DNA from: Desulfovirgula sp.
GTDB taxonomy: Bacteria > Bacillota > Desulfotomaculia > Desulfotomaculales > Desulfovirgulaceae
DNA length: 40,680 bases
NCBI GenBank assembly: GCA_020725525.1
Contig: DYEX01000087.1
Location: forward strand, 1 to 40,680
Direction of reading: 5' to 3'
Within the stretch, counting starts at the first letter, position 1; the number at the start of each line of letters is the position of its first letter. A program made the translations under genes and the position numbers. The notes below the pieces were generated by a model. That model saw only the letters and a program-made list of their open reading frames with translations, searched no databases and was not told where the DNA came from. Positions 1-40,680 of this stretch are shown here, in pieces.

Positions 1-1092
1 GGCATCAAGCTGATGGGCATCTGCTGCACCGGCAACGAGGTGCTCATGCGCCACGGCGTGCCCATCGTGACCTCCTTCGCCTCCCAGGAGTATGCCATCG
101 CCACCGGCGCCATCGACGCCATGGTGGTGGACGTGCAGTGCATCATGCCGTCCATCCGTACCGTTGCTGAGTGCTTCCACACCGTGATTATCACCACTTC
201 GCCCATTGTCAAAATTCCTGGCTCTTATTACCTGGACTTCCAAACCACCAAAGCGATCGAAAATGCCAAGCAGGCCATCCGGCTGGCCATTAAAGCCTTT
301 AAGCAAAGAGACCCCAACAAAGTATACATTCCCAAGATCAAGAATAAAGTGGTGGCCGGCTGGAGTTTGGAAGCCCTTTATGAGCTGTTCCGTACCGTGG
401 AGCCGGACAATCCTGTGAAGGCCCTTACCGATGCAATTTTAAATGGCGAACTCAAAGGGGTGGCCCTGCTGGCAGGTTGCAACAACCTGAAACGCTTCCA
501 GGATGACACCCATATCACTATTGCTAAGGAAATGATTAAAAATGATGTCTTTACCGTAGCTACCGGTTGTGCCGCCCAGGCCTGCGCCAAGCTGGGGCTG
601 CTGGCTCCCGAAGCTATGGAATTTGCCGGCGAAGGGCTGAAGAAATTCCTGGTCCGGATCAGTGAAAAGGCCAGCCTGAGCACGCCGCTGCCGCCCATCT
701 TCCACATGGGTTCCTGCGTGGACAACACCCGGGCCTCCGACCTGCTCATGGATATGGCCAACACGCTGGGCGTAGATACACCCAAGGTGCCTTTCGTTGC
801 CTCCGCCCCCGAGGCCATGAGCGGAAAGGCCGTGGCCATCGGTTCCTGGTTTGTAGCTATGGGCACACCGGTACACGTGGGCTCCATGCCGCCCGTAGAA
901 GGTAGCGATCTCATTTACAGCATCCTTACCCAGGTAGCCAGCGACGTTTACGGTGGGTACTTCATTTTTGAAATGGATCCCAACGTGGCCGCCCAAAAGA
1001 TGCTCAGCGCTTTAGAATATCGTACCTGGAAACTGGGCGTCCACTGCAAAGTGGCCGAGGACTTTGAAACCGCCCTGTGCCAGAACTATTAA
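1..1092 (+). CDS. acsA: CO dehydrogenase catalytic subunit, 5'-truncated
   Basis: C-terminal part (363 residues; the family is usually about 630-680) of the Ni-Fe-S carbon monoxide dehydrogenase subunit of the CODH/acetyl-CoA synthase complex, which interconverts CO2 and CO. The frame is open from base 1, so the start lies outside the window. Cys-bearing motifs typical of the family are visible: GICCTGNE at the left edge, VDVQCIMPS, GCAAQACAK and HMGSCVDNTR. They supply ligands of the active-site C-cluster in known members; individual ligands were not assigned here. acsB follows after 28 nt with a strong ribosome site (AAAGGAGG), so the two genes are probably co-transcribed. Followed directly by acetyl-CoA synthase, this is the ACS-linked (AcsA) type and not a stand-alone CooS. 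Confidence 0.96.
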   Translation, partial: GIKLMGICCTGNEVLMRHGVPIVTSFASQEYAIATGAIDAMVVDVQCIMPSIRTVAECFHTVIITTSPIVKIPGSYYLDFQTTKAIENAKQAIRLAIKAFKQRDPNKVYIPKIKNKVVAGWSLEALYELFRTVEPDNPVKALTDAILNGELKGVALLAGCNNLKRFQDDTHITIAKEMIKNDVFTVATGCAAQACAKLGLLAPEAMEFAGEGLKKFLVRISEKASLSTPLPPIFHMGSCVDNTRASDLLMDMANTLGVDTPKVPFVASAPEAMSGKAVAIGSWFVAMGTPVHVGSMPPVEGSDLIYSILTQVASDVYGGYFIFEMDPNVAAQKMLSALEYRTWKLGVHCKVAEDFETALCQNY

Positions 1093-1120
1093 TTAGCCAG
1101 GACGAAAGGAGGAAACCAGC

Positions 1121-3322
1121 ATGTCCGAGCAAATTAACTTTGACCAGATCTTTGAAGGCGCGATCGAGCCGGGCAAAGAACCCAAGCGGCTTTTCAAAGA
1201 AGCTTATGAAGGGGCCATCACGGCGGTAAGCTATGCGGAGATATTGCTCAATCAGGCTATTCGCACCTACGGGCCGGACCACCCGGTAGGCTATCCCGAT
1301 ACGGCGTACTACCTGCCGGTCATTCGCTGTTTGAGCGGCGAAGAAATCAAGACCCTGGGCGATATGGTTCCGGTCCTGAACCGGGTCAGGGCCCAGTTTA
1401 AAGAAGATTTCCGGGACTTTACCAATGCGCGGCTGGCCGGCGAAGCCACCTGGTACGCCGCCGAGATTATCGAAGCATTACGCTACTTAAAACATAGCCC
1501 GGAAAACCCCCTGCACGTTCCACCCTGGACCGGCTTTATCGGCGACCCGGTGGTACGCCAGTACGGCACCAAGATGGTAGACTGGACCATTCCCGGTGAG
1601 GCGGTAATTATCGGGCGGGCTAAAGACAGTAAAGCCGCCAAGAAGATCGTGGACAGCTTCATGGCTAAGGGCCTGATGCTCTTCCTCTGCGACGAAATTA
1701 TCGAGCAGTTGCTGGAGGAAGGCGTCAAGCTGGGTGTGGACTATATTGCCTATCCCCTGGGCAACTTCACCCAGGTGGTTCATGCGGCCAACTATGCCCT
1801 GCGGGCCGGAATGATGTTCGGGGGCATTAAGCCAGGTTTGCGGGATGCTCAGCGGGATTACCAGCGCCGCCGGGTACTGGCCTTCATTCTCTACCTGGGC
1901 GAACACGACATGGTCAAAACCGCCGCGGCCCTGGGAGCCATCAACGTGGGCTTCCCGGTCATCACCGACCAGCCCCTGCCTGAAGACAAACAGATCAAGG
2001 ACTGGTTTATTTCCGAGCCCGACTACGACAAGATCGTCCAGACCTGCCTGGAAGTGCGGGGCATCAAGATTACCGCCATTGACATCGACGTACCCATTAC
2101 TGTCGGCCCGGCCTTCGAAGGTGAGTCCATCCGCAAGAAAGACATGTACGTGGAATTTGGCGGCACCAGAACTCCCAGTTTTGAGCTGGTGCGCATGGTC
2201 GGTCCGGACGAAATTGAAGACGGCAAGATTGAAGTCATCGGGCCGGACATCGATACCGTGGGGCCCGGCAGTGCCATGCCGCTGGGCATTGTGGTGGACA
2301 TTTACGGCCGCAAGATGCAGGAGGACTTCGAACCCGTGCTTGAGCGGCGCATCCACTACTTCATCAACTACGGTGAGGGCCTGTGGCACGTGGCGCAGCG
2401 GGACATCATGTGGGTACGGATCAGCAAGGATGCCTACTCCAAGGGATTCCGCTTGCGGCACATCGGCGATATCCTCTATGCCAAATTCAAAGCGGAATTC
2501 CCATCCATCGTGGACCGGGTGCAGGTAACCATTTACACAGATGAGCAAAAAGTACTGGAAATGCGGGAAATAGCCCGGCAATACTATAAGAAACGGGACG
2601 ATCGCTTAAAGCAGCTGCGGGATGAAACCGTGGACACCTTCTACTCCTGCACGCTGTGCCAGTCCTTTGCTCCTACCCACGTATGCGTGATTGCCCCCGA
2701 GCGGGTGGGTCTGTGCGGGGCCGTGAGCTGGCTGGATGCCAAGGCCGCCTATGAAATTAACCCTCACGGATCCAACCAGCCCATTCCAAAGGAGGGGTTG
2801 ATTGACCCGGTCAAGGGACAGTGGAAATCCTTCAACGACTTTGTTTACGCCAACTCCCAGCGGACCATTCAGGCGGTCAACTTCTATACTATCATGGAAT
2901 ACCCGATGACCTCCTGCGGCTGCTTCGAGTGCATCCTGGCCATGGTGCCGGAATGCAACGGCTTTATGGTGGTCAACCGGGAGCACGGTGGAATGACCCC
3001 TTCGGGTATGACTTTCTCCACCATGGCCGGTACCATTGGCGGCGGTGCCCAGATGCCGGGGTTCATGGGTATCGGTAAATCATACCTGGCTTCGCGCAAG
3101 TTTGTCCCGGCCGACGGCGGCCTGGCCCGGCTGGTGTGGATGCCCAAGGCTTTGAAGGAACAGCTGCGGCCGCAACTGGAGGAAGCGGCGGAAGAAGCCG
3201 GCCTGGGCAGGGACTTTGTGGATAAGATTGCCGATGAGACTGTAGGCACCAGCGGCGAGGAGATCCTGCCCTTCCTTGAGGAGAAGGGACATCCGGCCCT
3301 GACCATGCCTCCGCTGCTTTAA
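1121..3322 (+). CDS. acsB: Acetyl-CoA synthase (CODH/ACS alpha/beta subunit)
   Basis: 733 residues, the length expected for bacterial AcsB. It condenses CO, a methyl group from the corrinoid protein and CoA into acetyl-CoA at the nickel A-cluster. The A-cluster ligands are all present: C510, C513, C522 and C532 for the cubane, and the C599-G600-C601 motif (sequence SCGCFEC) for the distal nickel. They match the Moorella pattern with a constant offset of four residues. The N-terminal part carries the CODH-binding and Rossmann-like domains. The ATG start at 1121 follows AAAGGAGGAAACC. Downstream lies a 120-nt gap with a long hairpin before acsC. Confidence 0.98.
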   Translation: MSEQINFDQIFEGAIEPGKEPKRLFKEAYEGAITAVSYAEILLNQAIRTYGPDHPVGYPDTAYYLPVIRCLSGEEIKTLGDMVPVLNRVRAQFKEDFRDFTNARLAGEATWYAAEIIEALRYLKHSPENPLHVPPWTGFIGDPVVRQYGTKMVDWTIPGEAVIIGRAKDSKAAKKIVDSFMAKGLMLFLCDEIIEQLLEEGVKLGVDYIAYPLGNFTQVVHAANYALRAGMMFGGIKPGLRDAQRDYQRRRVLAFILYLGEHDMVKTAAALGAINVGFPVITDQPLPEDKQIKDWFISEPDYDKIVQTCLEVRGIKITAIDIDVPITVGPAFEGESIRKKDMYVEFGGTRTPSFELVRMVGPDEIEDGKIEVIGPDIDTVGPGSAMPLGIVVDIYGRKMQEDFEPVLERRIHYFINYGEGLWHVAQRDIMWVRISKDAYSKGFRLRHIGDILYAKFKAEFPSIVDRVQVTIYTDEQKVLEMREIARQYYKKRDDRLKQLRDETVDTFYSCTLCQSFAPTHVCVIAPERVGLCGAVSWLDAKAAYEINPHGSNQPIPKEGLIDPVKGQWKSFNDFVYANSQRTIQAVNFYTIMEYPMTSCGCFECILAMVPECNGFMVVNREHGGMTPSGMTFSTMAGTIGGGAQMPGFMGIGKSYLASRKFVPADGGLARLVWMPKALKEQLRPQLEEAAEEAGLGRDFVDKIADETVGTSGEEILPFLEEKGHPALTMPPLL

Positions 3323-3364
3323 ACAACTTGAATCGCGCAATTAATTTTAGGATGTAGAAATATG

Positions 3365-3408
3365 CATATCCTGGAGGACACCTGTTATACAGGTGTCCTC
3401 CGGATATG
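3365..3408 (+). promoter_or_regulatory. Long intercistronic hairpin between acsB and acsC
   Basis: Two arms pair as 13 perfect base pairs (GGAGGACACCTGT, 3373-3385, with 3389-3401) around a 3-nt TAT loop. After a single bulged T at 3372 they continue with seven more pairs (CATATCC with GGATATG). No U-tract follows, the next bases being TGTTAATTAATT, so it does not look like a standard intrinsic terminator. It may be a transcript-stabilising or processing structure, or an attenuator that lowers acsC expression relative to acsB. The function is inferred only from structure and position. Confidence 0.75.
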
Positions 3409-3441
3409 TGTTAATTAATTACGAGAAAGGAGAAAAGGAGA

Positions 3442-4779
3442 ATGGGTTTAACAGGTTTAGAGATTTTTAAGCAACTGCCCAAAACCAACTGCAAGGATTG
3501 CGGTCACCCGACCTGTCTGGCCTTTGCTATGGCCATGGCGGCCGGTAAAGCTGGTCTCGACCAGTGTCCACACGTAAGCGAAGCAGCAAAGGAAGCTCTG
3601 GGTGCTGCTTCCGCTCCGCCTGTGGCCCTGGTGAAGATTGGCACAGGCGAAAAAGAACTGACGCTGGGTAATGAAACCGTACTCTTCCGCCACGACAAGC
3701 GTTTTGAACACCCTGCGGGAATTGCTGTCACTGTGAGCGACACCGCCGGCGAAGAAGAAATTGCTGCTCGCGTGGACCAGATCAATAAACTGGTATTTGA
3801 CCGGGTCGGCCAGCTCCACAGCGTCAACCTGGTAGCTGTAAGGAATGATTCCGGCGATGCGGAAAAGTTTGCCGCAGCAGCAAAGGCAGCTTCGGCCAAT
3901 ACCGCATATCCTCTGGTCCTGATTACCGAAGATACGGCGGCCATGGAAAAGGCCCTGGAACTTGTGGGCAGTAAGAAACCGCTGCTCTGCGGGGCCACCT
4001 CTGCCAACTATGAAGGTATGACCGCTCTGGCCAAGAAGTATGAAGCACCCATGGTGGTCAAGGGAGCCAACCTCAATGAACTGGCCGAGTTAGTGGAAAA
4101 GGTAGTGGCCCTGGGTCACAAACAACTGATTCTGGATTCGGGCGCCCGGGAAGTCCATAAGGTCCTGGCCGACCAGACCCAGATCCGCCGCCAGGCTTTG
4201 AAGCGTTTCCGTCCCTTTGGCTATCCGACCATTACCTTTGTTACTAACGAAGATCCCTTCCAGGCCGTGGCCGATGCCGCAGTGTACATTTGTAAGTATG
4301 CGGGGATTGTGGTGCTTCAAACGGCGGATCCGGCAGACATTTTGCCTCTGATCACCCTGCGCCTGAACATTTACACCGACCCGCAAAAACCAATTGCCGT
4401 GGAATCCAAGATATACGAGATTGGTAATCCCGGTCCCGATTCCCCGGTCTATATTACCACCAATTTCTCCCTTACCTATTTCTGTGTAGCGGGAGACGTA
4501 GAGGCCAGCCGGGTGCCGGGTTACATTCTCCCCGTGGATACCGACGGCATTTCCGTCTTAACCGGATGGGCGGCCGGAAAATTCACCCCCGAAAAGATTG
4601 CCGAAATGCTGAAAAACTCCGGCATTGCCGAAAAGGTATCCCATCGCAAGGTAATCATTCCTGGCGGCGTGGCTGTTCTCAGCGGCAAGCTCCAGGAGCT
4701 TTCCGGCTGGGAAGTGCTGGTGGGACCGCGGGAATCTTCCGGCATTCCTTCCTTCCTGAAGCAACGCTGGAATGTCTAG
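3442..4779 (+). CDS. acsC: Corrinoid iron-sulfur protein, large subunit
   Basis: 445 residues. This is the large (gamma) subunit of the corrinoid iron-sulfur protein, which carries the methyl group on a cob(I)amide from AcsE to the A-cluster of AcsB. The N-terminal domain shows the single [4Fe-4S] motif C17-x2-C20-x4-C25-x16-C42 that reductively activates the cobalt. The rest corresponds to the TIM-barrel and the C-terminal corrinoid-binding domain. The start at 3442 follows AAAGGAGAAAAGGAG. It needs AcsD (5747) as partner and a corrinoid, which the cbi operon further right would supply. Confidence 0.97.
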   Translation: MGLTGLEIFKQLPKTNCKDCGHPTCLAFAMAMAAGKAGLDQCPHVSEAAKEALGAASAPPVALVKIGTGEKELTLGNETVLFRHDKRFEHPAGIAVTVSDTAGEEEIAARVDQINKLVFDRVGQLHSVNLVAVRNDSGDAEKFAAAAKAASANTAYPLVLITEDTAAMEKALELVGSKKPLLCGATSANYEGMTALAKKYEAPMVVKGANLNELAELVEKVVALGHKQLILDSGAREVHKVLADQTQIRRQALKRFRPFGYPTITFVTNEDPFQAVADAAVYICKYAGIVVLQTADPADILPLITLRLNIYTDPQKPIAVESKIYEIGNPGPDSPVYITTNFSLTYFCVAGDVEASRVPGYILPVDTDGISVLTGWAAGKFTPEKIAEMLKNSGIAEKVSHRKVIIPGGVAVLSGKLQELSGWEVLVGPRESSGIPSFLKQRWNV

Positions 4780-4948
4780 CTCAGGCCGGATAGCCAGGGC
4801 CTCGCGGTAACCCCTGTCTGGTCGGGGCGCGTGATTACCGGGTTCCTGAAAACCTTACCGTGTGGGCACTGCCTGGTAAAAAGTTACCGCTCTAACTAGC
4901 CGCCTTGAAAACAACGAAACAATCATCACCAGAAGGGAAGTGGTACTC

Positions 4949-5707
4949 ATGGCCTTTACCATTGCCATTGCTGGTAAAGGTGGCACGGGTAAGACCACGC
5001 TGGCCGCCCTTTTAATCAGGCAACTGATCCAGGCAGGTAAGGGTCCCATCCTGGCCGTGGATGCTGATGCCAATGCCAACCTGCACGAAGCCCTGGGTAT
5101 TGAAGTGGAAGATACCATCGCGGATATTATGGCCCGGATTAACAATAACCTGGAACCGCTTCCGGCCGGCATGACCAAAGACCAGTACGTAGCCTTCCGT
5201 GTACACCAGTCTTTAGCGGAAGGAGATGAGGTGGATCTCCTGGTGATGGGGGGCCCCGAAGGACCGGGTTGTTATTGCTATGTCAATAATCTGGTACGTG
5301 GCTTCATGCAGGAGCTGAGCAACAATTATCCGTTTGTAGTTATGGATAACGAAGCAGGTCTGGAACATTTGAGCCGGCGTACCACGCAGAATGTAGACAT
5401 CCTCTTTATAACCAGCGATGCCAGCGCCCGGGGTATCCGCTCGGCCGGGCGGGTAAGAGAACTGGTAGAGTCCCTGGCCCTGGAGATAAAAAATATGTAC
5501 CTGGTGGTAACCAAAGTCGCCGATGGCTCAGTGGGGGCCCTGGAGGACGAAATCAAAAAAACCGGTCTCGAGTTCGTTGGTACCATTCCGAGGGATGAGC
5601 AGGTATTTCAGTATGATTTGCATGGTAAGCCGCTGGTCCAACTACCTGACGATTCCCCGGTAGTGGCAGCCGTTACCGAAGTAATGCGCAAAACCGCTAT
5701 CCTCTAG
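4949..5707 (+). CDS. cooC: CODH nickel-insertion ATPase (CooC/AcsF type)
   Basis: 252 residues. MinD/NifH-like P-loop ATPase that matures the nickel site of CO dehydrogenase or acetyl-CoA synthase. The deviant Walker A motif GKGGTGKT is at residues 9-16, and the CxC pair C108/C110 (GCYCYVNN) matches the CooC dimer-interface metal-binding cysteines. An in-frame GTG at 4940 would add three residues, but it lies only 3 nt from the AGAAGG ribosome site, so ATG 4949 is preferred. It sits between acsC and acsD, within the usual acs gene set. The 170-nt gap before it contains repeated GGTAA/TTACC segments of unclear meaning. Confidence 0.93.
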   Translation: MAFTIAIAGKGGTGKTTLAALLIRQLIQAGKGPILAVDADANANLHEALGIEVEDTIADIMARINNNLEPLPAGMTKDQYVAFRVHQSLAEGDEVDLLVMGGPEGPGCYCYVNNLVRGFMQELSNNYPFVVMDNEAGLEHLSRRTTQNVDILFITSDASARGIRSAGRVRELVESLALEIKNMYLVVTKVADGSVGALEDEIKKTGLEFVGTIPRDEQVFQYDLHGKPLVQLPDDSPVVAAVTEVMRKTAIL

Positions 5708-5746
5708 TAACCCGCATTTACTTACTAAGAGAAAGGAGCGTCTATC

Positions 5747-6697
5747 ATGGCTGTTACCATAGCCAAAGAAAGATGGACCAACAACGTTGCGGAAGTGGTT
5801 TTGGGAACCGAGCCCAACATCGTTAAAATCGGGGGTGAGAGTACCCTGCCCTTCCTGCACTTCGAGGGAGAAATGCCCAACCGGCCTGCGGTGGCCCTGG
5901 AAGTCTGGGATATGGAACCCACCGGTTGGCCGGATATTCTGACCAGTGCCTACGCCGGGGTACTAAACGATCCCGTAGCCTGGGCGAAAAAGTGTGTCGA
6001 ATACGGGGCGGACCTGGTCTGCCTGACCCTGGTCAGTGCCCATCCGGACAATAAAAACACCAGTCCGGAGGAATGTGCTCAGGTGGCCAAGGCGGTGGCC
6101 GATGCCGTAAATGTGCCCTTGATCATCCTTGGCTGCGGTGTGGAAGAAAAAGATGCCCAGGTGCTGGAAAAAGTGGCCGAAGCCCTGTCCGGTAGGAACT
6201 ACCTCCTGGGTTGTGCCACCCAGGAAAATTACAAAACCATTACTGCTGCCTGCATGGTGCACGGTCATAACATCATTGCTTCCAGCCCCCTGGACATCAA
6301 CCTGGAAAAGCAGTTGAACATATTAATTACGGAAATGAACCTGACTGCCAACCGCATTGTCATTGACCCTTCGGTGGGTGCCCTGGGTTACGGTATTGAA
6401 TATGCCTACTCCATCATGGAACGGACCCGCATCGGTGCCCTTACGGGCGATAAAATGATGGCCATGCCGGTCATCTGCCTGCTGGGCCAGGAAGTTTGGA
6501 AAACCAAGGAGGCCAAGAGCACCACTGAGGAGGCGCCGGAATGGGGGAACCAGGAACGCCGGGCCATCCTGTGGGAAGTAATCACTGCCGTGGCTTTTGC
6601 CCAGGCGGGTGGGTCCCTGTTTGTCATGCGGCACCCGGAAGCTCTGAAACAGTTCCGGGCTCACATTGACAAAATGATGCAATCCAATGCCTATTAA
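5747..6697 (+). CDS. acsD: Corrinoid iron-sulfur protein, small subunit
   Basis: 316 residues. Small (delta) subunit of the corrinoid iron-sulfur protein. It is a TIM-barrel that pairs with AcsC and helps hold the corrinoid between AcsE and AcsB. The N-terminus (WTNNVAEVVLG, then GGESTLPFLHFEGEMPNRP) is characteristic of the family, and the length is typical. ATG at 5747 is preceded by AGAAAGGAG. acsE follows after 23 nt, so acsD and acsE are very likely one transcript. No iron-sulfur motif is expected or seen. Confidence 0.97.
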   Translation: MAVTIAKERWTNNVAEVVLGTEPNIVKIGGESTLPFLHFEGEMPNRPAVALEVWDMEPTGWPDILTSAYAGVLNDPVAWAKKCVEYGADLVCLTLVSAHPDNKNTSPEECAQVAKAVADAVNVPLIILGCGVEEKDAQVLEKVAEALSGRNYLLGCATQENYKTITAACMVHGHNIIASSPLDINLEKQLNILITEMNLTANRIVIDPSVGALGYGIEYAYSIMERTRIGALTGDKMMAMPVICLLGQEVWKTKEAKSTTEEAPEWGNQERRAILWEVITAVAFAQAGGSLFVMRHPEALKQFRAHIDKMMQSNAY

Positions 6698-6720
6698 ATT
6701 AAAAAAGGAAGGTGTCAAAT

Positions 6721-7515
6721 ATGATCCTTATTGGCGAGCGGATCAACGGAATGTTTAAAGATATCCGGGAAGCCATTTTAAACAAGGACCCGGAACCCAT
6801 CCGGTACTGGGCAAAGCGCCAGTATGAAAACTGTGCCGCGTACCTGGACATTAACACCGGCCCCACCGTGGAGCCCAAGGATCAACCGGCGGTAATGGAG
6901 TGGCTGGTTAAGGTCGCTCAGGAAACTGTACCTCTGCCCTGCTGCATTGACTCGACCAACCCGGAAGCCATTGAGGCCGGTTTGGCCGTGCACAAAGGCA
7001 AGGCCATGATCAACTCTACCAGTGCCGACCAGTGGAAGATGGACATTTATTTCCCCATGGCCAAAAAATATAATGCAGCCATCATTGGTCTGGCCATGAA
7101 TGAAAAGGGCGTACCCAAGAGTGCCGCCGACCGGGTGGCCCTGGCCATGGAAATTGTGGTTAATGCCGACGCCCATGGCATCCCCATGGAAGACCTGTAC
7201 ATTGATCCCTTGATGCTGCCCTGCAATGTTGCTCAGGACCACGGTCCCGAAGTATTGGAAGCCATCCGTCAGATCAAGACGCTGGCCGATCCACCACCCC
7301 GGACCACCCTGGGCCTCAGCAACTCCTCCCAGCGTTGCACCAACCGGCATCTAATCAACCGGACCTTCCTAATTATGTGCATGGCTGTGGGGCTGGATTC
7401 GGCCATAGCCGACGTGGAGGACCAGGAATTGCTGGATGCCGTGGCTGCCGCCAATATCCTCCTGAACAAGGACATTTATTGCGATTCCTTCTTAAAGACC
7501 TTCAGACAGCGGTAA
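6721..7515 (+). CDS. acsE: Methyltetrahydrofolate:corrinoid iron-sulfur protein methyltransferase
   Basis: 264 residues, close to the size of characterised MeTr enzymes. It transfers the methyl group of 5-methyl-tetrahydrofolate to the cobalt of AcsCD, joining the methyl branch (MetF/MetV product) to acetyl-CoA synthesis. The N-terminus MILIGERINGMFKDI is the pterin-binding family start, and DINTGPT and CCIDSTNPEA are typical pterin-site segments. An in-frame GTG at 6712 overlaps the AAGGAAGG ribosome site, so ATG 6721 is chosen. It is the last gene of the acs block and is followed by an intrinsic terminator. Confidence 0.97.
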   Translation: MILIGERINGMFKDIREAILNKDPEPIRYWAKRQYENCAAYLDINTGPTVEPKDQPAVMEWLVKVAQETVPLPCCIDSTNPEAIEAGLAVHKGKAMINSTSADQWKMDIYFPMAKKYNAAIIGLAMNEKGVPKSAADRVALAMEIVVNADAHGIPMEDLYIDPLMLPCNVAQDHGPEVLEAIRQIKTLADPPPRTTLGLSNSSQRCTNRHLINRTFLIMCMAVGLDSAIADVEDQELLDAVAAANILLNKDIYCDSFLKTFRQR

Positions 7516-7530
7516 GGGCACGGCCTCAAA

Positions 7531-7576
7531 AGGGGAAAGCGGTCGTTCGTTGGCCGTTTTCCCCTAGGTTTGTTTT
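7531..7576 (+). terminator. Terminator after the acs block
   Basis: A 14-bp stem pairs 7531-7544 (AGGGGAAAGCGGTC) with 7552-7565 (two G-U pairs, 7-nt loop), followed by a T-rich but interrupted tail, GGTTTGTTTT. It separates acsE from hdrA. The remaining 190 nt before hdrA is AT-rich. A TTGACA hexamer occurs at 7636-7641, but no convincing -10 box lies at standard spacing, so no promoter is claimed. Confidence 0.7.
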
Positions 7577-7768
7577 GAAAAAATATTTTTCAGGTCAATT
7601 GCAGGATTTGCAAGGTCTTTCGAAGAATTATATTTTTGACATTCACAAAATGGCCACACCGCTTTTATGTACAGGCTTATCCCAATGCCTGCGCCACTGA
7701 CCTGAAGGTAATGTAAAACACAAGTCGCAACGTGCTCTTTATTTTGTTCTCTTTCGGGAGGGGATATA

Positions 7769-9778
7769 GTGCCTAGGATTGGCGTCTACATCTGCCATTG
7801 CGGCGAGAATATCGCTGGCGCTGTGAATGTCGAAGAGGTTAGAAAATACGCCGAGAAGCTCCCCGGGGTAGTGCTTGCACGGGACTATCTTTTCATGTGT
7901 TCGGACCCGGGTCAGGAATTAATTAAACAGGATATTAGGAACGGCCTTATTGACCGGGTGGTGGTGGCAGCTTGCACTCCGCGCACACACGAACCAATCT
8001 TCCGTAAGTCAGTGGAAGACGGGGGCCTCAACAAGTACCTCTTCGAAATGGCGAACATCCGTGACCAGGATAGCTGGCCGCACTGGCACGACAAGGAAGG
8101 TGCCACCGCCAAAGCGAAGAAACTGGTTGCCAGCGCCGTAGCGAAGGCCGCTTTCCTGGAGCCACTGGATGACAGGTTTGTGGAGGTAACGCGTGCGTCG
8201 ATGGTCGTTGGCGGTGGCGTCGCCGGAATGTTTGCCGCGCTCGATCTGGCCAATATGGGTTATAAAGTCTACCTGGTAGAGAAAAACCCGTCCGTGGGGG
8301 GCAACATGGCCAAGCTTGATAAGACCTTCCCCACCAATGACTGTTCGGCCTGTATCCTGACCCCCATCATGGTGCAGGTGGGAACCCATCCGAATATTGA
8401 ACTTCTGACCTACTCCGAAGTGGAATCCGTGGAAGGCTCCATCGGCAACTTCAAAGTGAAGGTAAGAAAGAAACAGACGTACATTGACTGGGATAAGTGT
8501 ACCGGGTGCGGCGACTGCGTGAATGCCTGCCCGGCCAAGGTGCCCAACGAGTTCAACGAGGGCATGGATAACCGCAAGGCCATTTATATTGAGTTTCCGC
8601 AGGCGGTACCGAAACGGGCGGTTGTGGATATCGAACACTGCCTTAGCTGCGCGAAGCGTACTATCGGTACCAAGCCGAGGATCCACTCCAAGACTGGCGA
8701 GCCCATCCTTGCCCCGTGTGAGAAAGCATGCAAAACCGGTGCGTGTGACCGTTCGAGAGAGTATAACCCGGAAGGCGAAATCGTCGAGCTCAACGTTGGC
8801 ACCATCATCGTGGCTACCGGTTACAAGGTGATGGACAAAGCGCCGTTCAAAGAGTATTCGCCGCAATCGCCCAACGTTATAACGGCCATGCAACTCGAGC
8901 GCATCCTATCGGCCACCGGCCCCACAGAAGGTCATTTTCACCGCCCGTCGGACGGTGAAAAGCCCAAGACCATCGCCTTTATCTCCTGTGTTGGCAGCAG
9001 GGATAAGAGGTACCATACCTATTGCTCCAAGGTCTGCTGCATGTATATGCTTAAGGAAGCCCGGTTGATCAAAGAGAAGTACCCCGATACTAATATTTAC
9101 ATCTTCTTTATTGATGTGCGCACCGGCGGTAAAGACTTCGAGGAGTACTACAACTACTGCCGCGATCTCGGCATCAAGATGCTTCGCGGCCGCGTCGGCG
9201 CGGTTGATGAGCTACCAGGCGACAGGTTAAGGGTGCGTGCTTATGATGTAGACCTGGGTGCACCCGTAGAATTGGAGGCCGATTTGGTGGTCCTGGCCAC
9301 AGCCGTCGAACCTGCTCCGGGCCTCGAAGAACTTGGCCGGAAGCTGGGTATTACGTGCGGCAGCGAAGGGTTCTTGAAGGAGATGCACACCAAGCTCTAC
9401 CCGGTGGAAACGCCGGTGAAGGGCATTTACATCGCCGGTTGTGCGCAGGGTCCCAAAGACATTCCCGAATCAGTGTCCCAGGCGCGGGCTGCTTCTTCGG
9501 CGGCCGCAGTGCCCCTTACCTTAGGCAAGGTAGTTGTAGAGCCGCTGATTTCGGAAGTGAACCAGAGGAAGTGCGCCGGCTGCGGTACTTGCGTGCAACT
9601 GTGTCCGTACTCGGCCATCAGGCTGGTGGAGGATAAAGGAAGGCTGCGGGCTAAAATTGACGAAGCCCTGTGTGCCGGCTGCGGCGTATGCGCGGCGGCC
9701 TGCCCGTCGGGAGTCATCACGTTGCACGGCTTCACCAACGCGCAGATCCACGCGCAGATTAAAGCTTTAGCCTGCTGA
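7769..9778 (+). CDS. hdrA: Heterodisulfide reductase subunit A (Flx-Hdr module)
   Basis: 669 residues, single-length HdrA: a FAD and multi-[4Fe-4S] subunit that is the electron-bifurcating or confurcating core of Hdr complexes. Order: HdrA N-terminal domain (CHCG at residues 9-12), a FAD-binding region (VGGGVAG near residue 148), the conserved TFPTNDCSACILTP segment, a ferredoxin motif CTGCGDCVNACP, then an unusual cysteine set C291-x2-C294-x22-C317-x3-C321-x4-C326. Two regular [4Fe-4S] motifs (CAGCGTCVQLCP, CAGCGVCAAACP) lie at the C-terminus. The usual second motif of the internal ferredoxin domain is split by about 22 residues. GTG start at 7769 behind GGGAGGGG. It starts a seven-gene run ending with flxA. 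Confidence 0.95.
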   Translation: MPRIGVYICHCGENIAGAVNVEEVRKYAEKLPGVVLARDYLFMCSDPGQELIKQDIRNGLIDRVVVAACTPRTHEPIFRKSVEDGGLNKYLFEMANIRDQDSWPHWHDKEGATAKAKKLVASAVAKAAFLEPLDDRFVEVTRASMVVGGGVAGMFAALDLANMGYKVYLVEKNPSVGGNMAKLDKTFPTNDCSACILTPIMVQVGTHPNIELLTYSEVESVEGSIGNFKVKVRKKQTYIDWDKCTGCGDCVNACPAKVPNEFNEGMDNRKAIYIEFPQAVPKRAVVDIEHCLSCAKRTIGTKPRIHSKTGEPILAPCEKACKTGACDRSREYNPEGEIVELNVGTIIVATGYKVMDKAPFKEYSPQSPNVITAMQLERILSATGPTEGHFHRPSDGEKPKTIAFISCVGSRDKRYHTYCSKVCCMYMLKEARLIKEKYPDTNIYIFFIDVRTGGKDFEEYYNYCRDLGIKMLRGRVGAVDELPGDRLRVRAYDVDLGAPVELEADLVVLATAVEPAPGLEELGRKLGITCGSEGFLKEMHTKLYPVETPVKGIYIAGCAQGPKDIPESVSQARAASSAAAVPLTLGKVVVEPLISEVNQRKCAGCGTCVQLCPYSAIRLVEDKGRLRAKIDEALCAGCGVCAAACPSGVITLHGFTNAQIHAQIKALAC

Positions 9779-9795
9779 GTTCGGGGGTGGTACGA

Positions 9796-10368
9796 GTGTC
9801 TAACGTTCAAGTAGCAACAGGGGTTATCAATCTCTCTGAAGGCGATCCCGGTCTAGTTAACGAGATAAAAGAGCTGGGCGGCGAGGAGTTGCTGGAGTGC
9901 ATCCAGTGCGCCAAGTGCGCCGCCGCCTGCCCCATGGTGCTGGCTGGTTTTTCCTTTTTTAACAAGCGGGTTATTCACGCGATTCTCCTCGGGTTACGTG
10001 ACGCGCTGCTGGACGATTCATCCATTTGGGCCTGCCAGTCCTGTAACCGCTGCACCGAAGTGTGTCCACGGGAGGTTAACCCCTTCGAAATTATCCAGGC
10101 CATGCGTCGGGTGGCCATAAGGGAATTTGCCCTGCCTACCCTTTCAATTGAAGGTCTTAAGTCGCTTTACGATACCGGTCATGCCGTTTATCTGGCGGGA
10201 GCCGGAAGCACACGGGCAAAAGTCGGCCTGCCGGATAAGCCGCCCTCCACGGTTGCGAACCTGGAAGCTTTAAAAGAACTGCAGGCGATTATACGGCAAA
10301 CAGCCCTGGCCGACCTGGGGATCATCCCCATGGGCGAGTCAGACGTAACTGAAACTTGCGAGGTGTAG
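9796..10368 (+). CDS. hdrC: Heterodisulfide reductase subunit C
   Basis: 190 residues. Small iron-sulfur subunit that passes electrons from HdrA to HdrB. Two [4Fe-4S] motifs are complete: C35-x2-C38-x2-C41-x3-C45 and C80-x2-C83-x2-C86-x3-C90. An upstream in-frame GTG at 9787 lies inside the GGGGGTGG ribosome site, so GTG 9796 is the better start. hdrB begins 3 nt after the stop codon, so translation is probably coupled. The order hdrA-hdrC-hdrB differs from the common hdrABC order. Confidence 0.95.
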   Translation: MSNVQVATGVINLSEGDPGLVNEIKELGGEELLECIQCAKCAAACPMVLAGFSFFNKRVIHAILLGLRDALLDDSSIWACQSCNRCTEVCPREVNPFEIIQAMRRVAIREFALPTLSIEGLKSLYDTGHAVYLAGAGSTRAKVGLPDKPPSTVANLEALKELQAIIRQTALADLGIIPMGESDVTETCEV

Positions 10369-10371
10369 CCA

Positions 10372-11262
10372 ATGAAGGTAGGGTTTTTTGTCGGCTGCAA
10401 CACGGCATTTAACAGGCCTGATCTTGAACAGGCGGTACGGTATGCGTTTCCAGCTCTGGGGATTGAATTGGACAACCTTGAAGGACAGTCGTGCTGTCCC
10501 AGTTGGGGGACGATGCCCTCCGTAGACGTGGTGGGCTGGTGTGCCGTAGGAGCTAGAAACCATACCATTGCCGAGGAAAAGGGCCTGGATATACTCACCG
10601 TATGCGGCAGCTGTTACGGGAGCCTGGCCGAATCAAAGTACAAGATGGATATCAACCCCGAAGTAAAGGCCAGTGTCAACGAGATTCTTAAGAAGATCGG
10701 CAGGGAATACAAGGGGACCAGTAAAGTGAGGCTCGCCCACTACTATCTCTACCACGAGCTCGGGCCTGACAGGATCAGGGAAGCCCTCAAACATAGACTC
10801 GACGGCCTCACAGTGGCCCTTCAGCCCGGCTGCCATACCCTCTGGCCAAGCAAAGTTTATTACGATAAGGAAGAAGATCCCTTCCACCCCAGGGTACTGA
10901 AGGAAATGTGTGAGGCCTTGGGCGCTACGGTTGGTTATTATACCCGCTTGCTCGACTGCTGTGGTATGGGTGCCATGCGGAGCACAGACATGGAAAAAGC
11001 CTTCAAGCTTGTTGAGAAAAAGCTTGTCTCCATGAAGGAGGAGGTTAATCCCGACCTGATTGTAACAGGTTGCAGCTCCTGCTTGATCCAGTTTGACACA
11101 GCCCAGGAATTCCTGCGTAGCGGTAAGAAAATAAATTTCGAGATTCCCGTCCTACACTTTATGCAGATCCTGGCGTTGTGCCTGGGAGCCGATCGGGAAC
11201 AGGTTACCGGACTGGCGAAAACGGATGTGGGGCCTGTAGTAAACAGGATTCTGGCTGGATGA
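10372..11262 (+). CDS. hdrB: Heterodisulfide reductase subunit B
   Basis: 296 residues. Catalytic subunit that reduces a disulfide at two non-cubane [4Fe-4S] clusters. Both CCG domains are intact: C9-x31-C41C42-x35-C78-x2-C81 and C154-x41-C196C197-x36-C234-x2-C237, close to the family pattern. The physiological disulfide is not evident from the sequence. In sulfate reducers with Flx-Hdr, DsrC has been proposed; that is family knowledge and not shown here. ATG 10372 follows GAGGTG. The next gene, flxD, begins 43 nt downstream. Confidence 0.95.
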   Translation: MKVGFFVGCNTAFNRPDLEQAVRYAFPALGIELDNLEGQSCCPSWGTMPSVDVVGWCAVGARNHTIAEEKGLDILTVCGSCYGSLAESKYKMDINPEVKASVNEILKKIGREYKGTSKVRLAHYYLYHELGPDRIREALKHRLDGLTVALQPGCHTLWPSKVYYDKEEDPFHPRVLKEMCEALGATVGYYTRLLDCCGMGAMRSTDMEKAFKLVEKKLVSMKEEVNPDLIVTGCSSCLIQFDTAQEFLRSGKKINFEIPVLHFMQILALCLGADREQVTGLAKTDVGPVVNRILAG

Positions 11263-11305
11263 AAAACGGCCTTTCCTAAGGGTGCGAAAGGAGTGAAAAA
11301 CTGTA

Positions 11306-11728
11306 ATGCAGGCCAAATTTGAACCAAAGATCACCGCCTTCCTTTGCAACTGGTGCAGTTACGCAGGTGCCGACCTCGCCGGGTCGCTGCGGTTCCAGTA
11401 TCCCCCGAATGTGATGATCATCAGGGTGCCCTGCTCTGGAAGGGTTGCTCCGATATTTATACTGAAAGCCCTTTTCGCCGGCGCTGACGGCGTGCTGGTA
11501 GGTGGGTGACATCCCGGAGACTGCCACTATGTTAGTGGCAATTATAATGCTGAACGGCGCACCAAAATCACCCAGCGGCTTTTAGATACACTGGGAATTG
11601 AGCGACAGCGGCTCCGGTTGGCCTGGATTTCCGCTTCGGAAGGAGCCAAATTTGCTGAGACGGTAAGCGATTTCACCAACCAACTAAGGGAATTGGGTCC
11701 TAACCCACTGTGTATGACGAACGGATAA
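11306..11728 (+). CDS. flxD: MvhD/FlxD-type [2Fe-2S] subunit, selenoprotein (Sec68)
   Basis: 140 residues if UGA at 11507-11509 is read as selenocysteine. Read as a stop, it leaves a 67-residue fragment. MvhD/FlxD carries a [2Fe-2S] cluster and joins an electron donor (a hydrogenase, or here FlxABC) to HdrA. Family segments lie on both sides of the UGA in one frame: [14 protein letters not shown] (C14, C17), VPCSGR (C43), GADGVLVGG, then UGA, then [13 protein letters not shown] and [14 protein letters not shown]. The UGA falls exactly on the Cys of the conserved GCHxGDCHY motif. A stem-loop follows it. ATG 11306 is behind AAAGGAG. A plain nonsense mutation is the alternative, but it would not predict the conserved position or the hairpin. 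Confidence 0.9.
11507..11542 (+). promoter_or_regulatory. UGA selenocysteine codon and putative bacterial SECIS (flxD)
   Basis: UGA at 11507-11509 is followed by a perfect 8-bp stem, TGCCACTA (11522-11529) with TAGTGGCA (11533-11540), and a TGT loop beginning 21 nt after the UGA. Bacterial SECIS elements lie just downstream of the UGA inside the coding region, with a G in the first two loop bases; here the second base is G. The assignment rests on position and shape and is not experimental. Confidence 0.75.
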
Positions 11729-11760
11729 AGGTTGGGATGAGAAGGCGGGGTGTTATAAAA

Positions 11761-12708
11761 GTGCGAGAATTAACTAAGGCGATCCAAGAAACAGCACAAA
11801 AACTTCTGCAGGATAAAGAAGTAGAATTGGTGGTGGGTTTTGCAGAAGGGAGTCTTCCTTTGCGCAATACTCCCTGCTTTATCCGCCAGCCAGAGGAGGC
11901 ACAAAGGCTGGTCTGGGGTTACGGCTGCGAAAACAACCTGGCCACCTACCTGCGCAAAAGGCCGGAAAAGCTGGCCGTGGTAGCTAAGGGTTGCGACAGC
12001 CGCTCCATAGTAGAACTCATAAAAGAAAACCAGATCAACCGCGAAAAACTGGTGATTATTGGTGTACCCTGTCAGGGTATGATTGATCGCAAGAAAGTAA
12101 CCCGTCTGCTGGCAGGAAGGGAATTGTTAGAGGCAGAAGTAAAGGACGGCCAGGTCGTATTAAAAGGAAAGGGCTATAGCGAAGCTGTCCCCCGTGAACA
12201 ACTGCTTCACGATTCCTGTTTAACCTGCCAGCACCCTAACCCGGTGTTGTTCGATATCATGTTGGGTGAGCCGGTTCCGGTGAAGGAAGCTGACAGTTTT
12301 GGCGACCTGGCAAGTTTTGAAGCAAAGGCACCGGCGGAAAAGCGGGCCTACCTTATCCAGGAATTATCTCGTTGTATTCGCTGTTATGCCTGCCGGCAGG
12401 CCTGCCCCATGTGCTTCTGCGAAGAATGTTTTGCAGATTGCTCCATGCCCCAGTGGCTTAGCAAGTCATCCCTGAATGTTCAGGATAACGTCTTTTTCCA
12501 GGCCGTACGGGCACTTCACCTGGCCGGGCGTTGCGTGGACTGTGGTGCCTGCGACCGGGCCTGCCCCACAAGCATTGATTTGCGTACCTTAACCCACAAA
12601 ATGGTGAAGGATGTACAGGAGCTGTTCGGTTATACCGCCGGAGTCAGTCTGGAAGAAAAACCCCCGCTGGCTGCTCCGTTGAGTTCATCGACCCTCAATC
12701 ATTTTTAG
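11761..12708 (+). CDS. flxC: FrhB-like / 2x[4Fe-4S] electron-transfer protein (FlxC-like)
   Basis: 315 residues. The N-terminal two thirds resemble the FrhB/FdhB family of electron-transfer subunits (KGCDSRSIVEL, IGVPCQGM, then DSCLTCQHP). The C-terminal third has two ferredoxin-type motifs: CIRCYACRQACPMCFCEEC, and CVDCGACDRACP near the end. By order it corresponds to FlxC of Flx-Hdr clusters, relaying electrons between FlxA/FlxB and FlxD/HdrA; that role is inferred from context. An upstream in-frame GTG at 11710 overlaps flxD and lacks a ribosome site. GTG 11761 lies behind GGCGGGGTG and is preferred. The cysteine-rich CPMCFCEEC stretch may hold an extra ligand. Confidence 0.82.
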   Translation: MRELTKAIQETAQKLLQDKEVELVVGFAEGSLPLRNTPCFIRQPEEAQRLVWGYGCENNLATYLRKRPEKLAVVAKGCDSRSIVELIKENQINREKLVIIGVPCQGMIDRKKVTRLLAGRELLEAEVKDGQVVLKGKGYSEAVPREQLLHDSCLTCQHPNPVLFDIMLGEPVPVKEADSFGDLASFEAKAPAEKRAYLIQELSRCIRCYACRQACPMCFCEECFADCSMPQWLSKSSLNVQDNVFFQAVRALHLAGRCVDCGACDRACPTSIDLRTLTHKMVKDVQELFGYTAGVSLEEKPPLAAPLSSSTLNHF

Positions 12709-12720
12709 TCAAGGAGGGAA

Positions 12721-13755
12721 GTGAAAGAGGTGTTGCTTTTAAATAAGGACCAGGTGACCAACTGGTTAAATAAGCTAATGCAGACTTGTCAGGTATTTGC
12801 CCCGGTAAAAGAGGGTGACTATTTCTGCTTCAAACAAATTAGCTCCTGTGACCAGGTAATCTTGAATTATAATAATACCAGGGTTCCCCCCAAAGAGGTT
12901 CTTTTTCCACGCTCGGAAAAACTCTTCTGCTATCGCTGTGAAAACGATGGCGTGCAATTAACAGAGCAAATTGATGAAAGTAAAAAAATTATCATTGGCT
13001 TAAGGCCCTGCGACGCCAAAAGCCTTCTCCTGCTGGACAACGTCTTTAGCAGTGACAAATACCAGGATCCTTACTACCTGACCAGAAGAAACAACACCGT
13101 GCTGGTGGGCCTGGGGTGCAATCAACCGGCAGGCACCTGTTTTTGCACATCCCTGGGCGGGAGCCCCTTTTCCACCGAAGGCCTGGATCTTTTACTGGTG
13201 GACATCGGTGACCAATACGTGGTGGAGGTGCTGACGGAGCGGGGTCGAGCATTGCTTTCCGGAATGGAGTTGCCCGCTGCCGACCAGGAAGCACAGGAAG
13301 CTGCCCGGATGGTGAAAGAAGGTGCGTCCCTCTCTTCCCAGGTTAATTTGGAAGGGTTAAAGTCCAGGCTAGATGTTAACTTCTACGACCCCATCTGGGA
13401 CCTGATCCATGAGAAGTGCCTGGGGTGTGCCGCCTGCACTTACACCTGTCCCACGTGCCATTGCTTTGACATCGTAGACGAAGCTGCGGGAAACGAAGGC
13501 TGCCGGATACGCAATTGGGACGCCTGCATGTTTCCGCTCTTTACCCTCCACGGTTCCGGCCATAACCCCCGCCCGACGGGTAAGGAACGGTTCCGTCAAC
13601 GGGTCATGCATAAATTCAAGTACTTCGTGGACAATTTCAACGCCATAGCTTGTGTGGGCTGCGGCAGGTGCATTATAAACTGCCCCGTTAATCTGGACAT
13701 CCGGGAAGTGTTAGCGGAGATCCAGGGTTCGGAAGTGAGGTCTGATAATCAATGA
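12721..13755 (+). CDS. flxB: AsrA-like 2x[4Fe-4S] electron-transfer protein (FlxB-like)
   Basis: 344 residues, related to the anaerobic sulfite reductase A / sulfhydrogenase beta family. It contains GLRPCDAKSLLLLD, typical of that family, and two C-terminal [4Fe-4S] motifs (CLGCAACTYTCPTC and CVGCGRCIINCP). It probably passes electrons from the flavin subunit FlxA to the Fe-S chain. The start is uncertain: GTG 12721 sits only 3 nt after AAGGAGG, and GTG 12730 would give MLLLNKDQ with a wider spacing. Its stop overlaps the flxA start (ATGA). An isolated asrA is unlikely, because no sulfite reductase catalytic subunit (AsrC) is beside it. Confidence 0.84.
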   Translation: MKEVLLLNKDQVTNWLNKLMQTCQVFAPVKEGDYFCFKQISSCDQVILNYNNTRVPPKEVLFPRSEKLFCYRCENDGVQLTEQIDESKKIIIGLRPCDAKSLLLLDNVFSSDKYQDPYYLTRRNNTVLVGLGCNQPAGTCFCTSLGGSPFSTEGLDLLLVDIGDQYVVEVLTERGRALLSGMELPAADQEAQEAARMVKEGASLSSQVNLEGLKSRLDVNFYDPIWDLIHEKCLGCAACTYTCPTCHCFDIVDEAAGNEGCRIRNWDACMFPLFTLHGSGHNPRPTGKERFRQRVMHKFKYFVDNFNAIACVGCGRCIINCPVNLDIREVLAEIQGSEVRSDNQ

Positions 13756-14591
13756 AAAACCCCTATCTTCCGCTTCTCATGCGGCTGGTTAAAAACTTTG
13801 TGGAAACCGAGGATAAGCTTATTCATACCTTTACCCTGGAATTCCTAAATGAGGAAGACGAGAAGTCGTTCCAATATTTGCCTGGCCAATTTGCCGAGGT
13901 ATCCGTATTTGATGTAGGGGAGGCTCCCTTCGGCATTGCCTCTTCGCCCACAGAACCCGGGCACCTGAAGTTCTCGGTGGCCAAAGTAGGCGTGGTGACC
14001 ACAGCCCTCCATCAGCTCCCTGAAGGTACCATTCTGGGCGTGCGGGGACCGCTGGGTAACAGCTATCCAATAGAGGAGTTTAAGGGCAAGAACCTGGTAG
14101 TCATCGGCGGTGGCTTTGCCTTCACCACTCTCAGATCTCTGGTAACCTATATTCTCCATCCTCAGCACCGGGGAGACTTTGGTAAATTAACCGTCATTTA
14201 CGGTGCGCGTAATCCGGGCCTTTTGCTCTACAAAGATGAACTGGCTGAGTGGGAAAAACGCCCGGACATTGAGCTGGTTACCACCATTGACCATCCGGTG
14301 GAGGGTTGGAACGGTCGGGTGGGCTTTGTACCGGCAGTCACCAAGGAAGTGGCCCCCAGCGCGGAAAACGCTTACGTGGTTGTTTGTGGCCCACCAATAA
14401 TGATTAAGTTTACCCTGCCGGTGCTGGAGGAACTGGGCTTTCCGCCGGAACGGATCATCATGTCTCTGGAAAACCGCATGAAGTGCGGCATCGGCATGTG
14501 CGGGCGGTGCAACGTAGGCAATAAGTACGTCTGTAAAGACGGTCCGGTCTTCACCCGGGCACAGCTGAATCAGTTACCTAACGAATATTAG
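13752..14591 (+). CDS. flxA: FAD/NAD(P)-binding oxidoreductase subunit (FlxA-like)
   Basis: 279 residues, of the AsrB/PyrK ferredoxin-NADP reductase-like family. It has a FAD-binding barrel (residues about 5-100), a NAD(P)-binding Rossmann part (VVIGGGFAFTTLRSL) and a C-terminal cysteine cluster, CGIGMCGRCNVG followed by VCKDGPVF, that binds [2Fe-2S] in relatives. It is probably the entry point where NAD(P)H exchanges electrons with the Flx-Hdr complex. ATG 13752 overlaps the flxB stop by 4 nt. It ends the first Hdr module and is followed by an A-rich stretch and a strong GC hairpin. Confidence 0.88.
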   Translation: MKNPYLPLLMRLVKNFVETEDKLIHTFTLEFLNEEDEKSFQYLPGQFAEVSVFDVGEAPFGIASSPTEPGHLKFSVAKVGVVTTALHQLPEGTILGVRGPLGNSYPIEEFKGKNLVVIGGGFAFTTLRSLVTYILHPQHRGDFGKLTVIYGARNPGLLLYKDELAEWEKRPDIELVTTIDHPVEGWNGRVGFVPAVTKEVAPSAENAYVVVCGPPIMIKFTLPVLEELGFPPERIIMSLENRMKCGIGMCGRCNVGNKYVCKDGPVFTRAQLNQLPNEY

Positions 14592-14624
14592 AAAGAAAAA
14601 TAAAGAAAGAATAAAAAAACACCC

Positions 14625-14665
14625 CCCGGCTTGCGCCGGCTGATAGGAAGGCCGGCGTAGCCGGG
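14625..14665 (+). promoter_or_regulatory. GC-rich hairpin between the two Hdr modules
   Basis: CCCGGCTTGCGCCGGC (14625-14640) pairs with 14651-14665 over 14-15 bp with one internal mismatch and a 10-nt loop. The upstream flank 14592-14620 is nearly all A with a few G. Read on the minus strand this is a hairpin followed by a T-rich run, but no minus-strand gene lies nearby. On the plus strand no U-tract follows. It may be a partial terminator, an attenuator or a processing site between flxA and the HdrCB gene. Confidence 0.55.
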
Positions 14666-14720
14666 CAGGGTTGTGGTATGTGGGATGGTCAATTGAAAAG
14701 CCCAGAGGGGAGGATTATTA

Positions 14721-15944
14721 ATGAGTATGATCGTGGCCGCACAACTGGACCCCGCTTTTCGGGATGAGTTGGCGGAAAAGATGAAAAGTTTGGACTTTGC
14801 CAATTGCCTGGCCTGCGGGATGTGTACGGCAGGCTGTGCCTTCTCCGACCTTCATCCAGACAACGACCCCCGCAAGATGCTGCGTAAAGTAATCCTGGGA
14901 ATGCGGGAGGAAATTTTAAAGGATCCCTTTATCTGGTACTGCACCATGTGTGAACGGTGCACTATTGAGTGTCCCATGTGTGTGAATATTGCTGCTGTCA
15001 CCAGAACCATTCGCGGCAATTTCCGCACTGACTCACCCGGTTTCCTGCAAAAAGTGGTTGACGACACCATCAAGTCCGGCAACCAGATGGATGTGCAGCC
15101 TGACGAATATCTGGAAACCCTGGAGTGGCTGCAGGAAGAACTGCAGGCTGAACTGGACGACCCCGCCTACCGCATTCCTCTCGATGTAGAAGGCGCGGAC
15201 TTCCTCTTTGGCTTTAACGCCCGGGAAGTAAAGTACTACCCTAACGAATTGCAGAACATCCTGAAGATATTCTATGCCGCCGGGGCCAACTACACATTGA
15301 GTACCAAAAAGTGGGATGCCACCAATCTGGCCCTTTTCAGTGGTAGAGATGACGACTTCTGGAAAATTACCGGACCAATGCTACAGGAAGTGGTGCGGCT
15401 CAAGGCCAAGGAACTGGTGGTTACCGAATGCGGCCACGCTTTCCGTTCCGTACGCTGGGGTTACCGGACATTCTGGAAGGGACCGCAGTTCCCCATCCGC
15501 AGCATCCTGGAGGTTCTGGATGAGTGGATCCAGCAAGGGCGGATTAAGCTGGATCCGGCCAGGAACCCTGAACCGGTTACACTCCACGATCCCTGCAACC
15601 TGGTGCGCAAGGAAGGGGTAGTTGAGCCGCAGCGCCGGGTTTTGAAGGCTGCGGTGATGGATTTCCGGGAAATGTGGCCCAACAGCCGGTGGAACTATTG
15701 CTGCGGCGCCGGCGGCGGTGCCCTGGCCATGCCCGAATATACGGAACAGCGTTTGATCAAAGCCAGGCGAAAGGTGGACCAGCTTCTGGCTACCGGAGCA
15801 AAAATTGTGGCTATTCCCTGCCACAACTGCATGGACCAGTTCAACGACCTGAACAAGCATTACAAGCTGGGCATGAAAATGGAGCATGTATGCAGCATTG
15901 TCGAAAGAGCCTTAGTCATGCCCGGGAAAAAGCCTAAAGCTTAG
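14721..15944 (+). CDS. HdrC-HdrB fusion protein (HdrD-like), one intact CCG domain
   Basis: 407 residues. The N-terminal HdrC-like part has C29-x2-C32-x2-C35-x3-C39 and a second set, CTMCERCTIECP, near residue 75. The C-terminal HdrB-like part has one complete CCG domain (DPCNLVRK, YCCGAGGG, CHNCMDQF). The region where the first CCG domain should be (about residues 150-260) has almost no cysteine, so only one non-cubane cluster is expected. This resembles HmcF/DsrK/HdrD-type proteins. It probably joins the double HdrA and MvhD downstream and passes electrons toward MetV-MetF. ATG 14721 follows GGGGAGG. Confidence 0.88.
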   Translation: MSMIVAAQLDPAFRDELAEKMKSLDFANCLACGMCTAGCAFSDLHPDNDPRKMLRKVILGMREEILKDPFIWYCTMCERCTIECPMCVNIAAVTRTIRGNFRTDSPGFLQKVVDDTIKSGNQMDVQPDEYLETLEWLQEELQAELDDPAYRIPLDVEGADFLFGFNAREVKYYPNELQNILKIFYAAGANYTLSTKKWDATNLALFSGRDDDFWKITGPMLQEVVRLKAKELVVTECGHAFRSVRWGYRTFWKGPQFPIRSILEVLDEWIQQGRIKLDPARNPEPVTLHDPCNLVRKEGVVEPQRRVLKAAVMDFREMWPNSRWNYCCGAGGGALAMPEYTEQRLIKARRKVDQLLATGAKIVAIPCHNCMDQFNDLNKHYKLGMKMEHVCSIVERALVMPGKKPKA

Positions 15945-15961
15945 GCTATGCCGAAAAGACT

Positions 15962-16009
15962 TGCCTCTACCGCCGGCAAGGCTAAGCCCTTTGCCGGCCG
16001 GGGTAGGCA
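15962..16009 (+). promoter_or_regulatory. Hairpin between hdrCB and hdrA2
   Basis: An interrupted stem: CCGGCAA (15973-15979) pairs with TTGCCGG (15991-15997), extended outward by CTACC/GGTAG and TGCC/GGCA with small bulges. There is no U-tract. Like the hairpins at 3365 and 14625, it lies in an intergenic space of the acs-hdr region and may tune expression or mRNA stability. Confidence 0.5.
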
Positions 16010-16048
16010 TTAAGCACCTCATTTTCGAAAGGACGGGTGTGATGTCTA

Positions 16049-19000
16049 ATGAGTGCTGAGAAAACAGGGTCGGTACTGGTGGTGGGGGCGGGTATCGCCG
16101 GCATCCAGGCCTCCCTGGATCTGGCCGAATCAGGCTATTACGTCTACCTGGTGGAAGGTTCTCCGGCCATTGGCGGCACAATGCCTATGCTGGATAAAAC
16201 TTTTCCCACCAATGACTGTTCCATGTGTATCCTTTCCCCCAAGCTGGTGGAATGCGGCCGTCACTTGAATATCAAAACTTATACCTGCGCCGATGTGGTG
16301 GATGTGCAGGGTGAGCCGGGTAATTTCACCGTGACCATCCGTCAACGCCCACGCTACGTGGACGTGGACAAATGTAAGGGATGCGGCGAATGCGCCGAGG
16401 CCTGCCCCATCGATGTCCCTTCGGAGTTCGACCAGGGGATCGGTGAGCGCAAGGCCATCTATAAGCCCTACGCCCAGGCCTTTCCCAACGCCTATGTCAT
16501 TGACAAGGAAAACTGTATCGAGTGCGGTGCCTGCGAGGAAGCCTGCCAGGCCGGAGCCATCGACCATTCCATGGAAGAGGAAACCATTGAGCTGAAGGTA
16601 GGGGCCGTGGTCCTCTGCCCGGGCTTTGAAAAATTCGACGCTTCCAAGCTGGCCTATTATGGTTACGGCAGATATCCCAATGTTTTGACCAGCCTGGAAT
16701 TTGAACGCATTCTAAGCGCTTCCGGTCCCTTCCAGGGTCACCTGGTCAGGCCCTACGATAAAAAAGAACCCCGGCGCATTGCCTGGATTCAGTGCGTGGG
16801 TTCCCGTAACTGCCGGGTGGAGCACGGTTACTGCTCCTCGGTATGCTGCATGTATGCCATCAAGGAAGCAGTCATAGCCAGGGAACACAGTAAAGAACCC
16901 CTGGAAATCACCATTTTCTACATGGACATGCGCACCTATGGCAAGGGCTTTGAGAAGTACTACGAGCGAGCCAGGAATGAACAAGGGGTTAGGTTCATTC
17001 GTTCACGGACTTATGAAATTTCGGAAGTGGAAGACGAAAGCAAAAATTTACGCATTCGTTATGCTCAGGAAGACGGCAGCATCTGTGAAGAAGAATTCGA
17101 TCTGGTTGTGCTGTCCATCGGCCTTGAACCCTCATCCAGCATAAAGGAACTGGGCCGGAAGCTCGGGCTTACGATGAACGAGTACGGGTTTGCGGAGCCC
17201 GCTCCCCTTACCGGGGTAGGGACAAACAAACCGGGCATTTTCGTAGCCGGTGCCTTCAGCGGACCCAAGGACATCCCTGAAACGGTAATGCAGGCCAGTG
17301 CCGCTGCCGGTGCTTCGGCCAGCCTCCTGGCGGAAGCCCGGGGTACCCTGGTGAAGGAAAAGGAATTTCCACCGGAAAAGGACGTCAGCGGGCAGCCACC
17401 ACGTATTGGTGTTTTTGTCTGCCACTGCGGCGTGAACATTGGCGGTGTGGTCAAGGTACCCGAAGTGGTGGAAATGGCCAAGAATTTGCCCAACGTGGTT
17501 TATGCCGGCGAATATCTCTATGCCTGCTCCCAGGACAGTCAGGCGGCCATGAAACAAATCATTGAAGAATACGACCTGAACCGGGTGGTTGTGGCCTCGT
17601 GCAGTCCGCGAACCCACAAGCCCCTCTTCCAGGAAACCGTCCGGGAAGCCGGGTTAAACCGGGCATTGTTTGAAATGGCCAACATCCGTGACCAGTGTTC
17701 CTGGGTACACATGCATGAACCAGAAAAAGCCACTGAAAAGGCCAAGGACCTGGTGAAAATGGTAGTAGCCAAAGCTGCCCTTCTGGAGCCGATTCCGCAG
17801 GTTTCGGCCGGTGTGACCAAGGTTGCCCTGGTCATCGGCGGCGGCGTATCAGGCATGACCAGTGCCCTTTCCTTAGCCGATTTGGGCTACCGGGTACACC
17901 TGGTGGAAAAAGAGCAGCAATTGGGCGGCGTGGCCCGGCGTATTAAGCAGGGTTTAAAGGGCGAAGATATACCGTCCTTCTTAAGCGATCTTATTGCCAG
18001 AGTAACGACACACCCCAACATCCAGGTTCATGTCGGTACGGAAGTGCAAGCAGTGGCCGGTTATGTGGGCAATTTCGTCACCACCCTGACGGACGGTCAG
18101 GAAGTACAGCATGGCGTGGCCATTATCGCCATCGGCGGTGAAGAATACAAGCCCACCGAGTACCTTTATGGTGAAAGTGACCGGGTATTTACCCAGCTGG
18201 AGCTGGAGGAAGCCCTGGCAGGGGGAGACCCGCGCATTGAGAACGCCAGGACTTTTGTGCTCATCCAGTGCGTCGGATCCCGGGAGCCCCAGCGCCCCTA
18301 CTGCAGCCGGGTATGCTGTGCCAAATCCGTCAAACTGGCTTTAAAGCTTAAGGAAAAGAACCCCGCAGTAAATGTATTTGTGCTCTACCGTGATATCCGC
18401 ACCTATGGCTTTTTAGAGGATTATTACCTGGAAGCCCGCCGTAAGGGTGTGGTCTTCATCCGTTACGACTCCGCAAACAAACCGCTGGTTGAAAAGGGAG
18501 ACAGCGCCCTCAAGGTTACCGTTACCGATCACGTCCTGGGTGTACCGGTAGTCATTGACGCCGATGTAATCGGACTGGCATCGGCCATTGTAGCTCCGGA
18601 AAGCAACCGCCAGCTAAGCCAGCTCTTTAAAGTGCCTTTGAACGAAGATGGCTTCTTCCTGGAAGCCCATATGAAGTTACGACCGGTGGACTTTACTTCT
18701 GAAGGCATTTTCATGGCCGGCTTGGCCCATGGACCGAAGAACCTGGAGGAAAATATAGCCCAGGCCAAAGCAGCCGCGGGCAGGGCTTCTACTATTCTCG
18801 GCAAGGATCAGCTGGAATCCCACGGTGTTGTGGCTGTGGTTCAACAGGACAAGTGCGCGGCCTGCCTGACCTGCGTACGGCTTTGTCCATATAATGCCCC
18901 CAAAATTAGAAATTACGCTGCCGAGATTGAACCGCTACTCTGCCAGGGCTGTGGTACCTGCGCCGGAGAGTGTCCCAACAAGGCCATTACCCTCCAGGGC

Positions 19001-19054
19001 TATAAAGACCGCATGCAAATGGCCATGAGCAGAGCTTTATTCAGGGAGGTGTAA
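16049..19054 (+). CDS. hdrA2: Double-length HdrA (two HdrA modules, two FAD sites)
   Basis: 1001 residues. Two HdrA-like halves are joined. Half one (about 1-445) has FAD motif VVGAGIAG, TFPTNDCSMCILSP, two ferredoxin motifs (CKGCGECAEACP, CIECGACEEACQ) and CVGSRNCRVEHGYCSSVCC. Half two starts near residue 450 with the HdrA N-terminal domain (IGVFVCHCG), has VIGGGVSG near 592, a second CVGSRE...CSRVCC region and two C-terminal ferredoxin motifs beginning near C936 and C965. Similar long HdrAs belong to the HdrABC-MvhD-MetVF complex of Moorella. In half two the segment matching TFPTNDC is absent (it reads GVARRIKQG), so the halves are not equivalent. ATG 16049 is behind GAAAGGACGGGTGTG. It is followed immediately by a selenoprotein mvhD. 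Confidence 0.94.
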   Translation: MSAEKTGSVLVVGAGIAGIQASLDLAESGYYVYLVEGSPAIGGTMPMLDKTFPTNDCSMCILSPKLVECGRHLNIKTYTCADVVDVQGEPGNFTVTIRQRPRYVDVDKCKGCGECAEACPIDVPSEFDQGIGERKAIYKPYAQAFPNAYVIDKENCIECGACEEACQAGAIDHSMEEETIELKVGAVVLCPGFEKFDASKLAYYGYGRYPNVLTSLEFERILSASGPFQGHLVRPYDKKEPRRIAWIQCVGSRNCRVEHGYCSSVCCMYAIKEAVIAREHSKEPLEITIFYMDMRTYGKGFEKYYERARNEQGVRFIRSRTYEISEVEDESKNLRIRYAQEDGSICEEEFDLVVLSIGLEPSSSIKELGRKLGLTMNEYGFAEPAPLTGVGTNKPGIFVAGAFSGPKDIPETVMQASAAAGASASLLAEARGTLVKEKEFPPEKDVSGQPPRIGVFVCHCGVNIGGVVKVPEVVEMAKNLPNVVYAGEYLYACSQDSQAAMKQIIEEYDLNRVVVASCSPRTHKPLFQETVREAGLNRALFEMANIRDQCSWVHMHEPEKATEKAKDLVKMVVAKAALLEPIPQVSAGVTKVALVIGGGVSGMTSALSLADLGYRVHLVEKEQQLGGVARRIKQGLKGEDIPSFLSDLIARVTTHPNIQVHVGTEVQAVAGYVGNFVTTLTDGQEVQHGVAIIAIGGEEYKPTEYLYGESDRVFTQLELEEALAGGDPRIENARTFVLIQCVGSREPQRPYCSRVCCAKSVKLALKLKEKNPAVNVFVLYRDIRTYGFLEDYYLEARRKGVVFIRYDSANKPLVEKGDSALKVTVTDHVLGVPVVIDADVIGLASAIVAPESNRQLSQLFKVPLNEDGFFLEAHMKLRPVDFTSEGIFMAGLAHGPKNLEENIAQAKAAAGRASTILGKDQLESHGVVAVVQQDKCAACLTCVRLCPYNAPKIRNYAAEIEPLLCQGCGTCAGECPNKAITLQGYKDRMQMAMSRALFREV

Positions 19055-19058
19055 CCCA

Positions 19059-19508
19059 GTGGGAGAATTTGAGCCGAAAATTGTGGCCTTTTGCTGCCAC
19101 TACTGAGCTTACTCAGCGGCGGACCTGGCAGGTTCGATGCGATTGCAATATGTGCCCAACATTAGAATTGTGGAAATGCCCTGCTCGGGTACCATTGATC
19201 ACCGGGTGCTCCTGCAGGCATTTGAAGACGGTGCCGACGGAGTATTTGTGGCCGGCTGTATGGAAGGTGACTGCCACTTCCAGAAAGGAAACTATCGGGC
19301 CAGGAAACGGGTAAACGCAGTCAAAAAGCTGCTCGATGAAATCGGGCTGGGTGGGGAACGCCTGGAAATGTACAACCTTTCCGCGGCTATGGGGCCTCGT
19401 TTTGCGGAAATAGCCAACGAGATGACCGAACGTGTCCGCCGGTTGGGACCCAGCCCCCTTAAAAAACAAAGTGCGGGGACCATGGAGAAAGAAGGTGATG
19501 TGGCATGA
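19059..19508 (+). CDS. mvhD: MvhD [2Fe-2S] subunit, selenoprotein (Sec16)
   Basis: 149 residues when UGA at 19104-19106 is read as selenocysteine. A GTG start at 19059 follows GGGAGGT with 8-nt spacing, and the frame reads EFEPKIVAFCCHY-U-AYSAADLAGS into the rest of MvhD (MPCSG with C42; AGCMEGDCHF with C67 and C72). The family has CxWC at this place, as in the paralogue at 11306 (CNWC), so Sec replaces its second Cys. Without recoding the only ORF would begin at internal ATG 19137, without a ribosome site and without the conserved N-terminus. The gene lies 4 nt after hdrA2, and its stop overlaps the metV start (ATGA). It probably docks MetV-MetF or another donor onto HdrA2. Confidence 0.9.
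19104..19140 (+). promoter_or_regulatory. UGA selenocysteine codon and putative bacterial SECIS (mvhD)
   Basis: UGA at 19104-19106. Downstream, CGGACCT (19120-19126) pairs with AGGTTCG (19130-19136) including one G-U, around a GGC loop starting 21 nt after the UGA. Below a G-A mismatch, three more pairs (19116-19118 with 19138-19140) extend the stem. A loop opening with GG fits bacterial SECIS rules. The loop offset is the same as in the other UGA-containing paralogue. Confidence 0.77.
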
Positions 19509-20176
19509 TCATAGCACAACAAAAGCCAATTAAAGATATTGCCGAAATGATTGCCGACTGCAAAAAAGTTCTCCTGGTTGGCTGTGCTGGTTGTGTGACC
19601 GTCTGTCTGGCCGGGGGTGAAAAGGAAACTGAAATATTAGCCGCAGCTCTGCGCATCATGCGCCGGTTACAGGACAATCCTCTTGAAACGGTAACTTATG
19701 TTGCCACCAGACAGTGCGACCCGGAATATATCGCTACGATGGACAATCTGGTTAAAGATGTTGATGCCATTATTTCCCTCGCCTGCGGTGTAGGCGTGCA
19801 GTACATTGCCGAGCGGTATCATGATAAGTGGGTGGTACCTGCCCTTGATACCAAGTTTATCGGTGGTTCCAAGGTCCATGGCGTGTGGGAAGAAAAGTGC
19901 GGCCTCTGCGGTGACTGCGTGCTGCACCGCACCGGCGGCATCTGTCCCATCATCCGTTGTTCCAAGAGCATTTTAAACGGTCCCTGTGGCGGTTCCCAGT
20001 ACGGCAAATGCGAGATCAGCAAGGATGTGGATTGTGCATGGCAACTGATCTACGACCGCATGAAAGCTCTGGGCAGGCTGGATAAGCTTATGGAAATTCA
20101 GCCACCCAAAGATTGGTCCAAGTCCCGTGACGGAGGGCCGCGTAAAGCTATCAGGGAGGATGTGATGATCGGGTGA
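19505..20176 (+). CDS. metV: Methylenetetrahydrofolate reductase-associated protein MetV
   Basis: 223 residues. Iron-sulfur/zinc partner of MetF in acetogen-type methylene-THF reductases. It is cysteine-rich: GCAGCVTVC near the N-terminus, RQCDPEY, LACGVGVQ, then CGLCGDCVLHRTGGICPIIRC and GPCGG near the C-terminus. Those segments are typical of the MetV family (methylene-THF reductase C-terminal-like domain). It starts within the mvhD stop (ATGA) and ends overlapping metF (GTGA), so mvhD-metV-metF should be translationally coupled, with MetV as the probable electron link between the Hdr part and MetF. Confidence 0.93.
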   Translation: MIIAQQKPIKDIAEMIADCKKVLLVGCAGCVTVCLAGGEKETEILAAALRIMRRLQDNPLETVTYVATRQCDPEYIATMDNLVKDVDAIISLACGVGVQYIAERYHDKWVVPALDTKFIGGSKVHGVWEEKCGLCGDCVLHRTGGICPIIRCSKSILNGPCGGSQYGKCEISKDVDCAWQLIYDRMKALGRLDKLMEIQPPKDWSKSRDGGPRKAIREDVMIG

Positions 20177-21096
20177 AAACAGAAAGCAAACTGCAAAAGC
20201 TCCTTGACAGCGGCCACTTTGCGGTGACTGCGGAAATCGGGCCGCCCAAGCATGCCTCTGCCCATGGTATTCGCCACCATGCGCACATGTTGAAGAATTA
20301 CGTTGACGCCACCAATATCACCGACTGTCAGACTGCCATCGTGCGGCTCTCCAGCATTGCCGCCGCCGTGCATATTCGTGACTGCGGCCTGGAGCCAATT
20401 GTGCAAATGACCTGCCGGGATAGAAACCGCATTGCCATCCAAAGTGACCTTTTGGGAGCCTACAGTTTGGGGATCAGAAACCTGCTTTGCCTGTCCGGGG
20501 ACCATCAAAAGTTCGGTAACGAACCCTCGGCCAAGAATGTCTACGATATCGACTCCATACAGTTGATCTATTTGATGCGCCGTATGCGGGACGAAAAGCT
20601 TTTCTTCTCTGGTGAACCCATTAAAGAGCACGAACCCCGTTTCTTCATCGGAGCGGTGGCCAACCCCTTTGCCGATCCCTTTGAGTTCCGGGTGGCCCGG
20701 CTGGAGAAAAAAGTAGAGGCCGGGGCAGAGTTTATCCAGACCCAGTGCATTTTTGATATGGAACGTTTTGAGCGCTTCATGGAGATGGTCCGGGAAAGGG
20801 GTATTCACGAGCGGGTACACATCCTGGCCGGAGTTACTCCGCTGAAAAGCTGGCGGGCAGCAAAATACCTGCAAACCAGCGTCTCGGGTATGATTGTACC
20901 CGATGATATCGTCGAAAGACTGAAAAAAGCAGAGGATCCCAAGCGGGAAGGGATTGAGATCTGTATCGAGCAAATCAAACATATCCGCAATATTCCCGGA
21001 GTACATGGCGTGCACATCATGGCCATTGCCTGGGAAGAAGTGGTGCCCGAAATTGTGGAAAGGTCCGGTCTTTACCCGCGGCCGAAAGTGGAATAA
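20173..21096 (+). CDS. metF: 5,10-methylenetetrahydrofolate reductase
   Basis: 307 residues, a FAD-containing TIM-barrel that reduces methylene-THF to methyl-THF, the substrate of AcsE. Recognisable segments: FAVTAEIGPPKHA at the N-terminus, LCLSGDHQKFG, and FIQTQCIFDMERFERFM. The GTG start overlaps the metV stop by 4 nt. In relatives with MetV and Hdr subunits the electron donor is not a simple NADH site on MetF, which fits this arrangement. It is the last gene of the second Hdr module, followed by a strong terminator. Confidence 0.96.
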   Translation: MKTESKLQKLLDSGHFAVTAEIGPPKHASAHGIRHHAHMLKNYVDATNITDCQTAIVRLSSIAAAVHIRDCGLEPIVQMTCRDRNRIAIQSDLLGAYSLGIRNLLCLSGDHQKFGNEPSAKNVYDIDSIQLIYLMRRMRDEKLFFSGEPIKEHEPRFFIGAVANPFADPFEFRVARLEKKVEAGAEFIQTQCIFDMERFERFMEMVRERGIHERVHILAGVTPLKSWRAAKYLQTSVSGMIVPDDIVERLKKAEDPKREGIEICIEQIKHIRNIPGVHGVHIMAIAWEEVVPEIVERSGLYPRPKVE

Positions 21097-21105
21097 AAAA
21101 GAGTT

Positions 21106-21134
21106 AACCCCCGCCCGAAAAGGTGGGGGTTTTT
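21106..21134 (+). terminator. Intrinsic terminator after metF
   Basis: AACCCCCGCC (21106-21115) pairs with GGTGGGGGTT (21122-21131), with one G-U pair and a CGAAAA loop, followed by a run of T. It ends the hdr-met operon ahead of the convergent gapA gene. Confidence 0.88.
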
Positions 21135-21182
21135 GCTGTATGATAGGGGGAGAGGTCTGAGCGCCCCTATAATAAAACTGAC

Positions 21183-22505
<1,323 letters not shown>

Positions 22506-22820
22506 GTGATTTTAACCACCACTCCAAACGTGGAAGGGAAAAAAATTTTAGCTTACCTGGGCATCGTGACCGGAGAAGCAATTATGGGTGCCAACATAGT
22601 GCGGGATCTGTTTGCTACCATTACCGATATTGTGGGTGGGCGTTCCGGCGCTTATGAGGCCAAACTCTCCCAGGCCCGCCAGATTGCCCTGGAGGAAATG
22701 GCCACCCAGGCCCGCCGTTTAGGGGCCAACGCGGTGGTCGGTATTGACCTTGATTATGAAGTAATCCGGGAAGGTATGCTCATGGTCACCGCCAGTGGTA
22801 CAGCCGTCCAGGTCACTTAA
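22506..22820 (+). CDS. YbjQ-family (DUF74) heavy-metal-binding domain protein
   Basis: 104 residues, matching the small YbjQ/UPF0145 family, whose members form pentameric rings of unknown function. Typical segments: [48 protein letters not shown] 22506 is 8 nt behind AGGAGG; the longer frame from ATG 22479 has no ribosome site and would overlap the probable promoter. No membrane segment is seen. The gene may be monocistronic, as about 100 nt separate it from the next gene. Confidence 0.85.
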
Positions 22821-22921
22821 AAAGTTACCGGTGGTTAGTAAGATGTGCTAAAATATTATTAGCTTTGCGGCTTGGCTAAAAAGAATGATTGCTATGGTCT
22901 TTTGAAAAAAGGAGTGATCCT

Positions 22922-23455
22922 ATGTCCCGTAACGTTTTAATAGTCATAGACATGCTCAAGGATTTCATTGACACCGGTGGGGCACTGAATTGCGGTGAGA
23001 AGGGCAGGGAAATTGTTCCTTTTGTCGTGGAAAAGGTAAAAGAATTCATGGCGCAAAAGGAACCGGTAATTTTTGTTATGGACGCCCATGATCCCGAAGA
23101 TCTGGAGTTCTTACGTTTTCCCGTTCACTGTGTTTATGGCACCCGGGGAGCAGAGCTCATTGATGAACTGGCAACACTGGTGGAGGAATACCCTTTTGCC
23201 ATTAAAGTGCCGAAAACCCGTTTCAGTGGCTTCTTCCGTACTAATTTAAGTAAAATATTGGAAGATTTGAATCCAGCAGCTGTTCATGTTGTGGGAGTTT
23301 GTACCAATATCTGCGTATTATATACGGTAGAAGAATTGCGCAACCGGGATTACCGGACGGTTGTGTATACCCGGGGAGTGGCCAGCTTTGATGATGAGGC
23401 CCACCGGTGGGCGCTGAAACAAATGGAAACGGTTCTGGGAGTGGAGATAATTTAA
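22922..23455 (+). CDS. Nicotinamidase/isochorismatase-family hydrolase
   Basis: 177 residues, cysteine hydrolase superfamily. The catalytic triad is visible: D10 in VLIVIDMLKDF, the Lys of KVPKTRFSGF, and the nucleophile Cys in GVCTNICVLYT. The likely metal-site residues DAHDPED and the overall arrangement fit nicotinamidase (PncA-like, nicotinamide to nicotinate), but other amidases of the family cannot be excluded. ATG 22922 follows AAAGGAG; upstream in-frame codons lack a site. The stop (TAA) directly abuts the next ATG, so the next gene is co-transcribed. Confidence 0.85.
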   Translation: MSRNVLIVIDMLKDFIDTGGALNCGEKGREIVPFVVEKVKEFMAQKEPVIFVMDAHDPEDLEFLRFPVHCVYGTRGAELIDELATLVEEYPFAIKVPKTRFSGFFRTNLSKILEDLNPAAVHVVGVCTNICVLYTVEELRNRDYRTVVYTRGVASFDDEAHRWALKQMETVLGVEII

Positions 23456-24307
23456 ATGAAACCCCGTTTGGACTACCACGTCCACCCCGGTTATTCCATA
23501 GATGCGGAGGATTACAGTATTCTGGCGTACTGCCAGCAGGCCTTGAACCTGGGGTTAAAGGAGATTTGCTTTACCCCCCACCTGGAGGTGGACCCGGTAC
23601 GGCGCCAGCTGGACTGGTTCGTGCGGGTAAAAGGGAAGCTTCACCCCATGGAGGATTTAAGCTGGCTTGATTGTTATTTCCATGACATTGAGGAAGCCCG
23701 TAGTCAACTGAACAGCCGGGAACTAAAAATAAAGGCTGGTTTGGAAGTTGGTTATGAACGAGGCTGTGAGGAAAAGATTGAAAAAATATTAAAGAACTAT
23801 CCCTTTGATTTCGTGCTTGGTTCCGTCCATTGCCTTGAACACCAGTCCATATCTTCCTGGCAGGAAAGCCGGCGGTATTTCTCCTCCCATAATGCCGAAG
23901 AGGTGTGTGGAAAGTACTTTCAAGTCCTGAAAGAAGCCGTGCAGAGCAACCTCTTTGACTGTATCGGCCACCTGGACCTTTACCGCCGCCACGGGGAGAC
24001 GATTCTGGGTACGACCCTTAAGACCGCCCATAAAGGAATGATCGAACCGATCTTCAGGGAAATGGCTCACCGGAATATGGGGTTGGAAGTGAACACTTCC
24101 AGCCTGCGGCGAGGGCTCGCTGAATTTCACCCCAGCAGGGATATCCTTTTGCAGGCCCAGGAATGTGGGATCAAAATATTCACCGTGGGCTCCGATGCCC
24201 ACCGGCTTTGTGAGCTGGGAGCCCATACCGGCGAGGCCCTTTTACTGTTAGAAGAAATGGGTTTAACGGTGTATACCTTTACTTCTCGCCAACCTTGTCC
24301 TGTTTAG
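23456..24307 (+). CDS. PHP-domain phosphatase, histidinol-phosphatase (HisK) type
   Basis: 283 residues. A PHP-family metal-dependent phosphoesterase. Metal-binding motifs: DYHVHPGYS at the N-terminus, FTPHLE, GLEVGYERG, GSVHCL, GHLDLYRRHG and GSDAH near the C-terminus. Full-length PHP histidinol-phosphate phosphatases look like this, so a role in histidine synthesis is plausible, but no his gene is adjacent. Its ATG starts immediately after the stop of the preceding hydrolase. Confidence 0.82.
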   Translation: MKPRLDYHVHPGYSIDAEDYSILAYCQQALNLGLKEICFTPHLEVDPVRRQLDWFVRVKGKLHPMEDLSWLDCYFHDIEEARSQLNSRELKIKAGLEVGYERGCEEKIEKILKNYPFDFVLGSVHCLEHQSISSWQESRRYFSSHNAEEVCGKYFQVLKEAVQSNLFDCIGHLDLYRRHGETILGTTLKTAHKGMIEPIFREMAHRNMGLEVNTSSLRRGLAEFHPSRDILLQAQECGIKIFTVGSDAHRLCELGAHTGEALLLLEEMGLTVYTFTSRQPCPV

Positions 24308-24375
24308 CGGCTTTTTTTTGCCTGGACAAACTTCCTCCCTTACCATAAAATATTCACTAAGCGGGGAGGAAGAGC

Positions 24376-25152
24376 ATGATGAATGGCAGAACGGTGAAAA
24401 GATACCGGGAGGGCAACATTACCGCTGCCTTTGGTGCCGACCTTTTACTCCAGGGCACTACTACCATCCCGAATCTTTTGCTCCGCTTATACCGTCACCT
24501 GGATATAAATGATGAAGAAATGATCCTGCTCATTCAGCTTCTCCGGTTACAAGTGGAAGAAAAAAATTTATTTCCTTCTGCCTCCACCCTGGCCGCATGC
24601 ACGGCCCAGGACGTAACCCGGGTACAACAAAATCTAAACAGGCTCATGGAAAAGGAAGTTCTAGCTATCACCCAGTATTATGATGAAAGTAAAGACCAGA
24701 TTTTAAGTGGCTATGACTTTGAGCCCCTTTTGGAAAAGCTGTCGGAGATCTGGGCCAGCATAAGGGTTAAGGAAATTGAGCGGACCCGCAGTCTGCTGGA
24801 AAAAAGGCCTTTAGAAACTAAGGGGCAGGAATTTGCCCTGATCATACGGGCCTTTGAACAGGAATTCGGACGGCCCGTTTCCCCCATGGAGGTTGAACAG
24901 ATCCGCCAGTGGACCGATGAACTGGACCATACACTGGTTCTGGAAGCCCTGCGCCGGGCCGTCCTGATGGGCAAGCATAATTTTAAGTATATCGATAGTA
25001 TTATTCTGGAATGGAAAAAGAACAACCTGCGTACCGTAGAAGAAATCAACGCCTATGATGAACAGTTTAAGAAACGGCGTACAGGCAAACAACTTCCCTC
25101 AAAGGTGGATGACCGGAAGAAAGCACTGTTGAGAACACTATACCTTAGTTAA
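24376..25152 (+). CDS. DnaD-domain replication protein
   Basis: 258 residues. An N-terminal winged-helix region (about residues 40-100, with LLLRLYRHLDINDEEMILL) is followed by a DnaD/DnaB_2 domain (about 130-220, with RPVSPMEVEQIRQWTDEL, then LEALRRAVLMGKHNFKYID and ILEWKKNNL). Such proteins remodel DNA and load helicase during replication initiation or restart in Firmicutes. ATG 24376 is behind GGGGAGGAAG, with a second ATG directly after. It is paired with the DnaI/DnaC-like loader 9 nt downstream. Confidence 0.9.
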   Translation: MMNGRTVKRYREGNITAAFGADLLLQGTTTIPNLLLRLYRHLDINDEEMILLIQLLRLQVEEKNLFPSASTLAACTAQDVTRVQQNLNRLMEKEVLAITQYYDESKDQILSGYDFEPLLEKLSEIWASIRVKEIERTRSLLEKRPLETKGQEFALIIRAFEQEFGRPVSPMEVEQIRQWTDELDHTLVLEALRRAVLMGKHNFKYIDSIILEWKKNNLRTVEEINAYDEQFKKRRTGKQLPSKVDDRKKALLRTLYLS

Positions 25153-25161
25153 CTGGAAAGG

Positions 25162-25911
25162 ATGCCGGCAGTGAAGACATGTCCTGCATGTCAGGATCGG
25201 GGTGTGGTAATCAAAAACAATGTGGCTGTCCCCTGCTTGTGTAACAGGCAGAGGGCTCTAATCAACCGTTTTAAAGAAGCAGGATTACCGGAGGGCTTAC
25301 GTGACCATACCTTTGACAAGTTTAATTTTAAATACTATTCGCGAGTGCGGGTAGACCCGGAACGCAAGATCACTTACTATGAATCTGCCCGGCGTACTTT
25401 TCAGGCAGCAAGAGATTTTGTGCAAAATTTTAAAAACGACCAGCACATTGACGGTCTTTTGATAACCGGCCCCGTGGGAAGCGGCAAAACATTCCTGGCC
25501 GCCTGTATGGCCAATGCCCTGCTGGAAGCCGAAGTGCTGTTACTGTTTGTGATCGTACCGGATTTGCTAGATCGCTTGCGCTCCACCTATGACCAGCACC
25601 GTCAGAGTGCAGATTACTCAGAAAAAGATCTCATGGACGCAGCCAGGGAAGTGCCCCTTTTGTTTTTGGACGATTTGGGAGCTCATAACTACACCGAATG
25701 GACCAAAAACAAACTTTATTCAATTTTAAACTACCGTGTCAACCACCGTCTTCCCGTAATCATTACCACCAACATCAGCCTGGAAGATTTAGGCGAATAT
25801 CTGGGGGAAAGAACTACTTCCCGCATTTGCCAGATGTGCTGGCCCTGCCGGCTACCGGTTGAAGTAGACATCCGGATGGTCCAGCGCAGGGAAAAGCTCC
25901 GGGAAGGCTAA
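25162..25911 (+). CDS. DnaI/DnaC-like helicase-loader ATPase
   Basis: 249 residues. AAA+ ATPase that loads the replicative helicase. The N-terminus has a zinc-type motif C7-x2-C10-x14-C25-x-C27. Walker A GPVGSGKT is at 103-110, Walker B LLFLDDLGA near 170, and sensor-like ITTNISLEDL follows. It replaces the C-terminal end with SRICQMCWPCRLPVEVDIR, where the family usually has a Ser/Arg finger region. ATG 25162 follows GGAAAGG. The pairing with the DnaD protein is the usual Firmicute primosome arrangement; an IstB-type transposition ATPase is unlikely without a transposase. Confidence 0.9.
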   Translation: MPAVKTCPACQDRGVVIKNNVAVPCLCNRQRALINRFKEAGLPEGLRDHTFDKFNFKYYSRVRVDPERKITYYESARRTFQAARDFVQNFKNDQHIDGLLITGPVGSGKTFLAACMANALLEAEVLLLFVIVPDLLDRLRSTYDQHRQSADYSEKDLMDAAREVPLLFLDDLGAHNYTEWTKNKLYSILNYRVNHRLPVIITTNISLEDLGEYLGERTTSRICQMCWPCRLPVEVDIRMVQRREKLREG

Positions 25912-25928
25912 AAATTAATTAAATATGT

Positions 25929-26193
25929 GGGGCAGGTCCCCACCAGGGGATAATAGGGAAGACCGGGGAGCAGGAGCACCCTGCTTAAGCCGGCGCGGTC
26001 CCGCCACTGTAACCGGGGAGGAACCCGCAGGGTGCCACTGGCCCAGCACTCACTGGTGAACTGCTGCATCCGATGGTATGCTTGTTCAGCAGTGAAAATA
26101 TAACAGCATGGTTTAACCGATGTCACTGGTGAGTGCTGGGCCGGGAAGGCGCGGGCGTCCAAAGATCCGGGAGCCAGGAGACCTGCCTGCCCC
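25929..26193 (+). promoter_or_regulatory. Cobalamin riboswitch with an extended arm
   Basis: Cobalamin aptamer signatures are clear: ATAGGGAA near 25951, GCCACTG twice (near 26011 and 26033), GGGAAGGC near 26144, and a B12 box GGAGCCAGGAGACCTGCC (26169-26187). P1 is formed by GGGGCAGGTC (25929-25938) and the GACCTGCC-CCC end. Between GCCACTG and GGGAAGGC lies a long extra hairpin: about 20 pairs with two adjacent wobble pairs, running from GGCCCAGCACTCAC (about 26040) to GTGAGTGCTGGGCC (about 26142). An internal ACTGCTG/CAGCAGT hairpin sits inside it. It controls the cbi operon together with the terminator at 26279. Confidence 0.93.
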
Positions 26194-26278
26194 TTCCGCT
26201 GGCCTTACCCGAAAGAGAAAAGCCAGCGGGGAGCCTTTCTATCTTCGCGCGAAAGATAGCAGGCGTTAAGACTACCTG

Positions 26279-26310
26279 CACGCCCCTACTTTTGCCGGGC
26301 GTGTTTTTTT
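26279..26310 (+). terminator. Riboswitch expression-platform terminator upstream of cbiD
   Basis: CACGCCC (26279-26285) pairs with GGGCGTG (26297-26303) and is followed directly by seven T. A competing upstream segment, GGCGT (about 26262), can pair with ACGCC of the terminator, a possible antiterminator. Cobalamin binding would be expected to favour termination, shutting off the operon when the vitamin is plentiful. Confidence 0.85.
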
Positions 26311-26324
26311 CAGGAGGAAATAAG

Positions 26325-27428
26325 GTGGTTAAATCTTTGCGTAACGGTATTACTACCGGGGCCTGTGCCGCCGCCGCTGCCCGGGCTGCCGCAGAGCTGC
26401 TTTTTCATGGTAGGAAGCGAGAACGGGTCATGGTACTCAATCCCCTGGGACAACTCATAACGGTGCCCATCCACCAGGTAGAAGAAATAACCGGTGGCGC
26501 CAGGGCAGTGGTAATCAAAGACGGGGGTGATGATCCCGATGTTACCCATGGCCTGCCCGTAGTGGTCGAGGCCCGCCCTGGTCAGGAGGGAATCATTTTG
26601 CACGGTGGCCCCGGTGTGGGTCGGGTAACCAAACCGGGGCTGGCAGTTGCAGTAGGCGAACCGGCCATCAACCCCGTTCCCCGGCAAATGATCAAGGCAT
26701 CCGTATCCAGTATTCTCCCCCCCGCACAGGGAGTGGAACTGACCATCAGCGTCCCCGGGGGAGAACAGGTGGCCAGGCGTACCTTAAACCCCCGGCTCGG
26801 AATTGTGGGAGGCATATCCATTCTGGGAACCACGGGCATAGTACGACCCATGTCTGAGGAAGCCTTTAAGCATTCCCTGCTACCACTTCTGGATATGGCC
26901 AGAGCGGCAGGCTTCCACCAGGTGGTTCTTACCCCCGGTCGGATGGGCAACCGGATAGCTGTAGAAGAATACGGATTCCCTGCTGAAGCTGTGGTGGAAA
27001 TGAGCAACTTCGTGGGCTTTATGCTGGAAAGCTGTGTGCAGAAAGGTTTCTCTAGCGTATTGCTCTGGGGACACCATGGCAAGCTTATAAAGGTAGCCGC
27101 CGGGATTTTTCATACCCACAGCCGCGTTGCCGATGCCCGCCGGGAAACATTGGCCAGTTACGCCGCCCTGATGGGTGCAGACCGGAACCTGATCGCACGC
27201 ATTATGCAAGCTACCACTACGGAAAGTGTGGTTGATATGCTGGCCGAACACAATTTGCTGTCTGTTTATCACCAACTGGCCTGCCGGGTCAGCCAGCGGG
27301 CCATGGAATTTGTCCACCACCGTTTAAAGATCGGGACAGTCCTGCTGGCTCTGGATGGCACAATACTCGGTTTGGACCGGCAGGCACAGGAGATCGGGAG
27401 GGCACTGGGATGTCGCGCATTAGGGTAA
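26325..27428 (+). CDS. cbiD: Cobalt-precorrin-5B C1-methyltransferase
   Basis: 367 residues. CbiD methylates C1 of cobalt-precorrin-5B in the anaerobic cobalamin route. The N-terminus LRNGITTGACAAAAARAA is diagnostic, followed by DGGDDPDVTHG, with GGISILGTTGIVRPMSEEA in the middle. The open frame extends upstream to 26133 through the riboswitch, so that extension is rejected; GTG 26325 is 7 nt behind AGGAGG. cbiE begins 19 nt before its end. It is the first gene of the riboswitch-controlled operon. Confidence 0.96.
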   Translation: MVKSLRNGITTGACAAAAARAAAELLFHGRKRERVMVLNPLGQLITVPIHQVEEITGGARAVVIKDGGDDPDVTHGLPVVVEARPGQEGIILHGGPGVGRVTKPGLAVAVGEPAINPVPRQMIKASVSSILPPAQGVELTISVPGGEQVARRTLNPRLGIVGGISILGTTGIVRPMSEEAFKHSLLPLLDMARAAGFHQVVLTPGRMGNRIAVEEYGFPAEAVVEMSNFVGFMLESCVQKGFSSVLLWGHHGKLIKVAAGIFHTHSRVADARRETLASYAALMGADRNLIARIMQATTTESVVDMLAEHNLLSVYHQLACRVSQRAMEFVHHRLKIGTVLLALDGTILGLDRQAQEIGRALGCRALG

Positions 27429-28066
27429 TCGGCGTGGGACCGGGAACCCTTGATTACCTCACACCCGCCGCCCAAAGGGCTTTGGCTTGTGCCCGGGTGC
27501 TGGTAGCCGGTCAGCGCCACCTGACTTATCTGGCCCGGGATGAACAGAAAACTTTTGTAATTAAAAATAATCTTGCGGCCATGGTGGATTTTATCCGCGC
27601 ACATCGGGAGGAGGGAGTAGCCGTTTTAGCTTCGGGAGATCCTGGATTATACGGGATTTTAAATTACCTGCGGCGTCACTTCACCCCTGAAGAACTGGAG
27701 GTAATTCCTGGAATCAGTTCGGTGCAGCTGGCCTTTGCCCGCCTGGCCATGCCCTGGCATGATGCATTGATCTTGAGCGCACACGGAAGGCCGGCGGCTG
27801 CCCTGGTTAATCTCATGCGCTACCAGGGCAAGGTAGCCCTGCTCACCGGGCCGGGAACTCCGCCGAACCACATTGCCAGGCTGCTGGTGAAAGGAAATAT
27901 GGCAGACAGAAAAATTTTTTGTTGTTGCAACCTGGGCTATCCAGAGGAAGAGATTCTGGAAACCACACCCGATGAACTGGCCGACAAAGATTTCTCCGAG
28001 CTAAATAATTGTGTCATGGTGATTATTGATGAAAATCAACTGGCCTTATGTAACTCCGGGAATTAG
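27410..28066 (+). CDS. cbiE: Cobalt-precorrin-7 C5-methyltransferase
   Basis: 218 residues. SAM-dependent tetrapyrrole methylase acting at C5, working with CbiT, which handles C15 methylation and C12 decarboxylation. The glycine-rich N-terminus IRVIGVGPGTLDYLTP, ASGDPGLYG and PGISSVQLAFARL are family marks. It is translated from ATG 27410, overlapping cbiD, and overlaps cbiT by 38 nt. Separate cbiE and cbiT genes replace the fused CobL of the aerobic route. Confidence 0.95.
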   Translation: MSRIRVIGVGPGTLDYLTPAAQRALACARVLVAGQRHLTYLARDEQKTFVIKNNLAAMVDFIRAHREEGVAVLASGDPGLYGILNYLRRHFTPEELEVIPGISSVQLAFARLAMPWHDALILSAHGRPAAALVNLMRYQGKVALLTGPGTPPNHIARLLVKGNMADRKIFCCCNLGYPEEEILETTPDELADKDFSELNNCVMVIIDENQLALCNSGN

Positions 28067-28664
28067 CGACAACCTGTTTATGCGGGGAAATGTCCCTATG
28101 ACCAAGGAAGAAATTCGCACCGTTACCCTGGCCAAGGCCAGGCTGGTCCCGGGACAGGTGGTGTGGGATATTGGCAGTGGTACCGGTTCCATAGCCATCG
28201 AAGTAGCCAGGCTGATCGGTAACGGGATGGTTTATGCCGTGGAGCAGAATCCCGCGGCACTGGATTTAATACGTGCAAATATACAGCGCTTTGACCAGAA
28301 GAATATCCAGGTGGTTGGTGGCCGTGCCCCTGAAGCGCTGCTCCCTCTCCCGGTCCCCCAGCGGGTTTTTATTGGTGGTTCCGGCGGGCAATTGCGGGAG
28401 ATACTTCAACTGTTGGCAGACAGGCTTGCTCCCGGTGGAAGGCTAATTATTAACGCCCTGACTCTGGAAACACTCACCCAGGCCTTCACTTTGCTCGATT
28501 TTCCCTGGCAGACGGAGGTGGTGCAGGTTTCCGTAACCCGCACCGTACCCCGGGGCCATTACCACTTGATGCAGGCTTTAAACCCGGTGTGGGTCATCTG
28601 TGCCCAAAAGGAGGGGGATGAGGGTGTCGGGCAAGTTTTACGGCATCGGCGTGGGACCCGGTGA
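28029..28664 (+). CDS. cbiT: Cobalt-precorrin-6B C15-methyltransferase (decarboxylating)
   Basis: 211 residues. Rossmann-fold class I methyltransferase, unlike the other cbi methylases. Motif I is VWDIGSGTGSIAIEVARL. The N-terminal FMRGNVPMTKEEIRTV is typical of CbiT, and GGRAPEAL and IGGSGGQLREIL follow. ATG 28029 lies inside the end of cbiE, and its own end overlaps the next gene by about 40 nt, showing tight packing. Confidence 0.95.
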   Translation: MKINWPYVTPGISDNLFMRGNVPMTKEEIRTVTLAKARLVPGQVVWDIGSGTGSIAIEVARLIGNGMVYAVEQNPAALDLIRANIQRFDQKNIQVVGGRAPEALLPLPVPQRVFIGGSGGQLREILQLLADRLAPGGRLIINALTLETLTQAFTLLDFPWQTEVVQVSVTRTVPRGHYHLMQALNPVWVICAQKEGDEGVGQVLRHRRGTR

Positions 28665-29334
28665 TCCAGAACTGCTCACCTTGAAAGCTTACCGTATTTT
28701 GCAGGAAGTGGATCTGGTATGTGTACCAAAATCGGCTGCTGACCGGGAAAGCCTGGCCCTGTCCATAATCAGCAGTGCCATAAACCGCCAGTTTAAAACC
28801 CTGGAGCTATCTTTTCCCATGTCCCGCGACCGACAAATACTGGAAGAACACTGGGCCAGGGCGGGCGATAGGGTGGCCCAACTGGTGCGGGACGGCCAGC
28901 AGGTAGCTTTTGTTACCATTGGTGACCCGATGTTTTACAGCACCTATGGATACGTCCGGGCTTATCTACAAAAGCATTACCCCGACCTGCCCGTGGAAAC
29001 CGTTCCGGGGATCACCGCCATGAGCGCCTGTGCGGCAGCGCTTGAAGAACCATTGGCCACAGGGGAAGAGAACCTGGCCGTAATACCAGCGGCCTATAAC
29101 CTAAAGCGCCTGGAAGAGGTGTTGGACAGCTTTGACAACGTGGTACTCATGAAGGTAAACCGTTATTTCGATCGGGTGTTGGAACTCTTACGGGATAAGG
29201 GTTTAACCGAACGAGCCGCCCTGGTGAGCCGCTGCGGTTATCCCGATCAAATGGTAAGCCGGAAGGTCACCGATCTGGCCGGACAGAAGCTTGATTACAT
29301 GTCGATCCTGGTCATCCACAAGGGAGGCCGTTAA
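28624..29334 (+). CDS. cbiL: Cobalt-precorrin-2 C20-methyltransferase
   Basis: 236 residues. SAM-dependent C20 methylase of the tetrapyrrole methylase family. KFYGIGVGPGDPELLTLKA is the usual N-terminus, TIGDPMFYSTYGYV and PGITAMSACAA are conserved, and VLMKVNRYFDRV is typical of CobI/CbiL. Start choice: ATG 28618 is only 3 nt from AGGAGG, while GTG 28624 has 9-nt spacing and yields the usual MSGKFYGIG start. It overlaps cbiT upstream. Confidence 0.94.
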   Translation: MSGKFYGIGVGPGDPELLTLKAYRILQEVDLVCVPKSAADRESLALSIISSAINRQFKTLELSFPMSRDRQILEEHWARAGDRVAQLVRDGQQVAFVTIGDPMFYSTYGYVRAYLQKHYPDLPVETVPGITAMSACAAALEEPLATGEENLAVIPAAYNLKRLEEVLDSFDNVVLMKVNRYFDRVLELLRDKGLTERAALVSRCGYPDQMVSRKVTDLAGQKLDYMSILVIHKGGR

Positions 29335-29350
29335 CAAGGGGGACGCAAAG

Positions 29351-30106
29351 TTGATTTACTTTATTGGTGCCGGACCGGGAGATCCCGAATTGATTACCGT
29401 TAAGGGAGCAAGATTGTTGCAGGAAGCCGATGTGGTAATTTATGCCGGATCCCTGGTTAATCCGAAAATACTGGAATACTGTCGCCCCGGGGTAGAGATA
29501 TACAACAGCGCCACCATGACCCGGGATGAGGTGCTGGCCGTGATGCGCCGGGCACACCAGGAGCAATTAACCGTAGCCCGGCTGCATACCGGTGACCCCG
29601 CTTTGTACGGGGCCATCCAGGAGCAAATGGATGCCCTGGCAGCCCTGGGCATACCTTTTAAGGTTGTGCCGGGAGTGAGCTCCTTTCTAGCTGCTGCAGC
29701 CGCCATCCCCCACGAACTGACCCTGCCGGGGGTAACCCAAACCGTGATCCTTACCCGGCTGGAAGGGCGCACCCCGGTACCCGAGCGGGAAAAACTAAAG
29801 GAGCTGGCGCGGCATAAAAGCACCATGTGCATCTTTCTTTCCGTACACCAGATGGATCAGGTAGTTAAAGACCTGCTTGCCGGAGGTTATACCCCCCAAA
29901 CCCCGGCGCTGGTAGTGGAAAAAGCCTCCTGGCCCGAGGAACGGTTGTTGCGGGGTACGCTGGCCGATATCGCTGATCAAGTCAAGGAAGCAGGCATCAC
30001 CCGCACCGCCCTGGTGCTGGTAGGAGATGTCTTCAACTCCCCCTACCAGTTGTCGCAGCTCTATGACCCCCAATTCTGCCATGGTTACCGGAGTAGCAGG
30101 ACATGA
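29351..30106 (+). CDS. cbiF: Cobalt-precorrin-4 C11-methyltransferase
   Basis: 251 residues. C11 methylase: LIYFIGAGPGDPELITVKGA, YAGSLVNPKILE, LHTGDPALYGAI, PGVSSFLAAAAAIPHELTLP and TRTALVLVG are characteristic of CobM/CbiF. A longer frame starting in cbiL (29291) is rejected; TTG 29351, six nt after AAGGGGGAC, gives the standard N-terminus. Its stop overlaps the cbiG ATG (ATGA). Confidence 0.95.
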   Translation: MIYFIGAGPGDPELITVKGARLLQEADVVIYAGSLVNPKILEYCRPGVEIYNSATMTRDEVLAVMRRAHQEQLTVARLHTGDPALYGAIQEQMDALAALGIPFKVVPGVSSFLAAAAAIPHELTLPGVTQTVILTRLEGRTPVPEREKLKELARHKSTMCIFLSVHQMDQVVKDLLAGGYTPQTPALVVEKASWPEERLLRGTLADIADQVKEAGITRTALVLVGDVFNSPYQLSQLYDPQFCHGYRSSRT

Positions 30107-31194
30107 ACGTTGCCGTATTCGCCATTACCAAAAACGGTATCGACCTGGCGGCAAAGGTATCCCGGCATTTACAGCAAGCGGGGCACCAGGTGCGCATGTT
30201 CAGGCCCGCCCGTTTCCCGGGGGAGGGGGAACCCTTTACCGGTCCGGTGTCCCGGGTGGTGGCGGAGGAATTCTACCGGTGCCAGGGACTGGTCTTTATC
30301 ATGGCCCTGGGCATTGTGGTGAGGTTGCTTGCTCCCCTGATCAGGGATAAGCGCTCCGATCCGGCTGTAGTGGTCATGGATGAAAGGGGACAGTTCGTCA
30401 TCAGCACTTTAAGCGGTCATCTGGGAGGAGCCAATGAGCTGGCCCAACAGCTGGCCGGGGCTCTCCAGGCGGTGGCGGTGATCACCACTGCTACCGACGT
30501 ACACGGCCTGCCCGCGGTGGACGTTCTGGCCCGCAAATATGCCCTGGCCATGGAACCATTCACCGCCGTAAAACAGGTGAATGCCGCCCTGGTCAGCGGC
30601 GAGACGGTTACCCTTTGCAGCGAACCACTCCTCCCCTTGACTGAGGGCCCGGGCTTGCAGTTAATCCCCTGGGAAGACTTGCCCACCACCCGGCTGCAAG
30701 GGTGGCTGGTGGTAATCACCAACCGCGTGATGTCGTTGCCCCATGAAAAGACCCTTTTCTTGAGGCCGCGTAACCTGGTAGCCGGCATAGGCTGTCGCAG
30801 GGAAATAGCCCCGGAAAGGGTCAGACGAGCTCTTTTGCATGCCCTGGAGCTTGCCCGGCGCAGTCCGGCCAGCCTGCGGGCACTGGCGACGGTGGATTTG
30901 CGGGCACAAGAACGGAGCCTGCAATTAGTTGCCCAGGAAATGGGTGTTCCCCTGCTGAGCTTCACCAGGGAACAAATTCACTCCATTTTTATTCAAAAGC
31001 CTGACCTTTATTATTCATCATTTGTCCAGGAGAAAATAGGAGTTGGTGGTGTATGCGAACCGGTTGCCCTGCTGGCAGCTGCTCCCCAGGCCCAATTGAT
31101 TTTACGCAAGACCAGCCGGGAGGGCGTTACAGTAGCCTTAGCCGAGGAAAGCTCTGGGTGGTGGGAACGGGCCCGGGAAGTGCCGAACATTTAA
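30103..31194 (+). CDS. cbiG: Cobalt-precorrin 5A hydrolase
   Basis: 363 residues. CbiG opens the delta-lactone ring of cobalt-precorrin-5A, a step particular to the anaerobic route. The N-terminal and central regions show FIMALGIVVRLLAPL, DKRSDPAVVVMDE and LSGHLGGANELA. The C-terminal domain has LVAGIGCRREIAPERV, LATVDLRAQE and GVGGVCEPVALLAA. ATG overlaps the cbiF stop. Its 3' end overlaps cbiH by at least 37 nt. Confidence 0.95.
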   Translation: MNVAVFAITKNGIDLAAKVSRHLQQAGHQVRMFRPARFPGEGEPFTGPVSRVVAEEFYRCQGLVFIMALGIVVRLLAPLIRDKRSDPAVVVMDERGQFVISTLSGHLGGANELAQQLAGALQAVAVITTATDVHGLPAVDVLARKYALAMEPFTAVKQVNAALVSGETVTLCSEPLLPLTEGPGLQLIPWEDLPTTRLQGWLVVITNRVMSLPHEKTLFLRPRNLVAGIGCRREIAPERVRRALLHALELARRSPASLRALATVDLRAQERSLQLVAQEMGVPLLSFTREQIHSIFIQKPDLYYSSFVQEKIGVGGVCEPVALLAAAPQAQLILRKTSREGVTVALAEESSGWWERAREVPNI

Positions 31195-31880
31195 GTCCGA
31201 GAGCACTGAGGGCCCTGCGAGAAGCCGAGCTCGTTGTCGGATATAAAACGTATATTCAACTTATTGCCCCCCTGGTGGAAGGGAAAAAAATCATCAGTAC
31301 CGGTATGACCCGGGAAGTTGATCGCTGCCGCGAAGCCATTCAGCGGGCCAGGGAAGGACAAAAGGTGGCCCTGGTATCCAGCGGAGATCCGGGGGTTTAT
31401 GGTATGGCCGGACTGGCTTTGGAACTTTTACAGCGGGAAAATCTTTTAGACCGGGTCGAGGTAGAGATCATCCCCGGCATCACTTCCGCCACCGCTGCGG
31501 CTGCCCTGCTGGGGGCACCATTAATGCACGACTTTGTGGTGGTGAGCTTAAGCGACCTGCTCACTCCCTGGGAAGTAATTGAGAAAAGACTGGTACTGGC
31601 CGCCCAGGGGGACTTTGTGGTAGTCTTGTACAATCCGGCCAGCCATAAAAGAACATCCCAAATCATTCGGGCCAGGGAGCTCATGTTGCGGTATAAAAAG
31701 GCCTATACACCGGTGGGGATTGTGCGCAATGCTTACCGGAAGGGGGAAGATGTAGTGATAACGGATTTGGAACACCTGCTGGACTACCCCATTGATATGT
31801 TTAGCATAGTGATCATTGGCAACAACCAGACCCAAAGAATGGGCAATTTTCTGGTCACACCCAGGGGATATACCCTATGA
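31158..31880 (+). CDS. cbiH: Cobalt-precorrin-3B C17-methyltransferase
   Basis: About 240 residues. C17 methylase/ring contraction enzyme: VVGTGPGSAEHLSPRAL, VGYKTYIQLI, SSGDPGVYGMAGLALEL, PGITSATAAAALLGAPLMHDF, VLYNPASHKR and DMFSIVIIGN fit CobJ/CbiH. The start is unclear. GTG 31158 (behind GAGGA) overlaps cbiG by 37 nt but trims part of the first strand (KLW). ATG 31053, with AGGAG 10 nt upstream, would add 35 residues unlike the family and overlap cbiG by 142 nt. The stop overlaps the cbiJ start. Confidence 0.92.
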   Translation: MVGTGPGSAEHLSPRALRALREAELVVGYKTYIQLIAPLVEGKKIISTGMTREVDRCREAIQRAREGQKVALVSSGDPGVYGMAGLALELLQRENLLDRVEVEIIPGITSATAAAALLGAPLMHDFVVVSLSDLLTPWEVIEKRLVLAAQGDFVVVLYNPASHKRTSQIIRARELMLRYKKAYTPVGIVRNAYRKGEDVVITDLEHLLDYPIDMFSIVIIGNNQTQRMGNFLVTPRGYTL

Positions 31881-32644
31881 TTCTGGTCTTGTGCGGTACC
31901 GCCGACGGGCGCCTGATCGTACAGGACCTGGTAGCCTGCGGTTACACCGTGCTGGCCTCGGCAGCCACGCCGTACGGCGGAGAACTGCTGGCCCGGCACG
32001 GCGCCGAGATCATTACCGGTCCCCTGGCGCTGGACGAAATGGTTGCCCTGATCAAAAAACGCCGCATTGAGCTTTTAGTTGATGCCACCCACCCCTACGC
32101 CCAGCGGGTCTCGGAAATTGCCCGCCAGGCCTGTGCCCAGACACGCATCCCTTACCTGCGCTACCAGCGAGCGGAAACCAATTTGCCCGATCACCCCTTG
32201 ATCCATTGTACCGTTAATTATGAGGAAGCTGCTCTGGAAGCTGTACGTTTGGGAAAGGTAGTTTTTCTGACCACGGGTAGCAAAACTCTGGACATTTTTT
32301 TAGCCGCTGCCCGACAGCACCAGTGTCGGCTTGTGGTACGGGTACTCCCGGAACCCGGGGTCATCCAACGCTGCCGTCAGCTGGGACTCAGCCCTGCCGA
32401 TATTGTGGCCATGCAGGGACCCTTCAGCCTGGAACTCAATCGCGCCCTGTTCAAACAATATCAGGCACAGGTAGTGGTAACCAAAAACAGCGGGGCTGTC
32501 GGTGGTACCGATACCAAGATAGCAGCGGCACTGGAACTGGCCTTGCCGGTAGTGGTGATCAACCGGCCCCCGGAGCTGGCCGGAGCAATAACCACTCGTG
32601 AAAAGCTCCTGGAGAAAATTCGTCAAAAGAAAGGATGTTCATGA
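31877..32644 (+). CDS. cbiJ: Cobalt-precorrin-6A reductase
   Basis: 255 residues. NADH-dependent reductase of the corrin macrocycle (CobK/CbiJ family). MILVLCGTADGR at the N-terminus, DATHPYAQRVSEIARQAC, TTGSKTLDIF, and VTKNSGAVGGTDTKIAAA near the end are family signatures. ATG 31877 overlaps the cbiH stop (ATGA). A short cbiX follows directly. Confidence 0.94.
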   Translation: MILVLCGTADGRLIVQDLVACGYTVLASAATPYGGELLARHGAEIITGPLALDEMVALIKKRRIELLVDATHPYAQRVSEIARQACAQTRIPYLRYQRAETNLPDHPLIHCTVNYEEAALEAVRLGKVVFLTTGSKTLDIFLAAARQHQCRLVVRVLPEPGVIQRCRQLGLSPADIVAMQGPFSLELNRALFKQYQAQVVVTKNSGAVGGTDTKIAAALELALPVVVINRPPELAGAITTREKLLEKIRQKKGCS

Positions 32645-32645
32645 T

Positions 32646-33029
32646 ATGAAGACGGGTATCATTCTTTTGGTCCACGGTAGTCGCCTCCCGGAAGCCCAGG
32701 CAACCCTGCATATTTTAAAGGAGCTGGTAGCCCAGGAAAGCCACTATGATCTGGTGGAAGGGGCTTCGTTGCAGTTTAACCAGCCGGATTTACCGGCAGC
32801 TCTGGCCACTATGGCGGCCAGGGGAATGGAGCGGGTTGTGGTTGTACCCCTGTTCCTCTCCCAGGGAGTACATATGAAAAAAGACATTCCCGACCTCCTG
32901 GCCAAAGAACAGGCACGTTACCCGCAAATGGATATTGTCATGACCAATAATATTGGGGCTCACCGGAAACTGGCGGAAATTATTATGGAACGGATCCAGG
33001 AGGTAAGTAGTCATGCAATTAACTACTGA
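32646..33029 (+). CDS. cbiX: Sirohydrochlorin cobaltochelatase, short form
   Basis: 127 residues, the size of the small archaeal-type CbiX(S) that works as a homodimer. It inserts cobalt into sirohydrochlorin, the first committed step of the anaerobic route. IILLVHGSR carries the metal-site His (H10), and VPLFLSQGVHMKKDIP carries the second. An upstream in-frame start at 32598 lies inside cbiJ. ATG 32646 follows AAAGGATG. Its 3' end overlaps cbiC by 17 nt. Sirohydrochlorin ferrochelatase is the alternative, but the operon points to cobalt. Confidence 0.9.
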   Translation: MKTGIILLVHGSRLPEAQATLHILKELVAQESHYDLVEGASLQFNQPDLPAALATMAARGMERVVVVPLFLSQGVHMKKDIPDLLAKEQARYPQMDIVMTNNIGAHRKLAEIIMERIQEVSSHAINY

Positions 33030-33633
33030 TCCCAGAGCCATAGAGCAGGAAAGCATGCGCATTATTGAAGATAATCTGCCCGGCCTGGCTGTGTTACCAG
33101 CTGGGGAAAGGGCTATTGTCAAGCGGGTGGTGCATACCACCGGCGATTTTTCCTGTGCCCAGCTCATCCGTTTTCACCCCCGGGCCGTGGAAAGCGGTTT
33201 GACTGCCTTAAGGGCAGGCCGCCCCATCCTTACCGATGTTAATATGGTGCGTAGCGGGTTGATTAAAGAACGCCTGGCAACCCTGGGGGTGGCAGTAGAT
33301 TGTTTGATTAACCATCCGGAGGTAGTTAACCGCGCCCGGGCCAGGGGAACTACCCGGGCCATGGTAGCCATGGAACTGGGCGCCCCCAAAATAGAAGGGG
33401 GTATCATTGCCATTGGCAACGCCCCTACGGCACTTTTCACCCTGTGCCGGTTGATCTCTACCGGACAGGCCAAACCGGCCCTCGTAGTGGGAACACCGGT
33501 GGGCTTCGTGGGAGCGGCAGAATCCAAAGAAGAGCTAATGTCACTGGATATTCCCTATATCACCATGACCGGCAGCAGAGGGGGCAGCACCATTGCCGCG
33601 GCAGTGATCAATGCCCTGTTGCTCATGGCTTAA
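33013..33633 (+). CDS. cbiC: Cobalt-precorrin-8 methylmutase
   Basis: 206 residues. CbiC/CobH moves the methyl group from C11 to C12, giving cobyrinic acid. The catalytic His is H41 in KRVVHTTGDF; DVNMVRSGL, IGNAPTALFTL, PVGFVGAAESKE and GSRGGSTIAAAVINALL are typical. It is the last gene of the cbi operon; cbiA and the later nucleotide-loop genes are not in this window. ATG 33013 lies inside the end of cbiX, behind CCAGGAGG. An AT-rich inverted repeat follows (33634-33654). Confidence 0.95.
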   Translation: MQLTTDPRAIEQESMRIIEDNLPGLAVLPAGERAIVKRVVHTTGDFSCAQLIRFHPRAVESGLTALRAGRPILTDVNMVRSGLIKERLATLGVAVDCLINHPEVVNRARARGTTRAMVAMELGAPKIEGGIIAIGNAPTALFTLCRLISTGQAKPALVVGTPVGFVGAAESKEELMSLDIPYITMTGSRGGSTIAAAVINALLLMA

Positions 33634-33725
33634 GGTTTTGAAACTTTCAAAGCCAAAAAATGATGCCCGTGTATAATTCCTCCCCGGCCTGCTTAAAATA
33701 GTATGTGGCCGGAAAGGAGGACACA

Positions 33726-34415
33726 ATGGGCAGTAAACTAACCAGATATGCTGGCGTGGTTACCTTTTTTCTTGTGTTAACCTGGGTTACGGCCGGAAAA
33801 CAGGTAGAAGCCAGCACATCCTGGAGTAGTGGCAACGACCTGACCCACTACAATTATATGCTTTGCTATACCGTCAGGTCAGGAGATACCCTGTACGATA
33901 TAGCCAGAGCTTACAATGTACCTCTGGCTAAACTGATGGATACGAATAAACTAAAGGACACCATCATCAGGCCCGGCGATGTATTACTGGTACCGGACCG
34001 GGTCAGTGACAACGTCCCGGCAGTCCTTTCCCGCGGAGGTATTTCCCGGGAGGAGTTGATGCTCCTGGCCAGGCTAATCCACGCCGAAGCCCGGGGAGAA
34101 AGTTTCACCGGTCAGGTGGCCGTGGGGGCAGTAATTCTTAACCGGGTAGCCAGCCCAGGCTTTCCCAAAACCATCCGGGAAGTAATCTTTCAGAAAGACA
34201 GCAACGTCTTTCAGTTCTCCCCGGTGGAGGACGGCTCTATCGACCTGGAACCGGATGAAACAGCCATTAACGCAGCCCTGGAGGCTCTGGCGGGGCGAGA
34301 TCCTACCAACGGGGCTCTGTTCTTCTATAACCCCCGTACTGCCACAGACCGCTGGATTCGTACCCTGCCGGTAGTCACCCGCATCGGTAACCATGTGTTT
34401 GCTACCAAAGCCTAA
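33726..34415 (+). CDS. LysM plus SleB-like cell-wall hydrolase
   Basis: 229 residues. A signal peptide (about 1-29, hydrophobic TRYAGVVTFFLVLTWV), one LysM peptidoglycan-binding repeat (about 47-90, YTVRSGDTLYDIARAYNVP) and a C-terminal hydrolase domain (108-229). In the latter, the HAEARGE motif places the catalytic Glu at about 121, and VILNRVASPGFPKTIREVI is typical. SleB/CwlJ-type enzymes are lytic transglycosylases of spore cortex during germination, so a sporulation/germination role is likely. A GTG at 33705 is rejected; ATG 33726 follows AAAGGAGG. A TATAAT lies at 33672-33677, without a clear -35. The stop overlaps a bidirectional terminator. Confidence 0.9.
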   Translation: MGSKLTRYAGVVTFFLVLTWVTAGKQVEASTSWSSGNDLTHYNYMLCYTVRSGDTLYDIARAYNVPLAKLMDTNKLKDTIIRPGDVLLVPDRVSDNVPAVLSRGGISREELMLLARLIHAEARGESFTGQVAVGAVILNRVASPGFPKTIREVIFQKDSNVFQFSPVEDGSIDLEPDETAINAALEALAGRDPTNGALFFYNPRTATDRWIRTLPVVTRIGNHVFATKA

Positions 34416-34445
34416 AAAGAGCCGGCTGTCATACCGGCTCTTTTT
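34414..34445. terminator. Bidirectional terminator between convergent genes
   Basis: A perfect 12-bp stem AAAAAGAGCCGG (34414-34425) / CCGGCTCTTTTT (34434-34445) with an 8-nt loop. The T run on one strand and the A run on the other let it serve both the SleB-like gene and the minus-strand NTPase gene. Confidence 0.9.
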
Positions 34446-35265
34446 CCCTGGGGAAATATAACTCCCGCACCAGGATGTTTACGGATTTGACCACCAGGCC
34501 GGTCATTTCCTCCACTCGCCTTTTCACCGCCCCCTGGATTTCCCGGCCCACCTGGTTTAATATGCAACCGTAGTATAAAACCGGATGTACCTCTATAACC
34601 ACTCCGTCTACCTCCCTGTGTACGGAAACCCGCCCGGCATTTTTCACTCCCGGCACTTCTTCTGCCGCCCGGGATACAATTGCTACCAGAGCACTGGTAG
34701 TAATGGTCAGTTTACCATAATAAGTAAAAGTGGGGCGCACCACCGATTGTTCCAGCCAGCTGCGCCTACCCTGCGGGCCTTTGCGACCCAGAAAAACCCT
34801 TAAAGAATCGGTAAAGATATCCGGGAACCTTTTTTTGACCTCCACCGTTGGGGCGGGAATGACATGTTTACTGTACCGTGCGCGGATGGTCAGGGCCTGG
34901 CGTATTTCCCGGGGAGAAGCAATTTCTTCGATGGAAATGACCCGGCATACCGGGGGCAGGCCCAACCTGGCGGCAATTTTTTCCACCATTCCCACCGAAG
35001 TACCCAGAATTAAAACCCGGGTCGGATTAAGTTCCTGTAACACTACCCGGGCCTGCCGGGCATGCTCATCATCCATAAAAAGGGCTGCCTTAATGGCACC
35101 AATACGGGTAGCCTGGCGTTTTGCCGATATGCCCGCAAGGATACGATCCCCTTTGATCAAAAGGCCATCATCAATGATGATTTCTGCTTCGACTTCGTGA
35201 GCGGTAGCAATGGCCCGGAAACTCTTTCCAGTACCGCTGGGACCTACCAGGGCATAAACTTCCAC
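34429..35265 (-). CDS. P-loop NTPase fused to an Asp23-like domain
   Basis: 278 residues. Walker A GPSGTGKS is at residues 8-15, followed by an NTPase-like region with DDGLLIKGDRI and VLILGTSVGMVEKIAARLG. Residues 183-278 (YGKLTITTSALVAIVSRAA, EVPGV, a REVDGVVIEVHPVLYYG strand, VRREVEEMTG-like ending) match the Asp23/DUF322 alkaline-shock family, which is usually a stand-alone small protein near membranes. The fusion suggests a nucleotide-controlled scaffold or envelope factor, but no function is established here. ATG 35265 lies upstream of a 226-nt spacer. Its 3' end overlaps the terminator. Confidence 0.8.
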   Translation of the reverse strand: MEVYALVGPSGTGKSFRAIATAHEVEAEIIIDDGLLIKGDRILAGISAKRQATRIGAIKAALFMDDEHARQARVVLQELNPTRVLILGTSVGMVEKIAARLGLPPVCRVISIEEIASPREIRQALTIRARYSKHVIPAPTVEVKKRFPDIFTDSLRVFLGRKGPQGRRSWLEQSVVRPTFTYYGKLTITTSALVAIVSRAAEEVPGVKNAGRVSVHREVDGVVIEVHPVLYYGCILNQVGREIQGAVKRRVEEMTGLVVKSVNILVRELYFPREKEPV

Positions 35266-35491
35266 GTTGTTCCCCCCAAATTAACATAACTAGTATAATT
35301 CGCCGTTAAAACGCTACTTTCCTTTTTAAATTAAAATGAACAGTAGATGTTTCTGACTAAAATGGGATAATATACCATCATAATCTGAAGTATCTCCCTG
35401 TTAAGAGAGTAATAGGCCAGCAGCTTTCACCAGGAGTGGAAATTTTTCAATATATTAACGAAATAGCAATAGGAGTGCCAAATGAAAAAAA

Positions 35492-35665
35492 ATGATTGTG
35501 CTCCTCCTGTTGTCGGGCCTACTTGCCGGGTGTACAACCCAATTTTTCCTGCCGCAGGCCATAGTGGCGATTGAAGATGCCCGCTTTTACCAGCACCACT
35601 TTCCCGGTGAACTATGGAAAACCTTAAAGGATCTGAACCCTGGTATGGAGAAAGAAAATCAGTGA
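35492..35665 (+). CDS. Small lipoprotein, start affected by an A8 tract
   Basis: 57 residues from ATG 35492: MIVLLLLSGLLAGC is a classical lipoprotein signal with the lipobox LAGC, then a short hydrophilic tail of about 43 residues. The best ribosome site (AGGAG, 35471-35475) is 6 nt from another ATG (35482), which is one base out of frame and separated from this one by eight A (35485-35492). Deleting one A gives MKKMIVLLLLSG, an ideal lipoprotein start. So the gene is intact from 35492 with poor spacing, is read by slippage, or carries a real or sequencing frameshift. No family is recognised. Confidence 0.6.
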   Translation: MIVLLLLSGLLAGCTTQFFLPQAIVAIEDARFYQHHFPGELWKTLKDLNPGMEKENQ

Positions 35666-35699
35666 GTAATAATACCGCAAAACACAAGAGGTGGGAATC

Positions 35700-36131
35700 T
35701 TGTCCCGGGAATTTGCCGCCGCCATAGGTAAACAGTTTCGTCTCAACGAGCAAGAGGTTGCACTGTTGGGTAAGAACATCCGGCAACTCTCCCGCCTGGA
35801 ACGGCGTACTTATTTTGAAAAACTAAAACCCAGGGAAAGGGAGTTTAAGCTTTTTTTAAAGGAAAAGTATGCCCTCCTGGATGAAGGAGGACGCCAGAAA
35901 TGGATTGATACCACCGTACAGAGCCTTCTGGACAAAGGAGGTGATCCAGATCTGGCCGATAGCCTGGTTATGGATGTAATTGGCCGGCTGCAGGTCTACC
36001 GGTGCTTACGGGAAAAGGCAGAAAACGAAGGCATTCGTTTAAAGGCCCTCACAAATTTTGGTGGGCTTTCCATGGTGCTTTTCCTGGTAGTACTTATTAC
36101 GGCGTTCATACTTTACCTGACTGGTCGCTAA
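35700..36131 (+). CDS. Small protein with C-terminal membrane anchor
   Basis: 143 residues from TTG 35700. It is helical and highly charged (many Lys, Arg and Glu) over residues 1-110, then has one hydrophobic segment (LSMVLFLVVLITAFILYL) close to the C-terminus, with the tail ending TGR. It looks like a tail-anchored membrane protein with a cytoplasmic domain. No family is recognised. GTG 35691 is an alternative but lies within the AGAGGTGG ribosome-like site, so TTG 35700 fits better. It follows the small lipoprotein by 34 nt and precedes the DUF3786 gene by 19 nt, so the three may be one unit. Confidence 0.7.
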   Translation: MSREFAAAIGKQFRLNEQEVALLGKNIRQLSRLERRTYFEKLKPREREFKLFLKEKYALLDEGGRQKWIDTTVQSLLDKGGDPDLADSLVMDVIGRLQVYRCLREKAENEGIRLKALTNFGGLSMVLFLVVLITAFILYLTGR

Positions 36132-36150
36132 TCTCTGATGAGGTGAGATA

Positions 36151-36798
36151 ATGTGTAATCCGCTTAACGCTTATACTGAAGCCGTAAGGAAGTTTATATC
36201 TCTGGCCAGTGAACCGGAAGACGTGGTTTTACGAACGGGTGCATCCTTTAATGCCAAAAGAAAAGTTTTTACGTTATTCTATTTCGGGCAGGTTTACGAA
36301 ATAGACTTCGCAGGCAATGTTCAAAGACAGGGCACTCCTGGTGAGGTATCCTACAATGACCGCACCCTTATTCTGCAATACCTGTGTTCAGCCAGCGGAT
36401 TGCCGCCCCGGGGGCACTGGCTGTCCTTTCTGGAACTACCCAATGGCGCCCATCATAACGCCCCTTTTCATATCGATGCCCTTAATCCTCTGGCTGAAGC
36501 TTTTGGCACCAGACTGGAGGATTTTCACCGGGCCACCAGGCATTTAGGGGGAGAGACTATGGCCATGGCGGATGCCGCCGCTAAAATTTTAGCCCTGCCC
36601 AAACTACCCCTGGCCGTAACGATCTGGGCCGGTGATGAGGAATTCCCGCCGCGGGCCAACATTCTCTTTGACGCCGTAGCACCAACCCATTTAACCACTG
36701 CAGCACTTTGGGTACTGGGTGTAGAACTGGCACACAAACTCATAGCCTTCGTTCAACCGTCACGCCAGGCCGTGGATTGGTTCGGTAAAAACCCTTGA
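36151..36798 (+). CDS. DUF3786 protein
   Basis: 215 residues. It resembles the DUF3786 family found in anaerobes with corrinoid or CODH metabolism: FNAKRKVFTLFYFGQVYEID, DRTLILQYLCSASGLPP, AFGTRLEDFHRATRHLGG, LPLAVTIWAGDEEFPPRANI, LFDAVAPTHLTTAALWVLG. There is no signal peptide or transmembrane segment. The function is unknown; occurrence alongside corrinoid enzymes is known for some members, but nothing in this protein proves a link. ATG 36151 follows GAGGTGAG. The -35 of the tRNA promoter overlaps its stop codon. Confidence 0.85.
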   Translation: MCNPLNAYTEAVRKFISLASEPEDVVLRTGASFNAKRKVFTLFYFGQVYEIDFAGNVQRQGTPGEVSYNDRTLILQYLCSASGLPPRGHWLSFLELPNGAHHNAPFHIDALNPLAEAFGTRLEDFHRATRHLGGETMAMADAAAKILALPKLPLAVTIWAGDEEFPPRANILFDAVAPTHLTTAALWVLGVELAHKLIAFVQPSRQAVDWFGKNP

Positions 36799-36823
36799 CT
36801 TTTCTTACAGCTTATAGGATAAT
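36795..36823 (+). promoter_or_regulatory. Promoter of tRNA-Pro
   Basis: TTGACT (36795-36800) and GATAAT (36818-36823) with a 17-nt spacer, a strong match to sigma-A. Transcription would start a few bases before the tRNA at 36836. The -35 box overlaps the end of the DUF3786 gene (CTTGA). Confidence 0.8.
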
Positions 36824-36835
36824 ATTTTTTGCGGG

Positions 36836-36913
36836 CGGGATGTAGCTCAGTTTGGCTAGAGCGCACGGTTCGGGACCGTGAGGTCGCAGGTTCAAATCCT
36901 GTCATCCCGACCA
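36836..36913 (+). tRNA. tRNA-Pro (anticodon CGG)
   Basis: Acceptor arm CGGGATG (36836-36842) pairs with CATCCCG. The anticodon arm CACGG/CCGTG (36864-36868, 36876-36880) has loop TTCGGGA, giving anticodon CGG. The T arm is GCAGG-TTCAAAT-CCTGT. Discriminator A and an encoded CCA end at 36913. C1-G72 pairing fits bacterial proline tRNA. Confidence 0.97.
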
Positions 36914-36918
36914 GGGAT

Positions 36919-36960
36919 AAACCCGTAAGCCCAGTAAAATCAAGGGCTTGCGGGTTTTCT
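36919..36960 (+). terminator. Terminator after tRNA-Pro
   Basis: AAACCCGTAAGCCC (36919-36932) pairs over 14 bp, with one G-U, to GGGCTTGCGGGTTT (36944-36957), followed by TTCT. Confidence 0.85.
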
Positions 36961-37218
36961 AATTTTCAGAAAGGGGTGGCCGGGTGCCTTCCAGAACCCT
37001 TTATCCCTCTCCCTTTTTTTGACCCCTCCGGTTTCCCGCTTAAGCCCATTATATACCGGTAAGAGACCAAAATAGGTATTGCCAACCAATATTGCATGAT
37101 ATAAACTAATATCATGTGATGTTCGCCTTTTATTCTCCCGGAATTTTTTCGGGAAAGGGCAGGATAGTAACATTTATCATCTGTCAAAAAAATGCCATTT
37201 TAAGGCAGGGACACCCCT
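36961..37218. other. Spacer between tRNA-Pro terminator and HTH gene
   Basis: No gene or RNA is recognised. A small CCCG/CGGG hairpin lies around 37137-37155. No duplicate of the tRNA 3' end was seen nearby, so there is no evidence of an attachment site. Confidence 0.4.
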
Positions 37219-37872
37219 TTGGACGCTAAAAAAGACGTAAAACAACCGGGGGGAAGGCGCCCCCGGGAAGAGCAGGGGAAAATACGTTCAGCAGTGCACG
37301 CCCTTTTACGGGAGGGCCTTTCGCCGGAAGAAATCTGCTCCCGGCTGGCCATCTCCCAGAACACCTTTTACTATCACGTACGCCGGCTGCGCGCTGCCGG
37401 AAACGTCTATCCCGGCCTGTCATCCCGGCGCGGCCGGCCGCCAAAATCCGCCGGTGAAAACGCGGTGCAGATCGCCGCCCAGTGGCTGGCGGTAAAAGAA
37501 CAGTCCCGGGACCGGGAAATAAGCAGGCTATTAATGTACCTTTTGGAAGAAGCCTACAGCCGGCAGCTGATCGACCTGCAGGTGTACCGTGATCCCCTTC
37601 CCCACCAGAGCCCGGTTCTGGAACGGCACCCGCGCATAAACGGCTACGACCTGGTCACCGCCCTGAGCACGGAAGACCTGCGCTTCCTGCGCGCCCTGGT
37701 CGACGAACTGATGAAAAACGGGCCAGGCAAAGACCAGAAAAATTTAAGCCAGATCCTGTCCGGCGCCCTGGGGGAAAGGGAAAAGGGAAAACTGCTGGCC
37801 ATAGCCCGGACACTGAAAACCTTCGACCTGACCAACCTGCGGGAAAACGCCCGGCGGATATTGGACAATTAA
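37219..37872 (+). CDS. Putative HTH DNA-binding protein, function unknown
   Basis: 217 residues from TTG 37219. After a basic N-terminus (VKQPGGRRPREEQG), residues about 22-58 form a helix-turn-helix-like segment (REGLSPEEICSRLAISQNTF, then YYHVRRLRAAG) typical of transcription factors or phage/transposon DNA-binding proteins. The rest is helical and charged, with no recognised domain. The gene is visibly GC-richer (GGCCGGCCGC, CCGGCGC) than the AT-rich DNA on both sides, so acquisition is possible. The start is weak: TTG with a modest GGCAGGG upstream. Next to a tRNA and decayed DNA, it may be part of a small mobile or relic region. Confidence 0.65.
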   Translation: MDAKKDVKQPGGRRPREEQGKIRSAVHALLREGLSPEEICSRLAISQNTFYYHVRRLRAAGNVYPGLSSRRGRPPKSAGENAVQIAAQWLAVKEQSRDREISRLLMYLLEEAYSRQLIDLQVYRDPLPHQSPVLERHPRINGYDLVTALSTEDLRFLRALVDELMKNGPGKDQKNLSQILSGALGEREKGKLLAIARTLKTFDLTNLRENARRILDN

Positions 37873-38334
37873 AAAAAAAGGTATAAATCCGGCAGGATTT
37901 TCTACAACTGGTGTCGTAATAGCTTAAATAGATGATTCTTTCCATCAATAATCATACTCTAGAACGGAACCGATGAGCGGCGGCTGATAACTGGGCGCCT
38001 GCAGCCGCAGTGAGGTAGTGGCGCAACCAGCCGTTCCACATTTGCTCATCATACCACTGCGGGGGTACCAGCGGAAGGTGACAACGGAACGGTATTATTA
38101 TTTAATCAGGTTAAATGCGAAGGTGGCCAGTGCTGCGGGCTTTCCTTAAAGGGATACGTATGCCCTTTTGGTGGTGAAATTCTAATAATAAATTGGGATT
38201 TTCAACCAGCAGAGTGCTGAGATTGATGAAGCAGGTGGGCAAACAGCTATCTAACCTGATGGCCGATTAGGGTCATCAAGTGGAATGGTTTAGCACGTCC
38301 AAGACCGAATAAACATAAATAAGGGGAGTTTTTT
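37873..38334. pseudogene. Apparently decayed coding region (possible transposase remnant)
   Basis: No intact gene. On the minus strand, 37970-38095 reads as an open peptide (PLVPPQWYDEQMWNGWLRHYL, then TAAAGAQLSAAAHRFRSRV) ending in a stop. Just upstream on that strand, about 38100-38147, GKPAALATFAFNLIK resembles the end of an insertion-sequence transposase but is flanked by stops. On the plus strand, 38190-38270 gives another short unrecognised frame. Taken together it looks like fragments of one or more lost genes. The assignment to a family is weak. Confidence 0.35.
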
Positions 38335-39138
38335 ATGGAAGGACTGCGCCGGAGTACGTTAACAAGGGAAAACATAGCGGAATATTCTTTTCAGTTACTT
38401 AACAAAATACAAAAAGATCTTTCGCTAAATACCAGGCCTTCCATTACAGTATTGTTATGTACTCTGAACGAAGAAAAAAATCTCCCGTACGTCCTGCCCC
38501 GCATCCCAGATTATGTCGATGAAGTTTTAATAGTCGATGGCCACTCGAAAGATAACACCGTTCCCCTGGCAAAAAAACTTTACCCCAATGTGCGTATCCT
38601 TTACCAGCCGGGTAGGGGTAAAGGCGACGCCCTGCGCCACGGGATTAAGAACGCCCGGGGAGACATCATTGTCATGCTGGACGCCGATGGCTCCATGGCA
38701 CCGGAAGAAATTCCCCGCTTTGTTGAACCACTCTTAAATGGCTATGATTTTGTTAAGGGTTCGCGCTTCTTGCCCGGCGGCGGCACGGCGGACATGCCCA
38801 CGCACCGGAAGTTCGGCAACTGGGTTTTCACCACTTTAACTAACCTATTTCACCGCTGCCGGTATACTGATCTTTGCTATGGATATAACGCCTTCTGGAA
38901 AAAAGCATTTGAAAAAGTTTCTTTCCAGGGGAACGGGTTTGAGGTAGAAACGGAAATAAATATCAAAATCAAAAAGGCAGGTTTGAAGGTAACCGAGGTG
39001 CCCAGTTACGAAGCCCCCAGGTTAAATGGAAAAGGAAACCTGCATAGTTTAAAAGACGGGTGGAGAATTTTAAAGACAATTTTTAAGGAACTGGTTCCTG
39101 TCGGGGCAAGAACGCAAAATGAGACAGTATCCGTGTGA
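38335..39138 (+). CDS. Family 2 glycosyltransferase
   Basis: 267 residues. GT-A fold glycosyltransferase of the dolichyl-phosphate-mannose-synthase-like family 2. The nucleotide-binding N-terminus is ITVLLCTLNEEKNLPYVLP, IVDGHSKDNTVPLAKKL follows, and the DxD metal motif is in IIVMLDADGSMAPEEI. Acceptor-region FVKGSRFLPGG and CYGYNAFWKKAFE are typical. No transmembrane segment is seen. ATG 38335 follows AAGGGGAG. With the methyltransferase and GT4 gene that follow, it suggests a cell-surface polysaccharide or glycolipid cluster continuing to the right. Confidence 0.9.
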   Translation: MEGLRRSTLTRENIAEYSFQLLNKIQKDLSLNTRPSITVLLCTLNEEKNLPYVLPRIPDYVDEVLIVDGHSKDNTVPLAKKLYPNVRILYQPGRGKGDALRHGIKNARGDIIVMLDADGSMAPEEIPRFVEPLLNGYDFVKGSRFLPGGGTADMPTHRKFGNWVFTTLTNLFHRCRYTDLCYGYNAFWKKAFEKVSFQGNGFEVETEINIKIKKAGLKVTEVPSYEAPRLNGKGNLHSLKDGWRILKTIFKELVPVGARTQNETVSV

Positions 39139-39440
39139 GAGATAAAAAGGCCAGAAAATTTTCTTCGAAAGGACAGGTTCCTTTGCAAAAAGACCTGGCC
39201 CGCCATAAAGATCACGTGACTCGATATATTACTGCCCCCACCAACCGCTTGATTGGTGTAGATGCTACAAGCCAGAGCCGGCCCTGATTTTTTAGGAGTC
39301 CGAAGCTCTGGATCTGGATCTGAAAAACTTCTTTTGCATCGACGAAGCCCTGCAGATATTGGAGCGGGAAGGTGGGCGGGGTGCCCTACCATCTTAATTG
39401 ATCCACAGGGCATATGTCGTAATTGAAGCGAGGGTGTGGA
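39139..39440. pseudogene. Possible gene remnant between GT2 and methyltransferase genes
   Basis: No intact ORF. Short peptide-like frames appear: DLARHKDHVTRYITAPTNR, continuing LIGVDATSQSRP to a UGA near 39284, and, in another frame, LDLDLKNFFCIDEALQILER ending at a stop near 39396. These could be pieces of one frameshifted gene, but no family was recognised. It may equally be plain spacer. Confidence 0.3.
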
Positions 39441-40202
39441 ATGGATTATCAAAAAATTGAGCTAGGCGAGCCAACTGCGGAAAGCGAAGAAAGTTTCCGG
39501 GTTAAAAGGGTGGTTGAATTTGCACGTTTGCATAATATCTGCAGGGGAACAGTTGTCGATCTTGGTTGTGGTTATGGTGCGTACGTTCGTGCCCTATCGC
39601 CGTTTGCTAATAAAGTGATTGGTGTCGAAGTCGAAGAGACCAGGCTGCAAAAAGCCATTGAAATAAATAAAAACCGTACAAATGTTGTTTTTTTACACTA
39701 CGACGGAGAGAGAATTCCATTAGCCAGTGAATCAGTAGATAATGTTATTATGATTGAAGTTCTTGAGCACGTAAAAAATGATCTGAAAACATTGTTAGAA
39801 ATAAACCGTATTTTAAAGCCTGGGGGGGGGCTACTGCTCTCTGTTCCGAACAAATATTTCCCTTTTGAGACACACGCTTTATCAGTTCTTGGCAGGAAAA
39901 TCCCTACCGGCGACAAAATATGTTTAATTCCCTTAACAACATGGCTGCCTGAAATAGTACGCAGCAAAATAGCTACCGCCCGTGTCTATACAAGAAATGG
40001 TTTATGTCGTTTAATTGGAAGAGCAGGCTTTGCGGTCATTGAAAAGAAATATATGTTTATGCCATTAGATAAGCTCAACAACAGTAAGATAACTGATCGG
40101 TTCCGCCAAATCGGTTTGTTTTTGGAAAATACCCCGGCGGCGGTTGTGCTTTGCGCTCATTTATTAATTATGGCTCGAAAAAATAAGGTGGTTTTAAATT
40201 GA
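39441..40202 (+). CDS. Class I SAM-dependent methyltransferase
   Basis: 253 residues. Rossmann methyltransferase of the Methyltransf_11 type: motif I VVDLGCGYGAYV (about residue 40), VIGVEVEETRL, then SVDNVIMIEVLEHVKND and NRILKPGGGLLLSVPNKYF. The substrate is unknown; the neighbours suggest a sugar or lipid-linked glycan. An upstream in-frame ATG 39423 is rejected; ATG 39441 follows GAGGGTGTGGA. The stop overlaps the next start (TTGA), so the following glycosyltransferase is co-translated. Confidence 0.9.
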   Translation: MDYQKIELGEPTAESEESFRVKRVVEFARLHNICRGTVVDLGCGYGAYVRALSPFANKVIGVEVEETRLQKAIEINKNRTNVVFLHYDGERIPLASESVDNVIMIEVLEHVKNDLKTLLEINRILKPGGGLLLSVPNKYFPFETHALSVLGRKIPTGDKICLIPLTTWLPEIVRSKIATARVYTRNGLCRLIGRAGFAVIEKKYMFMPLDKLNNSKITDRFRQIGLFLENTPAAVVLCAHLLIMARKNKVVLN

Positions 40203-40680
40203 GGATTTGTGTAGTAGGATCGTCTAAACGTTTTTTCAGCGGTCTAACCACCCACACAATTTTCTTAGCCAACGCCCTGGCCAGAAGAGGGCACGAGGTA
40301 AGCGTGGTTACCCTAAGAAATCTGGTTCCCCTTTTTCTCTACCCGGGCCGCGAAAGGGTAGGCAAAGGAGAATGTCTGGTTGATTTTGATCCTGAAATCA
40401 AAGTATACGACGGCATGGACTGGAACTCCCCGCGCACCTGGCTGGGCGCCTTAAGGTTTATTAATAAACAAAAGCCCGATGCCGTCATCATGCTGTGGTG
40501 GACATCTTCGGTCGCCCACTTGCAGTTTATCCTGGCGCTCGGCACCCGGTTAATCGGACGACACTGCCTGATCCTGGAAATGCACGAAGTAGTGGATCCG
40601 CTGGAAGAAAAGATTTTACCCATCCGCCTGTATTCAAGGGTGGCCGGAAGAATCTTGATCAGGCAGTTCGATTTTTATAC
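40199..40680 (+). CDS. Family 4 glycosyltransferase, 3'-truncated
   Basis: N-terminal 160 residues of a GT-B fold glycosyltransferase, cut by the window end. TTG 40199 overlaps the methyltransferase stop and follows AAGGTGG. It opens with MRICVVGSSKRFFSGLTTHT, then IFLANALARRGHEVSVVTLR, the usual first Rossmann strand and helix of family 4. The segment INKQKPDAVIMLWWTSSVAH and LILEMHEVVDPLEEKI continue the N-terminal domain. The donor-binding C-terminal domain is outside the window. Confidence 0.85.
   Translation, partial: MRICVVGSSKRFFSGLTTHTIFLANALARRGHEVSVVTLRNLVPLFLYPGRERVGKGECLVDFDPEIKVYDGMDWNSPRTWLGALRFINKQKPDAVIMLWWTSSVAHLQFILALGTRLIGRHCLILEMHEVVDPLEEKILPIRLYSRVAGRILIRQFDFY

Follow-up and report, generated by a model that had tools for sequence, protein, structure and literature searches.

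Genes at the mvhD2 locus

The window (the whole analysed stretch of Desulfovirgula sp. DNA, 40,680 nucleotides) carries, judging from the open reading frames on which the CODH/ACS assignment is based, a Wood-Ljungdahl cluster. The order of genes is: CODH/ACS genes, hdrA, hdrC, hdrB, mvhD1, three Fe-S/flavin genes, an hdrD-like gene, an hdrA encoding a 1001-aa protein, mvhD2, metV and metF. The three Fe-S/flavin genes following mvhD1 appear to resemble flxCBA. Domain searches assigned the forward-strand region upstream of mvhD2 to an HdrD/HmcF-like Fe-S protein (14721..15944), composed of an HdrC-like part and a CCG domain, and to the long form of HdrA (16049..19054, 1001 aa), which appears to be fused to a second flavoprotein/Fe-S half. 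Directly downstream of mvhD2, on the same strand, Pfam searches identified metV (19505..20176; DUF5981, methylene-THF reductase C-terminal protein) and metF (20173..21096; methylene-THF reductase), which agrees with the original prediction of an MvhD adjoining MetV-MetF. The genes hdrA, mvhD, metV and metF are placed in one cluster, as expected for a Met-type complex (HdrABC-MvhD-MetVF), with mvhD2 between hdrA and metV-metF, and the same arrangement has been reported for the Met bifurcating complex (PMC6085437).

The mvhD2 gene (19059..19508, forward strand) encodes an electron-transfer subunit of the FlpD/MvhD type of 149 aa, predicted to be a selenoprotein. Its translation reads VGEFEPKIVAFCCHYU16AYSAADLAG...GDVA and is followed by a TGA stop at 19506-19508. 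The GTG start is preceded, at a distance of 7 nt, by the good ribosome binding site GGGAGGTG (19044..19051, forward strand), as had been proposed. The PF02662 (FlpD) profile matched residues 8-130 over its full length (positions 1-123 of 123; 174.7 bits with a cut-off of 22.3; E 9e-52). In the translation, 15 residues precede the UGA (codon 16; 19104..19106, forward strand), which stands at the second Cys of a CxxC pair and is followed by the remaining gene. In a 12-sequence alignment the Cys set C13, C16, C42, C67 and C72 was invariant, with Sec in place of C16. The motif itself had been given as CxWC; it is C-H-Y-U in mvhD2, the W being a feature of other MvhD proteins. The nearest named MvhD (94% identity) is that of Desulfofundulus thermosubterraneus. 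Judged by this protein, the source would very probably belong to Desulfofundulus, a genus of Bacillota that reduce sulfate and form spores.

Standard gene calling in the mvhD2 frame yields only a truncated, 123-aa ORF starting at ATG 19137 (19137..19508, forward strand), so that the N-terminus is lost, as expected for automated annotation.

Distribution of Sec and Cys at residue 16

The original prediction suggested that MvhD genes next to metVF should have either UGA or Cys at residue 16. Two samples were used: in the first, MetV was searched for across 113 genomes of the class of the source organism, the upstream DNA was fetched and MvhD residue 16 was read, while in the second, 80 named loci were retrieved with an MvhD alignment and the residue was read likewise. 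Among the resulting 140 distinct MvhD sequences (nearly all adjoining metV, with a few non-MetV paralogues from the same loci included), 72 had UGA, 67 Cys and one Ser, i.e. 139/140 conformed to the expected pattern. UGA was found in Desulfofundulus, Desulfovirgula, Desulfotruncus, many Desulfobacterota MAGs, Acidobacteria MAGs and one MAG of the FCB group; the carriers of Cys include Moorella mulderi (TGT codon; L117), Sporotomaculum and Desulfoscipio. Both types occur together in one genome (G023), in which two metV copies located approximately 7 kb apart are accompanied by a Cys-type (L032) and a UGA-type (L052) MvhD, respectively.

A UGA-free close homologue with a residue other than Cys, which had been named as evidence against the prediction, was encountered once. 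This gene (L058, 788-1195), from the SelB-containing genome G111, has Ser (TCT) at residue 16, is one codon shorter and no longer shows the hairpin described below. Its Ser indicates that the site does not strictly depend on Cys or Sec, but a single case in 140 leaves the Sec/Cys pattern standing. The state of residue 16 changed at least 10 times on the tree, most forks of which are weak; only two independent pairs were well supported, both in the expected direction, which gives the paired test little power. Since the sequences are related, Fisher p values are not true probabilities.

A conserved SECIS-like hairpin downstream of the UGA

A bacterial SECIS-like hairpin with a 7-bp stem and the loop GGC (19127-19129) is located at 19120..19136 of the forward strand. 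A stem with this loop had been proposed to start 21 nt after the UGA: the hairpin is real and its loop does begin at that distance (20 nt in between), but the stem begins already 14 nt after the UGA. The hairpin lies within all of the published bSECIS limits (loop of 3-9 nt, stem of 4-16 bp, G in the first two loop positions, spacing of 16-37 nt and MFE <= -7.5; PMC13188914). Its folding energy of -8.2 kcal/mol is, taken alone, unremarkable (z -0.9 to -1.4), and the mean energies of UGA and Cys genes (-8.6 vs -8.1 kcal/mol) showed no separation. Conservation was therefore used as the test.

The 6-bp core stem was complete in all 71 distinct UGA genes and in only 2 of the 57 Cys genes, and therefore its conservation among UGA genes is not due to chance; the GGC loop was likewise found in 71/71. 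The one sequence change within the core stem (L187, U-A to U-G) keeps the pairing, while the outermost C-G pair is replaced by G-C in four genes and is unpaired in 17 others. Constraint was also visible at synonymous sites. Codons 21-25 (GCG GAC CTG GCA GGT) showed no synonymous variation across 27 UGA genes from the class of the source organism, whereas they vary in Cys genes. For codons 22-27 the mean synonymous identity was 0.95 in UGA genes and 0.55 in Cys genes, with 0.50 for the other codons of the same UGA genes. Among Cys-type genes, L032 has kept the exact SECIS motif and L030 and L034 nearly all of it (codons 16-26), as though these genes had been converted from Sec to Cys not long ago; the L032 motif in particular resembles a remnant of such a change.

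Upstream of the UGA, the wobble positions vary and the amino acids are constant, which indicates that the N-terminal part is translated. This bears directly on the possibility that translation in fact yields the short ORF beginning at ATG 19137, lacking the N-terminal Cys pair, with the UGA acting as the true stop of an upstream remnant. Such a product would correspond to what a standard caller finds, and an AGG is present a few nucleotides before the ATG; however, the first 15 residues are conserved as protein while their synonymous sites vary, the Cys homologues are full length, and the ribosome site at GTG 19059 is strong, which together make this reading very unlikely.

Selenocysteine machinery in the source genome

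The source genome (3.24 Mb) holds SelA, SelB, SelD and tRNA-Sec, so the absence of selenocysteine machinery, which would have spoken against Sec at residue 16, was not observed. The genes for SelA and SelB are adjacent (contig C102) and the anticodon of the tRNA-Sec is tca (UCA). The gene for SelD (L193; G000 C148:2016-2939) has an in-frame TGA of its own, and its product is probably a selenoprotein itself. SelB was found in nearly every genome of the class, so its presence does not discriminate UGA from Cys genes.

The frame is open under any code in which UGA specifies a residue, and the codon might be translated as Trp or Cys, either by suppression or in a changed code. We consider this extremely unlikely, as UGA is a normal stop in the source genome, including the end of mvhD2 itself, the aligned residue is Cys and not Trp, and the hairpin and the machinery fit Sec insertion. 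One in-frame stop in one assembly could also be a sequencing error or the mark of a pseudogene, but this explanation is refuted by the comparative data and its probability is practically nil, given the intact frame downstream and the occurrence of UGA at the same codon in 72 distinct sequences, which span many genera and more than one phylum.

The prediction of a selenoprotein is thus strongly supported by the Sec/Cys pairing, the conserved SECIS-like hairpin and the complete Sec machinery.

An alternative Sec position at residue 67

The second FlpD selenoprotein predicted in the window, mvhD1 (flxD-like; 11306..11728, forward strand), has its UGA at codon 68 (11507-11509), within the context GGUHPGDC. 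This codon corresponds to another conserved Cys position, residue 67 of mvhD2. A strong hairpin (GCCACU...AGUGGC) is located just 3' of it. Three FlpD paralogues of the source genome, i.e. mvhD1 and two others (L002, G000 C98:15370-15780; L004, G000 C99:23736-24143), carry an in-frame UGA at the residue-67 position instead of 16. Within the wider set, Sec at residue 67 only was found in 10 proteins, some of them MetV-linked, and one MvhD gene adjoining metV in an Acidobacteria MAG (L185, 4004-4405) has UGA at both positions. Both of the corresponding residues are also non-standard (X) in the solved VhuD-type chain PDB 9sfi_K. In E. coli FdhF, used as a control, the established Sec is likewise displayed as X in the same structure-sequence set, so 9sfi_K likely has Sec at both sites, although X may also stand for a different modified residue.

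Proposed role of MvhD2

Taken jointly, these observations are best explained, we believe with a high degree of confidence, by mvhD2 encoding a Sec-containing MvhD, in which UGA 16 would be decoded with the aid of SelB and the hairpin, and which would work in an HdrA-MvhD-MetVF assembly. We infer Sec insertion, complex formation, a role of Sec16 at the cluster and an advantage over Cys according to the following scheme. SelB carrying Sec-tRNA(UCA) would be recruited by the hairpin located 14-30 nt downstream and decode UGA 16 as Sec. This small iron-sulfur protein would then most likely enter a complex with the adjacent HdrA, the HdrD-like protein, MetV and MetF. Within it, electrons would be passed between the flavin/Fe-S module of HdrA and MetVF, which serves as methylene-THF reductase in the Wood-Ljungdahl pathway and is a key enzyme in fixing CO2 or oxidising acetate; judged by gene order and homology, electron transfer in a methylene-THF reductase complex is the most likely role of MvhD2. 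Lying within the conserved Cys set, Sec16 probably ligates or flanks a [2Fe-2S] cluster and may tune its potential or speed redox turnover. In MvhD/ElpC, the [2Fe-2S] cluster is located close to the bifurcating FAD (PMC12350162), and a related role of a MetVF-linked complex has been discussed previously (PMC5736913).

Comparison with known systems

The hexameric Moorella enzyme has the same gene neighbours as mvhD2 and likely represents the same kind of complex, thought to pass electrons in the same way. Since the related M. mulderi gene has Cys at residue 16, the type that has been characterised probably corresponds to the Cys form, whereas mvhD2 is predicted to encode the Sec form; moreover, unlike in Moorella, HdrA is here the long, 1001-aa form and is preceded by the HdrD-like gene.

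Sec at this position of MvhD had been thought to be undescribed, and in this respect the original prediction was mistaken as far as the family is concerned. A 2026 inventory (Table 1 in PMC13188914) lists MvhD/VhuD (PF02662) as CxxU with 2 Sec, 9sfi_K is non-standard at both sites, and MvhD selenoproteins have been reported for sulfate reducers: the consulted sections of the respective reports describe mvhD1,2,3,5 of Desulfobacterium autotrophicum (PMC2702500) and mvhD of Desulfococcus multivorans (PMC5109826) as such. According to the same sections, which name neither a Sec position nor a connection with metVF, these are, like mvhD2, bacterial members of the FlpD family and adjoin hdr genes. 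The VhuD/MvhD selenoproteins of Methanococcales (PF02662, CxxU, 2 Sec; PMC13188914, PMC2933860; probably PDB 9sfi/9t1s) belong to the same family. In these archaea, however, the SECIS is located in the 3' untranslated region (PMC13188914, PMC11227280), up to two Sec are present and the partners are Vhu hydrogenase or Fdh, whereas mvhD2 has a bacterial, in-frame SECIS, Sec at residue 16 only and MetVF as neighbours.

In methanogens, Sec is already documented in this family and at this site, so mvhD2 represents a well supported and widely distributed case that is not entirely new; what stands out is its broad occurrence among bacteria and the variable placement of Sec. No statement that a MetVF-linked MvhD is a selenoprotein was found in the open-access literature, to which the search was confined, nor was a clade of MetVF-linked bacterial proteins found described there that places Sec at position 16, in some cases at 67 and seldom at both.

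Beyond the single gene, we think it reasonably probable that autotrophic sulfate reducers and their relatives share a widespread, previously unrecognised class of methylene-THF reductase complexes that contain Sec. Their MvhD would have Sec usually at residue 16, in several lineages at 67 and, in L185, at both. A single redox site would then have two Cys positions able to host Sec interchangeably, and the SECIS belonging to position 16 would have hardly changed between phyla. Among the energy-coupling steps of the Wood-Ljungdahl pathway, the reduction of methylene-THF is the one least settled. Should numerous bacteria rely on a Sec-containing MvhD, gene callers would be truncating this protein in their genomes, and biochemical results for the Cys form might not apply to them. 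Naturally occurring Sec and Cys versions of one defined Fe-S protein would then allow the contribution of selenium to flavin-based electron bifurcation to be tested.

Follow-up and report, generated by a model that had tools for sequence, protein, structure and literature searches.

A P-loop NTPase domain joined to an Asp23-type domain in one gene of Desulfovirgula and related genomes

Asp23-family proteins and the fused gene

Proteins of the Asp23 family are highly expressed in Gram-positive bacteria, as stated in passages of two papers (PMC5437119, PMC6954212). In excerpts of the second, Staphylococcus aureus Asp23 is described as a membrane-located, filament-forming protein that binds AmaP; excerpts of the first give Bacillus subtilis YqhY a genetic link to acetyl-CoA carboxylase, and state that genomes with Asp23 genes always have two or more of them. 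The canonical proteins YqhY and YloU (PF03780) have no NTPase module, and their gene contexts differ: YqhY lies beside a gene reading as accC in the window genome, and YloU adjoins the gene for the fatty-acid kinase FakA in G187 and G061. AmaP (alkaline shock response membrane anchor protein, NF033218) carries its Asp23-type C-terminal domain behind an N-terminal membrane part, and this domain is loop-less—it has no glycine-rich/LGRKNL loop.

Here we describe a gene in which a P-loop NTPase takes the place of the membrane part of AmaP, in front of an Asp23-type domain that is likewise loop-less. The gene lies in the window, by which we mean the whole 40,680-nucleotide stretch of a Desulfovirgula sp. 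contig that was analysed (DYEX01000087.1). An earlier sequence-only reading had proposed this pairing of domains within one open reading frame without naming a strand; the frame is borne out, on the minus strand, and its features are collected in Table 1.

Table 1. Positions of the fused gene, its parts and its convergent neighbour in the window
Feature	Coordinates	Strand	Basis or remark
Whole fused gene, 278 aa	34429..35265	minus	GTG at 35265, stop codon 34431-34429
Shine-Dalgarno-like GGGGGG	35272..35277	minus	6 nt upstream of GTG; read from sequence
P-loop domain, residues 1-133 (b1, P-loop, aA, b2-DDG, b-hairpin, b3, b4)	34867..35265	minus	AlphaFold2 models
Walker A GPSGTGKS, residues 8-15	35221..35244	minus	Invariant core, after strand 2-7 in model
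DDGLLI motif, residues 32-37, end of b2	35155..35172	minus	D32, D33, G34 invariant; A1, A2, A3 alignments
LILGTS motif, residues 85-90, end of b3	34996..35013	minus	No acidic Walker B residue; alignments and AlphaFold2 model
Linker, residues 134-187, with HVIPAPTVEVKK and VRPTF motifs	34705..34866	minus	Conserved, pLDDT < 50; AlphaFold2 and alignments
Asp23-type domain, residues about 176-272	34450..34740	minus	Lacks the ~19-residue loop of canonical Asp23; Pfam, fold match, alignment, profile-profile
Convergent neighbour, LysM and SleB-type Hydrolase_2 cell-wall hydrolase	33705..34415	plus	13 bp from the fused gene's stop

The plus-strand frame over 34429-35265 is interrupted by stops. A chance or wrong-frame reading is ruled out by the minus-strand frame itself, by full-length matches in 127 of 299 genomes, and by low dN/dS values. 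The latter, computed against five congeners (for L006, dS exceeds 1 and is saturated), are 0.09-0.15 over the P-loop domain, 0.04-0.08 over the linker and 0.08-0.20 over the Asp23 domain; judged by these substitution rates, the gene is under purifying selection. A promoter-like site was found at 35404-35377, but five such sites were found where 3.0 were expected, so it carries no weight.

Domains and linker of the fused protein

Conservation was read from three alignments, each of which includes the window protein. A1 adds 34 of the 46 other loci L002-L047, taken from whole-protein searches with rows that were not chosen by motif; A2 and A3 add 67 and 78, respectively, of the best 80 of at least 560 loci, A3 leaving out L061 and L083. 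Because the search for A2 and A3 loci used patterns of the P-loop or of DDG, conservation at those motifs is overstated in both. A separate conservation count took in 45 of 47 loci, the other two having missed the motif search.

The window protein has the Walker A pattern GxxxxGK[ST] after its first strand, which places it in the P-loop NTPase superfamily. G8, G11, G13, K14 and S15 of this motif are invariant in all 35 rows of A1, and in A2 and A3 as well; other positions invariant in A1 include T12, D32, D33, G34, G45, K49, F63, S90, M93, R128, H134, P137, P178 and G184. Most of these are confirmed by the 79 rows of A3—K14, S15, D32, D33, K49, S90, R128, H134 and P137 are without exception there—with T12 the exception and G184 lying beyond the end of that alignment. 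The third strand terminates without an acid, and the invariant acids D32 and D33 stand at the end of b2 instead. AlphaFold2 models the domain confidently, with pLDDT of about 87-97 over residues 1-130.

Comparison with known families leads to the superfamily and no further. Pfam returns P-loop families only below threshold, on residues 2-69 of the window protein; among the 68 members of A2, weak matches at E<=0.1 go to ABC_tran in 57 and to AAA in 50. Foldseek gave no match at E<=0.001 for the domain; its best is gluconate kinase (probability 1.00, E 2e-3), and cytidylate, shikimate and adenylate kinases are also matched. The best VIA-align result (Z 6.2, rmsd 3.9 over 116) falls in a range where, according to the tool, the two structures may share no more than a common arrangement. 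In profile alignment with hhalign, the N-terminal part of MiaA gave the longest match of six families, 92% over 102 columns; the other five are ABC (94%, 39 columns), DnaC (84%, 20), shikimate kinase (71%, 74), adenylate kinase (53%, 68) and RecA (39%, 19). However, adenylate kinase aligned to MiaA itself gives 87%, so the MiaA value is not diagnostic and assigns no family. A MiaA-like identity was therefore dropped as lying within the superfamily background. The MiaA model TIGR00174 (cut-off 148.65 bits) does not match the window protein at E<=1, and it matches 15 of 68 A2 members at E<=0.1 (best 6.4e-4); its sole match in the window genome is a different gene, on contig C42. The gluconate kinase model TIGR01313 (cut-off 113.75 bits) has no match at E<=1e-15 or over its cut-off in 149 genomes, the window genome included, and reaches 8 of 68 A2 members at E<=0.1 (best 0.023). 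The spacing from GKS to DD might suggest an HPr kinase; no HPr kinase is among the 50 Foldseek and 50 VIA-align matches listed for the domain.

With the P-loop small-molecule kinases—gluconate, shikimate and adenylate/cytidylate kinase, and also MiaA—the fused protein thus has in common the Walker A motif, acids that end b2 and the top Foldseek matches. It differs in that no kinase model reaches its cut-off on the window protein, with weak E-values only among relatives, and in that the fused family has motifs of its own (DDGLLI, SAK, LGTS, HVIPxPT and VRP). On profile and predicted-fold evidence, the P-loop domain is of kinase type at superfamily level only.

The Asp23 assignment is firmer. 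PF03780 matches residues 212-268 of the window protein at 44.8 bits against a gathering cut-off of 28 (E 1.8e-11) and matches all 68 A2 members at E<=0.1; a six-frame search with this model at E<=0.001 recovered the fused copies in nine of ten genomes, missing that of G149. HMMER aligns just positions 49-106 of the 108 in the model, and profile-profile comparison, which covers 89-95 columns, gives 99.1% with YqhY, 98.8% with YloU and 98.3% with AmaP (a profile of three sequences). By this comparison of profiles the C-terminal domain is the same as that of canonical YqhY and YloU, which differ from it by an extra loop of about 19 residues, and a false Asp23 match is ruled out. The sequence-only reading, which had suggested Pfam and profile searches as a check, is upheld in its central claim of a Walker A NTPase and an Asp23 domain in one gene; its limits for the latter, residues 183-278, are close, and the whole-domain alignment, which starts near a VRPxFxxxG motif at about residue 176 and appears to span the domain end to end, moves them to those of Table 1. 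Its remark that Asp23 proteins are normally small and separate overlooked AmaP, a membrane protein with such a domain at its C-terminus.

AlphaFold2 predicts a mostly confident a-b-b-a-b domain over about residues 188-270. In fold, the modelled residues 188-272 match CDF metal transporters in their cytoplasmic domains, which dimerise (against MamM, Z 12.2 with rmsd 1.8 over 79 residues).

Within the family, several comparisons link the fused domain to AmaP; profile scores rank YqhY first. Residues 183-265 of the window protein match positions 84-165 of the 166 in the AmaP model, which is also the best NCBIfam match; its 30.3 bits lie below the cut-off of 55, and no NCBIfam model reaches its cut-off on this protein. 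A tree of 26 sequences, from which L190, L193, L207, L197 and three Asp23 matches without a locus were left out, unites the fused proteins and AmaP at 0.98, the AmaP sequences branching from within the fused ones; in a larger tree, the 68 fused sequences fall together at 0.49 and group with AmaP weakly, at 0.20. The domain certainly belongs to the Asp23 family, in which it forms a class of its own, perhaps nearest to AmaP. The N-terminal parts set the two apart, and a simple hydropathy scan of the window protein found no transmembrane-like segment (top 19-residue mean 1.26, none above 1.6); seven of the 68 A2 members have a window above 1.6. The fused protein is probably cytosolic.

Between the two domains lies the linker, whose residues 176-187 count in the alignment as the start of the Asp23 domain. 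Mean entropy in A2 is 1.11 bits over residues 134-157, 2.70 over 158-170 and 1.21 over 171-187, against 1.53 for the P-loop domain and 2.35 for residues 188-272. The two outer parts of the linker are therefore the best-conserved stretches of the protein, yet they are unfolded in the AlphaFold2 monomer model; the motif-based choice of A2 loci favours conservation in the P-loop, not in the linker. Strong conservation without predicted structure is the oddest feature of the fused protein—it is what would be expected of a part that becomes ordered on a nucleotide, an oligomer or a partner.

Distribution and family status

The fusion is genuine and ancient, and relatives of Clostridia commonly carry it. 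Full-length matches occur in 25 of 41 genomes, its own included, with 13 more matching on the Asp23 part only. In a sample of 299 phylum genomes the fusion was found in 127 (E<=1e-12), in 126 of them as a single copy; the remaining genome, G189, has two copies and is listed as 7% contaminated. In each of the 128 places the alignment begins no later than residue 13 and reaches at least residue 257; for six of them the listing gives a single stop codon within the match, with open frames of at least 269 aa. No free-standing P-loop domain was found: a P-loop-only profile run over the 299 genomes recovered the same 127 and one 30-residue fragment in G057, a genome that is 82% complete. The sequence-only reading had proposed looking at phyletic distribution, and its observation proves right and understated—the fusion is widespread, mostly single-copy, and its P-loop part was never seen alone.

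A contig collection holds at least 560 candidate stretches encoding relatives. The best 80 of these include sequences from Pelotomaculum, Moorella, Heliophilum, Sporomusa, Propionispora, Schwartzia, Tepidanaerobacter, Ruminiclostridium and Geosporobacter, along with two metagenome bins under the names Armatimonadetes and Deltaproteobacteria, labels that we take to be wrong. A mobile, phage or defence gene was considered and rejected: relatives are absent from IMG/VR and from a phage collection, the window protein has no PADLOC match and one weak PHROGs match (E 0.04), and a plasmid collection yielded a single relative, 36% identical, in a Monoglobus record. That copy is annotated 'Asp23/Gls24 family envelope stress response protein' and sits between the genes for Rex and a DNA glycosylase.

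No whole-length family model covers the window protein in Pfam, NCBIfam, PHROGs or PADLOC, in agreement with the earlier statement that no function is assigned, and among the open-licence PMC papers listed by literature searches, no title or abstract opening deals with a P-loop/Asp23 fusion or its function. This is, then, a common gene without a whole-length family model in four libraries.

Two further Asp23-type genes of the window genome stand close together on contig C134. One is its AmaP (L131 6364-6894, 79.9 bits against the cut-off of 55); the other is YqhY-like (L131 7002-7481) and follows a gene whose translation reads as accC. Across the phylum sample, canonical Asp23 was found at E<=1e-20 in 288 of 299 genomes and in 122 of the 127 with the fusion—co-occurrence that, given a near-universal partner, is no evidence of a link. 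This and the other co-occurrence counts given below (FakA, SpoIVA) ignore descent. Of the five fusion genomes in which no canonical Asp23 was found at this threshold, G059, G147 and G182 are incomplete, and G316 (99%) and G325 (100%) are near-complete. The latter two, at a threshold that would miss weaker copies, are at odds with the two-copy statement in the excerpt of PMC5437119, and they speak against an obligatory canonical Asp23 partner.

Proposed function, rival explanations and other features of the window

Our tentative preference, which we put at somewhat less than an even chance, is that the fused protein may be a regulator or kinase gated by nucleotide, which would dock on Asp23-family partners by means of its C-terminal domain and regulate an envelope or lipid process. 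The C-terminal domain would pair with itself or with other Asp23-family proteins, such as AmaP or the YqhY type linked to acetyl-CoA carboxylase; binding or turnover of ATP at the P-loop would draw the linker into the active site or withdraw it; and the nucleotide state, or phosphorylation of some substrate, would regulate a process, in the envelope or in lipid synthesis, that Asp23 proteins organise. The putative active-site residues are conserved; since no acid ends b3, activity could be absent. Counting against this reading, the fused gene stands on contig C52, apart from the two other Asp23-type genes of its genome. A coupling of nucleotide state to a membrane scaffold was also what the sequence-only reading had suggested. 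It is the most natural interpretation of the fusion, and we treat it as a hypothesis because the protein has no transmembrane-like segment and because G316 and G325 have the fusion without a canonical Asp23 match.

An unlikely reading goes further: the protein might be the switch, driven by nucleotide, that governs the Asp23 envelope scaffold. As a soluble and ATP-fuelled equivalent of AmaP it would set when and where Asp23-family proteins assemble, through a conserved linker that folds only on assembly. We know of no earlier energy-coupled component of the Asp23 system, so this would be the first such part of a system that is poorly understood, and about two fifths of the sampled phylum genomes have the protein. 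A conserved, mostly single-copy and enzyme-like Asp23 member offers a handle on that system, testable by point mutations of K14, D32, D33 and H134.

The preferred reading has to be weighed against several others. The fused protein may phosphorylate small molecules or nucleotides, or act as a transferase like MiaA, with an Asp23-type domain that makes only dimers or oligomers and has no envelope link; we find this doubtful, yet nearly as likely as a role on the envelope scaffold. It is favoured by a P-loop closest to the kinase type, in the Foldseek matches and in the long MiaA alignment, by a C-terminal fold common to the CDF cytoplasmic domains such as that of MamM, and by the two near-complete genomes with the fusion and no canonical Asp23 at the threshold used. 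Set against it are a similarity that stays at superfamily level (ABC scores higher than MiaA, but over 39 columns), a predicted secondary structure in which no separate lid or base-binding insert appears, and the lack of a neighbour constant enough to name a pathway. That the P-loop might be catalytically dead, a structural or nucleotide-sensing module, would fit a b3 without a terminal acid and acids that end b2 (DDG) in its place; in several small kinases, however, the key acid is likewise at the end of b2, and all 35 A1 rows keep the P-loop Lys and Ser along with D32 and D33, so we consider it decidedly unlikely.

Gene context and co-occurrence bear on two further explanations. Of 81 sequences, the window and 80 loci, 78 entered the neighbour counts, since L073, L087 and L114 had no focal gene called; open reading frames were called by length rather than by a gene finder, and some loci are cut off at contig ends. 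No constant operon partner was seen across these 78. In 20, a DnaD-domain gene, a DnaC-like gene or both occur within five genes, in three arrangements (convergent, divergent and same strand), and their identity was confirmed for three example proteins; this might point to a primosome-linked ATPase of the DnaD or DnaC/DnaI helicase-loading kind, perhaps one that ties the start of replication to the membrane. Common descent gives related genomes the same neighbours, however, so the 20 loci are not independent, and in the other 58, the window included, neither gene was called within five genes. Other loci have instead a PHP-domain gene directly upstream (15 of 78), Rex with a DNA glycosylase (partly by reading of single loci), or YtxC with DUF6062, and we give the primosome a slim chance. 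As for FakA (YloV), whose gene normally pairs with the Asp23 gene yloU, the fused protein could be a non-orthologous stand-in: at E<=1e-20 the FakA model TIGR03599 matches 265 of the 299 genomes, 12 of them below the cut-off of the model and 253 above it, and the fusion is present in 30 of the 34 genomes without a match against 97 of the 265 with one (Fisher p 8e-9, ignoring kinship). FakB (DegV) is the carrier on which FakA acts; at E<=1e-10 it is absent from the window genome and from 32 of the 34 FakA-less genomes, including all 30 that carry the fusion, whereas all 28 FakA-bearing genomes tested, a hand-picked part of the 265, have it. With FakB lost along with FakA, nothing is left to replace, and 97 genomes hold both FakA and the fusion; the stand-in idea is largely refuted, and we give it almost no credence. 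The joint loss of FakA and FakB across the phylum sample is an observation in its own right. A spore-specific role was likewise rejected on the distribution of SpoIVA among the 299 genomes: it is missing from 20 of the 127 with the fusion, so a role in sporulation only fails, and is present in 141 of the 172 without.

Returning to the window, its fused gene belongs to a group of 14 of the 78 sequences with a SleB-type gene directly downstream; we do not claim this neighbour as a functional partner. On the other side, a 146-aa open reading frame at 35691-36131 (+) has no family match at cut-off and has relatives close to the fused gene elsewhere (cluster 20, six sequences). Beyond it lies a tRNA-Pro (cgg) at 36836-36913 (+), with which the open reading frame 36829-37062 overlaps and is therefore probably not a gene, and then, at 37219-37872 (+), a 217-aa protein with a helix-turn-helix start like the N-termini of IS630 transposases (sub-threshold in NCBIfam; HTH_20 over cut-off). 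The window also holds two riboswitches. A cyclic di-GMP-II riboswitch (RF01786) at 37957-38041 (+), 60.0 bits, lies about 300 bp ahead of the open reading frame 38335-39138, which we take to be a family-2 glycosyltransferase; a cobalamin riboswitch (Rfam RF00174) at 25917-26204 (+), 112.3 bits, is followed downstream by a CbiC gene and further genes reading as cobalamin biosynthesis.
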